Source of the DNA: Alicyclobacillus shizuokensis NBRC 103103
GTDB lineage: Bacteria; Bacillota; Bacilli; Alicyclobacillales; Alicyclobacillaceae
DNA: 51,736 nucleotides
Reading direction: 5' to 3'
NCBI RefSeq assembly: GCF_001552255.1
Contig: NZ_BCQV01000031.1
Location: 1 to 51,736 of the forward strand
A program made the translations under genes and the position numbers. A model generated the notes under the pieces. It was not told where the DNA came from, did not search any database, and was given only the letters and a program-made list of their open reading frames with translations. Position 1 is the first letter of the stretch. Each line of letters starts with the position of its first letter. Shown here piece after piece: positions 1 through 51,736 of this stretch.

Positions 1-234
1 TTTGGCGCGCCCTTTGCTTTGAACATCATTTTTACGATTCCCGCTATGGCTGTCGCAAACTCGAGTATCTATGCGCCGATTTATCCTTGGGCGCAACCGA
101 TGCTGGCGATGTTACCCGGACATCAAGGAACGTTGAACATAACGACGGAGACTGCGATGACCATTACGATTGCGGGAATCGTCTTCATCATTGGCGGCTG
201 GGTGCACTTTACGAGACGGGATATACATGCGTAA
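1..234 (+). CDS. ABC-2 type transporter permease, C-terminal fragment
   Basis: The reading frame is open from base 1 to the TAA at 232-234, so only the last 77 residues of a protein that starts upstream are seen. Two hydrophobic segments are visible (about residues 5-18 and 53-65), and the chain ends in a short basic tail, FTRRDIHA. An F..(K/R)DI ending just after the last helix is common in ABC-2 family permeases of the bacitracin/lantibiotic export type. The ATPase partner would be expected upstream, outside the window. With so little sequence the family is likely but the substrate is unknown. Confidence 0.5.
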   Translation, partial: FGAPFALNIIFTIPAMAVANSSIYAPIYPWAQPMLAMLPGHQGTLNITTETAMTITIAGIVFIIGGWVHFTRRDIHA

Positions 235-450
235 TACCGAAGGTCACTTCTCACGCTGGCTGGTTCATTAGCCGACATGTCTTTCGAACCACTCAGAAAC
301 GAGAAACTTCCATTTCAGGGACCAGCACTAGCTCATGGTTCTCCCTGATGGGTTCGATTTGGCCGATTGCATGATGTGCGGGTCCACAATGGTATGGGCA
401 TAAACATGGTGGGTGCAAAATAAGTCAGTCCATGAAAGGGGAGGGTGCCG

Positions 451-1998
451 ATGACGCTGATGCCGTATCGCAACGAGCCGACCATCGACTGGACGGCATC
501 GGAGAGGGCGGCGGAACTGAGATGGAATCTGGAGTCTGTGCGCGGCCAGTTTGGCCAGACGTATCCGCTGTTCGTGAATGGCCGAGAGATCCGGACGGAC
601 AAAACGCTGGCGTCGCTCAATCCGTCCGACCACCGGGAAGTGGTCGGCCACGTGTGCCAGGCGGACAGACGGGTGATCGATGAGGCGGTGGACGCCGCCC
701 AGAAGGCGTTTGAAACCTGGAAGCTGACCTCGTTCGAGGAACGGGCCATGTATCTGTTGAAGGCGGCGGCCATCATGCGCCGGCGCAAGGCGGAGTTGAT
801 GGCGTGGCAGATCTTCGAGTCCGGCAAGAATTGGGCGGAGGCGGACGGGGATGTGAACGAGGCCATCGACTTTTTGGAGTTTTACGCCCGGGCGGCCATG
901 GAACTGGGGAAGGGGCAGGAACTCACCCCGTATCCAGGCGAGGACAATCGCATGATGTACATGCCCCTGGGCGTCGGCGTCGTCATCCCGCCCTGGAACT
1001 TCCCGCTGGCGATTTTGACGGGCACGACGGTGTCGGCCCTGGTCACCGGAAACACGGTCTTGCTCAAGCCGTCTCCGCTGTCGTCGGTGATGGCGGCGAA
1101 GTTTGTCGACATCATGCGCCAACTCCACCTGCCGCCGGGTGTCCTCAACTTTGTGCCCGGACCACCGGAGGAGATTGGCGACTACATGACCGGGCATCGC
1201 GACGTCCGCTTCATCTCGTTCACCGGATCGAAAGCGGTGGGCCTGCATATCGACGAGGTGGCCCACCGCACCACGGCCGATCAGCGGTGGATTAAACGGG
1301 TCATCGCGGAGATGGGCGGCAAGGACGGCATCGTCGTCGACGAGACGGCAGATTTGGACGAGGCGGCCGCCGGCATCGTCGCCTCCGCATTCGGGTTCCA
1401 GGGGCAGAAGTGTTCGGCCGGATCGCGCGCCATCATCCATCAGGCGGTGTACGACGAACTGTTGCAGCGGGTGGTCGAGCGGACGCAGCAGCTGACGCTG
1501 GGGCCGGCGGAGGACAATCCGGACGTGGGGCCGGTAATCGACGAAAAGGCGTTCGCCAAGATCACCAAGTACATTGCCATCGGCAAGCAGGAGGGGCGGT
1601 TGGTTGTCGGCGGGACGTACGACGATTCGCGCGGGTACTTTATCCATCCCACGATTTTCGCGGACGTGGCGCCGGACGCGCGTATCATGCAGGAGGAGAT
1701 CTTCGGGCCGGTGCTGGCCGTCTGCAAGGTCAACAGCTTTGAAGAGGGTATCGAAGTGTTCAACTATACCGAGTATGGACTGACCGGGTCGGTCTACAGC
1801 CGCCGCCGCGACCGGCTCGAATACGCACGCTGGCACATGCATTGCGGCAACCTGTATTTCAACCGCAAGTGCACAGGCTCCTTGGTCGGCGTGCAGCCGT
1901 TTGGCGGCTTCGACATGTCCGGGACCGATGCCAAGGCCGGATCGAAAGACTATCTGCTGAATTTTGTCCAGCCAAAGACGGTGACGGAGCGGCTCTAA
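451..1998 (+). CDS. rocA: 1-pyrroline-5-carboxylate dehydrogenase (L-glutamate gamma-semialdehyde dehydrogenase)
   Basis: This cytosolic aldehyde dehydrogenase oxidises L-glutamate gamma-semialdehyde (open form of P5C) to glutamate with NAD, the last step of proline and arginine breakdown. Seen in the 515-residue protein: the NAD-binding PPWNFPLAILTG segment, the catalytic-glutamate segment EMGGKDGIVVD, where GGKD rather than GGKS is typical of the P5CDH branch, and the catalytic cysteine in GFQGQKCSAGSR. The length matches Bacillus RocA (about 515). The ATG at 451 is chosen because an AAAGGGGAGGG ribosome site (435-445) sits 5 bases upstream; an in-frame GTG at 445 would lie inside that site. 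No proline dehydrogenase or arginase gene is adjacent, so it appears to be transcribed alone. Confidence 0.9.
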   Translation: MTLMPYRNEPTIDWTASERAAELRWNLESVRGQFGQTYPLFVNGREIRTDKTLASLNPSDHREVVGHVCQADRRVIDEAVDAAQKAFETWKLTSFEERAMYLLKAAAIMRRRKAELMAWQIFESGKNWAEADGDVNEAIDFLEFYARAAMELGKGQELTPYPGEDNRMMYMPLGVGVVIPPWNFPLAILTGTTVSALVTGNTVLLKPSPLSSVMAAKFVDIMRQLHLPPGVLNFVPGPPEEIGDYMTGHRDVRFISFTGSKAVGLHIDEVAHRTTADQRWIKRVIAEMGGKDGIVVDETADLDEAAAGIVASAFGFQGQKCSAGSRAIIHQAVYDELLQRVVERTQQLTLGPAEDNPDVGPVIDEKAFAKITKYIAIGKQEGRLVVGGTYDDSRGYFIHPTIFADVAPDARIMQEEIFGPVLAVCKVNSFEEGIEVFNYTEYGLTGSVYSRRRDRLEYARWHMHCGNLYFNRKCTGSLVGVQPFGGFDMSGTDAKAGSKDYLLNFVQPKTVTERL

Positions 1999-2220
1999 CC
2001 GGATGTTTCCCGCCGTGGCGCTGCCTGGCGGGGACGAGGTGGAGGCTGCGGCCCGGTTTGCCGCCGAGGTGTGCTCTGGGCCGGTGGATGTTCCTTTGCA
2101 GACAGGCTTGGTGTATCCTGGACTCAAAATCATCGATTCCGGCGGCGCGCAGCGGCGAAGCCCAGGCGAAGAGCGGGAGTCCTGCGCGTGATGGATTCAG
2201 AATCGGGATAGAGGTTTGCG

Positions 2221-2874
2221 ATGGGGATGGCATCCGAGGCCCACGTTCGGTTCACGACGTGTCCATTGTGTCAGGCCAAAAACCGTGTCGACCTGGGCAG
2301 GGCGCAGCAGGCGGTGTGCGGCACCTGCAAGCGGCCGCTGTTCATCAGCCACTACGACGTACTGAACCTCTCGCCCGGCGCCTCGGCGGCGGAGATCCGG
2401 CAGCAATACCGGCGCCTGGTGCAGGTCTGGCATCCCGATAAGGCGGGCGGCGAGGCTCGGGCGGATCGCCTGTTTCAGACGGTGCTCCAGGCGTACCGGA
2501 CGCTGTCGAACCCGGACTCGCGCCGCGCCTACGACGCTCTGCTGCAGGCCCGCTCGGCAAAGATTGCGCAGGGGAAGCGCGCGGGTGGAGGTGGGGCGAC
2601 AAATGGGAATTCGGATTCGGGCGGGGCATCAGCGCCCCGCCAGCGTGCGTCGAGCCAGGGTGCTGCAGGCCAGCGAGGCGCCGCTGCCCGCGGGACCACC
2701 GCCGCTTCTGCGGGGGCAGGGCCGGACGAGGGGCAGCGCCGGTACAGCACGCAAGGAGACGCGCCCGGTCATGGCGCACCCATGGACACGGCCCTGCAGG
2801 TGGTGCTGAACGCGCTGGTGCTCTGCGCCGCCGCGGTCGTGGGGGTGCTCTGGCTGGTCAGCGTGGGTGCCTGA
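2221..2874 (+). CDS. J-domain membrane protein with a thioredoxin-2-like N-terminal zinc ribbon
   Basis: The 217-residue protein has an unusual domain order. Residues 14-36 hold a CPLC...CGTCK zinc ribbon with an NRV between the cysteine pairs and PLF right after, closely resembling the N-terminal ribbon of thioredoxin 2 (TrxC). Residues 44-108 are a J-domain with the invariant HPD at 71-73, the DnaK-stimulating motif. A low-complexity Ala/Gly/Gln/Ser linker follows (about 110-185), then one hydrophobic helix (about 192-213) at the C-terminus. It lacks the G/F and substrate-binding regions of DnaJ, so it would be a membrane-tethered J-protein recruiting DnaK to a specific site. Start ATG 2221 has GAGG six bases upstream. 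Function beyond DnaK recruitment is not known to me. Confidence 0.8.
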   Translation: MGMASEAHVRFTTCPLCQAKNRVDLGRAQQAVCGTCKRPLFISHYDVLNLSPGASAAEIRQQYRRLVQVWHPDKAGGEARADRLFQTVLQAYRTLSNPDSRRAYDALLQARSAKIAQGKRAGGGGATNGNSDSGGASAPRQRASSQGAAGQRGAAARGTTAASAGAGPDEGQRRYSTQGDAPGHGAPMDTALQVVLNALVLCAAAVVGVLWLVSVGA

Positions 2875-2945
2875 ACCTTGACCGCGTGCGCGAGCCCGCC
2901 CCCGTACGGCCCCATCCTGGAGCCGCATGCCCTTAATCTGTACGC

Positions 2946-4052
2946 CTATCCCCACACCTCGTGCGCCGTTTCCACCACCAGGCGCAGTTTGTCCCACTGC
3001 TGCTCCTCCGTCAGCAGGTTGCCTTCCTCCGTCGAGGCGAACCCGCACTGCGGGCTCAGGCACAGCTGTTCCAGCGGCACATAGCGGGTGGCTTCGTCGA
3101 TGCGTCGCTTGAGGTCGTCCTTTGCCTCCAGCTCGCCAAACTTGGAGGTCACCAGTCCCAGGACGATGCGCAGGTCCTTGCGGCTGACAAAGCGCAGCGG
3201 CTCAAACCCTCCCGCTCGGTCGCTGTCGTATTCGAGGAAGAAGCCGTCGATGCGCAGCTTGCCAAACAGGGTCTCCGCCACCGGCTCGTAGCCGCCGGAG
3301 GAGATCCAGGTGGATCGGAAGTTGCCGCGGCAGATGTGCATCGTGATCGTCAAATCGCTCGGCTTGTCGGCCACCGCTTCATTGATGGTCGCCGCGTAGC
3401 GTTCCTCTAGGCGCTTCGGGTCCCAGCCGCGCTCCTTCATCTGCTCCCGCTGTTCCTCCGAGCACAGGTACGCCCACGCCGTGTCGTCTAGCTGCAGGTA
3501 GCGGCAGCCCAGGGCGTAAAACGCCCCTATCGCCTGTTTGTAAGCCTGCGCCAGGTCGTGGAAAAATTCGTCCTCGTCCGGGTACGCTTCCGCAATGCCG
3601 GTGCCGCGAAAGTGCAGCATGCTGGGGCTCGGGATGGTCAACTTCGCCAGATGGTCGCCCGCGACGCTCTGCAGGAACCGGAAGTGGTCCAGCATCGGGT
3701 GGTTGCTGAACCCCACCTTGCCCACCACCCGCACGCTGTGGGCCTTGGTGGCCTGGTTCTGGAACTGGATGCCGTGTTCCGCCTCGTATCCTTCCACCCC
3801 ATCCAGGCCCTCGAGAAAGTCAAAGTGCCAGTACGCGCGCCGAAATTCGCCGTCCGTGACCGCCTGCAGGCCAATCTCCTTCTGCTTGGCGACGACGCGG
3901 GCAATCTCTTCGTCCTCCACCGCCTTCAGCCCGGCGGCGTCAAGGTGGCCGGCGGCCCGAGCGGCCCGCGCCTCCTTCAACCGATCCGGCCGCAGCAAGC
4001 TCCCGACCATGTCTCCCCGGAACGGGGGACGCTGTGTGCTCTGTTCTGCCAA
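2946..4052 (-). CDS. MetE C-terminal-like methyltransferase (YxjG/YxjH type)
   Basis: The protein belongs to the cobalamin-independent methionine synthase family but, at 368 residues, carries only the catalytic barrel, like Bacillus YxjG/YxjH (about 378). Such proteins are thought to transfer methyl groups to homocysteine or a related thiol. Seen: an RGDMVGSLLRP start, the TDGEFRR segment, LQLDDTAW, HICRGNF with the zinc-ligand cysteine, LEYDSDRAG, and LSPQCGFAST with the second ligand cysteine near the C-terminus. I chose the TTG at 4050-4052 because GAGGGAG lies six bases upstream and it places RGDMVGSLL at the usual distance from the N-terminus; longer in-frame openings reach back into the murF gap. 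It follows murF on the same strand after 107 bases that contain a 13-bp repeat. No S-box leader is recognisable there. Confidence 0.85.
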   Translation of the reverse strand: MAEQSTQRPPFRGDMVGSLLRPDRLKEARAARAAGHLDAAGLKAVEDEEIARVVAKQKEIGLQAVTDGEFRRAYWHFDFLEGLDGVEGYEAEHGIQFQNQATKAHSVRVVGKVGFSNHPMLDHFRFLQSVAGDHLAKLTIPSPSMLHFRGTGIAEAYPDEDEFFHDLAQAYKQAIGAFYALGCRYLQLDDTAWAYLCSEEQREQMKERGWDPKRLEERYAATINEAVADKPSDLTITMHICRGNFRSTWISSGGYEPVAETLFGKLRIDGFFLEYDSDRAGGFEPLRFVSRKDLRIVLGLVTSKFGELEAKDDLKRRIDEATRYVPLEQLCLSPQCGFASTEEGNLLTEEQQWDKLRLVVETAHEVWG

Positions 4053-4104
4053 TCCAATCTCCCTCTTTCTCGTCTTTTTCCTAGACGCGGCGCTGGACCG
4101 CGCT

Positions 4105-4139
4105 GGCGGAACCAGAAGGTGCAACCACCAGGTGAAACC
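4105..4139. repeat. Three 13-bp-period direct repeats, GGYGNAACC
   Basis: GGCGGAACC (4105-4113), GGTGCAACC (4118-4126) and GGTGAAACC (4131-4139) recur exactly every 13 bases in the gap between murF and the MetE-like gene. The spacers (AGAA, ACCA) are not conserved. It may be a small minisatellite or a repeated protein-binding site; nothing in the sequence decides between them. Confidence 0.5.
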
Positions 4140-4159
4140 ACAGCTGGATTCAGCCGCAA

Positions 4160-5545
4160 CTACTCGCCCGCCAGCACATGGACCACCCGCTCCAGCCGCA
4201 TGCCGCGCGATGCTTTGACCAGCACCGTGCAGCCGGCGGGCAGCAATGCCTGCAGCCTGGCGATGGCGCTGTCCCTGTCCGGGAACGGGTGCACCCGGGG
4301 ACACCCGGCCGCTTCGGCCGCCTCCGCGGTCCACTGGCTCATGGGACCAATGGTCACCAGCACATCGATGCCCAGCCTCGCCACCTCCTCGCCGACTGCG
4401 CGGTGGCCCGCCTCCGTGTACGCGCCCAGCTCGTACATGTCGCCCAGGACTGCGGCCGTCGGGCCGCCCCGGGCGATGTCGGTGAGCACCCGCAGGCTGG
4501 CCCGGGTGGAAAGGGGGCTGGCGTTGTAGCAGTCGTCAATTACCGTCCGCCCGTTCTTTCCCGGGAGGATGCGCAGGCGGCCACTGCTTGGGGCGAGCCG
4601 CGCTAGTCCCTGTGCCATGTCGGCCAAGGCCAGCCCGTGCACCGCACCGACCAACAAGGCACCGAGGGCGTTGTTGACGTTGTGCTCTCCGTAAGTCGGC
4701 AGTTCCACCTCCGCCGTCTCACCGAGCACATGCGCGGTAAAGCGCACTCCCTGAGCGGTGAGGATCAAGCCTTCCGCCCAGGCGTCGGCGGTGGGGTCCA
4801 GGCCGTACCAATACACCCTCCCCGGGCACCTGTCCGCCACCCGTCGCAGCCAGGCGTCAGTCTTCAGCAGAAACCCGCTTCCGTCGGCCGGCAGTGCTTC
4901 GAGCAGCTCCGCCTTCGCCTTGGCGATGTTCTCCTGGCTGCCGAGCAGTTCCAGGTGGCTCTGGCCGATGTTGGTGATGATACCGCTGGTCGGGCGGGCG
5001 ATGCTGCACAGGTGGGCAATCTGGCCAAACCCGCGCATTCCCATCTCCAGCACGACCGTTTGATGCTCCGGACGGCGGGAGAGCAGAGTGAGAGGCAGGC
5101 CGAGTTCGTTGTTGTGGTTGCCGGCCGTCGCCAGGCAGGGCGCGGACACGGACAGCACGGCGGCCAGCATCTCCTTGGTCGTCGTCTTGCCGTTACTGCC
5201 GGTGACGCCAATCACCGGGCCTGTGAACAAGGAGCGTTCCCGCGCCGCCAGTCGCTGCACCGCGGCGAGCGAGTTGTGCACCACAACGACAGCCGGCGCG
5301 TCGCCCTGCGGGAGTTCATCGGCGGTCAGCGGTCGCTCCACCAGCGCCGCGACGGCCCCCGCCTGGGCCGCCTGGCGGACGAAGGCGTGCCCATCCGCCT
5401 GTTCGCCGCGAAAGGCGATGAACACGTCTCCTGGCGCCACCCGCCGGCTGTCAATCGCCACCCCCGTGACGGTAGCGTGCGGATCGCCCAACATCAGCTG
5501 TCCCTCCACGACAGCGGTCAGTTCGGATACGGAGAGCGGGGTCAC
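4160..5545 (-). CDS. murF: UDP-N-acetylmuramoyl-tripeptide--D-alanyl-D-alanine ligase
   Basis: MurF adds D-Ala-D-Ala to UDP-MurNAc-tripeptide with ATP in the cytoplasm, the last soluble step of peptidoglycan precursor synthesis. The 461-residue protein shows the N-terminal Mur ligase domain (AIDSRRVAPGD), the ATP loop GVTGSNGKTTTKEM at about 113-126, AGNHNNELGLPLTLL, the EMGMRGFGQI segment, and the C-terminal domain with DDCYNASP and VLGDMYELG. Length is normal (about 450). The GTG at 5543-5545 is used: AGGAAGGA lies ten bases upstream and the protein then begins VTPLSVSEL. It diverges from ddl, which makes the D-Ala-D-Ala substrate, so the two functionally linked genes flank one control region. 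Confidence 0.95.
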   Translation of the reverse strand: MTPLSVSELTAVVEGQLMLGDPHATVTGVAIDSRRVAPGDVFIAFRGEQADGHAFVRQAAQAGAVAALVERPLTADELPQGDAPAVVVVHNSLAAVQRLAARERSLFTGPVIGVTGSNGKTTTKEMLAAVLSVSAPCLATAGNHNNELGLPLTLLSRRPEHQTVVLEMGMRGFGQIAHLCSIARPTSGIITNIGQSHLELLGSQENIAKAKAELLEALPADGSGFLLKTDAWLRRVADRCPGRVYWYGLDPTADAWAEGLILTAQGVRFTAHVLGETAEVELPTYGEHNVNNALGALLVGAVHGLALADMAQGLARLAPSSGRLRILPGKNGRTVIDDCYNASPLSTRASLRVLTDIARGGPTAAVLGDMYELGAYTEAGHRAVGEEVARLGIDVLVTIGPMSQWTAEAAEAAGCPRVHPFPDRDSAIARLQALLPAGCTVLVKASRGMRLERVVHVLAGE

Positions 5546-5650
5546 GACAGCACCGTCCTTCCTGTAATTCGCGGCTTGTTCCCTGCGTCCTATCGTATCA
5601 TGAGACGGCCAGCGGAAGGGCACAGATGTCGCAACTTTTCGCGGATCGGC

Positions 5651-5680
5651 TTCACAAGGTGGAAACGTGGGCAGTACAAT
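5651..5680 (+). promoter_or_regulatory. Sigma-A-like promoter for ddl
   Basis: TTCACA at 5651-5656 and TACAAT at 5675-5680 each match the vegetative consensus at five of six bases, with an 18-base spacer. Transcription would start near 5687, about 20 bases before the ddl start codon. Confidence 0.55.
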
Positions 5681-5707
5681 GTGACAGTAGTCTAAAGGGG
5701 TGGCAAC

Positions 5708-6877
5708 GTGACGAAACGGATACGAGTGGGTGTCGTGTTTGGCGGCAAGTCGGGAGAGCATGAGGTGTCGCTGCAGTCGGCCAGGTCCGTGATGGCTGCG
5801 CTGGACAAGGAGCGCTATGAGTTGGTGCCTATCGCTATCGACAAGGCGGGACGCTGGCACGGGGGCGAGCGGGCGCTGGCCTGGCTGCGCGGGGAAGTGG
5901 AAGCGCCCGTCTTGGCCGGGCAACCCCAGGCTCCACTGCTGGAAAACCGGGACGGGGAGCCGGATGAAGCCATCGCGGGCACGGGGGGGCTGCAGGCTGT
6001 GCCGAGCGCCGCCGTCGGCCGTGGGGGCGAGCGGGTGCCGGAGGCGGTCGTCGGCGGCATCGACGTGGTGTTTCCGGTGCTGCATGGATCTTACGGCGAA
6101 GACGGGACGCTTCAGGGCATGCTGGAAATGTTGGACCTGCCGTATGTCGGCGCCGGCGTGCTGGCCTCGGCGGTCGGCATGGACAAGGTGGTGATGAAGG
6201 CCCTGTTTGCGTCCGCCGGCCTGCCCCAGGTGCGCTACACGCATTACTTAAGATCGGCATGGGAGCGCGATCCGGAGCTGGTGCTGACGGACGTGGAGGA
6301 GAAGCTGGGCTACCCGTGCTTCGTCAAGCCGGCCAACCTGGGCTCCAGCGTCGGCATCAGCAAGGCTAAGGACCGTGCCGGGCTGGAGCGGGCGCTGCGT
6401 GAGGCGGCCAAATACGACCGGAAAATCATCGTCGAGGCGGCCGTCGATGCGCGCGAGGTGGAGGTGGGGGTGCTCGGCAATGAACACCCCATCGCCTCGG
6501 TGCCGGGGGAAATCGTGCCATGCAACGAATTCTACGACTACCGGGCCAAGTACATCGACGGCAAATCGATGCTCATCATTCCGGCCGAGCTCCCGGCGGA
6601 AACGGTGGCGGAACTGCAGCGGTTGGCCGTGCGCGCCTTCCAGGCGATTGACGGCGGCGGCTTGGCGCGCGTGGACTTTTTCATCGAGCGGGGGACGAAT
6701 CAGGTTTTGGTCAACGAAATCAACACCATGCCCGGCTTTACCGAGTTCAGCATGTATCCGAAGCTGTGGGAGGCGAGCGGCATCTCCTATCGGGAACTGA
6801 TTGATCGGCTTGTGCAGCTGGCCCTGGAGCGGCACGCCGACAAACGTCGCAACCAAACCGAGTTCACGCTCGGGTGA
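5708..6877 (+). CDS. ddl: D-alanine--D-alanine ligase
   Basis: Ddl joins two D-alanines with ATP in the cytoplasm. The 389-residue protein carries the N-terminal [14 protein letters not shown] signature, [12 protein letters not shown], the ATP-grasp segment [16 protein letters not shown], and the C-terminal metal site ARVDFF...[11 protein letters not shown]. It is on the long side for the family because of a 25-30 residue low-complexity stretch around residues 75-115 that precedes the [10 protein letters not shown] strand, as in the longer DdlA-type enzymes. The start is the GTG at 5708, with AAAGGGG at 5695-5700 eight bases upstream. It diverges from murF and is followed after nine bases by a peptidoglycan transglycosylase, so the block is devoted to cell-wall synthesis. 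A separate alanine racemase lies at 24.2 kb. Confidence 0.95.
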
Positions 6878-6886
6878 GCCGCACGC

Positions 6887-7627
6887 ATGCGCGTCCTGGG
6901 GCGGTTGCTCAAGGCTATCGTGAAGTTGGCGTTGACGGCCGTCGTTCTGCTGGCGGCGGTGTACGGCGGCCTGTACGTCTACTTCACCCGGCTGCGGCCC
7001 ATCGACAAGGCGGTCCAGGCGGTCGTAGAAGAGCGCACCCGCCAGTACCATGTCCACCCGCTCAGCTATGACCAGATCCCCGACTTCTTTCGCCAAGCCG
7101 TCATCGCCACCGAGGACCGACGGTTCTGGTGGGATCCAGGGATAGATCCCATCGGCATCGTGCGTTCGCTGTACGTCGACATTGAGGCGGACGGGTATGT
7201 GGAAGGCGGGTCCACCATCACCCAGCAGCTGGTGGACAACACCCTGCTTTCCAAGGAGAAGACGCTGGCTCGCAAGCTGCGGCAAATGGTCTACGCCGTC
7301 GGCATTTACGACACGATGAGCAAAAAGCAGACACTGACCGATTACGTCAACATGATCTACTTCGGGCACGGGGCGTACGGGCTCTACAACGCCGCCCAGA
7401 CGTACTTCGGGCTCCCGCCCGGCGCCCTCAACGAAGGCGAGTTGAGCCTGTTGGCCGGACTGCCCAACGGCCCGTCTTTATACGATCCGTTCGTTTCTTT
7501 GCAGCGGGCGCGCGCCCGCCAATGGGTGGTGCTGGAGAACATGGTCGACGCGGGCCGGCTGAGCGAAGCCGCCGCCGAAGCGATTTACCACCAGCCGCTG
7601 CGTCTGAAAGGAGGGGCCGGAACGTGA
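6887..7627 (+). CDS. Monofunctional peptidoglycan glycosyltransferase (GT51)
   Basis: The 246-residue protein is a membrane-anchored GT51 domain without a transpeptidase domain. It polymerises lipid II into glycan strands on the outer face of the membrane. An N-terminal helix (residues 9-33) anchors it. Family motifs are present: ATEDRRFWWDPGIDP with the catalytic glutamate at about 76, GGSTITQQLVDN, and a KTLARKLRQM region. Length agrees with MtgA-like enzymes (about 240). It begins nine bases after the ddl stop, with no good ribosome site of its own, which suggests translation coupled to ddl. A bifunctional penicillin-binding protein is excluded because the frame stops right after the GT51 domain. 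Confidence 0.88.
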   Translation: MRVLGRLLKAIVKLALTAVVLLAAVYGGLYVYFTRLRPIDKAVQAVVEERTRQYHVHPLSYDQIPDFFRQAVIATEDRRFWWDPGIDPIGIVRSLYVDIEADGYVEGGSTITQQLVDNTLLSKEKTLARKLRQMVYAVGIYDTMSKKQTLTDYVNMIYFGHGAYGLYNAAQTYFGLPPGALNEGELSLLAGLPNGPSLYDPFVSLQRARARQWVVLENMVDAGRLSEAAAEAIYHQPLRLKGGAGT

Positions 7628-7690
7628 GCGGGCTTTCATGTGATGCACGGGACGCGCGGCGCCACGGGCCTGGGAAAGGGGAGGAAGCGA

Positions 7691-8257
7691 GTGTTTCGCC
7701 GCCTCGGCAAACTGCTGTGGGCGTGGGAACTGTACAGTTTTGTCCGCAATTTTAGTCCCACCGCTTACCTGATGGACAAGGCGTTTGAGTACGTGTTCGA
7801 ACGCTTGACTCTGTGGGATTACCTGTTTCTGGCCGGCGCCGGCGTCCTGTCCCTGGCCTTTGTCGTCGAGTTTCTCGATGGCTTGGTACAGCTCGTCCTG
7901 ACCATCCTCCGCGGTGTGGGCCTCTGGCATGACGTGTGGCCCAATTGGCCCGGTCTGCGCTGGCTGGCCCATCCCACTTTCGGGGGTGTGCTGGCCTGGT
8001 TCTTCATCGGCCTCGCGTTGAGCCTTGCGCTCCTCGTCTGGCTGTTCCACTTCCTGCGCCGTTTGTGGCCGGAGGGGAGTACGGGCGATGTCAATCGGGC
8101 CTACGGCGGCGCCCACGTGCACGTGGTGTGGCAGAATGGGGGCGGGGCCCCACGCGCGTGGTCGTCGGCGCAGATCCGGCCCAGGCGCGTCGTCAGTCCA
8201 ACTGCTTGGGGGTTTTTGTTGTTTGGTTGGCTGCTGCAGGTGCTGATGTGGGTCTGA
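7691..8257 (+). CDS. Membrane protein of unknown function
   Basis: I do not recognise this 188-residue protein. It has three hydrophobic segments: about residues 38-58 (LFLAGAGVLSLAFVVEF), a weaker one through 60-72, and 97-117 (GGVLAWFFIGLALSLALLVW). A basic stretch (FHFLRRLWPEG) follows, then a hydrophilic region and a final hydrophobic stretch. Trp and Phe are frequent. I place the start at GTG 7691, since GGGGAGG lies six bases upstream; an earlier in-frame ATG at 7640 has no ribosome site. It sits between the GT51 gene and the MBL hydrolase on the same strand, so it may be part of that transcription unit. Confidence 0.6.
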   Translation: MFRRLGKLLWAWELYSFVRNFSPTAYLMDKAFEYVFERLTLWDYLFLAGAGVLSLAFVVEFLDGLVQLVLTILRGVGLWHDVWPNWPGLRWLAHPTFGGVLAWFFIGLALSLALLVWLFHFLRRLWPEGSTGDVNRAYGGAHVHVVWQNGGGAPRAWSSAQIRPRRVVSPTAWGFLLFGWLLQVLMWV

Positions 8258-8335
8258 ATCCTCAACCTCTGGCATCCTCTGTGGGCGCTCGCTGCAGCGG
8301 CCGCACCAAATACCATGCGACAAGGAGATGAGCCC

Positions 8336-9076
8336 ATGAAGATTCATGTGCTTGGCTTCTGGGGCACGTATCCTGAGGCGGGGGAAGCCACCACCGGTTT
8401 TCTCCTCGAATCAGGGGATGAGCGCATCCTGCTCGACTGCGGCTCCGGTGTGCTGGCCCAACTCCTGCACGTATGTCCGGTGGAGAGGCTGACCGGTGTC
8501 GTCATTACTCACCACCATCATGACCACAATGCGGATCTCGGCGTGCTCGCCTACGCGCTGCTGCAAGCGCGATTGAGTGGCCGGCGCAGCGTTCCGCTCC
8601 CGATGTATATGCTGCCGGGCCCCGGAGGGTTGATGGAGGAGCTGCGGCGTGAGCCGCTCGTCCGCCTGCACATGTTGAAGCCGGACGAAAGCGTGTCTGT
8701 CGGCGGTGTCTCGTTCACGTTTGCCCCGACCCAACATCCGGTTCCGTGCCTGGCCGTGCGGGCCGAAGCCGAAGGCCGCGTGTTCGCCTTTTCCGCCGAT
8801 TCTTCGTTGGTGCCGGAACTGCTCCAGGTGGCGCGAGGAGCCGACTTGTTCGTCTGCGAGGCCAGCATGTTCGATGGGCAGGAAAAGCAGGCCGTGCAGG
8901 CTGGCCACCTGACCGCGCGGCAGGCCGGCCAGTTGGCTCGGGAAGCGGAGGCAGCGCGGTTGGCGCTGACCCACTATCCTCACGAAGGCTATCTCGACAA
9001 GCTCATCCAGCAGGCGGAGACGGCGTACGGGCGCGGCGTGGAGCGGCTGTTCACGCGTCAGGTGCTGGAGGTGTGA
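8336..9076 (+). CDS. MBL-fold metallo-hydrolase (RNase Z-like subgroup)
   Basis: The 246-residue protein is a metallo-beta-lactamase fold hydrolase. It shows a GxWGTYPEAGEATTGFLLE N-terminus, LLDCGSG, the metal-binding THHHHDHNADLG loop at about residues 61-72, a later histidine in PTQHPVPCLAVR, and FSADSSLVPEL, where the aspartate bridges the metals. The pattern resembles the Bacillus YhfI-like subgroup, whose substrate is not established. It could be a phosphodiesterase-type enzyme. The start ATG 8336 has AAGGAG nine bases upstream. The stop overlaps the region of the fetA start, so the three genes through fetB are probably cotranscribed. Confidence 0.8.
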   Translation: MKIHVLGFWGTYPEAGEATTGFLLESGDERILLDCGSGVLAQLLHVCPVERLTGVVITHHHHDHNADLGVLAYALLQARLSGRRSVPLPMYMLPGPGGLMEELRREPLVRLHMLKPDESVSVGGVSFTFAPTQHPVPCLAVRAEAEGRVFAFSADSSLVPELLQVARGADLFVCEASMFDGQEKQAVQAGHLTARQAGQLAREAEAARLALTHYPHEGYLDKLIQQAETAYGRGVERLFTRQVLEV

Positions 9077-9078
9077 CG

Positions 9079-9882
9079 GTGCCGCACGCACCCGTAGCCA
9101 AGCATGAGCCCTCGCCTTGGGCTATTGAATTTCGCGGCGTCGGACGTACGTTGCCAAGTGAGGATGGGCCGAAAAGCATCCTCACTGGGGTTTCTGGAAG
9201 ACTGGCGCGCGGTCGTGTGCTGACGCTCATCGGCCCTTCCGGGGCTGGCAAGAGCACCCTGCTTTCGCTCTGCAACCTGTTGCAGACGCCCGATATGGGG
9301 GAGGTCTTTATCTGGGGGCGGGAAGTGCGCACATGGCTGTTGGCCGAGCTGCGCCGCCGCGTGGGTCTGGTTATGCAGCAGCCGGTCATGCTGCCCGGCA
9401 CGGTCGCGGACAACCTGGCCGTTCCCAGTCGTCTGCACGGTCGGCCGCAGCCAGACGGTTACAGACTCTTGCAGCAGGTGGGGTTGGACCCATCCCTTTT
9501 GCAGCGTCCGGCAGCGGAGTTGTCGGGCGGCCAAAAGCAGCGCGTGGCCCTGGCGCGCATCTTGTCTAACGAGCCGGACATTCTGCTGGTCGACGAAGGG
9601 ACCTCCGGACTGGATCGCGAGTCGGCCGAGATCATGGAGCGCCATGTCCGTCGTCTTGTCGCTTCACGAAGTCTGACGGTCGTCTGGGTGACGCATGACC
9701 TTGAGCAGGCCCGGCGTATGGGCGATGAGACGTGGCTGATGGACAAGGGGCGGGTAGTCGAACAAGGAATAACCGAGGCGTTTTTTGAAGCTCCGCAGAC
9801 TGAGATAGCCAAACGTTTCCTGCGGGCGGGTCTGAGAGCGGACAGGCGGACGCTGGCCCCAGGTGAGGAGGACGAATCATGA
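9079..9882 (+). CDS. fetA: ABC transporter ATP-binding protein, FetA/YbbL type
   Basis: This is the cytoplasmic ATPase of a two-component ABC exporter. Seen in 267 residues: Walker A GPSGAGKST at 52-60, Q-loop VMQQPVMLPGTVADN, signature ELSGGQKQRVALARIL, Walker B ILLVDEGTSGLD, and the switch histidine in VWVTHDLE. The partner directly downstream is a UPF0014/FetB permease, which identifies the pair as FetAB-like; in E. coli FetAB is linked to iron export and resistance to oxidative stress. The start GTG 9079 has GGAGG seven bases upstream; an earlier GTG at 9073 overlaps the preceding stop but lies too close to that site. The stop overlaps fetB by ATGA. Confidence 0.85.
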   Translation: MPHAPVAKHEPSPWAIEFRGVGRTLPSEDGPKSILTGVSGRLARGRVLTLIGPSGAGKSTLLSLCNLLQTPDMGEVFIWGREVRTWLLAELRRRVGLVMQQPVMLPGTVADNLAVPSRLHGRPQPDGYRLLQQVGLDPSLLQRPAAELSGGQKQRVALARILSNEPDILLVDEGTSGLDRESAEIMERHVRRLVASRSLTVVWVTHDLEQARRMGDETWLMDKGRVVEQGITEAFFEAPQTEIAKRFLRAGLRADRRTLAPGEEDES

Positions 9883-10625
9883 GCCTGTGGACATTGTCAC
9901 TGACGCTGGCGTTTGTCGTTGCGGCGATGTTGGTCTCGCTCTGGCAGCGCCTCGGCCTCGAAAAGGACATGCTGGTGGCGACTGTCCGCGCCACTGTGCA
10001 GCTGCTTCTCATCGGCTATATCCTCAAGTTTGTCTTTCACGTCGGCAACCTGGCCTTGACGGCGGCCATGGTAGCCGTTATGACCTGCGTCGCGGCCGAT
10101 AACGCGGGGCGTCGCGGGCGCGGCCTGGCCGGGCGGTTTTGGCGGCCGTTTGTCGCCATTGCTGCGACCGAGGTGTTGACTCAAGGCTTCTTGTTGGCCG
10201 GGCACGTCATTCCCGTCCGACCTTCCTATATCATCCCTATCAGCGGCATGATTGTCGGCAACTCGATGGTGGCCTGCGGTCTGTTCCTGAACCGCCTGCG
10301 CGACGAGACCCAGGCCCGCAGTGCCGAAGTGTGGACGCTGTTGGCTCTGGGCGCTAACCCAAAACAAGCGTCGCGCGCCGTGGTCAAAGCGGCCACCAAA
10401 GCCAGTATGATTCCGACAATTGACAGCGCAAAGACGATGGGCCTGGTCCAACTTCCCGGGATGATGACAGGACAAATCATTGCCGGGGCAGACCCGATTC
10501 AGGCTGTCCGCTACCAGTTGCTGATTGTGTTCGCCATCATGGCTTCCGCTGCTATCACCAGCATCGTCCTCGGTCTGCTCACCTATCCGCGGCTGTTTAA
10601 CCGCTTCTGGCAATTGTTGGTTTGA
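9879..10625 (+). CDS. fetB: ABC transporter permease, FetB/UPF0014 family
   Basis: The 248-residue membrane protein is the permease partner of the ATPase before it. It has about seven hydrophobic helices and the UPF0014 hallmarks: RATVQLLLIGYIL at about 35-47, IPISGMIVGNSMVACGLFLNRL in the middle, EVWTLLALGA, and the highly conserved MIPTIDSAKTMGLVQLPGMMTGQIIAGADP segment. Length fits the family (about 250-260). The ATG overlaps the fetA stop by four bases, so translation is coupled. The family is proposed to export iron; this exact substrate is inferred from E. coli FetB and not shown here. Confidence 0.88.
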   Translation: MSLWTLSLTLAFVVAAMLVSLWQRLGLEKDMLVATVRATVQLLLIGYILKFVFHVGNLALTAAMVAVMTCVAADNAGRRGRGLAGRFWRPFVAIAATEVLTQGFLLAGHVIPVRPSYIIPISGMIVGNSMVACGLFLNRLRDETQARSAEVWTLLALGANPKQASRAVVKAATKASMIPTIDSAKTMGLVQLPGMMTGQIIAGADPIQAVRYQLLIVFAIMASAAITSIVLGLLTYPRLFNRFWQLLV

Positions 10626-10710
10626 TGCGCGCTTGAAGTCGGCATAGGCTGGGATTGTCCTGGATGCAGGCTCACCGTACTCGCTATACCCCCTTCCGTT
10701 ATCCAACATA

Positions 10711-10740
10711 TGCATAAAGACCAATAATTGGATTATAATA
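10711..10740 (+). promoter_or_regulatory. Sigma-G-like promoter before the germination operon
   Basis: TGCATA at 10711-10716 and TATAATA at 10734-10740, separated by 17 bases, match the forespore sigma-G pattern (GMATR, 17-18 bases, CATWMTA) except for the first base of the -10. The -35 matches sigma-A poorly. Germinant-receptor operons are sigma-G dependent in Bacillus, which supports the reading. Confidence 0.5.
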
Positions 10741-10788
10741 CCGGAAATCAAGGGGTATTGTCGAACTCATGCAGAGCAGGGTGAGGAC

Positions 10789-12420
10789 ATGACTCTCTGG
10801 AGTCGTTGGATGAAACCGAAATCCGGTCCACGGAAGCAGCCACTCCCTCCTGACAAGGTCCTGCAAGAGTACAAGAGCCAGAAGTTCGACGGACACGTGA
10901 AGAAGGCTCTCCGCTTGATTGAAGAGATGCTGGGAGAAAACGACGACTTGGTCATCCGCGACTTTCGCGTCTGTCAGACGCACGACGCGGCCGCAGCCTA
11001 TTTCGCCAACATTGTGAATCGCGATACCAGCAACGAAAACATCTTCCGGCCGTTGATGGACATGAAACCGAGCGCGGCCCGCGCACGATTGCGCGGGCGC
11101 GCTTTGCGCGAGGTCATCGTCAAGGAAGCTTTACACCACGAGGAAGTGTACCTGCGCACCGACATGATCGAGGTAATCGAAGATATCATGCACGGCCACA
11201 CGGCTGTATTTGTGGAAGGGTGCGACAAGGTCATCGTCGTCGATGCGCGCATGGTGCCGCACCGCACGCCGGAGCAACCCTATACTGAGCAGGTGATTCG
11301 AGGCGCACGCGACGGGTTTGTCGAGCAGCTTTCGACCAACATCACGCTCCTGCGCTATCGGCTGCAGACCCCCAACTTTCGCATCAAGATGATGAAGATT
11401 GGGCGATTGTCCCGGACTAAGGTGGCCGTCTGTTACGTCGAGGGCCTCGTCCGACCTGCGCTCGTACAGGAGGTGCTCGACCGGCTCAAGATGATTCATG
11501 TCGACGGCGTACTTGACGCAGGCACGTTGGAGCAGTTCATTGAAGACAATCACTGGAGCCCGTTTCCCCAGGTGCAAAACTCAGAGCGTCCAGACAAGTG
11601 CGTGGCCAGTTTGCTCGAGGGGCGCATCGTCATCCTAACGGACGGCACACCGTTCAGCCTCATCGTGCCAGCTGTGTTTGTCCAGTTCTACCAGACGATG
11701 GACGACTATTCGGAGCGCTGGTTAATGGCCAGCTTGGTTCGGCTCGTTCGCTTGGTCGCGCTGATCTTTTCCTTGGTCTTCCCAAGCATCTACGTGTCCA
11801 TTATCGCCTTCAACCCAGAACTCATACCGACCAATTTCGCTGTTGCTGTGGCCGGCGGCCGGGCCGGCGTCCCGTTTCCGGCTGTGGTTGAGGTCTTGGT
11901 GATGGAGATTTCGATGGAGGTGCTGCGTGAGGCTACCCTTCGCCTGCCGCAGCAGGTCGGCGGCGCCCTGTCCATTGTCGGTGTGCTCATCGTTGGCCAG
12001 TCAGCCGTGGCCGCTGGGTTTGCGAGCCCCATCACCGTGGTCATCATCGCCCTGACCACCATCGGATCGTTTGCGACTCCCGCCTACAACGCGGCTATCG
12101 CCCTGCGCATCCTGCGCTTTGTCCTGACCATCCTGGCCGGTTTCTTCGGTTTGTACGGGGTGGTCGTCGGGCTCATCCTCATCAGTAACCACATGCTTTC
12201 GCTGCGTTCCTTCGGGGTCCCGTATCTGAGCCCAGTTGTGCCGATGAATATGCAGGGGCTCAAGGACGCCTTGATGCGGGCGCCGCTGTGGTGGATGTGG
12301 CGTCGTCCCCAGCAGCTTGATCCTATCGACTCTCGCCGTTTGGCGCCGGGTGCGGCGCGAAAACTGTTGTCCCAGAACAGCAACACGCTTGATCCGGTCA
12401 AACCGCGGAGGCTTAGATAG
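10789..12420 (+). CDS. gerKA: Spore germinant receptor subunit A (GerA/GerKA family)
   Basis: The 543-residue protein matches the A subunit of nutrient germinant receptors, which sit in the inner spore membrane and start germination after nutrient binding. The N-terminal half is soluble, with the NRDTSNENIFRPLMD and FVEGCDKVIVVD segments and the family signature PYTEQVIRGARDGFVEQLSTNITLLRYR near residue 165-190. The C-terminal half (from about 290) has several membrane helices with the typical VFPSIYVSIIAFNPELIPT and IGSFATPAYN segments. Length equals that of GerKA. GTGAGG sits just upstream of ATG 10789. The B gene starts at the base after the stop. Which K/A/B-type receptor it is, and its nutrient, cannot be read from sequence, so the symbol is by family. 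Confidence 0.9.
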   Translation: MTLWSRWMKPKSGPRKQPLPPDKVLQEYKSQKFDGHVKKALRLIEEMLGENDDLVIRDFRVCQTHDAAAAYFANIVNRDTSNENIFRPLMDMKPSAARARLRGRALREVIVKEALHHEEVYLRTDMIEVIEDIMHGHTAVFVEGCDKVIVVDARMVPHRTPEQPYTEQVIRGARDGFVEQLSTNITLLRYRLQTPNFRIKMMKIGRLSRTKVAVCYVEGLVRPALVQEVLDRLKMIHVDGVLDAGTLEQFIEDNHWSPFPQVQNSERPDKCVASLLEGRIVILTDGTPFSLIVPAVFVQFYQTMDDYSERWLMASLVRLVRLVALIFSLVFPSIYVSIIAFNPELIPTNFAVAVAGGRAGVPFPAVVEVLVMEISMEVLREATLRLPQQVGGALSIVGVLIVGQSAVAAGFASPITVVIIALTTIGSFATPAYNAAIALRILRFVLTILAGFFGLYGVVVGLILISNHMLSLRSFGVPYLSPVVPMNMQGLKDALMRAPLWWMWRRPQQLDPIDSRRLAPGAARKLLSQNSNTLDPVKPRRLR

Positions 12421-13551
12421 ATGATCCACAAGACAGTCTATCGCCATATCACCGTCATGGAGGCGGTGGCCATTTTCATCGGTTCCTCCTTTGGCATCGG
12501 CATCCTCGCGTTGCCCCGCATGGCCGTTGAGGCGGCCGACACCGGCGCGCCCTTGCTCACCCTGTGTGGGCTGTGTCTGACCCTTTTCGGGGCCTTGCTC
12601 ATAACCCTGCTTGCGCGCAGATTCCCTAATGATACCGTGGTGCGCGCGGGGGAGCGTGTCATTGGGAAATGGCCAGCGCGCCTTATGGGCGTATGTCTGG
12701 CTGTGTTTTTCATTCTGCTCACGGCGCTGGGGGCACGTGAGTTTACCACCGTGGTCGCCGTAGCCGTGTTGCCGCGCACCCCGGTTGAGGCGACGACGCT
12801 GGTGATGTTGCTGTTGGCCGCTTCGTCAGTGCGGAACAATTTCACCTCTTTTGCCTACATCCAACTATTCTATCAGCCGTTTCTGTTCATCCCGAGTGTC
12901 TTAATTCCGACATTGGCGCTGAAGAACGCCATCTTCACGAACCTGTTGCCGCTGTGGGGCAACGGGGAGGGGCACTGGTGGGCTGGGATGGCATCGGTAG
13001 CGGCGTTGTTGCAGGGCGGTTTTGTGCTCGGGTTTTTAGTCCCTGCCATGATTGAACCCAGGCGAATGCCGCAGGTGCTGCTTTGGGGAGGCATCTTCAT
13101 CGGCAGCGTCTACCTGCTGTTTGTCATCGCTTCCTTGGCGGTGTTTGGCAGCATGGAAATCCGCAATCTGATGTGGCCGACGCTCGAAATGGCCAAGATC
13201 ACCATGTTGCCCGGCGAGGTCTTGGAGCGCCTCGATGCGGCGTTCTTGGCGATTTGGGTCACCGCCGCGTTTGCGGGATTGTACACCACCTATTTCATTG
13301 CGTCGCTGGTCATCAAGGACGTATTGCGGTTTGAAGACCATGCTTTTCTCTCCTGGGCCCTGCTGCCGTTTATCTTCATGGCGGCGATGTTGCCTCCCAA
13401 TGTGGTGCAGGTGTACCGGGCGATGGAGTGGTTGGGGCGAATTGGACTCGTGCTGACCATCGGCTACCCGCTCATCTTGCTTGCGGTGGCTTGGATGAGG
13501 GGCGTACGGGAGGAGCGTGGTCTCCCTGAGCAAGCGGACAGCACTCTGTAG
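12421..13551 (+). CDS. gerKB: Spore germinant receptor subunit B (GerB family permease-like)
   Basis: The B subunit of a germinant receptor is an amino-acid-permease-like membrane protein thought to hold the nutrient site. This 376-residue protein has about ten helices and the family features near the N-terminus: an EAVAIFIGSSFGIGILALPR first helix and a VRAGERVIGKWPARL loop. FVVALPPNVVQ-like sequence appears near the C-terminus as MAAMLPPNVVQVY. Length agrees with GerKB/GerAB (about 365-370). It begins immediately at the base after the A stop and overlaps gerC by 35 bases, so the three are translationally coupled. Confidence 0.9.
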   Translation: MIHKTVYRHITVMEAVAIFIGSSFGIGILALPRMAVEAADTGAPLLTLCGLCLTLFGALLITLLARRFPNDTVVRAGERVIGKWPARLMGVCLAVFFILLTALGAREFTTVVAVAVLPRTPVEATTLVMLLLAASSVRNNFTSFAYIQLFYQPFLFIPSVLIPTLALKNAIFTNLLPLWGNGEGHWWAGMASVAALLQGGFVLGFLVPAMIEPRRMPQVLLWGGIFIGSVYLLFVIASLAVFGSMEIRNLMWPTLEMAKITMLPGEVLERLDAAFLAIWVTAAFAGLYTTYFIASLVIKDVLRFEDHAFLSWALLPFIFMAAMLPPNVVQVYRAMEWLGRIGLVLTIGYPLILLAVAWMRGVREERGLPEQADSTL

Positions 13552-14839
13552 GTGGTTTCAGGCAGGTCTCACCGTCTTGGTTTGCCTGTGTACGACCGGC
13601 TGTTGGGACAGTCTCGAAATTGAGCAGCGGGCTATGGTTCTGGGCCTGTCGGTTGATATTGCGCAAGTCCCATCCGATGACAGCCATTTTGCTACAGAAC
13701 GGAATACCGGCAACGCTTCGGAAAGCCCGCGGCCGCTGCAGGTGCAGGGTCGTCCGGAGTCCGAGGCCGCCACTGCAAGGGCAACCGCCAAGGAGACAGC
13801 CCGCATGCCGATTCGCCTGACGGCCCAGATTCCTATACCTGGCCGTATTCCCTTGGGGCCTGGGGAATCGGGAGGCGGGGGCGCAAACAATCCGTCGCAG
13901 TCCGTTTGGGTGGTCCATTCAACCGGCGAAACGGTGACAGAGGCGCTCCAGTGTCTCCAGCAGCAAGTGGCTGATCCTCTGTTCTTCGGCCACCTGCGCG
14001 TGATTGTGGTCTCTCGTGAGTTCGCCCAAAAGCGTGGCCTATCCGACCTGATGGATTATCTGCGCCGCAATCCACAGGTGCGCCGGACACTCTGGATTCT
14101 GGTGTCGGAACACGAAGCCGCCAAGTTGCTGGCGACCGCGCCGCCGTTGAAGCGTGTCCCCACGCTGTACCTGATTTCGACGATGGATCAGGCGATTCGC
14201 TTAGGTAAGTTTCCCACCGAGTTCTTGGGTGTGGCCGAGAGCAAAGTGGTCATGAAAGGGCGCGACATGGTGCTGCCGTATGTGGATGTGCAACACGGTG
14301 AGACCATGCTGTTGCAAGGCATGGCCTTCTTTCGCGACTATCGGTTGGCCGGGGTGGTTACCGGCATTCCAGGGGTCTACACGTATATGGAGCTATGCGG
14401 CATTCGTCAAGGCGGGATTGTAGATCGGGCCCAGTTGCCGGGCGGATCGTGGGTGGTATTGCAGTCGTATCGCCGGCGCCGCAGTATCCGCCTGCAGATG
14501 GTGCAGGACCAGCCGGTGTTTGATGTCTATGTGCATATCGATTTTCACATCCATCAGACGTCGGGCGATCCGCTCAACCTATCGAATCCGGCCACACTCC
14601 GCTTGATTGAGCGCAGAGAGTCGGAAAAAATCATCTCCGCGCAGAAGGATTTGATCCGCCGTACCCAGCAAGCGGGCTCCGACATCGTGGGCTTTGGCGA
14701 ATTCGTCCGCGCGTATCGGCCTGGGTGGTGGGATGCGCACATACAGACGAAAGACCGCTGGCGCGAGGTCTATAAGACACTGCCTGTGCACCTGCATGTG
14801 AAATCGCGCGTGCGTGTGTACGGCATGAGGGCCAGGTAG
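13517..14839 (+). CDS. gerKC: Spore germinant receptor subunit C (Ger(x)C family lipoprotein)
   Basis: The C subunit is a lipoprotein anchored in the spore inner membrane. This protein starts with a hydrophobic signal (about residues 14-27) ending in CTTGCWDSLEIEQRA; the cysteine before WD is the lipid attachment site and WDxxEIxxRA is typical of the family, although the -3 position is Thr and not the usual Leu. At 440 residues it exceeds the common 370-400. The extra length is a Ser/Glu/Arg/Gly-rich insertion at about residues 48-130, between the first and second beta strands. The GTG at 13517 lies inside the end of the B gene with GGGAGGAG just upstream. The C-terminal domain (LHVKSRVRVYGM) is intact. 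Confidence 0.88.
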   Translation: MVSLSKRTALCRWFQAGLTVLVCLCTTGCWDSLEIEQRAMVLGLSVDIAQVPSDDSHFATERNTGNASESPRPLQVQGRPESEAATARATAKETARMPIRLTAQIPIPGRIPLGPGESGGGGANNPSQSVWVVHSTGETVTEALQCLQQQVADPLFFGHLRVIVVSREFAQKRGLSDLMDYLRRNPQVRRTLWILVSEHEAAKLLATAPPLKRVPTLYLISTMDQAIRLGKFPTEFLGVAESKVVMKGRDMVLPYVDVQHGETMLLQGMAFFRDYRLAGVVTGIPGVYTYMELCGIRQGGIVDRAQLPGGSWVVLQSYRRRRSIRLQMVQDQPVFDVYVHIDFHIHQTSGDPLNLSNPATLRLIERRESEKIISAQKDLIRRTQQAGSDIVGFGEFVRAYRPGWWDAHIQTKDRWREVYKTLPVHLHVKSRVRVYGMRAR

Positions 14840-14846
14840 ATGCCCC

Positions 14847-15059
14847 ATGATTGAGTTTGACTGGTCTGAAGCGTATCCACTGATGGGCGGCGTGTTGTTC
14901 GTCGTATGTGGGGTGCTTCTCATCTTTTTTGAGGCTTGGCGGTACGGTAAGATTGGGCATGGCTACGAGCAAAGGAACAGTCGGCTGTGGGGGTGGGTGC
15001 AATTGGTCATCGGGTGTGGGCTCATCCTTGCGTACGAGCTGTATTGGTACGTTTTGTAG
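14847..15059 (+). CDS. Small two-helix membrane protein, candidate germinant-receptor D subunit
   Basis: This 70-residue protein begins seven bases after the gerC stop and has two hydrophobic helices (about residues 11-30 and 49-68) separated by a polar loop, WRYGKIGHGYEQRNSRLWG. Short two-helix D proteins encoded next to Ger operons are known in Bacillus and modulate receptor activity. The size, topology and position fit that group. I see no residue signature that proves it. A GGTAG sequence upstream is a weak ribosome site, so coupling to gerC is likely. Confidence 0.65.
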   Translation: MIEFDWSEAYPLMGGVLFVVCGVLLIFFEAWRYGKIGHGYEQRNSRLWGWVQLVIGCGLILAYELYWYVL

Positions 15060-15090
15060 CTTCTGGATGCAGCTACACGTCGCCGCAGAC

Positions 15091-15119
15091 GCATACCAAT
15101 GGGGCCAGGAGAAATAATG
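15091..15119 (+). promoter_or_regulatory. Sigma-G-like promoter before the DUF1657 gene
   Basis: GCATA at 15091-15095 matches the sigma-G -35 GMATR, and AATAATG at 15113-15119 keeps five of seven -10 bases, with the same 17-base spacing as the element at 10711. The predicted start near 15126 leaves a 35-base leader. It is weaker than the first copy. Confidence 0.35.
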
Positions 15120-15160
15120 ATACACGTCTCCATCAGAACAACCATGAGGAGGTATCGGTG

Positions 15161-15367
15161 ATGACGGTCGCGACTCAGGTGAAACAGACTCTTGCGGGAT
15201 TGAAGAGCGCGCAGGCCAGCTTTGAACAGTTCGCTCTGCAGACGCAGAATCAGCAAGCCAAGCAGTTGTACACCGATGCGGCCAACCAGACCAAGACCCT
15301 GGTTCAGTCGTTGGAGCAGCGGGTGCAGGTGCTCGAGCAGGAGGAGCCGCAGTACCAAGGGTTTTGA
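15161..15367 (+). CDS. DUF1657 family spore protein
   Basis: The 68-residue protein opens with MTVATQVKQTLAGLK and ends with LEQEEPQYQGF, the two ends of the DUF1657 family. The middle is a Gln-rich helix (QTQNQQAKQLYTDAANQTK) predicted as a helical hairpin. The family occurs only in spore formers, often beside spoVA genes; operons of that kind influence spore heat resistance. No spoVA gene is adjacent here. GAGGAGG at 15146-15152 is eight bases before ATG 15161. It stands after the ger operon but has its own candidate promoter. Confidence 0.85.
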   Translation: MTVATQVKQTLAGLKSAQASFEQFALQTQNQQAKQLYTDAANQTKTLVQSLEQRVQVLEQEEPQYQGF

Positions 15368-15458
15368 GGCATACACACCGGGGCAGAACCGTCACGGGGC
15401 GGCGTGCCATCAGCGCGCCGTCCGGCGTGAGGTTGCAAATGGGATACAGACCGGATGG

Positions 15459-15557
15459 CTAGTCGGACGCTCGGACGATAATCCACAGGGCAATCAGCAC
15501 CAAAAGCGCCACAATAATCAGGACAATCGCGCCTGCGCTCGGGGGATGCAGCGCCAT
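15459..15557 (-). CDS. Tiny single-helix membrane peptide, sporulation-like
   Basis: The 32-residue frame reads MALHPPSAGAIVLIIVALL and continues to WIIVRASD, one strongly hydrophobic helix with short polar ends. Such peptides (YjcZ/YczN-like) are abundant in spore formers. A purine-rich stretch with AAAGGTGAGGG lies upstream, but the best match is slightly far (about 11 bases) from the ATG at 15555-15557. It could be an untranslated accident of composition; the helix and the spore-gene neighbourhood favour a real gene. Confidence 0.4.
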   Translation of the reverse strand: MALHPPSAGAIVLIIVALLVLIALWIIVRASD

Positions 15558-15676
15558 TCCTCTCACACCCTCACCTTTTCCCGCCTTCTGCCAACTATGA
15601 TAAGGCGATGGGCGTGCGCCGAAATCGGTCAAAAGCCGCAGGGTACATCCGACTTTTGTCGCATCCGCCATCTTGT

Positions 15677-16150
15677 TCAGGATTTCACCAGACCGACGCC
15701 TTCCTGCCACACCGATTCGGGGACGCTTGCCTGCAGGCGCCGCATCGCCTTTGTCAACCAGCGAACGCGTTGCTCGTGCCAGTGCCAGGCCGCGTCTATC
15801 CAAGCCCTGTCCCGCTTGTCTGTTACCTCAAGCCGCCGTAAATAGCCCGCGGCTTTGTCCATGTGCTCACGTGCTTCGATGAAGCACTCGATGGTCATGA
15901 GGACCAACCGCCGTTGCTGGCGTTGGCTGTGGGCGCCCGCCAGGATGCGCACCAGATTGCCGGCAGCGGTGTTCAGGTGGTAGCTGCTTTCATAATTCTC
16001 CGCGTGAAGGCTTCGCAACACCGGCTGCCGCGCGAAATTGGGAAGGTAATTCATTTCCGACGTGATGGAGCAGAACACCTGCTCCGCGTAGAGGGCCGAT
16101 TGCACCCGCCGATACAAGCGCTGCCACAGGCTGTCTGTCGCTTCCGCCAT
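15677..16150 (-). CDS. Hypothetical helical protein
   Basis: I do not recognise this 157-residue soluble protein. It is rich in Arg, Gln, Trp and Tyr and predicted mainly helical, with a four-helix-bundle-like pattern: LWQRLYRRVQSALYAEQVF, then a loop with NYLPNFARQPVLRSLHAENYESSYHLNTAAGN, then LVLMTIECFIEAREHMDKAAGYLRRLE and a last helix HEQRVRWLTKAMRRLQASV. The last part resembles four-helix rRNA-intervening-sequence (23S rRNA IVS, diversification) proteins only in general character. The ATG has an AAGAGGAGGAG ribosome site seven bases upstream, so translation is likely. Confidence 0.6.
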   Translation of the reverse strand: MAEATDSLWQRLYRRVQSALYAEQVFCSITSEMNYLPNFARQPVLRSLHAENYESSYHLNTAAGNLVRILAGAHSQRQQRRLVLMTIECFIEAREHMDKAAGYLRRLEVTDKRDRAWIDAAWHWHEQRVRWLTKAMRRLQASVPESVWQEGVGLVKS

Positions 16151-16311
16151 CGTTCACTCCTCCTCTTGGTCAGCCGAAGTAAGCTACCCGGTTCGCCTGC
16201 CTGCAGAATATGGTCGTTTGCCAGCGGGCGTGCGTACAATCACGGTGACGGTTAGACAGTGGCAACTAGGCGTTTTGACGAGTTCTCCGAAGCAGCCGCC
16301 TTCCCGTCGCG

Positions 16312-17007
16312 TCACCCGCGCCCCAGCAGCCGCAGACGCGCCAGCAGAGCCCAGCGCCGCTCCGTTCGCCGGCGAAAGCGGGGCAGCCAACGGTAGGTAT
16401 CCAGACACTGCCGCAGGGCGGCGGTGGCCTCCGCTGGCTGCCCCAGCCTGTGGTAGAGGGATGCCATCTGGTACAGGGCCTGACACGAAGACTCGTTGTA
16501 TTTCCGAGCATCGTGCAGGTCCGCCAGCGCCTGTTCGGGATGGTCTTTGACGTGCAGCGCAGCCAGGCGCAGATAGGGCTCCCCGTAGCGCAGGTTGGGG
16601 GTCTGCGCGACGGCGCTCCGCATCAAGCGCTCTCCGCGGTCCGGGTCTCCCAGTGCCACGGCGCACACGCCTTCGTCGTACTGCACGTCAGGGGACTCCC
16701 GTACGGAATCCGGCAGCGTTTCCAGCAGCTTTTGCGCCGCTGACCAGTTTTTCCGTTCCATATGCAAGCCGGCCAACTCGTAGCGCGCATCCGCATGGTG
16801 CGGGCTCTGCGCAATCGTGCGCTTCAATTCGGCCATCCGCCGCCAGCGCCGCAGCGGCCGGCGAAAGCTGGGTAAAAGCCCGATATAGCGCCTATCCACC
16901 ACGTAGTAAGCGGCGAGGAGGACCAGAACGGCCAGCCACGGATTTCCAAACAACGCCGCCAAGAGCCGCCAGATCATAAACAGGAACAAAAACTTCAGTG
17001 CCGCCAC
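16312..17007 (-). CDS. Membrane-anchored TPR protein
   Basis: The 231-residue protein begins with one or two N-terminal hydrophobic helices (about residues 4-42, including LAVLVLLAAYYVV), followed by a cytoplasmic region with tetratricopeptide-type repeats: ADARYELAGLHMERKNWSAAQKLLE, PDVQYDEGVCAVALGDPDRGERLM, YGEPYLRLAALHVKDHPEQALADL and CQALYQMASLYHRLGQPAEATAAL. Such proteins usually scaffold other proteins. The start is uncertain: the GTG at 17005-17007 has AAAAGGGG almost against it, while an in-frame ATG twelve codons later has none. No enzymatic motif is seen. It diverges from the MOSC gene. Confidence 0.65.
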   Translation of the reverse strand: MAALKFLFLFMIWRLLAALFGNPWLAVLVLLAAYYVVDRRYIGLLPSFRRPLRRWRRMAELKRTIAQSPHHADARYELAGLHMERKNWSAAQKLLETLPDSVRESPDVQYDEGVCAVALGDPDRGERLMRSAVAQTPNLRYGEPYLRLAALHVKDHPEQALADLHDARKYNESSCQALYQMASLYHRLGQPAEATAALRQCLDTYRWLPRFRRRTERRWALLARLRLLGRG

Positions 17008-17242
17008 ACCCCTTTTGCGTCCGCGCGCAGGTTGACTCGGTTGCGTACATTCTGTTCCTCTCAGTATACAACTTGAGCGGCCGCTTGCTCAGGGAATGGA
17101 TGGCGCACGGGGCATGGTCATCCCGTCTCATTTCGTCTCATGCCGCTAATTCGCCGCGGCTTGGTTGCAACCTGTCCATCCGATGCCCGGAAAGGGCGCA
17201 ACTGCTATACTGAGGATCGACAGTGCGAATGGGGGCAAGGGC

Positions 17243-17995
17243 ATGCAGGAGGCAAGGTTGGTTTCCGTGCAGGTTGGCCGTCCGCGCGCCTATCTGGTAC
17301 AGACGCGGCCGTCCGCGCCGGCCCGCCCACTGGAAGGCCGACAGACGGGGGCGCTGGCGCCCCGAGGCGGCGATGGACAGGACGGCGGGGAGGCCGTTCC
17401 GGCCACCTGGGAATCCGGGTTTGCCAAGGCGCCCGTCAACCGTCCGCTGTGGCTGGGGCGCGAGCAACTGGAGGGGGATGGGCAGGCGGACAGGAAGAAC
17501 CACGGCGGCCCGGACAAGGCGGTGCTGGCGTATGCGGCCAGCCACTATGATCTGTGGCGCCAAGAACTCGGTCGCGCCCTGCCGTACGGATCGTTTGCGG
17601 AAAACTTCACCGTCGATGGACTCGATGAGCACGCCGTGTGCATCGGCGACGTGTACTTGGTCGGGACGGCAGAAGTCGAGGTGGCGCAGCCGCGCGTCCC
17701 CTGTTGGAAGATTGAGCGCTACTGGGGTCTGCCAGGTTTGACCGAGCGGGTGCGCAGCAGCGGGCGCAGCGGCTGGTACCTGCGGGTTCGCAAGCCAGGG
17801 TGGATTCAGGCAGGACAAGCGGTGCATCTGCTGCAGCGGCCCTACTTGGAATGGACCGTGGCGCGGGTCAACGACCTGATACACGGGCGGTGTTCCAGCA
17901 TATCGGCGCTGCGGGCCCTGTTGGAGGTCCCGCCCCTGGCGGCCGCCGTCCGCGACCAGGTACAGCAGCGGCTTCAGGCGCGCACGGGTCCGTAG
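17243..17995 (+). CDS. MOSC domain protein (YiiM-like)
   Basis: MOSC domains are sulfur-carrier and molybdenum-cofactor-associated domains; YiiM-type members act in reduction of N-hydroxylated compounds in some bacteria. The 250-residue protein shows KNHGGPDKAVLAYAASHYDLW, PYGSFAENFTVDGLDE, IGDVYLVGTAEVEVAQPRVPCWKIE with the MOSC cysteine, and a C-terminal helical YiiM-like region. A Gly/Arg/Ala-rich insertion of about 40 residues occupies residues 17-60. I use ATG 17243, preceded by a purine-rich GGGGGCAAGGG; an earlier in-frame ATG at 17165 would add an unlikely Ser/Arg-rich leader. The substrate is unknown. Confidence 0.85.
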   Translation: MQEARLVSVQVGRPRAYLVQTRPSAPARPLEGRQTGALAPRGGDGQDGGEAVPATWESGFAKAPVNRPLWLGREQLEGDGQADRKNHGGPDKAVLAYAASHYDLWRQELGRALPYGSFAENFTVDGLDEHAVCIGDVYLVGTAEVEVAQPRVPCWKIERYWGLPGLTERVRSSGRSGWYLRVRKPGWIQAGQAVHLLQRPYLEWTVARVNDLIHGRCSSISALRALLEVPPLAAAVRDQVQQRLQARTGP

Positions 17996-18123
17996 ACGCA
18001 TGGCGCCTGCGTCGGGGCCGGTGTTCTTCCAGATGGCATGCGCTGTCCTGATTCCGATTGGACCTCTAGGATCGGACGGCGAGCGCATGGGTTCAGCACG
18101 AACGAGAGCTAGGAGGAGAGAAA

Positions 18124-18879
18124 ATGCCCGATTGGAAGCTGATTGCCCTGGACATGGACGGGACCAGTCTCGACCTGGGCCTGGACATCTCCGAGGAGAA
18201 TCGGCACTGGATGCAAAGGGCGATGCAGGCAGGCGTCGCCGTCACCTTTGCCACTGGCCGGCACATCCTCGGTCCGGTCCGGCAATTCATGCGCGAGCTA
18301 GGCATGACATGGCCGGTCGTCACACTCAACGGCGGCGAAGTCTGGACGGCGGACGACCGGTTGTTGGAGCGGCACCCTCTGCACCCGGACGATATCCGAT
18401 TTCTCTACGACTTGGCCCGCCAGTTTGATGTGCACTGGTGGGCCACCACGGTCGACGGGGTGGTCAGCGATGTCGACATTGAGCCGCACCTGCGGCAGGC
18501 TACGTGGCTGAAGTTTGGGTTCTACGCGGACAATATGGATACCGTGGAGCGCATTTGGGCCCTCCTCGAGTCGCGCGGCCGGTATGAACTGTCCAACTCC
18601 AATCCGAACAACATCGAGGTCAATCCGCGCGGGGTCACGAAGGCCAGCGGCCTGCAGACGGTTTGCGACCACTTGGGCATCACGCAGGATCAGGTGATTG
18701 TGATGGGCGATAGCCTGAACGACATCCCGATGATGCGGTGGGCCGGGCTTGGGGTGGCCATGGGCAACGCCCAGGAGAGGGTCAAGCAGGAGGCAGACTT
18801 TGTTACCGACGTCTGCGAGGCGCACGGGGTCGCCAGGGCGATTGAGCGGCTGTTGAGCGACCGCATTACCACGAGGTGA
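18124..18879 (+). CDS. HAD family hydrolase, Cof subfamily
   Basis: The 251-residue protein is a haloacid-dehalogenase phosphatase of the Cof type, which dephosphorylate sugar phosphates, flavin precursors or similar compounds. Motif I is LIALDMDGTSLD at residues 6-17 with nucleophile Asp10 and acid Asp12; motif II is the T in FATGRH; motif III is the K in RGVTKASGLQ; motif IV is IVMGDSLNDIPMM. The cap domain lies between them. The usual GTLL after the nucleophile is GTSL here. AGGAGGAGAGAAA gives a strong ribosome site. The broken lplJ fragment starts five bases after its stop. Confidence 0.88.
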   Translation: MPDWKLIALDMDGTSLDLGLDISEENRHWMQRAMQAGVAVTFATGRHILGPVRQFMRELGMTWPVVTLNGGEVWTADDRLLERHPLHPDDIRFLYDLARQFDVHWWATTVDGVVSDVDIEPHLRQATWLKFGFYADNMDTVERIWALLESRGRYELSNSNPNNIEVNPRGVTKASGLQTVCDHLGITQDQVIVMGDSLNDIPMMRWAGLGVAMGNAQERVKQEADFVTDVCEAHGVARAIERLLSDRITTR

Positions 18880-18884
18880 AGGGC

Positions 18885-18998
18885 ATGCGTTTCATCGACA
18901 ATCAGAACATCATGGACGCCACACTCAACCTGGCCCTCGAAGAACACGCCTTGACGACGTTTGACATCAACCAGACGTATCTACTAAATGTAAACTAA
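18885..18998 (+). pseudogene. lplJ: Lipoate--protein ligase LplJ, N-terminal 33 residues only
   Basis: The frame reads MRFIDNQNIMDATLNLALEE followed by HALTTFDINQTYLL, a close match to the start of Firmicute lipoate ligases such as Bacillus LplJ, which begin with a FIDNQN...NLA.EE.AL pattern and continue into a lipoate-binding domain. Here homology ends after TYLL and a TAA follows four codons later at 18996-18998. A GAGGTG ribosome site is present, so the gene was once functional. Everything after the break, including the RRLSGGGAVYHD-type catalytic region, is missing, and the DNA just downstream is AT-richer and carries IS remains. The rest of the gene was not found elsewhere in the window. 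Confidence 0.8.
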
Positions 18999-19176
18999 AT
19001 GCAAGAGAACAACTATGTGAGGACAACAATGGAGTATACATTTTAAGGATCGCAGTGGCCGTCCAGGGCGGCTCTTACGTCGTGCTAAGACAACGTTACT
19101 CAACCCCACATGATGCAACGGCATTTCACACTTTAAGAGTATACGCTCCTCGCACCGGACGTACGCAAGGACTTAG

Positions 19177-19527
19177 AGCAGGAAGTTCTGTGGTCAACTC
19201 TTCGAGGCAAATGAAATCGTCCGCTTACGACAGGAGAATCAGCGGCTGCGAGAGCAATACGAAAAGGGCGTGCGTGCCCTGCTGGAGGTGATCGAACGCT
19301 GAGAGGTTAGGCAACGGAGGGGTTCCATACAGGAACAAGTCTCTCCAAATCCATACCTGCGTGTAAACCATTCACATGGCTTGTTGGGCGACCGGATTGT
19401 CAGCATCTCACAACCGCATGAGCGTCCTATCTTCAAGGAACGCGAAATTCGCTTGAGCGGTTCGCCGCTGGGGAGGTCATCGCAGGCAGGGCGGGTGAAA
19501 CAGGTGCGGCTGGAGAGGATAGGCTAA
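19177..19527 (+). pseudogene. Decayed DDE transposase of an IS1182/IS5-like element
   Basis: One frame reads FEANEIVRLRQENQRLREQ, then LLEVIER, an in-frame TGA at 19300-19302, and continues EVRQRRGSIQEQ to GDRIVSISQPHERPIF, KEREIRLSGSPLGR and a stop at 19525-19527. DRIVSISQPHxRPI and GIRxSGPPLGR are, to my knowledge, successive but distant motifs of IS1182/IS5-like transposases; here they are joined, so the part between them, including a catalytic aspartate, has been deleted. The helical stretch before the TGA fits the segment that precedes DRIVSISQP in the family. The N-terminal part is in another frame or gone. Terminal inverted repeats were not found. Confidence 0.6.
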
Positions 19528-19633
19528 GTCTCTCAGTAGACGTGCCCGACCTCACTCATGAAGCTAACGCCACCCTACCAGAGAACCCGTTTAGCAGCCC
19601 CTATGCAGGGACACCCTAATGGAGGGCCTTTCT

Positions 19634-20185
19634 TCAAAAACTTGGAGGTGTCATGGCCCAAATGGACCGACATGTTACAGATCCAGGATTCGCGAACCGG
19701 TGAGGGGTGGAAGAAGGGAATGAAATACTGTCCCCCTCATAAAGATGGATTTCACGGTTGTTGAGACGAACAATGAGTTCTCCCTCCAGCACATAGCCGC
19801 ATTCCTCGCCAGCATGCATCACAAGGCCTTCTGGGTCATGAGCGTTGCCGGGGTCTATCTCGACGAGAAGAAATTCGATTTGGCCTTGCATGTTCGGACT
19901 CAATAGGTGATAACGTACATGAGAGTCCGGGAAATGGATGATTTTTCGTTGATGTTTACGTACAACCAGATTTTCGTCGGTCTCTTGCTTTTGAAAAAAA
20001 TCGTGCATAGGAATGTTTAGATAGTTGCATATCCTCCAAAAAACGGTAAGTGTTGGAACTACTCTTCCGCGTTCAACTTGGCTGATGAGGCTGGTACTCA
20101 CTCCGCAGGCGTCAGCGAGTTCCTTAATCGTATACCCCTTTTGTTGCCGAACCTCTCTCAATTTTGCATAGTCAAATTCCGACAT
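19634..20185 (-). CDS. XRE family transcriptional regulator with C-terminal cupin domain
   Basis: The 183-residue protein has an N-terminal helix-turn-helix (residues 7-62: LREVRQQKGYTIKELADACG, then VSTSLISQVERGRVVPTL) and a C-terminal cupin fold (about 95-175) with HAGEECGYVLEGEL and LYEGDSISFPSSTPHRFANPG. This combination (PuuR/SinR-like with cupin) typically senses a small metabolite and controls neighbouring amino-acid or polyamine genes. GGAGG lies ten bases before ATG 20183-20185. It lies downstream of the permease gene on the same strand. A pair of TGCACnGTGCA-type palindromes in the 212-base gap before it is a candidate operator. It is likely the regulator of the divergent permease and dipeptidase-ald-alr units. 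Confidence 0.88.
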   Translation of the reverse strand: MSEFDYAKLREVRQQKGYTIKELADACGVSTSLISQVERGRVVPTLTVFWRICNYLNIPMHDFFQKQETDENLVVRKHQRKIIHFPDSHVRYHLLSPNMQGQIEFLLVEIDPGNAHDPEGLVMHAGEECGYVLEGELIVRLNNREIHLYEGDSISFPSSTPHRFANPGSVTCRSIWAMTPPSF

Positions 20186-20271
20186 TTGACTCGTTCCTCC
20201 AACTGACGTTGACCGATACGGCGGCGCTCTTTTCTATCATCTTTTCAATCAATAGAATAACTTACAATAGG

Positions 20272-20325
20272 TGCACCGTGCAAAACACGACGGCGGATCC
20301 TATAGTCACTTGTTATGCACGGTGC
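20272..20325. promoter_or_regulatory. Twin palindromic operator candidates, TGCACnGTGCR
   Basis: TGCAC-C-GTGCA (20272-20282) is a perfect odd palindrome, and TGCAC-G-GTGC (20316-20325) repeats it with one end base changed. The centres (20277 and 20321) are 44 bases apart, about four helical turns, which suits cooperative binding. On the minus strand the first copy overlaps a TTGCAC that could be the -35 of the XRE gene, with TATTCT 18 bases on. This fits autoregulation by the XRE-cupin protein. Confidence 0.5.
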
Positions 20326-20397
20326 GCGAATCCCAATACAAAGGTTTGGATGCGTTCAATCCCCTACCTTCAATTCGTATGCAGCACTGTCGAAATT

Positions 20398-21774
20398 CTA
20401 TGGCTGCATTTCAGTTCCGGTTTCAACTACCTTTTCGTGTTCTTTCAGTCTCAAATATGCAAGCCAGTACAGGAGTGCCACAACCACAATCACCGCAGTT
20501 TTTATGATGTCGCCGGACGATTGTTGAGTCAGGGCTACGACGACGCCAAGTATCGCGATGATGGGAGGGAGGGGCCAAATTGGCATCCGGAATGGCCGTT
20601 GCTCCGATCGGGCTTTGAAGCGGCTGACAATTGCGGAGATCGCAATCAGCAGATAGATGGTCACAATGATGACACCGGTGAACGTGATGAGGTTGTTCAA
20701 CGATGTGAAGTAACATAGGATCGCGTTACCTATACCGAGGAAGACAAACCCCCACTTCGGGACATTGCGTCGATTCATGCTTAAGAAGAAGCGGTTGATA
20801 GGTTCCGGCCAGCTATCATTACGCGCCGAATCCAAATAGATGCGGGCGTACGCCAGATTGCCGCTTAATCCAGTGTCAAACATGGCAATGACGACACCGA
20901 TGATTAGTATGGTCGCGCCCACGTGGCCCGCCACAGACTGCGCCACATAGGTGAGTGGCGCACTTGACTTCATGGCGGTGCCAAAGTCCGGGATGGCGAG
21001 CGTCGCAGCCACAACGGCCAGGACTTCCACTACGACGGAAGTCAACACGGCAATCATGACCGCCCGTGGTAGGTTACGACGTGGCTCTACCGTCTCTTCC
21101 GCAAAATAGAGCGGCCAATCGTAGCCATTAAACGCGAACAATGCTGGCACCACTGCGGCCATCATGGAGGTCAACCCTACTCCGGTCAGGGTACCATGCC
21201 CATTCACCATGGTCGGATGAAGAATGAATCCGATGGGGTGACTGGCGCCTGAAAAGGAAACAGCGATAAATACCAGGATCACGACAAGCTCAATGACCAG
21301 CATGACCATGGCAACCCAACTGGCCGTACCGATACGTTCTAGTGAGAACCACGTGACAATCGCCATCATGGCCACGGCCGCCCAGTTCACGGGGATTTGG
21401 GGTACAAGTGAATTCAGATACGTTGAAGAAGCCACCAGAATACTTGCCGTCACCACAACCCCCAGAACCAAAAACAAGAAAACTGCAACAAATCCGAGCG
21501 GTTTTCCCAGCGCGCGCCGGACGATTGTATAGGCTCCCCCTGCACCTGGGTATATGGACCCCAGTTCCGCGTAACAAAACGCCATAGAGATCGCGATGCA
21601 CGCCCCGATGATGAATGCCCAAAATACACCGGTCCCTGCCGAATCCAAGCCAGCACCATAAACGAGAAATACGGATGTGGTGGGGGAAATGGCAGCAATG
21701 GCAATTGCGAGTACCTGGCGCAGTCCCATAACCGGTTTAAAACCGCCATGTGTCTTAGATCCCTCAGCCTTCAC
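20398..21774 (-). CDS. APC superfamily amino acid permease
   Basis: The 458-residue membrane protein has about twelve helices, with the APC signature early on (MGLRQVLAIAIAAISPTTSVF) and GSIYPGAGGAYTIVRRALGKP in helix 2-3, then FAFNGYDWPLYFAEETVEPRRNLPRA. These are typical of cation-coupled amino acid importers. The substrate cannot be read from sequence; its position opposite a dipeptidase, alanine dehydrogenase and alanine racemase suggests alanine or a short amino acid. GTG at 21772-21774 has GGGAGGAG five bases upstream. GC content here is visibly lower than in flanking DNA. It has a good sigma-A promoter in the divergent gap. Confidence 0.88.
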   Translation of the reverse strand: MKAEGSKTHGGFKPVMGLRQVLAIAIAAISPTTSVFLVYGAGLDSAGTGVFWAFIIGACIAISMAFCYAELGSIYPGAGGAYTIVRRALGKPLGFVAVFLFLVLGVVVTASILVASSTYLNSLVPQIPVNWAAVAMMAIVTWFSLERIGTASWVAMVMLVIELVVILVFIAVSFSGASHPIGFILHPTMVNGHGTLTGVGLTSMMAAVVPALFAFNGYDWPLYFAEETVEPRRNLPRAVMIAVLTSVVVEVLAVVAATLAIPDFGTAMKSSAPLTYVAQSVAGHVGATILIIGVVIAMFDTGLSGNLAYARIYLDSARNDSWPEPINRFFLSMNRRNVPKWGFVFLGIGNAILCYFTSLNNLITFTGVIIVTIYLLIAISAIVSRFKARSEQRPFRMPIWPLPPIIAILGVVVALTQQSSGDIIKTAVIVVVALLYWLAYLRLKEHEKVVETGTEMQP

Positions 21775-21833
21775 GCGCTCTCCTCCCTCTCCAAATAGAT
21801 TTCAATAAAATAAAATTTTTACCCATTGAGTAC

Positions 21834-21861
21834 ATTATCTTAACTTATCCCTGTTTGTCAA
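21834..21861 (-). promoter_or_regulatory. Sigma-A promoter for the amino acid permease
   Basis: On the minus strand TTGACA (21856-21861) is a perfect -35, and GATAAT (21834-21839) matches the -10 at five of six with a 16-base spacer. Transcription would start near 21827, about 50 bases before the permease GTG. Confidence 0.65.
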
Positions 21862-21931
21862 TGTACGAACGGATAGGTCGGACCGTTAGTCGTTTAATAT
21901 CATGTAAATTTATTTTTTGTTATTTAGGATA

Positions 21932-21960
21932 TTGAAAACATCCATTCTCCATCTTATAAT
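21932..21960 (+). promoter_or_regulatory. Sigma-A promoter for the dipeptidase-ald-alr operon
   Basis: TTGAAA (21932-21937) and a perfect TATAAT (21955-21960) are 17 bases apart, the best vegetative promoter in the window. The start point near 21967 leaves a leader of about 58 bases before the TTG start at 22025. It faces away from the permease promoter about 70 bases to the left. Confidence 0.75.
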
Positions 21961-22024
21961 GCACGTGAAGCAGGAAGGGACCCATTGATGTTCGGCGGGG
22001 AGCACAAAGATTGGGGGGAGTTCG

Positions 22025-23083
22025 TTGTGTAACACATCCGGGTTGACAATCTTCGATCTACATTCGGACATTCCCGCCGATATCGTAGCGAGACGGGCGA
22101 GCGGTGAACACGCCGTGTTTCAGAACCGGCATGCCAGGCGCCTGATGGATCATGGAGTGAAGGCAGCTATCCTCGCGCTTTGGGTAGAACCTGCCTACCG
22201 CGCTAACGCTGCTAGGCGGATCCTGCAGATTGCCGGCGCACTTCGCGCTGATCTCGCGGAATCCACAGCGTGCGTGCAATTGGTGACGGATGTGAATGAA
22301 CTTTTGGATTGCATCGCATCCGGAAAATTCGCGGTGATGTTGGGCGTAGAAGGAATGACGTTCATTGAACAATGGCCTGTCTTTCACGATGGGTGGAGAC
22401 CCACGTCGCTCGGCCTGCAGTTCGACCAATTGCGGAATGAACAATGCGCCCAGTCGCTCGGCATTCTGAAAGCGCTGGGACTTCGCCACGCAATCCTCGT
22501 CTGGGGAGGACAGAACGAACTTGCAAGCGGCCCAGGTCAATTCTACGATCCAGATGCGAGACAGGGGTTGACGGACTTTGGCCGTGCTGTCGTTCAAGCG
22601 TGTGAGCGATCGAATATCGTGATCGATGTGTCGCATTTGGATGAAGCGTCCACGACAGATGTGCTTGAGGCTACAGAGGGAGTGGTCATCGCTTCCCATT
22701 CCAATGCACGTGCATTGTGCAATCATCCGCGCAATTTGTCCGACGCACACTTGCGCCGAATCGGCGAGCGGCAAGGAGTGGTGGGTATCAATTCGTATGC
22801 GCGCTTTGTGGATGCAGACCATGCGACTGTCGACCGTTTTATTGATCACATTGTCTATATAGCCAATCTGATTGGCATTGAGCACGTAGGATTGGGCTTT
22901 GACTTCATGGATTATCTGCCGGACAGCTTTGGGTTTCCAGAACGAACCGATGGACTGGCGCGCGTGGAGGATGTGCCTCGCCTGATTGAGCGGTTATATG
23001 CGAGGGGATTTAACGACGAGGAGATCGCGATGCTCACCTTCCGCAACGCGGCACGAGTGATGTCGCGGCCAAATGTACAGTAG
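22025..23083 (+). CDS. Membrane dipeptidase, peptidase family M19
   Basis: M19 (renal dipeptidase) enzymes are zinc hydrolases that split dipeptides, often accepting D-residues at the C-terminal position. The 352-residue protein shows the first metal pair in FDLHSDIP (His13, Asp15), VMLGVEGM with the bridging glutamate, the SHLDEAS and SHSNARAL histidine segments, and the [12 protein letters not shown] aspartate. It has no signal peptide, so it acts in the cytoplasm. Start is the TTG at 22025; GGGGGGAG lies just upstream and no ATG fits. It is the first gene of an operon with alanine dehydrogenase and alanine racemase, suggesting alanine-containing dipeptides as substrate. Confidence 0.9.
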
Positions 23084-23096
23084 GAGGAACATACGC

Positions 23097-24212
23097 ATGT
23101 TGATTGGCATCCCAAAAGAAATCAAGCACAATGAGAACCGAGTCGCCGTAACACCGACGGGTGTAAAGAGTTTTGTCGCGCAAGGTCACCAAGTTCTTGT
23201 CGAAGCGGGTGCGGGTCAGGGGTGCGGTTTCACTGACGAGGAATATCGAGCGGCGGGGGCACGGCTGGTCTCCCACGAAGATGCCTGGACAGAAGCGGAT
23301 CTCGTCGTCAAGGTGAAAGAGCCACAGCCGTCAGAATACGCGTTTTTCCGGGAAGGTCTGACGCTGTTTACCTATCTGCATCTTGCGGCAGAACCGGAAC
23401 TCGCAAAACAACTGATGGAGTCCAGGACGACCGCGATCGCGTATGAAACCGTCCAAACCCAAAGTGGTGCACTGCCTCTACTAGCGCCCATGAGCGAGAT
23501 TGCCGGAAGAATGGCGCCGCAAATCGGTGCCCAATTCCTCGAAAACCACTATGGGGGACCTGGCATTCTTATCGGTGGTGTCCCCGGCGTACGCGCGGCC
23601 TATGTGGTGATTGTCGGTGGGGGCACAGTCGGCACGAATGCGGCGAAAATCGCTGTGGGAATGGGTGCGCGCGTCACGGTTCTAGATAAGAGCGCTGAGC
23701 GCCTTGCATTTCTGGACGATTTGTTTGGGAATCGGGTTCAGACTATGGCTTCTAATCCCTACGACCTCGCTGCGTGCACCGCAGAGGCGGACCTGCTCAT
23801 TGGGTCGGTCCTGATACCTGGCGCGAAGGCTCCGAAATTGGTGACCACCGAGATGGTGCAATCCATGAAACCTGGTTCCGTTATTGTAGATGTTGCGATA
23901 GACCAAGGCGGTTCAGTTGAGACCATCGACCACATCACGACCCATGAGAATCCCGTATACACAAAGTTCGGTGTGATTCATTACGCGGTTGCCAACATAC
24001 CGGGTGCAGTGGCTCGAACCTCAACCATCGCACTGACCAACGCCACTCTCCCATTTGCACTGCAAATTGCAAACCTCGGGTGGGAGCAGGCTGCACAGCA
24101 AAACCCGGCGCTTCGGGGCGGGGTGAATGTCGCATGCGGTGCAGTGACTCACAAAACGGTGGCTGAGGCCCTGGATATGCCATACCACGAATACGAATTT
24201 GTCGTTTCTTGA
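23097..24212 (+). CDS. ald: Alanine dehydrogenase
   Basis: Ald interconverts L-alanine and pyruvate plus ammonia using NAD in the cytoplasm, feeding alanine into central metabolism. The 371-residue protein starts [20 protein letters not shown], has the catalytic Lys74 in VKVKEP and His95 in YLHLAAEP, the NAD-binding [21 protein letters not shown] fold, and [12 protein letters not shown]. Length matches Bacillus Ald (378). GGAGG lies nine bases before ATG 23097, after the dipeptidase stop at 23083. Alanine racemase follows 28 bases after its stop. The order dipeptidase-ald-alr argues for a catabolic role. Confidence 0.95.
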
Positions 24213-24240
24213 CAGAGGGCACCAGGTCAGACTGAGGGTG

Positions 24241-25386
24241 ATGACGACGAGTTTACAGGGCACCTACTACAGGGATACGTGGGCGGACGTAAACCTCGAC
24301 GCAATTATCCACAATGTACGGGCGGTCCAAAAGCATGTCGGACCCGACGTTCAAATCATGGCGGTCGTCAAGGCAAATGCGTATGGACACGGGGCTTGTC
24401 AAGTCGCTGAGGCCGCACTGGAGGCGGGCGCCCGCTGCTTAGGCGTTGCGACGCTGGATGAGGCACTGCAACTGAGGCAATCCGGTATAGACGTGCCGAT
24501 TCTGGTGCTCGGGCATGTTTCCCCACGTTATGCGGTCGTTGCAGCCCGCCATCAGATCACGCTTACCGTGGTGTCTGTGAGCCACGCTGAGCAGCTGGCT
24601 GCAAGTATGACAACGGCTCAAGGCCCACTCCTGGACGTTCATCTGAAGATTGACACAGGCATGGCCAGACTTGGTGTGCGTCACGCGGACGAGCTACTGC
24701 AGGCCGTGATGCTGATTGGGCGACACCCATATATTCGGCTGACGGGTGCATTTACTCATCTGGCGCAGTCGGACGCACGTGATCTTTCTTTTTCCATAGA
24801 ACAACTGAAAAAAAGCCGCGCATTCTTTGAGCTATTGAAGCAGGCCATTCCAAATGAGGGTCCGTTGTTGTTCCATGCGGCGAACTCGGGAGGCATTCTG
24901 CAACTGCCAGACAGCTATTTCAATATGGTCCGGCTCGGCATTAGCCTGTATGGGGTGTATCCTTCCAAAAACCTGAAAAATCATTCCGTAACGTTGATTC
25001 AGTCGCTTCGTCTGATGTCGCGGATTGGTATGCTCAAGGAAGTACCACCAGGGACGGCCATCGGCTACGGCGGTACGTTCGTGACAACCAGGACGACACG
25101 CGTGGCGACTATCCCGATTGGATACGGAGATGGACTCCCGCGCTCTCTTTCGAACCGAGGATACTTCCGCATTCACGGTGAACGGTGTCCCATCATCGGT
25201 CGCGTATGCATGGACCAAACCTTGGTGGATGTCACTTCGCTCTCAGACGTGCAGGAAGGAGATGAAGTGGTCATCTATGACAACCTGACCTTGATCGAAC
25301 TGGCTGAACTCGCAAACACAATTCCTTACGAGCTCCTCTGCGCCATCGCTCCCAGGGTGCCACGCTGTTATTGGCGTGGTGAGTAA
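24241..25386 (+). CDS. alr: Alanine racemase
   Basis: Alr is a PLP enzyme that interconverts L- and D-alanine. The 381-residue protein carries the PLP lysine in MAVVKANAYGHGA (Lys44), LKIDTGMARLGV, IGYGGTF and the second-subunit region IGRVCMDQTLVDVT. ATG 24241 is chosen since the protein then starts MTTSLQGTYYRDTWADV as usual; its ribosome site is weak and it may depend on coupling from ald. Because a catabolic ald precedes it, this racemase may convert D-alanine released by the dipeptidase to L-alanine, and not be the housekeeping supply for ddl at 5.7 kb, whose own racemase is not in the window. Confidence 0.95.
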   Translation: MTTSLQGTYYRDTWADVNLDAIIHNVRAVQKHVGPDVQIMAVVKANAYGHGACQVAEAALEAGARCLGVATLDEALQLRQSGIDVPILVLGHVSPRYAVVAARHQITLTVVSVSHAEQLAASMTTAQGPLLDVHLKIDTGMARLGVRHADELLQAVMLIGRHPYIRLTGAFTHLAQSDARDLSFSIEQLKKSRAFFELLKQAIPNEGPLLFHAANSGGILQLPDSYFNMVRLGISLYGVYPSKNLKNHSVTLIQSLRLMSRIGMLKEVPPGTAIGYGGTFVTTRTTRVATIPIGYGDGLPRSLSNRGYFRIHGERCPIIGRVCMDQTLVDVTSLSDVQEGDEVVIYDNLTLIELAELANTIPYELLCAIAPRVPRCYWRGE

Positions 25387-25390
25387 TGAC

Positions 25391-25421
25391 AACGGGTGGT
25401 GCCAGAAAAGGCACACCCGTT
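25391..25421 (+). terminator. Stem-loop after alr, possible terminator
   Basis: AACGGGTGGTGCC (25391-25403) and GGCACACCCGTT (25410-25421) pair over 12 bases with one bulged base and a six-base loop, directly after the alr stop. The T-run after it is poor (ATCAT), so termination would be weak or protein-dependent. Confidence 0.5.
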
Positions 25422-25439
25422 ATCATACACACCCGACAT

Positions 25440-25608
25440 GGCCCGAATCTATAGGTGAAAGTTCCGAGAGGGAATGGGCGACAGACCCATCGTTGGCCAA
25501 GCAGTCCTATAACTTATCTTTGACAGCCAAACGGATATCCACTGGTGGAGAACCGCGGAGTACCGCGAAGCGGAATTTGACCTCCTGTCGGGATTCGCCA
25601 AGGAGCGT
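25440..25608. other. Non-coding stretch with two small hairpins, possible structured-RNA remnant
   Basis: No gene is seen between alr and the cyclase. TTCC-GAGAG-GGAA (25462-25474) is followed at once by ATGGG-CGACAGA-CCCAT (25474-25490), preceded by GGTGAAAG. The arrangement vaguely recalls a group II intron domain-I segment, but I see no domain V or reverse transcriptase. An open frame through 25510-25610 (DIHWWRTAEYREAEFDLLSG) has no start and is unrecognised. Confidence 0.25.
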
Positions 25609-26271
25609 TCAACCGTGTCCAAACAACTGCATCGCCACCGCCCGCACCGGCGCCCCATCGCACCCGGCCAGCTTGAGCGGAAGAATGGAGATGAATGGAT
25701 CGGGAAAGTCTATCGCCGCAAAATTCGTCAGGTTTTCCGCGATCACGCCCGACACAGCGGCTACCGCGTCGTGCACCGGGAACTCGCTGCCGCCGGTGAT
25801 GTCCATGTTGATACAATCGATGCAAAACGTCCGCACACCCTTGGCCAGCAGAGCCTGGATCACCTCGATGTGCACGTAGGGATGGCGAAAGTACTTCTCC
25901 TGTCCGGCATAGGCCGACCAGCCGGTGTGGAAGAGCACGATTTGCCCAGCCTGCGCCTGCTCCACATAGTCGCCCACGTCCGCCAGCGTGATGGGCTCCT
26001 GCTCCGATTTACCGAGTGCGGGGATGAGCAGCCCCGGCCCGACAAACGCCTTGAGGTCCATCTCGTCGATGCGCTGGCCCGAATCGAGAAAGTGGTACGG
26101 CGCATCCACGTGTGAGCCGGTTTGCGATCCGATGTGCACATGGTGCAGGTTGTACCCTTCGCCGGCTATCGTCGTGGCGACGGACAGCCGCGGCTCCGGG
26201 TCTCCTGGGTAAATCGGCGTGTGGTTGTCGATGACCAGCGACAGGTCGACAATCTTCTTCGGAAACAGCAC
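25609..26271 (-). CDS. Cyclase/kynurenine formamidase-like metal-dependent hydrolase
   Basis: The family (cyclase, KynB, isatin hydrolase) hydrolyses amide or cyclic-amide bonds with a divalent metal. The 220-residue protein shows VDLSLVIDNHTPIYPGDP, the signature GSQTGSHVDAPYHF, DCINMDITGG, HDAVAAVSGVIAENL with a ligand glutamate, and PLKLAGCDGAPVRAVA. The usual signature begins H-x-G-T-H-x-D; here the first metal-ligand histidine is Gln and the Thr is Ser. The GTG at 26269-26271 is used since GGAGG lies ten bases upstream; a GTG at 26280 overlaps the permease stop but has no spacing. It is third in an operon with a ureohydrolase and an NCS1 permease, so its substrate is probably the imported compound and not formylkynurenine. 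Confidence 0.85.
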   Translation of the reverse strand: MLFPKKIVDLSLVIDNHTPIYPGDPEPRLSVATTIAGEGYNLHHVHIGSQTGSHVDAPYHFLDSGQRIDEMDLKAFVGPGLLIPALGKSEQEPITLADVGDYVEQAQAGQIVLFHTGWSAYAGQEKYFRHPYVHIEVIQALLAKGVRTFCIDCINMDITGGSEFPVHDAVAAVSGVIAENLTNFAAIDFPDPFISILPLKLAGCDGAPVRAVAMQLFGHG

Positions 26272-26276
26272 GTCCT

Positions 26277-27650
26277 TCACTCCTCCAGGGCGGGCGCCCG
26301 CTCCACCGACGCTTGGCTGCCCACGGTCTTCATGAGTCCATAGTACACGAGCGCAGTGAGAATAAACGTGAGCAGTGTCGCCCCGGTGGGCAGGGTGTGG
26401 ATATAGGAAAAGTAGTAGGCAAACGCAGCCCCGACGATGTAGGCGATGTAGGACAACACGTTGACACCGCCGCTGTACCAGTACTGCCTGCGGTTCCCTT
26501 CGATAATCTCCGCGGGGTCGTAGACACCTCGCTTGAGCACATAGTAGTCGACCAATACCACCGCCGTCACCGGGATGAACAGCGTGCCTATCATCAACAG
26601 GAAGTTTTCAAAGTTGTCCAGCAGCCAGCCTTTCAAGAGCGCCCCCATCACACACACGATGCCCATGAACAGCGTCGGCAGGAAAAACCGCTGGCGGGGA
26701 AAGATGGCCAGATAGGACATCGATGCGCTGTACAGGGCCATCACGTTGGTCGAGAGTACCGAGAAGAAGATGACCACGCCGGCGACAAAGCCGAGGGTGG
26801 GGTTGATGGAGCCGATGAGATCGGTCGGATCGTACGTTTGCGCTTGGTGGCCCATCAGCGAGAAGCCCGACACGGCGGCGCCCAGTCCCATCGCCACCAG
26901 GGTGGCGACGGTGTAGCCAATCCATGTTCCCCACAGGCTGACCTTTTGCGACACACAGTTGCGGTTGTAGTCACAGGAGGACGTGACCCAGGAAAAGGCG
27001 GTCGCCACAACGATGTCGAACGCGACCATCACGGTGGTGCCCGATTTCGGCGTCTGCGGCATGGCCAGCAGTTTGGAGATGTGGAAGTGGGTGAACATGT
27101 ACCCGAACACCAGGACCGACAGGATGAGCATCATAGTGGCCACCACGTTCTCCGTTCTCTCAATTCCCCGGTGGCCGTAAATGGTGATAAGGACGACCAA
27201 AGCCTCGGTCAGAATGACAAACAAATCGATGTTGCTGTAGCCGGTCAAGTACTGCACCGCGTGGTCCAGGCTGAGGCCGCCCATATACGCCTGTACCCAG
27301 CTCCATCCGATGAGGGAGAGGGTGTTGACCGCCGACGGCAGGGCGGCCCCCCTGTGTCCGAACGATCCGCGCGTCAAAATCATGGTCGGCAATCCGGTGC
27401 GGGTGCCGATGTTGCCGGTGAGGACGAGGGGAATCCCGCCGACCAGGGACCCCAATACGATGATCAGGATGGCGGTGCCGAACTTCAGGTCCGGGACGAG
27501 CAGCATACCGGTGAACACGGTGGTAACCACCACGTTCGCGCCCACCCACAGGCTGAACGTGGAAAACCAGCGCATCGTGCGCTCGGATTCGGGAACGGGC
27601 CGGACCGAATCCTGACCAAGATGGGTCATCGACGCAAAAGATTCTGCCAT
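26277..27650 (-). CDS. NCS1 family permease (nucleobase/hydantoin/allantoin type)
   Basis: NCS1 transporters are cation symporters for cytosine, purines, allantoin, hydantoins or related ring compounds. The 457-residue protein has twelve predicted helices, the N-terminal FSLWVGANVVVTTVFTGMLL segment, GIPLVLTGNIGTRTGLPTMILTRGSFG between helices 2 and 3, and SLIGWSWVQAYMGG in helix 4, all typical of NCS1. VAFDIVVATAFSWVTSSCDYNRNC is the family's helix-6 region. GGGGG sits ten bases before ATG 27648-27650. The stop overlaps the cyclase start region and the ureohydrolase stop is 84 bases upstream, so the three form one operon. The substrate is not fixed by sequence. Confidence 0.88.
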   Translation of the reverse strand: MAESFASMTHLGQDSVRPVPESERTMRWFSTFSLWVGANVVVTTVFTGMLLVPDLKFGTAILIIVLGSLVGGIPLVLTGNIGTRTGLPTMILTRGSFGHRGAALPSAVNTLSLIGWSWVQAYMGGLSLDHAVQYLTGYSNIDLFVILTEALVVLITIYGHRGIERTENVVATMMLILSVLVFGYMFTHFHISKLLAMPQTPKSGTTVMVAFDIVVATAFSWVTSSCDYNRNCVSQKVSLWGTWIGYTVATLVAMGLGAAVSGFSLMGHQAQTYDPTDLIGSINPTLGFVAGVVIFFSVLSTNVMALYSASMSYLAIFPRQRFFLPTLFMGIVCVMGALLKGWLLDNFENFLLMIGTLFIPVTAVVLVDYYVLKRGVYDPAEIIEGNRRQYWYSGGVNVLSYIAYIVGAAFAYYFSYIHTLPTGATLLTFILTALVYYGLMKTVGSQASVERAPALEE

Positions 27651-27734
27651 CTATGAAACCCCCTTTTTCTCTGCTGCGGTCGGCGCCGCCAAGCGGACGG
27701 GCGGAGCGTGCGCTCCCCCCGCATGGGACGCTCT

Positions 27735-28718
27735 TTAGCGGGCCGTCGCCGAACTTGCCGAGGTCTCCTTCTGCGTCTTGGCTTGCAGGGCGAGCAAGGT
27801 GATGAATTCATAGACGATGTTGGCCGCGGCCGCCGCCGTCACCTGACCGTGATCAAACGCGGGCAGGACCTCGACCAGGTCGAATCCGACAAACCGGATG
27901 CCGGTCAGCCCGCGCACCAGCTGCAGGGCTTCACTGCTGGTGACGCCACCGACTTCCGGCGTCCCCGTGCCTGGGGCGTAGACCGGATCGAGAAAGTCAA
28001 TGTCAAACGACAGGAAGGTGGGGCCATCTCCCACGCGCTCGCGGATGGTCTCGAGCATCTTGGCGATGCCCAGCCGGCGCAGGTCGCTCGTGGTGTACAC
28101 GGCCAGGCCCAGGGCGCGGGCCGCGTCCAAATCATCGGGGGCATACAGCGGTCCGCGCATGCCCACCTGAATCGCGCGCCCTACGTCTAGCAGGCCTTCC
28201 TCCACGGCGCGCCGGAAGGTGGTCCCATGGTTGTACTTCTGCTCGAAATAGGCGTCCCACGTGTCCGAGTGCGAGTCGAAGTGCACCAGTCCCACCGGCC
28301 CATAGCGCCGCGCCACGGCGCGCAATTCCGCCAGGGTGATGGAGTGGTCGCCGCCCAGCACAATCGGGACGATGCCCCGTTCGACCAACGGCATCAGGCC
28401 TTCCACCATCCGCTCGTACGTCTCCTGGATGTAGCCGGGGATGACCGTCAGGTCCCCGTGGTCAATGCCGGAGATATGGGCGAAGATGTCAATCTGCTGC
28501 TCCACGTTGTAGGGGCGCAGCAGGACGGAAAAGTCGCGAATGGCCTCCGGGCCGAAGCGGGCGCCGGTGCGGAACGACTGGCCGGTGTCAAACGGCGCCC
28601 CGACCACTGCGAAGTCAATCCCGTCGCTGAGCTGCTCCACGTACGGGAGCCGCATGAACGTGCGTACGCCGCAGAAGCGTGGCGATTGGAAGGAATCTCT
28701 TGGTTGAAACTTGCTCAT
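27735..28718 (-). CDS. Ureohydrolase (agmatinase/guanidinobutyrase family)
   Basis: Ureohydrolases use two manganese ions to hydrolyse a guanidino group to urea plus an amine. The 327-residue protein keeps all metal ligands: GGDHS, FDSHSDTWD (in place of the usual DAHxDxxD) and SFDIDFLDPVYAPGTGTPEVGG. It is the length of agmatinases/guanidinobutyrases, and the DSHSDTWD...YNHGTTFRRAVEEGLL segment resembles proteobacterial guanidinobutyrase, guanidinopropionase and guanidine-hydrolase-like enzymes as well as SpeB. Start is ATG 28716-28718 with GGAGG eight bases upstream. It is the first gene after a sigma-54 promoter, followed by the NCS1 permease and the cyclase. The neighbours argue against simple polyamine synthesis, so I do not use the symbol speB. 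Confidence 0.88.
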   Translation of the reverse strand: MSKFQPRDSFQSPRFCGVRTFMRLPYVEQLSDGIDFAVVGAPFDTGQSFRTGARFGPEAIRDFSVLLRPYNVEQQIDIFAHISGIDHGDLTVIPGYIQETYERMVEGLMPLVERGIVPIVLGGDHSITLAELRAVARRYGPVGLVHFDSHSDTWDAYFEQKYNHGTTFRRAVEEGLLDVGRAIQVGMRGPLYAPDDLDAARALGLAVYTTSDLRRLGIAKMLETIRERVGDGPTFLSFDIDFLDPVYAPGTGTPEVGGVTSSEALQLVRGLTGIRFVGFDLVEVLPAFDHGQVTAAAAANIVYEFITLLALQAKTQKETSASSATAR

Positions 28719-28777
28719 CGGTGTGCCTCCTTCGGTGCGTTTGGGAGAATAGCTGCATCCCTGTATGAAAAAAAGAA

Positions 28778-28793
28778 GCAAGAATCATGCCAC
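28778..28793 (-). promoter_or_regulatory. Sigma-54 (-24/-12) promoter of the ureohydrolase operon
   Basis: Read on the minus strand, TGGCATGATTCTTGCT fits the sigma-54 consensus TGGCAC-R-N4-TTGCW, with GG and GC exactly ten bases apart. The start point would be about 28767, roughly 49 bases before the ureohydrolase ATG. A second copy stands before the aldehyde dehydrogenase. Confidence 0.85.
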
Positions 28794-28993
28794 AATCGAA
28801 AAATGGGCACAGGAAAGCGAATTCACCAAACGACTTATGTTAGAAAATATAACAAAAGAGGCGCCTGGGTGATGCAAATGTGAATAACGCGGACAGGGGC
28901 ATGGGTTGCCGGTGTCGTCCGTGACCGGCCGCATATTCCGGTGCGCCGCTGGTGACGGGGAATTCCACGGGTACGTCTGCCTGTATACGGTCG

Positions 28994-29033
28994 CCTATAC
29001 AGAAGTGAATCATCTGATTCACATGTGTATAGG
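28994..29033. promoter_or_regulatory. 40-bp palindrome, candidate enhancer (UAS) for the sigma-54 activator
   Basis: The sequence is CCTATACA, GAA, GTGAATCA, TC, TGATTCAC, ATG, TGTATAGG: two nested 8-base inverted pairs, perfect in all 16 positions, around a two-base centre. Its centre is about 222 bases upstream of the -24 element of the ureohydrolase promoter, a normal enhancer distance. A direct repeat TGTATA(C)GGTCG occurs at 28982 and again at 29026, 44 bases apart. It lies 20 bases past the stop of the activator gene and has no T-run, so it is not a terminator. Confidence 0.7.
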
Positions 29034-29053
29034 TCGATCGCGCAGTGGTGGGT

Positions 29054-30457
29054 TCAGTCACTCTGGCCGGAACGGGACGCCGCGTTGCCGAAGTGTTTTC
29101 GCAGCTTTCGTACAACCGTCGGTTGGCTGATGCCGAGCAGCTTGGCCAACTGCATGGTGCTTCGGGCGCGCTTGCGCGCCTCCTCCAGGATGCGGCGTTC
29201 GTAAGCGTCAAGCAGCGCGGGCAAAGACACGGATCCAACCGGGGGCAGCACAGGGGTCGCCTCGGTGCCCAGGAGGTGCGAAGGTAGATCGGCCTCCGTG
29301 ACAACCTTGCTCTCCGCCAGCACGATGAGCCGCTCCACCATGTTCTCCAGCTCACGTACGTTGCCAGGCCAATCGTACGCGTGGAACCGCTGCAGGACTG
29401 CGCTGGACAGCGTCCGCTGCACACCGTGGCGGCGGCACATCTCAGCGGCGAAGTGGCGGGCCAGGGGGATGATATCGTCCCGACGCTCGCGCAGCGGGGG
29501 AATGACGAGTGGGACGATGTTCAGGCGGAAATAGAGGTCTTTGCGAAACCGACCCTCTGCCACCATCCGCTCCAGGTCCTGGTTGGTGGCCGCAATCAAG
29601 CGGAAGTCGGAGAACAGCTCTTTCTGGCCGCCAACGCGGAAAAACCGGTGCTCTTGGATGACGGTCAGCAGCTTCGCCTGCATGGCCAAAGGCAGCTCGC
29701 CGACCTCGTCAAGAAACAGGGTGCCTTGGTCGGCGAGTTCAATCAGCCCCGGTTTGCCGCTGCGCTTGGCGCCGGTAAACGCTCCCTGCTCGTAGCCGAA
29801 TAGCTCCGATTCCAGCAGCGCCTCCGGGATGGCGGCGCAGTTGATGCTGATGAACGGTCCCTTGTTGCGCGGGCTTTTCGAGTGCATCAGCTTTGCCAGC
29901 ACGCCCTTGCCGACGCCCGATTCGCCCAGCATCAGCACGGGCACGTCGTGGGCGGCCACGCGCAGCGCCGTGTCCACCGTGCGGCGCATCGCCGGACTGG
30001 TGGCTATCACGCCTTCGACGCGGGCGTTTTGTTCACGCAGGCGTTCCAGCTCCGACTTGACGCGGTCCATTTCCGTTTCCAGTTCCAGCATGTGCTCGCG
30101 CAGTTCCAGCAGTTCCGTCACGTCGTAGGAGTAGGAAACGATGCGAATCAGTTCACCCTGCTCGTCAAAAATGGGCACACCGGACACCAGGACGCGGTGC
30201 CCGTCCAGCGTCTTTTGCACCACGCTCTGGCGCGCGCGGGTCTCCAGCACGCGCCGGGTGATGGACGGATTGAACACACCGCGCTGTTCCAACTCCACCA
30301 CCGACAGCCCGGCAATCTCCTCCAAGGACACGCCGTAGCGGTGCTCAAACAGTTTCGAGACAAACAGGACACGACCGCTGCCGTCGGCGATGAGCACATC
30401 CTCGTAGACGAAGTCGAGAATCCGTTTCAGTTCCTCGGTGATGTCGATCTCTGCCAT
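29054..30457 (-). CDS. Sigma-54-dependent activator (PAS, AAA+, Fis-type HTH)
   Basis: The 467-residue protein is an enhancer-binding protein for RNA polymerase with sigma-54. A PAS-like sensor domain occupies about residues 8-115, a coiled coil follows (118-148), then the AAA+ domain with Walker A GESGVGKG (178-185), the sigma-54 contact loop GAFTGA (225-230), Walker B LFLDEVG, and the arginine-finger region FRKDLYFRLN. The C-terminus has a Fis-type helix-turn-helix (ARSTMQLAKLLGISQPTVVRKLRKHF). No receiver domain is present, so it likely senses a ligand through PAS and is not phosphorylated. Start ATG 30455-30457 has GAGGGGG six bases upstream. It is downstream of the aldehyde dehydrogenase by 92 bases and probably in that operon, so it would increase its own synthesis. 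Confidence 0.92.
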   Translation of the reverse strand: MAEIDITEELKRILDFVYEDVLIADGSGRVLFVSKLFEHRYGVSLEEIAGLSVVELEQRGVFNPSITRRVLETRARQSVVQKTLDGHRVLVSGVPIFDEQGELIRIVSYSYDVTELLELREHMLELETEMDRVKSELERLREQNARVEGVIATSPAMRRTVDTALRVAAHDVPVLMLGESGVGKGVLAKLMHSKSPRNKGPFISINCAAIPEALLESELFGYEQGAFTGAKRSGKPGLIELADQGTLFLDEVGELPLAMQAKLLTVIQEHRFFRVGGQKELFSDFRLIAATNQDLERMVAEGRFRKDLYFRLNIVPLVIPPLRERRDDIIPLARHFAAEMCRRHGVQRTLSSAVLQRFHAYDWPGNVRELENMVERLIVLAESKVVTEADLPSHLLGTEATPVLPPVGSVSLPALLDAYERRILEEARKRARSTMQLAKLLGISQPTVVRKLRKHFGNAASRSGQSD

Positions 30458-30548
30458 CACGAGCCCCCTCGTCCTTGGCGCGTTGTGCCTGAGTCTGTTC
30501 TCCATCGGGGTCTGGGGGCCGTCGGGGCCAAAGTGTGGAGGTGAACGT

Positions 30549-32075
30549 TCAGCCGCGGTAAAACCCAGACGGTTCCGGATGGAGCTGGATGCTCACCTGC
30601 TTGACCTCCGTGTATTCCTCCAATCCATGGATGCCCAGTTCACGACCGATGCCCGATTGCTTATATCCGCCCCACGGGGCTTCGACATAGGCAGGGTGGT
30701 AGGTGTTCACCCAGGTGATGCCGGCCCGCAGCCGTCGCACGACGCGGTGCGCCTTGGCGACATCGCCGGTAAACACCCCCGCGGCCAAACCGTACACACT
30801 ATCATTCGCCATGCGCACCGCTTCTTCCTCGCCCGCAAACCGCTCAACCACCAAAACGGGACCGAAAATTTCTTCCTGTACGATCCGCATGTCCGGGCGC
30901 ACGTCGAGAAAGACTGTGGGGTTCAGGAAATTGCCCCGCTGCAGGTGCGACGGCCGGTTCCCGCCGCACGCGAGGGTGGCCCCTTCCCGTCGGCCTGCTT
31001 CCACGTAGCCGACGACCCGCTCCAGGTGTTGTGGGGAGATCAGGGGACCCATCTCCGTCTCCGCGTCAAACCCGTCGCCCACCCGAATGCGCCTCGCGCG
31101 CCGGACCAGCTCGTCCACAAACCGGTCATAGATGGAGGCCTCCACCAACAGGCGCGATCCGGCGGCGCACACCTGGCCGCTGCCGAAGAAGATACCGAGC
31201 AGGGCGTGGTCCACCGCCACCTCCAAGTCGGCGTCCGCGAATACGATGTTGGCCGACTTGCCGCCCAGCTCCAGGGCCAGTTTTTTCAGGTTGCCGCTCG
31301 CGGCCTGCATGACCTTGCGCCCGGTGGCCGTGCCGCCAGTGAATGCAACCATGTCCACCCGTGCACTCTCTGCCAACACCTGGCCGACCGCCTGGCCGGT
31401 CCCCAGCACGATGTTGACGACGCCTTGCGGGAAGCCCACTTCATCCATGAGTTGGGCCAGGCGCAGAGCGGTCAGAGGTGTTAACTCTGACGGCTTCAGC
31501 ACACACGTGTTGCCGGCAGCCAAGGCGGGGGCCAGCTTCCAGGCCGCCGTGAGCAGCGGAAAGTTCCACGGGACAATTTGGGCGCAAACCCCGACCGGAT
31601 CGCGCCGGGTGTAGGTCTCTGTGGGGCCGGGGACGGTCAGCACCTGGCCCTGCGGTTGCAGCGCCAGCCCCGCGTAATAACGAAAACAGTGCACCGCATC
31701 CTCGACATCCAATCTCGCCTCGCGCAGCGGCTTGCCGTTGTTCAAGGTCTCCAAGCGAACGAAGGTGTCGGCGTTCGCTTCCAGCGCGTCGGCCAGACGC
31801 AGCAGGAGGAGCGCCCGTTCCCGGGCTGGTGAGTCGGCCCACAGACCGTCGTCAAACGCGCGCCGAGCGGCATCAATGGCCCGTTCGGCGTCTTCGGGTC
31901 CGCCCTCCGCCACGCGGACAATCGCCTCGCCAGTGGCCGGATTGATCAAGGTGCGCGTACGCCCGGCTGTGGCCGGGACAAACCGTCCATCGATGTACAT
32001 GAAGAGGACACCGTCTGTGTCGTGCGGCAACAGGTCTGCCTCCTGGCGCGCTGCCGCTTCCGTCAAATTGGACAT
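30549..32075 (-). CDS. NAD(P)-dependent aldehyde dehydrogenase
   Basis: The 508-residue enzyme belongs to the BetB/GbuB-like aldehyde dehydrogenases that oxidise betaine aldehyde or omega-amino/guanidino aldehydes. It shows the cofactor loop VPWNFPLLTAAWKLAPALAAGN, FTGGTATGRKVM, the catalytic-glutamate segment LELGGKSANIVF, and the catalytic Cys in GSGQVCAAGSRLLVE. The ATG at 32073-32075 has AAGGTG and GGGGTG upstream. A consensus sigma-54 promoter lies about 52 bases before it. The activator gene follows in the same direction. In related pathways gamma-guanidinobutyraldehyde is oxidised by such an enzyme and its product cleaved by a ureohydrolase, which would suit this locus but is not proven. 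Confidence 0.87.
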   Translation of the reverse strand: MSNLTEAAARQEADLLPHDTDGVLFMYIDGRFVPATAGRTRTLINPATGEAIVRVAEGGPEDAERAIDAARRAFDDGLWADSPARERALLLLRLADALEANADTFVRLETLNNGKPLREARLDVEDAVHCFRYYAGLALQPQGQVLTVPGPTETYTRRDPVGVCAQIVPWNFPLLTAAWKLAPALAAGNTCVLKPSELTPLTALRLAQLMDEVGFPQGVVNIVLGTGQAVGQVLAESARVDMVAFTGGTATGRKVMQAASGNLKKLALELGGKSANIVFADADLEVAVDHALLGIFFGSGQVCAAGSRLLVEASIYDRFVDELVRRARRIRVGDGFDAETEMGPLISPQHLERVVGYVEAGRREGATLACGGNRPSHLQRGNFLNPTVFLDVRPDMRIVQEEIFGPVLVVERFAGEEEAVRMANDSVYGLAAGVFTGDVAKAHRVVRRLRAGITWVNTYHPAYVEAPWGGYKQSGIGRELGIHGLEEYTEVKQVSIQLHPEPSGFYRG

Positions 32076-32126
32076 CACACCCCACACCTTTCTGGATGCA
32101 AAATAAGTCGGACGAGGGAATGTGAA

Positions 32127-32142
32127 AGCAAGAACTATGCCA
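32127..32142 (-). promoter_or_regulatory. Sigma-54 (-24/-12) promoter of the aldehyde dehydrogenase gene
   Basis: On the minus strand TGGCATAGTTCTTGCT repeats the other sigma-54 promoter at 14 of 16 positions and again has GG and GC ten bases apart. Predicted start near 32116, 41 bases before the ATG. ATATGGATAGG at 32211-32221 resembles one arm of the enhancer palindrome (ATGTGTATAGG, nine of eleven), about 75 bases upstream. Confidence 0.83.
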
Positions 32143-32219
32143 ATGGCGGCCGGGAGCGGCATCAGCGGCATGAGGGGTGGCCGGGAGACAAGGGTGGGGG
32201 AACGGCGCGGATATGGATA

Positions 32220-32240
32220 GGCCCGGCACCGAGTCGGGCC
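32220..32240 (-). terminator. GC-rich stem-loop after the TauE/SafE gene
   Basis: GGCCCG (32220-32225) and CGGGCC (32235-32240) pair around a nine-base loop, 24 bases past the exporter stop on the minus strand. The run after it (TATCC) has few T bases, so its strength is uncertain. Confidence 0.35.
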
Positions 32241-32263
32241 ACGTCAGACTTCCATCTTTGCCT

Positions 32264-33031
32264 TCACAACCAGTTCCAGACCTGCTTACCTATCAGTATC
32301 ACCGTCACCAGGATGAAGATGGGGCGCACGTAGGCCGCGCCTTTACGAATGGCCACCTGCGATCCGGCCACAGCCCCCAGTACCATGCCGACGCCCATGA
32401 TGAGCCCAATACGCCAATCAACGGCGCGCAGCCAGGCAAACGTGGCCAAAGCGCCGATGTTGCTGCCGAAGTTGAGCACTTTCGCGTTGCCCGACGCCGC
32501 CACGTAGTCGCAGCCGAGAAAGACAAACAGAAAGATAAGGAAAGACCCGGTGCCGGGGCCGAAAAAGCCGTCGTAGAAGCCAATCGCAAGGGCCAGCCCG
32601 GCCAACGCGACGACAAGCTTGGCGGTCAACGTGCGGCGGGTTTCGCGCAGGCCGAAGTCCTTCTTCCAGATGGTGTAGACGGTGACTGCCACCAGCAACA
32701 CGACGACCAGCGGTTTGAGGAACTCGGAGGGCAGGTGGCGAGCCAGGTCCGCACCGAGGATGGAGCCGGCAACCGACAATGGGAACAACCAGCGGGTCAA
32801 GCGAAAGTCGACTTTCCCACTTTTCAGGTAGTTGAGCGTGCTGGTCAGGGAGGACATCGTGCCGGCCAGCTTATTGGTCCCAAGTGCCAGCGCCGGCGGC
32901 AACCCGGCCAGCAGCAGGGAAGGCAGAGTGACCAATCCGCCGCCACCCACCGTCGAATCGATGAAGGCAGCTACAAAACCAGAGAGAAACAGGAACGAAA
33001 TCAGTCCGAGCGTCAAATGCAGGTGATCCAC
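32264..33031 (-). CDS. Sulfite exporter TauE/SafE family membrane protein
   Basis: The 255-residue protein has eight hydrophobic helices and the two repeats of the TauE/SafE (YfcA) family, with FIDSTVGGGGLVTLPSLLLAGLPP in the first and FYDGFFGPGTGSFLIFLFVFLGCDYVAASG in the second. Members export sulfite, sulfoacetate or other organic anions, and many remain unassigned. Start is GTG 33029-33031 with AAGGGAGA seven bases upstream. It diverges from the GGDEF-EAL gene and reads toward the sigma-54 locus, but its own promoter is unclear. The family is well supported; the substrate is unknown. Confidence 0.87.
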   Translation of the reverse strand: MDHLHLTLGLISFLFLSGFVAAFIDSTVGGGGLVTLPSLLLAGLPPALALGTNKLAGTMSSLTSTLNYLKSGKVDFRLTRWLFPLSVAGSILGADLARHLPSEFLKPLVVVLLVAVTVYTIWKKDFGLRETRRTLTAKLVVALAGLALAIGFYDGFFGPGTGSFLIFLFVFLGCDYVAASGNAKVLNFGSNIGALATFAWLRAVDWRIGLIMGVGMVLGAVAGSQVAIRKGAAYVRPIFILVTVILIGKQVWNWL

Positions 33032-33274
33032 GCCAAGGTCTCCCTTGCTGCAGTCTTGCGCGCGCTGACAGGCGCGCCGATGAGCCGCCACCTCCCCATG
33101 ATACCGCCCACTGGCCTCCTGCCTCAATCGGGATGTTTGCCAAGCCCCATCCATCCGGGCAGACGTGCCTCTCGATCCATAACCTTCCTGTCCCCCGGTT
33201 GGACCGCTTTCCGCAGCCTGCCCGCAGGTATACAATAAGTTGTGTAGATCTGGGTACGTCAGGCAGCCTGGACA

Positions 33275-33400
33275 GTGACCAGGGAGGGCGCGGACTACCT
33301 GGTGCTGGTGGTTCTCAGCATGTTGTTTGTCATCGCCACGACGCGTGGGAACCGGGCCGCATCGCATCCGCAGGTCGATTCTGTGCCGGAGCCCCGTTAG
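33275..33400 (+). CDS. Possible 41-residue single-helix membrane peptide
   Basis: A GTG-started frame reads MTREGADYLVLVVLSMLFVI, then ATTRGNRAAS and a Pro/Ser tail, one membrane helix with a short basic end. A TACAAT (33231-33236) with TTTCCG 17 bases before it may be its promoter. The ribosome site is poor, so it may instead be part of the leader of the GGDEF-EAL gene, 54 bases downstream. Confidence 0.3.
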   Translation: MTREGADYLVLVVLSMLFVIATTRGNRAASHPQVDSVPEPR

Positions 33401-33453
33401 TCCACGCGGGCGAATGCAGGAGCCATGCTAGGAAAGAGGGGGAAGGAAGTCTC

Positions 33454-35724
33454 ATGGCAGCAGCGGATGCATACTCCGCCGATGCACACCGTCCTGACGG
33501 GGCTCATAAGCAGATCGACCGGCGTAGGTTTTCCATATGGTTGGCCGACCACGCGCCGGGGGCCCTGTACTGCTTGGACACGAAGGGCCTTGTGTTGCTC
33601 TGGCCACGCTCCGCCGAGCGCCTATTCGGCTGGGCGCGGGACGAGGTTCTGGGCCGGCGCATTCCCACCATCCCAGAGAACGAATGGGCCCATGCCGTGG
33701 AACTGTTTCAACATGTGCTGCAGCGAGGCCGCGTGGACGGGCGGGTGGTGAAGCAACAGCGGCGCAACGGCGAGATTATCCCCACGCTGGTTTGGGTTTG
33801 CCCCATTGTAGAGGCGGGCGCTGTCACCGGGGTGGCCGTGTTCACTTCTGACAACTGCGAGAGCACGCAGCTGTATCGAGACTTGGAGCAGGCACATGCG
33901 ACCATCGAAAGGGTGGTGTCCCTCGCCAATATCGCCATCTTCTCGCACGATGTGGTCCATAATCGGCAAATTTTCGGCACTGGAACCGAGCCACTGTACG
34001 GGTATACGGAACAGGAGTTTATGGCCGATGGTGATCTGTGGCGCAAGGTGATTCACCCCGAGGATCGGGCCTTGGTGCCAGACAAACTGCCCCCGGACGG
34101 ATCAGTCAAGTTGGAATACCGAGTGCTGCGCAAGGACGGCCAGGAACGCTGGCTGGAGGTGACCTTGTACCCGCGCAGTAACGACAAATACCTGCCCGCG
34201 GTTGTCGACGGCATCGCGATGGACATCACCGAGCGCAAAGAGCATCAACGACGATTGCAGGAGATGGCGTACACGGACCCGTTGACCTCGCTGCCCAACC
34301 AGAGTCAGTTCCATGAGGACCTGGGCCAAGCCATTCAACAGGCGGCGGTGAACGGCGGCAAGTTCGGCGTGTTGTTTGTCGACTTTGACGGGTTCAAGGA
34401 CGTGAACGACACCTTCGGCCACCAGTTTGGCGACAAGGTGCTGGGGCGCATCGGGGCGTTGCTGAAGCAGTGCGCATCCGAGAACGTGCGGGTGTACCGC
34501 ATGGGCGGCGACGAGTTCACGGTTCTGGCTACAAGTGTAAACGAGGATCGCGACGTGATAGAGTTGGCGCGGGCCATCCTCGACCGATTCCGGTCCCCCC
34601 TGTGGCTCGGCAGCGAGGATCGGTTGACCCTGCACTGCAGCATCGGCGCCTCCATCTATCCGGATCACGGCGATCACGCGCAGGCTCTCCTGCGCCATGC
34701 GGACGTGGCGATGTATTTCGCCAAGGAGAGTGGCGGGCAGCGCTGCGTCCTCTATTCGCCGCAGCTGGCCACCGGGGCGAAGGACAGCCCCATCCTGTAC
34801 GACGCGTTGGTCGAAGCGCTGCGACGCGAGGAGTTTCGCCTCTATTATCAACCGAAGATCGACATGGCGAGCGGACGGCTGTCGGGCGTCGAGGCCCTCA
34901 TCCGTTGGCACTCGCCCGTGCACGGGCTGGTGTCTCCAGACGGGTTCATTCCCGTCGCGGAACAGTCGGGCCTCATCTGGGACATTGGCAACTGGGTGCT
35001 GGAGGCGGCTTGCCGCCAAAGCCGGGCGTGGCAGGAACAGGGCCTGCCGGCCATCCGGGTATCGGTCAACGTATCCATGGTGCAGCTAGAGCACCCCGGC
35101 TTTCTGGCGGTACTCAAGCGGGTTCTCAATGACACTGGGCTGAATCCCAGGTGTCTGGAACTGGAGATCACCGAGTCGGCTTTCGTCAATCGTTTGGAGC
35201 ACGTCGCCAACGTGATTGAGCAGGTCGCGTCCCTGGGCGTTGCCGTCTCCGTGGACGACTTCGGCGTTGGCTACTCGTCCCTGAAGTACCTGGCGCACAT
35301 CCGCGCCGACGAACTCAAGGTGGACCAGTCGTTCATCCAAGGCCTTGATGACAATCCCAGGGCTGCTCATATTGTCTCCGGCATCATCCAGATGGCCCAT
35401 GCGCTCGGCATGCGGGTGGTCGCCGAAGGCGTGGAGCGCGAGGAACAGCTGCAGCGCCTGCGCCAGTGCGGCTGCGACGAGGCCCAGGGGTATCTGTTTT
35501 TGGAGCCCCAGCCGGGAGAGAAATTCGAGTGGTTTTACTCCCAGCGCCTGGCGGCCGATCCGTCCGTTCCACCGCTCTCTCCACCTGCGGCGTGGGAAAC
35601 GGCGGCTGCGGCGCCACCCACTGTGCCACCGTTCGCACAGGAATCGACCGCGTTGGAGGCCGAGGGGCCGGAATCCACGAGGAGTAACTCGGCAGAGTTC
35701 GGATCCACAAACGAGGAGGGGTGA
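33454..35724 (+). CDS. PAS-PAS-GGDEF-EAL c-di-GMP turnover protein
   Basis: This 756-residue protein makes and/or breaks cyclic di-GMP. Two PAS domains (about 25-130 and 155-262; the second ends in the usual DITERKEHQRRLQEMAYTDPLTSLPNQ) precede a GGDEF domain with the intact motif at 351-355 and FVDFDGFKDVND. The EAL domain follows, with EAL at 480-482, NVSMVQLEHPGF, LEITES and DDFGVGYSSLKYLA, all catalytic glutamates and aspartates kept. No RxxD product-inhibition site is seen before GGDEF. There are no membrane helices. A Pro/Ala/Ser-rich tail of about 60 residues ends the protein. ATG 33454 has GGAAGG eight bases upstream. Both enzymes look active; which dominates is not readable. Confidence 0.92.
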   Translation: MAAADAYSADAHRPDGAHKQIDRRRFSIWLADHAPGALYCLDTKGLVLLWPRSAERLFGWARDEVLGRRIPTIPENEWAHAVELFQHVLQRGRVDGRVVKQQRRNGEIIPTLVWVCPIVEAGAVTGVAVFTSDNCESTQLYRDLEQAHATIERVVSLANIAIFSHDVVHNRQIFGTGTEPLYGYTEQEFMADGDLWRKVIHPEDRALVPDKLPPDGSVKLEYRVLRKDGQERWLEVTLYPRSNDKYLPAVVDGIAMDITERKEHQRRLQEMAYTDPLTSLPNQSQFHEDLGQAIQQAAVNGGKFGVLFVDFDGFKDVNDTFGHQFGDKVLGRIGALLKQCASENVRVYRMGGDEFTVLATSVNEDRDVIELARAILDRFRSPLWLGSEDRLTLHCSIGASIYPDHGDHAQALLRHADVAMYFAKESGGQRCVLYSPQLATGAKDSPILYDALVEALRREEFRLYYQPKIDMASGRLSGVEALIRWHSPVHGLVSPDGFIPVAEQSGLIWDIGNWVLEAACRQSRAWQEQGLPAIRVSVNVSMVQLEHPGFLAVLKRVLNDTGLNPRCLELEITESAFVNRLEHVANVIEQVASLGVAVSVDDFGVGYSSLKYLAHIRADELKVDQSFIQGLDDNPRAAHIVSGIIQMAHALGMRVVAEGVEREEQLQRLRQCGCDEAQGYLFLEPQPGEKFEWFYSQRLAADPSVPPLSPPAAWETAAAAPPTVPPFAQESTALEAEGPESTRSNSAEFGSTNEEG

Positions 35725-35727
35725 CAC

Positions 35728-36945
35728 GTGCTGGATTTTTCCCTGAGTCGCGAGCAGGTGGAACTGGCGCAGATGGTGCGCCGTTTCACCGCGACCGAAA
35801 TCTTGCCTCACATCCAGAAGTGGGATGAAGACCATCATTTTGAGATGGGGGTCATCCGCAAGCTCGCCGACCTCGGCCTGATGGGCGTCTGCATCCCGGA
35901 GCGGTACGGGGGCGCCGGCATGGACTACAACGCCCTGGCTATCGTGTGCGAGGAACTGGAGTACGGCGATACCGCCTACCGTACCGCCGTCTCCGTGCAC
36001 ACCGCTCTCAACAGTTTGACCATCCTGCAGTGGGGGACCGAGGAACAAAAGCAAAAGTACCTGGTGCCGCAGGCGCAGGGGAAAAAGCTCGCCGCCTTCG
36101 GCCTCACGGAACCAGATGCCGGGTCGGACGCGGGCGCCATCAGGACCCGCGCCCGGCGGGACGGGGATGCCTATGTACTGAACGGATCGAAAGTGTGGAT
36201 TTCTATGGCCGACTATGCGGATAATTTCCTGATTTTTGCTAATTTACAACCAGAGCTCGGCCATAAAGGGATCACGGCGTTCCTGGTCGAGCGCGGCTTC
36301 CCGGGCGTGAGCACGCGCCCGATTCGGGGGAAGCTGGGCATTCATGGGGGCGACACCGGAGAGGTGGTGCTGGAGAACGTGCGGGTGCCCCTGGCCAATC
36401 GGCTGGGAGAAGAGGGTGAGGGCTTCAAAATTGCCATGTCAGCGCTGGACAACGGGCGTTTCAGCGTGGCCGCCGGTGCCGTCGGGTTGACGCGGGCCTG
36501 CCTGGACGCCTCGGTTGCCTACGCCAAGACGCGCAGGACGTTTGGCGTCGAAATCGGCCAGCACCAACTGGTCAAACAGATGATTGCCAAGATGGAGGCC
36601 GGCTACCAGAGCTCGCGGCTATTGGTGTATCGGGCCGGCTGGCTGAAAAATCAAGGGCTGCGCAACACGCGCGAGACCTCGCTCGCCAAGTGGGTGGCCG
36701 CCGACACCGCCTTCGCCAGCGCCTGCGACGCCGTGCAAATTCACGGCGCGTATGGCTACTCGAACGAATACCCGGTGGAGCGCTTCCTGCGCAACGCCAA
36801 GGCGCTCGTCATCTACGAAGGCACGCGGGAAATCCACACCCTCATGCAGGCGGACTACGTTCTGGGTTACCGCCGGGATAAACCGCTTTCGCGTCCGCTG
36901 CCGAAGTGGGAGGGGGAGGAACCTGGCGGTGCGCCGTTGAAGTAG
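35728..36945 (+). CDS. Acyl-CoA dehydrogenase
   Basis: The FAD enzyme removes hydrogens at C2-C3 of acyl-CoA in fatty-acid or amino-acid breakdown. The 405-residue protein has ADLGLMGVCIPERYGGAGMD, the FAD/substrate segment FGLTEPDAGSDAGAIRTRA, GSKVWISMADYADNFLIFA, and the catalytic glutamate in YEGTREIHTLMQADYVLG. The position of the Glu (third residue before the C-terminal loop) fits short-chain, glutaryl- or butyryl-type enzymes. A tail of about 20 residues follows (KPLSRPLPKWEGEEPGG). GTG 35728 starts four bases after the GGDEF-EAL stop and has GAGGAGGGG upstream, inside that gene. The exact acyl substrate is not fixed. Confidence 0.9.
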   Translation: MLDFSLSREQVELAQMVRRFTATEILPHIQKWDEDHHFEMGVIRKLADLGLMGVCIPERYGGAGMDYNALAIVCEELEYGDTAYRTAVSVHTALNSLTILQWGTEEQKQKYLVPQAQGKKLAAFGLTEPDAGSDAGAIRTRARRDGDAYVLNGSKVWISMADYADNFLIFANLQPELGHKGITAFLVERGFPGVSTRPIRGKLGIHGGDTGEVVLENVRVPLANRLGEEGEGFKIAMSALDNGRFSVAAGAVGLTRACLDASVAYAKTRRTFGVEIGQHQLVKQMIAKMEAGYQSSRLLVYRAGWLKNQGLRNTRETSLAKWVAADTAFASACDAVQIHGAYGYSNEYPVERFLRNAKALVIYEGTREIHTLMQADYVLGYRRDKPLSRPLPKWEGEEPGGAPLK

Positions 36946-37064
36946 AAGAAGTAGAATCAGAGAATCGGAACCTATGTACGCACAGACGCGGAGGCTGGGA
37001 CGGGCCTCGGATGTCGATCGCGGCCTTTCCCGCAAGTGCACGCGGGTGAACGAGGAGGAGTCCG

Positions 37065-38342
37065 ATGCGGGTCTTGCATACGGCCGACTGGCACTTTGGC
37101 AAAACGCTGGAGGGCCGGGAGCGGTTGGCGGAGCAGGCGCAGTTTGTGGACGAACTGGTGCGCATCTGCGAGGAAGAAAGTGTGCAGCTGGTGCTGGTGG
37201 CGGGGGACGTGTTCCAGACAGTCAATCCGAGCGCGGAGGCGGAGGAACTGTTCTATGAGGCGCTGGACCGGCTGGCGGACGGAGGGCGGCGGGCGGTGGT
37301 GGTGATAGCCGGCAATCACGACAACCCGGAGCGCATCGCCGCGCCCAAACCGCTGGCGGATAGGCTCGGCATCACGCTCATCGGCCGCCCGCACGACGAA
37401 CTGCCGCCGAGTCCACCCCTGGCCGGCGGAGTGCGCCGCCTGGCCGCCGGCCCGTCATGGCTGGAGGTGGCCGTGCCCGATTGTCCGCACACCGCCGTCA
37501 TCGCGGCCCTGCCGTATCCGTCGGAGGCGCGGCTGCGCGAGCTCTTGACCCGGAGCCTGGACGAAGAGGACCTGCAGCAAAGCTACAGTGAACGCGTCGC
37601 CCGCCTGTTTGCCGAGCTGGCCGCCCACTACCGGGCGGACACGGTCAACCTGGCGATGAGCCACCTGTTCGTGCAGGGTGGCATCGAGTCGGAGTCGGAG
37701 ATCCCGATTCAGGTCGGCGGCACCTACGCCGTCGCCCCGGACGCCTTCCCGACGGCGGCCCAGTACGTCGCCCTAGGGCACCTGCATCGGCCGCAGATTG
37801 TGCAGGGAACGCCAGTGCCGGCGCGCTACTCCGGATCGCCCCTGGCGTACAGCTTTTCCGAAGTTGGATACGCCAAGTCGGTGGTGCTGGCGGATGTGGA
37901 ACCGGCTCGGCCGGCCGCTGTACGCGAGATTCACCTGTCCGCCGGCCGGCCGTTGGTGCGCTGGGTGGCGCGGGGCGGGCTTCCCGAAGCGGTGCGCTGG
38001 GTGGAGGAAGGGCGCGACGCGAACGCCTGGATTGACCTCGAAATTCACCTGACCGAAGCCCTGTCCATCCAGGACGCGCAGAATCTGCGCCAGCTGCACC
38101 CGGGTTTTGTCAGCATCCGCCCGGTTTTTGTGGGCAGCGGCGAGCTGCGGCAAAGCGAGGAGCTGGCCAACCTGTCGATAGAGCAAATCTTTATTCGCTT
38201 CTTTGAGAAGCAGCGCGGTGTGGCGCCGGACGATGGGCTGGTGCGCCTGTTTTTGGAACTGGCCGCCGAGGGGGCCGACGCGGTCTCGGACGGACCCGCC
38301 GATATAGCCGACGAGGAGGTTGTTGCCCGTGAAGCCGATTGA
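37065..38342 (+). CDS. sbcD: DNA repair exonuclease subunit SbcD
   Basis: SbcD is the Mre11-type nuclease of the SbcCD complex, which cleaves hairpins and processes double-strand breaks. Seen in 425 residues: the phosphoesterase motifs MRVLHTADWHFGK, LVAGDVFQ, IAGNHDNPERI, and the later AMSHLFV and ALGHLHRPQ histidines that complete the two-metal site. GAGGAGGAG precedes ATG 37065. The gene overlaps sbcC by 14 bases, the usual arrangement. Length is a little above Bacillus SbcD (about 390) because of a longer C-terminal capping region. Confidence 0.95.
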   Translation: MRVLHTADWHFGKTLEGRERLAEQAQFVDELVRICEEESVQLVLVAGDVFQTVNPSAEAEELFYEALDRLADGGRRAVVVIAGNHDNPERIAAPKPLADRLGITLIGRPHDELPPSPPLAGGVRRLAAGPSWLEVAVPDCPHTAVIAALPYPSEARLRELLTRSLDEEDLQQSYSERVARLFAELAAHYRADTVNLAMSHLFVQGGIESESEIPIQVGGTYAVAPDAFPTAAQYVALGHLHRPQIVQGTPVPARYSGSPLAYSFSEVGYAKSVVLADVEPARPAAVREIHLSAGRPLVRWVARGGLPEAVRWVEEGRDANAWIDLEIHLTEALSIQDAQNLRQLHPGFVSIRPVFVGSGELRQSEELANLSIEQIFIRFFEKQRGVAPDDGLVRLFLELAAEGADAVSDGPADIADEEVVAREAD

Positions 38343-41300
38343 ACTGCGCATCCGCGGCCTGCACAGCTTTCGCGAGGAGCAGGTCATCCCGTTCGCCGAG
38401 TTGGCCCAAGACGGGGTGTTCGGCATCTTCGGCCCCACCGGCAGCGGCAAGTCCTCCATCCTGGACGCCATGACGTTGGCCTTGTTCGGCAGTGTGACGC
38501 GGGCGGATCACAATACGCGCGGCATCCTCAACCACGCCGAGGACCGGCTGGCGGTGGCGTTCGAGTTTGCCATTGGCCGCGCGCAGGACCGGCGCCGCTA
38601 CCGGGTGGAGCGGACGTACCGACGGCGCGACGAGGTGGCCGTGCAGAACGTGCGCAGCCGCTTGGTCCAGGTGATGGGCGGGGACGAGGTGGTCCTGGCG
38701 GACCGGGACTCGGAGGTGACGGCTCGCGTTAAGGACATCCTCGGCTTGGAGCTGGACGACTTCACGCGGGCGGTGGTGCTGCCCCAGGGGCGGTTTGCCG
38801 AGTTTCTCAACCTGCGCGGCGCCGACAGCAACCGCATGCTGCAGCGCCTGTTTGCGCTGGAGCGGTACGGCGACGGACTGATGCAGCGGCTGCGGGAGCG
38901 CTGGGATGAGCGGCGGCTGCAGTACGAGGCCGTGGTCAACCGCCAGCAGGGTCTGGGCGACGCCTCGCCAGAAGCCCTGGCGGCAGCGCGGGAGGCAGAG
39001 GCGCAGGCCGCCCTGGCGGAGGCTGCCTGCCGGCAGCAGCTGGACAAGCTGTCCGCCGAGTACGATGAAGCGCGCCGGCTGCGCGCGGTGCAGGCGGATC
39101 TGGCTCAGGTCGAGATGGGGCTAGCCGCACACCAGCGCCGGGCGGAATCGATGCAACAGCTGGCAGGGCGTCTGGCCCGCGCTGCGGCGGCCGAGACGGT
39201 GTGGCCGGTGGTGGAGGCGCAGCAAGCGGCGGCGCTGGAGGCGGGGGCCGCGCGTTCGCAGCTGGCGGCCGCGGAGACGGCCTGGGATACCGCCCATGCC
39301 CGGGAACAGGCGGTGCGCAGCCAATATGAAGCGGCCCGACAAACGCTGGCGGAGCAGCAACCTGTCCTGGCCGAGCGCCGACACCGGCTGAGCGCCCTGC
39401 AGGAGAGCGAGCGGGAACTGCTGGATTTGCGCCAACGCCTGGCGGAACTGGACGAAAGACGCCGGGCGATGGACAGGGCGTGGGCGGACAAGACGGCGGC
39501 GGAGCGGCAACTGCGCCAGCAGCTGCAGGAAGCGGAGCATCAGGCTGCCGATGCCGAGGCACAGCTGGCCGCCAGCCGCGTTCCCATTCCGTTTCGCCAG
39601 GCCCTGCAGACGGCCAAAGAGGACGAGGGCAAATACCGGCAGGCGGCGGAGCAGGCGCAGCGTGCCGAGCAGCGGGTTCGCCAGCGGGAAGAGGCGAAGG
39701 ACGCGGCCGCGGTTCAGCTCACCGACCTGCGCGCTGAGCACGAGCGGGTGGAGCGGGCGTGGCGGGAAGCGCGGGCCCAGTTGGAGGCGTTGGCGGTGCC
39801 GCCGTTGGACGAGGAGGAGCTGCGGCGGCGGCAGACGCGGCTCGCGGCGTCCGGTCGCCCTTTGTGGGAGGCCTGGCGCAACGGATTGGCGCGCTGGCGA
39901 GAGTGGATGCAGCGGTCCGAGCAGGCGAAAGCGGCCTGCGCCAAGGCCCAGGAGCGCCTCAGTGAGGCCGAACGCGCGTGGGAACAGGCCTTGGCGCGCC
40001 AGCAGGAGGCGCAGCGCCTGCAGGCGGAGGCCGTGTGGGCCGACCGACTGGCCATGGCCCAGCGTCTGGCGGAAGGGTTGCAGGATGGCGATCCGTGTCC
40101 GGTCTGCGGCAGTGTGCACCATCCGCGGCTGGCTGTGGAGGCCGGTGCCGCCCATGCGGCCGGTTTGGCCGCCATGGACGGGACCGCGGCCGCGCTGCAG
40201 GCGGCCCAGGACGAGCTGAACCGGGCGCAGGCGCGCATACGGGCGGATCAACAGGCGTTGGCGGTGGCGGCGTCGCAGTACGAGAGTGGCCAACAGGCGG
40301 CCCGGGCGGAGGCGGCCGAACTGGCGGGCGTGTATGAACAGGTGATGGCGGCCTGGCCGGAATGGGAGTATCCGGCGCGGGGCGGACGGGCGGAGGTCCA
40401 GGCAGCCGGCGACTGCGGCGCGGGGGGCGCCGGGACGGAGGCGGACGACGGGTCTCTCGGGCGTGGCGACGGGCTTCAGCCGGTGTACCTGGATACGTCG
40501 GCGTGCCAGGCGTTTGCCGCCTTTCTCAAGTCGGAGCACCAGCGTCTGCAGGAGTTGTCCCAGAGTCTCGAGGACTGGCGCCAGCGCCAGGCGGACGGGG
40601 AAGCGCGGGTTGCCCAGCAAGAGGAGACGCGACGCCAGCTTCAGGAGAGGTTGGCGCGAGCGGAGACGGTGCTGTCCTCAGCCGAGCTGGAGTGGAAGCG
40701 GGCGCGGGCGGAGGCGGCGGAGTCCAGCGCTGCGCTGCATGAGGCGTGGCGGCAATGGCGCGGGTCCCTGCAGGCCGCCGGTTGGCCCGACTCGGAGCTT
40801 GCGGACCAGGACAAGGCTGACCTCGGTTGGGCTTCATCCGCCGGGACGTGGCTGGCCAAGGCCGTGAGTGACGTGGAGGAGCGGGATCGGCAAATGGAGG
40901 CGGCCAATCAGCAACTGGCGGCGGCGCGGCAAGTGCAGCAAGAGGTGCAGCCCAAACTGGAGGCGCTCAGCGCAGAGCTGCAGAGCCTGGCGGAAGAGCG
41001 GCGGCGCGTCGAGTGGCAGATGCAGGATTGGAGCGCCAAAGCGGACGACCTGGCCGCCGTACTCGAGAAGGAAACGGGTGGTCAGCCGATTGCCGAGGCG
41101 TTGGCCGAGCTGGCGGCGCAGGCCGACAGACTGACGGCCGCAGTAGAGCAGGCGGAGGCGGAACTGGCGGCGGCCAGCGAGCAGTTGCGGCGGCTGGATA
41201 ACGAGCGCACGGCTTGGCGGACGCGGGTGGAGGCGGCTGCGTCGCGGCTGGAGACGGCCGCGGCCGCGGTGGACGCGGCCCTGGCAGACGCCGGATTTGC

Positions 41301-42123
41301 GTCCATCGGGGATGTGGCCGACGCTCGCTTCACCGATACGGAGCAATCCGAGGCCAGGGTGCAGCTGCAGGCTTACGAGGACGAGGGGCGCCGCCTGGCG
41401 GAGGAGCGAAGGCGGCTGCTCGAGGCACTGGCTGGTCGGTTTGTCGACGATGCCGCTTGGGAGGAGATCGACCAGGCGCACCGACAGGCGGAGGAGGCGT
41501 TGAGCGCGGCCACCCGCGAACTCGGCCGCGCGGAGGAAGTGGCGCGTGATGTGGAACGACGCCACGCGGAGTGGATACGGTTGGAGGAACAGCGCCGCGC
41601 CCTGCAGGCGGAGCTGGACAACCTGCAGACGCTGCGGCAGCTGTTCAGCGGCAACAGGTTTGTCGAGTTTGTCGCTCAGGAGCAGCTGGAGCTTGTGGCG
41701 CGCATGGCGTCGGACAGGCTGCATCAGTTGACCCGCGGCCGCTACGCGCTCGAGGTGGCGGCCGACGGCCGGTTTGTCATGCGCGACGATTACAACGGCG
41801 GCGTCCGCCGCCCAGTCACTTCGCTCTCCGGCGGCGAGACGTTCCTGACTTCGCTGGCGCTGGCGCTCTCGCTCTCGACCCAGATTCAACTGCGCGGCCG
41901 CCACCCGCTGGAGTTTTTCTTCCTCGATGAGGGGTTTGGCACCTTGGATGCGGAGCGGCTGGACGTGGTGATGTCGACGCTGGAGCGGCTGCGCCTGGAG
42001 CAACTGACGATTGGCGTCATCAGCCACGTTCCAGAGCTGCGGGCGCGCATGCCGCGGCGCCTGATAGTGCAGCCGGCCGAGCCGGCGGGACGCGGCAGCC
42101 GCGTGCGGCTGGAGTTGGCGTAG
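38329..42123 (+). CDS. sbcC: DNA repair ATPase subunit SbcC
   Basis: SbcC is the Rad50-like SMC-type ATPase partner of SbcD. The 1,264-residue protein has Walker A FGPTGSGKSSILDAMTLALFG near residue 30, Q-loop VVLPQGRFAEFLN, two long coiled coils, the zinc hook DPCPVCGSVHHP with CPVC at 590-593, the ABC signature TSLSGGETFLTSLALALSLS, Walker B FFFLDEGFGTLD and the final HVPEL histidine. It is longer than the usual 1,050-1,130; the second coiled coil has a Gly/Ala-rich break of about 40 residues just after the hook, at about 685-725 (GGRAEVQAAGDCGAGGAG). GTG 38329 has GAGGAGG nine bases upstream inside sbcD. Confidence 0.94.
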   Translation: MKPIELRIRGLHSFREEQVIPFAELAQDGVFGIFGPTGSGKSSILDAMTLALFGSVTRADHNTRGILNHAEDRLAVAFEFAIGRAQDRRRYRVERTYRRRDEVAVQNVRSRLVQVMGGDEVVLADRDSEVTARVKDILGLELDDFTRAVVLPQGRFAEFLNLRGADSNRMLQRLFALERYGDGLMQRLRERWDERRLQYEAVVNRQQGLGDASPEALAAAREAEAQAALAEAACRQQLDKLSAEYDEARRLRAVQADLAQVEMGLAAHQRRAESMQQLAGRLARAAAAETVWPVVEAQQAAALEAGAARSQLAAAETAWDTAHAREQAVRSQYEAARQTLAEQQPVLAERRHRLSALQESERELLDLRQRLAELDERRRAMDRAWADKTAAERQLRQQLQEAEHQAADAEAQLAASRVPIPFRQALQTAKEDEGKYRQAAEQAQRAEQRVRQREEAKDAAAVQLTDLRAEHERVERAWREARAQLEALAVPPLDEEELRRRQTRLAASGRPLWEAWRNGLARWREWMQRSEQAKAACAKAQERLSEAERAWEQALARQQEAQRLQAEAVWADRLAMAQRLAEGLQDGDPCPVCGSVHHPRLAVEAGAAHAAGLAAMDGTAAALQAAQDELNRAQARIRADQQALAVAASQYESGQQAARAEAAELAGVYEQVMAAWPEWEYPARGGRAEVQAAGDCGAGGAGTEADDGSLGRGDGLQPVYLDTSACQAFAAFLKSEHQRLQELSQSLEDWRQRQADGEARVAQQEETRRQLQERLARAETVLSSAELEWKRARAEAAESSAALHEAWRQWRGSLQAAGWPDSELADQDKADLGWASSAGTWLAKAVSDVEERDRQMEAANQQLAAARQVQQEVQPKLEALSAELQSLAEERRRVEWQMQDWSAKADDLAAVLEKETGGQPIAEALAELAAQADRLTAAVEQAEAELAAASEQLRRLDNERTAWRTRVEAAASRLETAAAAVDAALADAGFASIGDVADARFTDTEQSEARVQLQAYEDEGRRLAEERRRLLEALAGRFVDDAAWEEIDQAHRQAEEALSAATRELGRAEEVARDVERRHAEWIRLEEQRRALQAELDNLQTLRQLFSGNRFVEFVAQEQLELVARMASDRLHQLTRGRYALEVAADGRFVMRDDYNGGVRRPVTSLSGGETFLTSLALALSLSTQIQLRGRHPLEFFFLDEGFGTLDAERLDVVMSTLERLRLEQLTIGVISHVPELRARMPRRLIVQPAEPAGRGSRVRLELA

Positions 42124-42140
42124 GCGTCCGGGGACGCCTA
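42121..42140. terminator. Palindrome made of both converging stop codons
   Basis: TAGGCGTCC (42121-42129) pairs with GGACGCCTA (42132-42140) around a two-base centre. The left end is the sbcC TAG and the right end is the stop codon of the pseudouridine synthase on the other strand. In RNA the stem is likely eight bases with a four-base loop. There is no T-run on either strand, so it might act as a bidirectional pause or terminator. Confidence 0.45.
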
Positions 42141-42869
42141 GCCCGGGCTGCCGGTGGACTGAAGCAGGTCCAGCTCGGCGGGAGACAGTTCCCGGTACGC
42201 CCCCGGGGCCAGGGACGCATCAAGTTCCAGCGGGCCCATGGCCACCCGCTTGAGATAAACCACCTGCTTCCCGACGGCGGCAAACATCCGTTTGACCTGG
42301 TGGAACTTCCCTTCAAAAATCGTCAGCTCGACCTCCGATGCGGCGCCTTGGCGCAGGATGGCGAGTTCACCCGGCAAGGTCTTGTAGCCGTCGTCCAACA
42401 CCACCCCGGCGGCGAACGCCCGTGCGTCCGCTTCGGTCACCTCCCCCGCCACCCGGACAAAGTAGCGCTTGGGCACATGGTGGTTGGGCGAGATCAGCCG
42501 GTGTGCCAGTTTGCCGTCGGTGGTCAAGAGCAACAAGCCTTCCGTGTCCTTGTCCAGGCGCCCGACCGGAAAGGGAGCGAACGCGCGCAGCTCGGGTTCA
42601 ATCAGGTCCAGCACTGTCCGCTGCGCCGAATCCTTCGTCGCCGACAGCACCCCTTGCGGCTTGTTCATCATCAGGTACAGATGCATTCGAAATGGAATGA
42701 TCTGTCCGTCCACTTCCACCGTGTCGGCCTCGGGATGCACGTACATGCCCGGATCGCGCGCCGGCAAGCCGTTGACAAAGATCCGTTCCTCACGGATCAT
42801 CTTCTTCACCTGTTTGCGCGTGGCCACGCGCATATGCGCCAACATCCTGTCGATGCGCAGCTTGTCCAT
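42138..42869 (-). CDS. rsuA: 16S rRNA pseudouridine synthase, RsuA family
   Basis: RsuA-type enzymes convert a uridine of 16S rRNA (U516 in E. coli) to pseudouridine. The 243-residue protein begins with an S4 RNA-binding domain (LRIDRMLAHMRVATRKQVKKMIREERIFVNG) and follows with the TruA/RsuA catalytic core, MNKPQGVLSATKD, the active-site aspartate in VGRLDKDTEGLLLLTTDG, and EGKFHQVKRMFAAVGKQVVYLKRVAMGPL. It matches Bacillus YtzG/RsuA in length (239). ATG 42867-42869 has GGAGGG about ten bases upstream. RluB is a related alternative; length and the FHQVKRM signature favour RsuA. Confidence 0.87.
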   Translation of the reverse strand: MDKLRIDRMLAHMRVATRKQVKKMIREERIFVNGLPARDPGMYVHPEADTVEVDGQIIPFRMHLYLMMNKPQGVLSATKDSAQRTVLDLIEPELRAFAPFPVGRLDKDTEGLLLLTTDGKLAHRLISPNHHVPKRYFVRVAGEVTEADARAFAAGVVLDDGYKTLPGELAILRQGAASEVELTIFEGKFHQVKRMFAAVGKQVVYLKRVAMGPLELDASLAPGAYRELSPAELDLLQSTGSPG

Positions 42870-42984
42870 CTCTTGGCGTCCCTCCGCTGGATGAATCTTC
42901 TGCCCTCCAGTGTACACGCGTTTCCCGCAGAGCCCAATGGCAACCTTGACCCGGCATACCCGGCATAATTTTCAAAAACATCGT

Positions 42985-43012
42985 TTGAGAGCAAACAATC
43001 CCGATATAGAAT
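42985..43012 (+). promoter_or_regulatory. Sigma-A-like promoter of the methylcitrate operon
   Basis: TTGAGA (42985-42990) and TAGAAT (43007-43012), each five of six to consensus, are separated by 16 bases. Transcription would begin about 43019, some 50 bases before the prpC start. Confidence 0.5.
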
Positions 43013-43068
43013 AATAGGTAAGAGCGAGTGGGGCCTCCTATCATAACATGAGAGAGGGCGTGTATCGT

Positions 43069-44184
43069 ATGGCGGTCAGCGAAGCCTATCATCCGGGTTT
43101 GGAAGGGGTCATCGCCACAGAGACCGAGATTTCCTACCTTGACGTGGAACACGAACAGATTGTCGTGCGGGGCTACGATTTGATTGAGTTGGCCAAGACG
43201 AAACGGTACTTGGACGTGGTCTTGTTGCTCTGGAATCGCCACCTTCCCACGGAGGAAGAACGGAAGCAACTGGAGCAAACCTTGGCTGAGAACCTGAACC
43301 TGCCCGACGGGGTGTTGGATGTCTTCCATGCCCTGCCGCCGCGGACCCATCCCATGGATGCTCTGCGCACGGGCCTGTCCGCACTGGCCGGATATGATCC
43401 GCTGCTCGACGACCGCTCGGCCCAGGCCAATCGGGAAAAAGGCGCGCGCATCCTGGCGCGCATGCCTCATCTGGTGGCGAACGGCTATCACATCCTGCAG
43501 GGAGAGACGCCCGTCGCGCCCGCACCGGATCTCTCCTTTTCCGCCAACCTGCTGTACATGATCACAGGCAAGCGGCCCACGCCAGTGGAAGAGGCCGTCT
43601 TTGATCAATCACTGATCGTCTACAGCGAACACGAGATGCCCAATTCCACCTTCGCCGCCCGCGTCATCGCCTCGACGCAGTCTGACATCTACGGCGCCCT
43701 GACTGGAGCGGTCGCCTCGCTGAAGGGCAGCCTGCACGGCGGGGCCAACGAGGCCGTGATGCACATGCTGGAACAGGTGCAGACGGCCGACCAATTGGAG
43801 CAGGAGATGAAAAGGAGGCTGGCGCAGAAGGAGCGGATCATGGGCTTTGGCCACCGCGTCTACATGAGACGTCCGGATCCGCGGGCCCTGCTGATGAAAG
43901 AGGCGCTGAAGAAACTGGTTTATGAAAGCGGACACAGGGAACTGCTGGAGATGTGCGAACGCGGCGAAGCGGTGATGTACCAGGAGAAAGGGCTCTATCC
44001 CAATCTGGACTACTACGCGGCGCCTGTCTACTACCTGTTGGGCATTCCCATTCCTCTGTACACACCGGTCTTTTTTGCGGCCAGAACGGCGGGACTGGTG
44101 GCCCACGTGATGGAGCAGCATGACCATAACCGGCTGTTTCGTCCGCGGGTGCGCTACACCGGCCCACGGGGCCTGCGTCCATAA
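43069..44184 (+). CDS. prpC: 2-methylcitrate synthase/citrate synthase
   Basis: The enzyme condenses propionyl-CoA (or acetyl-CoA) with oxaloacetate. The 371-residue protein has the citrate synthase histidines in [12 protein letters not shown] and [15 protein letters not shown], the [15 protein letters not shown] segment, and the C-terminal [10 protein letters not shown] typical of small Gram-positive enzymes like CitZ and MmgD. The following prpD and prpB genes make 2-methylcitrate synthase (MmgD-type) the better call over housekeeping citrate synthase. I choose ATG 43069, with GAGAGGG about ten bases upstream; an ATG at 43048 adds seven residues and has none. Confidence 0.9.
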
Positions 44185-44275
44185 TCGACGTAACCTTGGT
44201 ATCATAACAAGAGAGTCCACGCCTTCGTCGTGCTCGGCCTTTCGCATGATCAACACGAGAAAGGGAGACATTCAC

Positions 44276-45718
44276 GTGCCAGCGAATCGAAACCCGCAGT
44301 CCCATCCGTATGATGCGCTCATCACCGAGATTTCGGACTACGTCCTGGATACCCAGATCACCAGCCGGGAAGCCTACACCACAGCCCGCTACGTGCTGAT
44401 GGACGCGCTCGGCTGCGGCATCCTCGCCCTGCGCTTCCCGGAGTGCACGAAACTGCTGGGTCCGTTGGTTCCAGGGGCCACATTGCCCGGCGGCGCGCGC
44501 GTGCCGGGCACCTCCTTCGAGCTCGATCCGGTCCAGGCGGCGTTCAACATCGGCGCCATGAACCGCTGGCTGGACTACAACGACACCTTCCTCGCCGCCG
44601 AGTGGGGCCATCCGTCTGACAACCTGGCCGCCATCCTGGCCACGGCCGACTACCTGAGCCGCCAGCGCGCCGCCCGCGGCAAACCGGGCCTCGACATGAA
44701 AGCGGTCCTGACCGCGATGATTAAGGCGCACGAAATTCAGGGCGTGCTGGCGCTCGAGAACAGCCTCAACCGGGTGGGGTTGGACCACGTCCTGTTTGTC
44801 AAGGTGGCCTCCACTGCCGTGGTCACCGCCCTGCTCGGGGGGAGTCGGGAGGAAGTGCAAAGCGCCCTGTCCAACGCCTTCGTCGACAACGGCAGTCTGC
44901 GCACCTACCGGCACGCGCCGAACACCGGATCGCGCAAGTCGTGGGCAGCCGGGGACGCCGCCAGCCGCGCGGTGCGCTTGGCCCTGATGGCGCAGAGGGG
45001 TGAGATGGGCTATCCGAGCGCCCTGTCCGCGCCGGGGTGGGGCTTTGAGGACGTGGTGATGCGCGGCAAGCGCCTGACCCTGCAGCGGCCGCTGTCGTCT
45101 TACGTGATGGAGAACGTGCTGTTCAAGGTTTCCTATCCGGCCGAGTTCCACGCCCAGACGGCTGCCGAGTGCGCCATCGCCTTGCACGAGCAGGTCAAGG
45201 ACCGCCTCGACGACATCGACCGCATCACGATTTTCACCCAGGAGTCGGCCATCCGCATCATCGACAAGACCGGGCCGCTTCACAACCCGGCGGACCGGGA
45301 CCACTGCATCCAGTACGTGGTGGCCATCGGGCTCTTGTTTGGCACGCTCACCGCCGAGCACTACGAGGACGATGTGGCGGCGGATGCGCGCATTGACCGG
45401 CTGCGGGAGAAGATGGTGGTAGTCGAGGATGAACAGTACAGCCGCGATTACCTAGATCCTGACAAGCGCTCCATCGCCAACGCGATTCAGGTTCACTTCC
45501 GCGACGGCAGTCAGACGGACAAGGTAGAGCAGCACTATCCGCTCGGGCACCGCTTCCGCCGCGCCGAGGCGATGCCCAAACTGGAGCAAAAGTTTCGTGC
45601 CAACCTGGAGACCCGTTTCCCGGGAAAGCAGGTGCAGCAGATTGTCCAACTCATTCAGGACGAGGAGCGCTTGATGCGCACCGACGTGCAGGACTTCATG
45701 GACCTGTTTGTGATCTGA
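44276..45718 (+). CDS. prpD: 2-methylcitrate dehydratase (MmgE/PrpD family)
   Basis: PrpD dehydrates 2-methylcitrate to 2-methyl-cis-aconitate without an iron-sulfur cluster. The 480-residue protein shows [82 protein letters not shown] and [20 protein letters not shown], all diagnostic of the MmgE/PrpD family. Length fits MmgE (472). GTG 44276 follows AAAGGGAG by eight bases. It lies 91 bases after prpC and 119 before prpB, with no terminator in between, so the three likely form one transcript. Confidence 0.93.
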
Positions 45719-45837
45719 CAGATGATAGACTGTTGCCGTTGAACGGCCGGATGTCAGCCCAGCACGATGGACAGGGGCGGAGACCCGTCGGGCCCTCCGC
45801 CCGGTCCGCGATTCCAACCGTCTAGGAGGTACTTCCC

Positions 45838-46755
45838 TTGTCCTGGTTGATACGAGACGAAGCCGACCAATCGCAGCTGGCCCAGCGCTTTCGCGAACTG
45901 ATGCACGGGCCGCAAATCCTGCAGATGCCCGGCGCCCACGACGCGATGGCCGCCTTGGTCGCGCACAAGGTCGGGTTTCAGGCCCTCTACCTGTCCGGCG
46001 CCGCGTATACCGCCAGCCGCGGGCTGCCCGATTTGGGCATCGTCACGTCCACGGAGATGGCCGAACGCGCCCGCGACCTGGTGCGGGCGACCGGCCTGCC
46101 GGTCCTGGTGGACATCGACACCGGCTACGGTGGGATTCTGAATGTGGCCCGCACGGCGCGCGAGATGGTGGAGGCCAATGTTGCCGCCGTTCAGATTGAG
46201 GACCAGGAGATGCCGAAAAAGTGCGGCCACCTCAACGGCAAGAAACTGATTCCGGCGGAGGAGATGGCGCAGAAGATCCGCACCATCAAGGAGATCGCCC
46301 CTTCGCTGGTGGTCATTGCCCGCACCGACGCCAAATCGGTGGAAGGTCTGGACGCTGCCCTGGCGCGCATGCGCCAGTACGTGGCCGCCGGCGCCGACGG
46401 GCTGTTCCCCGAGGCCCTGTCCAGCGAAGACGAGTTTGCCCGCGTCGGCCGGGAGCTGGGCGGGGACGTCCCGCTTCTCGCCAACATGACCGAGTTTGGC
46501 AAAACGCCCTACTACACGGCCGCGCAATTCGCCTCCTGGGGTTTCAAAATGGTCATCTATCCGGTCACATCGCTGCGCGTGGCCGCCAAGGCCTACGAGC
46601 GGGTGTTCCAGGAGATCTTCAGAGAAGGGACGCAGGCGAAATCCCTGGAGGACATGCAGACCCGCAAGGAACTGTATGAGACCATCCGCTATTACGACTA
46701 CGAAGACCTGGACAACCACATCGCGAAAACGGTGTTGCCTGAAATCGGGAGCTGA
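45838..46755 (+). CDS. prpB: 2-methylisocitrate lyase
   Basis: PrpB splits 2-methylisocitrate to pyruvate and succinate, closing the methylcitrate cycle. The 305-residue PEP mutase-type barrel shows PGAHDAMAALVAHKVGFQALYLSGAAYTASRGLPDLG, VDIDTGYGG, IEDQEMPKKCGHLNGKKLI with the KKCGH catalytic cysteine, ARTDAKSVEG and FPEALSSEDEF. Start is TTG 45838; AGGAGGT lies eight bases upstream and the protein opens MSWLIRDEADQ. The aconitase that hydrates 2-methyl-cis-aconitate and a propionyl-CoA synthetase are not encoded nearby and must be elsewhere. Confidence 0.94.
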   Translation: MSWLIRDEADQSQLAQRFRELMHGPQILQMPGAHDAMAALVAHKVGFQALYLSGAAYTASRGLPDLGIVTSTEMAERARDLVRATGLPVLVDIDTGYGGILNVARTAREMVEANVAAVQIEDQEMPKKCGHLNGKKLIPAEEMAQKIRTIKEIAPSLVVIARTDAKSVEGLDAALARMRQYVAAGADGLFPEALSSEDEFARVGRELGGDVPLLANMTEFGKTPYYTAAQFASWGFKMVIYPVTSLRVAAKAYERVFQEIFREGTQAKSLEDMQTRKELYETIRYYDYEDLDNHIAKTVLPEIGS

Positions 46756-46791
46756 CGCCGGTTCCGGAGGGCGGTCCGGAGCTTCTGGGCA

Positions 46792-47487
46792 GTGTCGGGT
46801 GGTGGGCTGGCTGGGGCATGGCGGGAGCGTACGCTGTATCGGTTTCTTTCCTACGACGTCGCCTTGGCCGAACGGTTTGACCTAAAGGTTCGGACTGTGG
46901 TGTTGTATACCGGGAATGTTCGTACGGCGCCGGACTTGCTTGACATCGGTGCCGCCATCTACCGGATTGACAACGTGTTTCTCAGCGAGCTGGACGGCGA
47001 TGCGGTTCTCGATACGGTACGGAGACACCTGAACTCGAACCACTGGACTGAATCGGACCGAGTCCGTCTGGCGTTCGCGTTTCATATGCACTTTCAAACC
47101 CGGTCTGGGGACGAGGTATTTCGTGAGGTACTGGAATTAACGCAGAGCATCCCGGACCGGCAGGAGCAAAACTACGTCACGGCCTTGATTCTCGGGTTAA
47201 GCGGCGGGAGCATGACAGATAACCAGAGACAACTCCTGAAGGAGGCAATGGGGATGACGGACGTGGTTCGTGAACTGATGGAGGAGGCGGAGCAGGAAGG
47301 TTGGCAGAAGGGTCTTGAACAGGGACGCAAGGAGGGTATCCAGCAAGGCCGCCAAGAAGGCATTCAGCAAGGCCGCCAGGAGGTGGCTCTGAAGCTGCTC
47401 GCCGAAGGAGTCAGCCTTGATGTCGTCGTCAAGACAACCGGCTTGACCCGGGAGGAAATTGAAGCACTCCGTCGGCAAATCCATTGA
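46792..47487 (+). pseudogene. N-terminally truncated Rpn/PD-(D/E)XK transposase-like nuclease
   Basis: The protein frame contains YRFLSYDVALAERFDLKVRTVVLYTGNV and SELDGDAVLDTVRRHL, which match the middle of Rpn (recombination-promoting nuclease, YhgA-like) family proteins. Full members carry an N-terminal catalytic segment (D...E-x-Q) before this point; it is absent here and no in-frame start with a ribosome site precedes the family homology, so the gene is truncated at its 5' end. A coiled coil with the repeat GIQQGRQE (twice, at about 185-205) follows, encoded by near-identical 24-base units. The C-terminal SLDVVVKTTGLTREEIEALR is family typical. It sits just after prpB. Confidence 0.65.
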
Positions 47488-47604
47488 TGCCTTCTGAAAT
47501 GACCTCACGTTCATGCCTCGGTGCGTTTGTTACTGGGAATTCCATAGAATCGCCGGTCTCGTGGCATGCATCCAGAGCTACGCTGTTCTAGTGGCGGACA
47601 GATC

Positions 47605-47627
47605 GTTCATAGACATCGACCATGAAC
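47605..47627. promoter_or_regulatory. Inverted repeat GTTCAT-N11-ATGAAC before the lactonase
   Basis: GTTCAT (47605-47610) and ATGAAC (47622-47627) form a perfect six-base dyad just upstream of the ribosome site of the lactonase gene. It may be an operator; no regulator gene is adjacent. Confidence 0.3.
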
Positions 47628-47646
47628 CGTGTGAGGTGATGAAGCT

Positions 47647-48492
47647 ATGAACATTATGAAACCGCATCCAAAGCTGTACGTGATGGACAACGGGCGCATG
47701 CGAATGGACAAGAACTGGATGATTGCCATGCACAACCCGGCCACCGCCGAGGAACCCAACCGGCCCAACGAGATGGTGGAATTCCCTATCTACACGGTGC
47801 TGATTGACCACCCGGAAGGCAAGATTCTCTTCGACACATCCTGCAACCCAAACTCCATGGGCCCGAGCGGGCGCTGGGCGGAAGTCACCCAATCGCAGTT
47901 TCCTTGGACCGCCAATGAGGAGTGCTACCTGCACCACCGCCTTGAGCAACTGCGCGTCCGGCCGGAGGACATTCGGTACGTGATTGCCTCGCACTTGCAC
48001 CTTGACCACGCAGGGTGCCTCGAGATGTTCACGAATGCGACTATTATTGTTCACGAGGACGAATTTCATGGGGCGTTGGAAGTCTATGCGCGCAACCAAA
48101 AGGCGGGCGCCTACATTTGGGCGGACATCGACGCTTGGATTCGCAACAACCTGCAGTGGCGCACCATCAAGCGGCACGAGGACAACCTCCTGCTGGCCGA
48201 CGGCGTGCGCGTGCTCAACTTCGGCAGCGGCCACGCCTGGGGAATGCTGGGGCTGTACGTGCAGTTGCCTGAGAAAGGCAATATCATCCTCGCCTCGGAC
48301 GCGATTTACGCCAAAGAGAGCTACGGACCCCCGGTCAAGCCGCCGGGCATCCTCTACGATTCGGTCGGCTTCGTCCGCACGGTCGAGCGCATTCGCACGC
48401 TGGCCAACGAGTACAGGGCAGAGGTTTGGTTTGGGCACGACGCCGAGCAGTTCGCGACCTTCCGCACGTCGGACGAAGGGTATTACGAGTAA
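47647..48492 (+). CDS. MBL-fold lactonase (AHL lactonase/gamma-butyrolactonase family)
   Basis: The 281-residue protein is a metallo-beta-lactamase fold lactonase of the AiiA/AttM type. The dinuclear zinc motif is ASHLHLDHAGCLE (His116, His118, Asp120, His121), followed by VHEDEFHGALEVY, the histidine in FGSGHAWGMLGLYV, the bridging Asp in ILASDAIYAKE, and WFGHDAEQF near the C-terminus. Such enzymes open acyl-homoserine lactones or simple gamma-lactones. Since an alcohol dehydrogenase and a succinate-semialdehyde dehydrogenase follow, gamma-butyrolactone is a plausible substrate, as for AttM/BlcC of Agrobacterium. GAGGTGATG precedes ATG 47647. Confidence 0.85.
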   Translation: MNIMKPHPKLYVMDNGRMRMDKNWMIAMHNPATAEEPNRPNEMVEFPIYTVLIDHPEGKILFDTSCNPNSMGPSGRWAEVTQSQFPWTANEECYLHHRLEQLRVRPEDIRYVIASHLHLDHAGCLEMFTNATIIVHEDEFHGALEVYARNQKAGAYIWADIDAWIRNNLQWRTIKRHEDNLLLADGVRVLNFGSGHAWGMLGLYVQLPEKGNIILASDAIYAKESYGPPVKPPGILYDSVGFVRTVERIRTLANEYRAEVWFGHDAEQFATFRTSDEGYYE

Positions 48493-48603
48493 GCGCGCCG
48501 ACAACGCTCGGAATTGGGCGCCTCCCGAGACGCCTGGGCTTGCTGCGGGCGAATTCGGATGGCGCGGAATCCGTTTTCCAGCATCGCGAAAGGGGGATGC
48601 ACG

Positions 48604-49728
48604 ATGAAGACGAAAGCCGCAGTCCTGTATGAGATAGGACTGCCCACTCCGTACACGGAGAGCCAGCCGCTGAAGATCGAGACCCTGGACCTGGATGGGC
48701 CAGGCCCCGGCGAGGTGCTGGTGCGCATCCGGGCGGCAGGCCTCTGCCACTCCGACCTGTCGGTCATCAACGGATCGCGCCCGCGCCCCACGCCGATGGC
48801 GCTCGGCCATGAGGCGGCCGGTGAAGTGGTGGAAGTGGGGCCCGGCGTGACCGACCTGCGCCCCGGTGACCATGTGGTCTGCGCGTTTGTGCCTAGCTGT
48901 GGCCACTGCCTGCCCTGTCAGGAGGGGCGTCCCGCCCTGTGCGAATCAGGGGCAGCCGCCAACACCGAGGGGACCCTGTTGTCCGGCGCGCGCCGGCTGT
49001 CGCTGCACGGATCGCCCATCCATCACCACCTTGGTGTATCCGGATTCAGCGAATACGCCGTCATCGCCCGCAATTCGCTGATTCCGGTGGATACGGACGT
49101 TCCGTTTCATCAAGTGGCCCTGTTTGGCTGCGCCGTTATCACCGGGGTCGGCGCCGTGGTCAACACGGCCCGCGTGCCGGTGGGAGCCAGCGTGGCCATC
49201 GTTGGGCTGGGGGGCGTCGGCCTGTCCGCCTTGCTGGGTGCGCGCGTGGCCGGGGCCGCCCGCATCGTGGCCGTGGACGTCAATCCCGACAAGCTGTCCC
49301 TGGCCGAGAGCCTGGGCGCCACGGACACGTTCGACGCGCGCGATCCGGATGTCACCCGCCGCATTCGCGAGCTGACGCGGGGCGGGGTGGAGTACGCGTT
49401 TGAAACCGCGGGCGCGGTGCCGGCGCTGCAAACTGCCTTCGCCATCACGCGCCGCGGCGGGACCACCGTGACCAGCGGCCTGCCGCATCCGGACCATCAC
49501 TTCTCCTTCCCACAGGTGACCTTGACAGCGGAAGAGCGCACCCTCAAAGGGTCCTACGTCGGCAGTTGTGTTCCTAGCAGGGACATCCCGCGCTTTATCG
49601 AATTGTTTAAGCAGGGCAGGCTTCCAGTGGACAGATTGTTGACAGCCACCCTGCCTTTGGAGGACATTAACAGGGGTTTTGATCGACTCGACCGGGGAGA
49701 AGTCTCCCGGCTAGTAGTCAGCATGTAA
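48604..49728 (+). CDS. Zinc-dependent alcohol dehydrogenase (MDR family)
   Basis: The 374-residue protein is a class III-like medium-chain dehydrogenase. The catalytic zinc ligand is in GLCHSDLSVI with GHEAAGEVVEVG downstream, the structural zinc cysteines are in PSCGHCLPCQEGRPALC, and the NAD fold is VAIVGLGGVGLSALLGARVAGAARIVAVD. It is the right type to oxidise a primary alcohol such as 4-hydroxybutyrate to its semialdehyde. GAAAGGGGG before ATG 48604 provides a ribosome site. Agrobacterium BlcB, in the analogous step, belongs (from memory) to the iron-type family, so this would be a non-orthologous replacement. Confidence 0.88.
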   Translation: MKTKAAVLYEIGLPTPYTESQPLKIETLDLDGPGPGEVLVRIRAAGLCHSDLSVINGSRPRPTPMALGHEAAGEVVEVGPGVTDLRPGDHVVCAFVPSCGHCLPCQEGRPALCESGAAANTEGTLLSGARRLSLHGSPIHHHLGVSGFSEYAVIARNSLIPVDTDVPFHQVALFGCAVITGVGAVVNTARVPVGASVAIVGLGGVGLSALLGARVAGAARIVAVDVNPDKLSLAESLGATDTFDARDPDVTRRIRELTRGGVEYAFETAGAVPALQTAFAITRRGGTTVTSGLPHPDHHFSFPQVTLTAEERTLKGSYVGSCVPSRDIPRFIELFKQGRLPVDRLLTATLPLEDINRGFDRLDRGEVSRLVVSM

Positions 49729-49829
49729 CACGCGCGTCTACGCGCATGTCCGAAACGGTGTACCCGAGGCGCGTGTGCCTGTGGACGCCGCTTCGGACAA
49801 CCTTGTCAAGGGGGAGTTGACGGCCAGCC

Positions 49830-51275
49830 ATGGAACTGGGAACCTATCAGAACTACATCGGCGGGGAGTGGACAAACGGCTTCGCCAAGGAGACGTTCGA
49901 CGTGGTCAATCCGGCCACCGAACAGGTCGTGGCGACGGTGCCCAACGCCACGCCCGAAGACATGCAGGCGGCGATTGACAAGGCGGCGGCCGTTCAGGAC
50001 GAGTGGGCGGACACCCTGGCCGGAGACCGCGCGCGCATCCTGCGCGAAGCGGCCGTCAAGATGCGGGCGGAGGCGGACAGGCTGGCGCGCATCATGACCA
50101 TGGAGGAAGGCAAGCCGCTGGCCGAGGCGCGCGGCGAAGTCAACTACGCGGCGTCGTTTTTGGATTGGTTCGCGGAAGAGGCCACACGCGTCTACGGCGA
50201 CACGATTCCCTCCAGTTCGCCCGACAAGCGCCTGTTGGTCATCAAGCGGCCGGTCGGTGTCACGGCTGCGATTACGCCCTGGAACTTCCCGGCAGCTATG
50301 ATCACGCGCAAGCTCGGGCCCGCGCTGGCCGCTGGATGTACGATGATCATAAAACCGTCCGAGCTCACGCCGCTGTCCGCGTTGGAATTGGCGCGCATCT
50401 TGGAGGAGGTCGGACTGCCCAAAGGCGTGCTTTCCGTCCTCGTCGGCACCGACGCGCCCGCACTGGCCAAGGTGATCATGGACGATATTCGCGTCAGGAA
50501 GGTGTCGTTCACCGGATCGACCGAGGTGGGCAAGATCTTGATGCGCCAGGCGGCCGACACCGTGAAACGCGTCTCCATGGAGCTGGGCGGCCACGCCCCG
50601 TTCCTCGTCTTTGCGGACGCGGACTTGGAGGCGGCCGTAGCGAACGCGGTCAGTTGCAAAATGCGCGGCATGGGCGAGACGTGCGTCTCCGCCAACCGCA
50701 TCTATGTGCAGCGCCCCATCTACGAAGAGTTCGTGCAGAAACTGGCCGAACGGATGGGCAGCATGCGGGTGGGCAATGGCCTGGAGGACGGCGTGATAGT
50801 GGGGCCGCTGATTGAGCCGGCGGCCATTGAGAAGGTGAAGCGCCACGTGGCGGACGCCGTCGCCAAGGGAGCCCGCCTGGTGGTCGGCGGGGAGGCAAAA
50901 CCGGCGCCGGGCTGGTTCTACACGCCGACCGTCTTGGCCGACGTCAATCACTCCATGCTCATCACGAAGGAGGAGACGTTTGGCCCGGTGGCGGCCGTGC
51001 TGCCGTTCGATACCGAGGAGGAGGCTGTTCGCTACGCCAACGACACTCCTTACGGCTTGGCTGCGTATTACTTCACTCGCGACGTCGGCCGCGTGTTCCG
51101 CTTGGCGGAGCGCCTGCAGTATGGCATTCTCGGCGCCAACGACGGCATTCCTTCTACTGCCCAAGCGCCGTTCGGAGGCGTGAAAGAATCGGGTGTTGGC
51201 CGAGAAGGCAGCAAGTACGGGATCGCAGAGTACCTTGACATTAAGTACGTGTCGCTGGGTGGCATTCTCAGTTAA
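49830..51275 (+). CDS. gabD: Succinate-semialdehyde dehydrogenase
   Basis: The 481-residue enzyme oxidises succinate semialdehyde to succinate with NAD(P). It shows ITPWNFPAAMITRKLGPALAAGC, FTGSTEVGKILMRQAADTVKRVSMELGGHAPFLVF with the catalytic glutamate, MRGMGETCVSANRIYVQ with the catalytic cysteine, and FGGVKESGVGREGSKYGIAEYLDIKY, the GabD C-terminus. Length equals E. coli GabD (482). ATG 49830 follows GGGGGAG by about 13 bases, so the ribosome site is loose. It comes 101 bases after the alcohol dehydrogenase, and a rho-independent-like terminator follows at 51334. Confidence 0.9.
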   Translation: MELGTYQNYIGGEWTNGFAKETFDVVNPATEQVVATVPNATPEDMQAAIDKAAAVQDEWADTLAGDRARILREAAVKMRAEADRLARIMTMEEGKPLAEARGEVNYAASFLDWFAEEATRVYGDTIPSSSPDKRLLVIKRPVGVTAAITPWNFPAAMITRKLGPALAAGCTMIIKPSELTPLSALELARILEEVGLPKGVLSVLVGTDAPALAKVIMDDIRVRKVSFTGSTEVGKILMRQAADTVKRVSMELGGHAPFLVFADADLEAAVANAVSCKMRGMGETCVSANRIYVQRPIYEEFVQKLAERMGSMRVGNGLEDGVIVGPLIEPAAIEKVKRHVADAVAKGARLVVGGEAKPAPGWFYTPTVLADVNHSMLITKEETFGPVAAVLPFDTEEEAVRYANDTPYGLAAYYFTRDVGRVFRLAERLQYGILGANDGIPSTAQAPFGGVKESGVGREGSKYGIAEYLDIKYVSLGGILS

Positions 51276-51333
51276 TCGGGTTTCCCGGCATATTTCGACG
51301 CGGTCGAAGCGAGCCGCGTGCAAAGGGTGAGAG

Positions 51334-51368
51334 CGGCCTGTGCGCCAGACGGCGGAGCAGGCCGTTTT
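51334..51368 (+). terminator. Rho-independent terminator after gabD
   Basis: CGGCCTG (51334-51340) pairs perfectly with CAGGCCG (51358-51364), the loop between them has further partial pairing (GCGCC/GGCG), and TTTT follows at 51365-51368. It closes the lactonase-ADH-gabD unit. Confidence 0.65.
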
Positions 51369-51485
51369 GCCGCGCTCCCGCTGAGCGCGCCGGCGGCCCA
51401 GACGAAGCGAATTTTGTCTTGCATTGTGGCACATTGTGTCGTAACATGTCGGTGGCACATGCCAAGAATATCTACCAATAAATTC

Positions 51486-51584
51486 CGGCCATCATGGCCA
51501 ACCAATAGAAATGCTCGGAAGCAAAGCCGCGGGTCCCGGACGGAGACACGGTACGGGAGACCGGGCTGCCACGGGATGAATCGG
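51486..51584 (+). ncRNA. Cyclic di-GMP-I (GEMM-I) riboswitch
   Basis: The core GGCCAACC...GAAA...CGGAAGCAAAGCC (51496-51527) aligns with the class I c-di-GMP aptamer, whose known form is GGCAAACC...GAAA...GGGACGCAAAGCC, and the second arm GGGTC...ACCGGGCTGCC (51531-51570) fits the GGNCU...AGC-GGGUUACC part. The outer stem P1 can form from CCG (51486-51488) with CGG (51582-51584) and CATC (51490-51493) with GATG (51575-51578). The riboswitch binds cyclic di-GMP and controls the gene downstream, which is mostly outside the window. The assignment is by eye; a covariance search would settle it. Confidence 0.75.
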
Positions 51585-51600
51585 CATATAGAATCTTTTA

Positions 51601-51645
51601 CAGCAGCGGCAGCCCCCGATTGGCGCCGCTGTTGAGCGTTTCTTG
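51601..51645 (+). terminator. Expression-platform stem-loop of the riboswitch
   Basis: CAGCAGCGGC (51601-51610) pairs with GCCGCTGTTG (51625-51634) over ten positions with one mismatch, followed by a T-rich GCGTTTCTTGG. It sits between the aptamer and the start codon of the next gene, so it may be a regulated terminator. Confidence 0.5.
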
Positions 51646-51667
51646 GACAAAGGAGAGAGACCAGAGA

Positions 51668-51736
51668 ATGCTGCCGTATTGCGGAGTGAATCAGAATATG
51701 GGTGAAAAACCATATTCCCCCTCCGGGGGGGGGGGG
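51668..51736 (+). CDS. Start of a riboswitch-controlled gene, cut off at the window end
   Basis: ATG 51668 opens a frame MLPYCGVNQNMGEKPYSPSG that runs into the end. AAAGGAGAG lies about 13 bases upstream. Only about 18 codons are real sequence; the final thirteen bases are a G-run that looks like a sequencing or assembly artefact at a contig end. The product cannot be recognised; genes behind c-di-GMP riboswitches often encode motility, surface or matrix proteins. Confidence 0.35.
   Translation, partial: MLPYCGVNQNMGEKPYSPSGGGG

Follow-up and report, generated by a model that had tools for sequence, protein, structure and literature searches.

Gene organization of the locus

The window, meaning the whole stretch of 51,736 nucleotides analyzed from Alicyclobacillus shizuokensis NBRC 103103, carried three open reading frames (ORFs) on the plus strand at positions 47647–51275. 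They form a conserved block and confirmed the lactonase, alcohol dehydrogenase (ADH) and succinate-semialdehyde dehydrogenase (SSADH) genes described, with the same coordinates, in a sequence-only reading. The first gene (47647..48492) encodes an AhlS-family lactonase of the metallo-beta-lactamase fold with 281 aa, an ortholog of AaL and GcL. The second (48604..49728) encodes a Zn-dependent MDR ADH, the proposed oxidizer of the opened hydroxy acid, whose 374 aa are counted from an ATG start at 48604, the mechanically called ORF extending upstream to a TTG at 48514. The third (49830..51275) encodes an aldehyde dehydrogenase (ALDH) of 481 aa, read as an SSADH.

The lactonase gene was preceded by a leader region (47488..47646, plus strand) with a ribosome-binding-like GAGGTG. 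Its upstream neighbors were prpB and an ORF of the Rpn family (recombination-promoting nuclease/putative transposase; 46792..47487, plus strand), which lies outside the pathway and scored 47.4 bits against TIGR01784, below the cut-off of 52.1. The gaps between the genes were 111 bp (lactonase–ADH) and 101 bp (ADH–SSADH), and a scan, of a kind that is weak, listed no terminator-like or sigma-70-like sites in either of them. The dN/dS values against A. kakegawensis were 0.075 for the lactonase, 0.067 for the in-frame part of the ADH and 0.065 for the SSADH. The three genes are under purifying selection and appear maintained. The A. kakegawensis ADH begins out of frame with the rest of its sequence.

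The lactonase

The lactonase scored 532.1 bits against the AhlS model NF047976 (cut-off 475 bits) and thus belongs to this family, which is curated as quorum-quenching. The metal motif HxHxDH was present as HLHLDH at residues 116–121, together with H196, D218 and H264. GcL (6n9q) and AaL (6cgy) were among the best PDB matches, and the identities were 82% and 79% to the proteins equal to GcL and AaL, respectively. The lactonase of one locus (L031) equaled AaL of Alicyclobacillus acidoterrestris (6CGY) across all 280 aligned residues and was followed by ADH and SSADH genes, so that the AaL gene itself heads an operon of the same type.

The kinetic parameters of AaL are given in the consulted passages of PMC6062542, according to which the enzyme hydrolyzes both gamma-butyrolactone and acyl-homoserine lactones (AHLs). 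The kcat/KM and KM were 1.4 x 10^5 M-1 s-1 and 171 uM for gamma-butyrolactone and 1.3 x 10^6 and 9 uM, the lowest KM, for C4-AHL, which was preferred about ten-fold in vitro. For delta-valerolactone, the kcat/KM was 4.5 x 10^5, above that for gamma-butyrolactone. The suggestion that the window lactonase might also act on AHLs is therefore supported by its ortholog.

The alcohol dehydrogenase

Both Pfam ADH_N and ADH_zinc_N were over cut-off in the second gene product, which places it among the Zn MDR enzymes. Its best PDB matches were class I ADHs, and no NCBIfam cut-off was passed. It has Cys 48, Cys 176, the His of GHEAAGE and Cys 99/102/105/113, positions which we take to be those of the catalytic and structural zinc ligands.

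Matches at the chosen limit were obtained in 54 of the 398 genomes searched. Among the best 30 ADH loci, a lactonase lay beside the ADH at 16, the window's own included (at L137 and L147 only as a fragment), and the other 14 were without a lactonase. At two of the latter (L162 and L163), the ADH was found among ORFs named by eye as acyl-CoA dehydrogenase-like, from lists that include spurious ORFs. Since this ADH family often occurs without a lactonase, its substrate is not readable from sequence. Among the 17 Zn-ADH loci tabulated, L032 had a different ALDH, and L172 and L173 had none within reach. In addition, fragments of a lactonase (L137) and of an ALDH (L146) adjoined such ADHs, which points to the decay of a once-joined set.

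The aldehyde dehydrogenase

The third gene product was over the Pfam Aldedh cut-off and fell just below that of the SSADH subfamily model TIGR01780 (630.5 vs 646.35 bits), against which the ortholog in L051 scored 636.8. It was 53% identical to E. coli GabD and about 53–54% to BlcA. Moreover, it keeps both catalytic residues (Cys and Glu) as well as the Arg/Arg/Ser triad with which SSADHs bind their substrate (R164/R282/S445 of GabD), residues whose roles are described in the consulted part of PMC2823781. The full triad was shared by the window SSADH, nine aligned orthologs, GabD and BlcA, and occurred in 0/14 other ALDHs from lactonase loci. The genome gave ten ALDH matches, and the triad comparison took in all but the C30 fragment; the match at 598-1983 had no triad. 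The full triad was found in 0/7 of the other own-genome ALDHs aligned, one of which had two of the three residues.

A GABA aminotransferase over its cut-off was also found in the genome, so the SSADH could serve GABA as well. It might then be supposed that the three are separate genes, with an SSADH for GABA breakdown, a general ADH, and a placement beside the lactonase that is only historical. The lack of the full triad in any other own ALDH aligned, the many lactonase-less ADHs and the gaps of 101–111 bp would fit such an arrangement, whereas the gaps in four measured Aneurinibacillus and Neobacillus loci were 14–45 bp and the fragments at L137 and L146 suggest a joint set that has decayed. 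We consider it improbable that the genes are functionally separate.

Proposed pathway

Judged from sequence, the three genes are a candidate short-chain lactone catabolic operon, with a probability of about 0.7, whose substrate and cotranscription we infer; they probably open small lactone rings and oxidize the product to succinate. The first step would be ring opening by the lactonase, acting on a gamma-lactone or a small delta-lactone. The Zn ADH, in its putative role, would then oxidize the resulting hydroxy acid at its terminal hydroxyl, yielding a semialdehyde that the SSADH would turn into a dicarboxylic acid. With gamma-butyrolactone as the presumed substrate, and in the presumed direction, the products would be 4-hydroxybutyrate, succinate semialdehyde and succinate in turn, the last entering the TCA cycle.

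The same operon might mainly serve delta-valerolactone or another omega-hydroxy-acid lactone and end in glutarate or a longer diacid, like the cyclopentanol and cyclohexanol pathways, where Zn ADHs carry out the alcohol oxidations. Omega-hydroxy acids would be fitting substrates for a Zn MDR ADH, and the kcat/KM of AaL is higher for delta-valerolactone than for gamma-butyrolactone. However, the ALDH has the succinate-semialdehyde triad and 53% identity to GabD and BlcA, an argument softened by the ability of SSADHs to accept the C5 semialdehyde too. Furthermore, no FMO-like or Baeyer–Villiger-type monooxygenase was over the Pfam cut-off in the genome (one match, 19.1 vs 22 bits), so cyclic ketones would not supply the lactone in this way. 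Delta-valerolactone or another such lactone as the main substrate is considered unlikely.

Recurrence of the proposed operon in Bacilli

The AhlS–ADH–SSADH block was found in all seven Alicyclobacillaceae genomes with an AhlS match of at least 79%. The same trio, with order and orientation kept, was present in Aneurinibacillus, Neobacillus and further Bacilli, and because it recurs in other genera the arrangement is more than chance. Among the 80 named lactonase loci, an iron-type ADH lay beside the AhlS lactonase at 44 and a Zn ADH at 6, and 28 had neither dehydrogenase nor activator nearby. These counts leave out 90 further lactonase stretches and rest on tblastn matches, because the greedily picked ORF lists include spurious or wrong-strand ORFs. 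The module is thus common in Bacilli and more often has an iron-type ADH, so neither the Firmicute host nor the Zn/Fe contrast, both noted in the sequence-only reading, is peculiar to this genome.

Two unrelated ADH families, Zn MDR and iron-type, fill one alcohol step, and their occurrence at the same place argues for a real alcohol oxidation there. The AhlS/Fe-ADH/ALDHb loci of Bacillaceae and their kin share the lactonase family with the window and, where an activator is present, the sigma-54 activator type and promoter site found in the window's relatives. They differ in the iron-type ADH (by Pfam at L039) and in the ALDH mostly paired with it, ALDHb, from which the SSADH triad is absent; the nearest model of the ALDHb at L042 was lactaldehyde dehydrogenase, below cut-off. 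The substrates may therefore differ between the two versions. The locus of GcL (6N9Q) from Parageobacillus caldoxylosilyticus, with its orthologous lactonase, has the activator and the sigma-54 site, but its ADH is iron-type and no SSADH or ALDHb match lay within 3 kb.

In the open-access full-text literature, no published account of such an operon in Bacilli was found. The terms "operon" and "genom" had 0 occurrences in the AaL paper (PMC6062542), and the consulted parts of the GcL literature held no relevant passage on gene context.

Sigma-54 activator and promoter

The sigma-54 activator and the -24/-12 promoter-like site at the operons of relatives are new here. An activator of the PAS-AAA-HTH type adjoined the operon, usually divergently, in 37/52 named loci where the lactonase is paired with a dehydrogenase, and in 0/28 where it is not. 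With a score threshold of 12.5, the -24/-12 site was found upstream of the first gene in 40 of the 41 activator-linked regions scored (of 45) and in 0/34 without an activator; the threshold was reached by 7/2150 shuffled controls. In the relatives, the activator would act on this promoter, presumably in response to an inducer.

These data also bear on whether the lactonase mainly destroys AHLs, the dehydrogenases being unrelated passengers or oxidizing the freed N-acyl-homoserine. Such quorum quenching or AHL use would agree with the curated function of AhlS, the lowest KM of AaL being that for C4-AHL, and the 28/80 loci without dehydrogenases. It is at odds with a trio kept together across genera and with the sigma-54-type site before the first gene at nearly all activator-linked loci scored, and the triad would suit a small semialdehyde acid, not N-acyl-aspartate semialdehyde. 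A main role against AHLs is therefore improbable, and lactone catabolism remains the favored function.

The window leader had no -24/-12 site over the threshold (its best scored 10 of 14), and no activator adjoined the operon; A. kakegawensis likewise had neither. Therefore, the operon in these two needs other means of control. The activator and promoter may have been lost rather than never present. In A. herbarius (L027), the activator sits between the Rpn-family gene and the lactonase. The best homolog of the relatives' activator in the window genome had 41% identity. A sigma-54 activator at 29057-30505 (minus strand) was considered as the moved cognate, which is unlikely: it was 40–41% identical to the A. 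herbarius activator, compared with 70% for the lactonase-adjoining one of G017.

Comparison with blcABC

The blcABC (attKLM) operon on plasmid At of Agrobacterium fabrum C58 (L128) also has adjacent lactonase, ADH and SSADH genes on one strand, and its proposed reaction chain is that suggested for the window. BlcA is homologous to the window SSADH and has the same triad. The gene order, however, is SSADH–ADH–lactonase instead of lactonase–ADH–SSADH. The A. fabrum ADH is annotated as iron-containing, which bears out the expected contrast with the Zn MDR enzyme here. The lactonases belong to different clades: the window enzyme was 29.7% identical to AttM/BlcC and scored 143 bits with the AttM model (cut-off 390 bits). 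Moreover, blcABC has a divergent IclR-type repressor, BlcR; none was among the adjacent neighbors of the window operon, and the relatives have a sigma-54 activator.

The separate assembly of the set, as anticipated, was upheld because the ADH family differs and the lactonase shares just 30% identity with AttM/BlcC. Direct descent from blcABC by transfer was rejected, the lactonase being closer to AiiB (42.5–43.2%) and the ADH of another family. By its gene content, the window operon is a putative functional counterpart of blcABC and not a member of it, differing in lactonase clade, ADH family, regulator and order.

Implications

The AaL/GcL/AhlS lactonases of Bacilli may originally have stood in a sigma-54-activated lactone-catabolic regulon, in which Zn and iron-type ADHs were interchangeable with a matching change of ALDH. 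Lone lactonases, as in Paenibacillus, would then be leftovers after dehydrogenase loss, and the window lineage would have lost the activator and promoter and kept a working operon under new control. We give this history about an even chance. The locus is also a natural example of one pathway step served by two unrelated ADHs, and its operon has seemingly outlived its own activator and promoter.

AaL and GcL have been studied against biofilms and virulence, and the gene neighborhoods and sigma-54 sites suggest, in a testable way, that their hosts feed on lactones. AHL hydrolysis by these enzymes may be a by-product. Since the relatives of the first gene are laboratory tools for quorum quenching, the everyday job of such enzymes may be feeding, not silencing neighbors.

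The lactonase, dehydrogenase and SSADH genes

The sequence-only reading had reported genes for a lactonase, an alcohol dehydrogenase (ADH) and a succinate semialdehyde dehydrogenase (SSADH) in the window. It was right, and all three open reading frames were recovered on the forward strand, at 47647-48492, 48604-49728 and 49830-51275, respectively, in a genome of 3.63 Mb in 148 contigs. By eye, each gene was preceded by a ribosome-binding-like site, close to the start for the first and second genes and some 16 bases away for the third. The first product scored above the curated AhlS-lactonase cut-off in the profile search, the second was a two-domain zinc MDR alcohol dehydrogenase (Pfam), and the third was an aldehyde dehydrogenase (ALDH) with SSADH nearest, 16 bits below the subfamily cut-off. 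The best relatives of solved structure were GcL and AaL, class I ADHs, and E. coli SSADH, respectively.

In E. coli SSADH, R164, R282 and S445 are described as the counterparts of human active-site R213, R334 and S498, and C288 and E254 as the catalytic residues (PMC2823781). All five were kept in the alignment of the window's ALDH with nine orthologs and BlcA of Agrobacterium. Among the eight ALDHs of the same genome that were aligned, the window's was the only one with the full triad, and one other had two of the three residues. Furthermore, the full triad was absent from 14 further ALDHs of lactonase loci, namely 11 of a second type (ALDHb) from named Bacilli and three beside lactonase paralogs in two relatives' loci (L032 and L035). 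The SSADH may also serve a second use, because the genome has a GABA aminotransferase that scored above the cut-off.

For the ADH, matches at E <= 1e-110 were obtained in 54 of 398 Bacilli genomes. A lactonase was adjacent in 16 of the 30 best ADH loci (in two as a fragment only) and not adjacent in 14, and the label "beside lactonase" changed 6 times among 38 ADH rows, versus a mean of 12.7 in shuffles. A lactonase piece (locus L137) and an ALDH piece (L146) lay beside such ADHs, which indicates that part of the pattern of ADHs without a lactonase is decay. These ADH counts, like the GABA aminotransferase, weaken the lactone-pathway reading; by its sequence, the ADH is not marked as a dedicated lactone enzyme.

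Conservation of the genes and their partners

Lactonase matches (E <= 1e-20) were present in 12 of 41 Alicyclobacillaceae genomes, and wherever identity was at least 79% (7 of 7 genomes) the ADH and ALDH were adjacent in unchanged order. Judged by the lactonase, the nearest named relatives were Alicyclobacillus kakegawensis (96%) and A. herbarius (94%). The ALDH match was split in two pieces in one related genome (G006), and the ADH start of A. kakegawensis was out of frame with the remainder. Aneurinibacillus and Neobacillus each contributed two further loci with the trio. In addition, methylcitrate-cycle genes (citrate/methylcitrate synthase, prpD and prpB; 43048-46755, forward strand) lay upstream of the operon, in an order shared with A. 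kakegawensis and A. herbarius.

The best 80 of 170 relatives served as named lactonase loci, and an ADH was counted when it was same-stranded and no more than 2 kb away; 44 had an iron-type ADH, 6 a zinc ADH, and the remaining 30 had none of either type. In two of the 30 (L049 and L056), ALDHb and a sigma-54 activator were present, and the sequence ended 67 and 19 bases beyond the lactonase match, respectively. The zinc ADH was paired with SSADH in all 6 named loci and in 14 of 17 zinc-ADH rows of a wider set (one with ALDHb, two without ALDH), and the iron ADH with ALDHb in 30 of 44; a Sporosarcina locus (L098) combined iron ADH and SSADH. A lactonase tree with 95 rows required 3 changes of the zinc label and 7 of the iron label, and all 500 shuffles gave higher values; near-copies favour this result, and the tree is unrooted. 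Another arrangement was seen in L032 (5908-14757, genome G007), where two lactonase paralogs, 62% and 70% identical to the window's lactonase, stood in facing blocks, and each block also held an ALDH and an ADH of MDR type. In seven Planococcus and Planomicrobium loci (L084, L093-L095 and L105-L107), AhlS adjoined genes resembling, by eye, those for aspartokinase, homoserine dehydrogenase and threonine biosynthesis.

Proposed sigma-54 control

Many relatives carried, next to the operon, an activator whose domains were PAS, sigma-54-interaction and HTH (Pfam, L027 and L028); it was mostly divergent, with the same strand in L055, L056, L087 and L090. It was present in 37 of 52 named loci with a dehydrogenase partner versus 0 of 28 without. 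A -24/-12 pattern was scored over 250 bases upstream of the first gene in 41 of 45 activator-linked loci and 34 of 43 named loci without activator, with a threshold of 12.5 of 14 set after an earlier site scan. Scores of at least 12.5 were obtained in 40/41 activator-linked loci, 0/34 loci without activator and 7/2150 dinucleotide shuffles; the sole activator-linked exception (L044) had a full-score site farther upstream. Moreover, rpoN lay directly downstream of the SSADH gene in genome G008 (L030, 5043-6386, Pfam) and, by cluster, in L033 (5399-6724), and thus the sigma factor gene adjoins an operon with a sigma-54 site.

In the window and A. kakegawensis, the best score was only 10 and no activator adjoined the operon. 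RpoN is encoded in the window's genome, and the closest homologs to the A. herbarius activator reached 41% there, 44% in A. kakegawensis, 70% in genome G017 and 100% in A. herbarius itself. Another activator homolog, at 38%, adjoined the GABA aminotransferase gene on contig C24 (50109-53400 for the pair). The dN/dS between the window and A. kakegawensis was 0.065-0.075 over the three genes, so that, despite the missing activator, at least the lactonase and the SSADH seem to be maintained; upkeep of the ADH in A. kakegawensis is doubtful because of its frame break near the start.

A second sigma-54 activator cluster was observed at 25609-32171 on the reverse strand of the window, with the activator (29057-30505), an aldehyde dehydrogenase, an arginase-family enzyme, a cytosine/purine-type permease and a putative cyclase; it possibly serves guanidino- or ureido-acid breakdown. 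In 18 named loci of the 80, mostly from Paenibacillus and numbered between L059 and L116, the AhlS lactonase stood alone, with a small regulator of a single cluster nearby. The regulator was HxlR-type (Pfam, L059), upstream and divergent in most, a control unlike that of activator-linked copies.

Comparison with blcABC and characterized lactonases

In A. fabrum C58, the order was blcR (divergent, IclR family), SSADH, iron-containing ADH and attM, the SSADH and ADH being called blcA and blcB by position; the iron-type enzyme that the sequence-only reading gave for the Agrobacterium alcohol step agreed with this locus. According to a review, gamma-butyrolactone breakdown by blcABC yields gamma-hydroxybutyrate and succinic semialdehyde, and BlcC cleaves AHLs too (PMC5924552). 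The window's set follows an equivalent enzyme logic, and its SSADH is homologous (54%) to that of blcABC, but its lactonase is of another clade, its ADH of another superfamily (zinc MDR versus iron-containing), its gene order differs and BlcR is not adjacent. The window's putative operon would work like blcABC, yet is not a member.

The lactonases of L031 and L039 were equal at all 280 aligned residues to AaL (6CGY) and GcL (6N9Q), respectively. The AaL gene is therefore the first of a lactonase-ADH-SSADH block, which also has the activator and a sigma-54 site. The reported kcat, KM and kcat/KM of AaL for gamma-butyrolactone are 23.5 s-1, 171 uM and 1.4 x 10^5 M-1 s-1, respectively, and its kcat/KM values for C4-AHL and delta-valerolactone are 1.3 x 10^6 and 4.5 x 10^5 M-1 s-1 (PMC6062542). 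By these published values, gamma-butyrolactone is a real substrate of AaL, but not the best.

A lactone pathway through the window's three enzymes is likely (probability about 0.7), and gamma-butyrolactone is the leading candidate substrate. The literature search, in open-access text, found no description of such a lactone module in Bacilli. The larger result is that the window's operon represents one variant of a lactone module that is widespread in Bacilli and often linked to sigma-54, and that this module is the source of well-known quorum-quenching enzymes.
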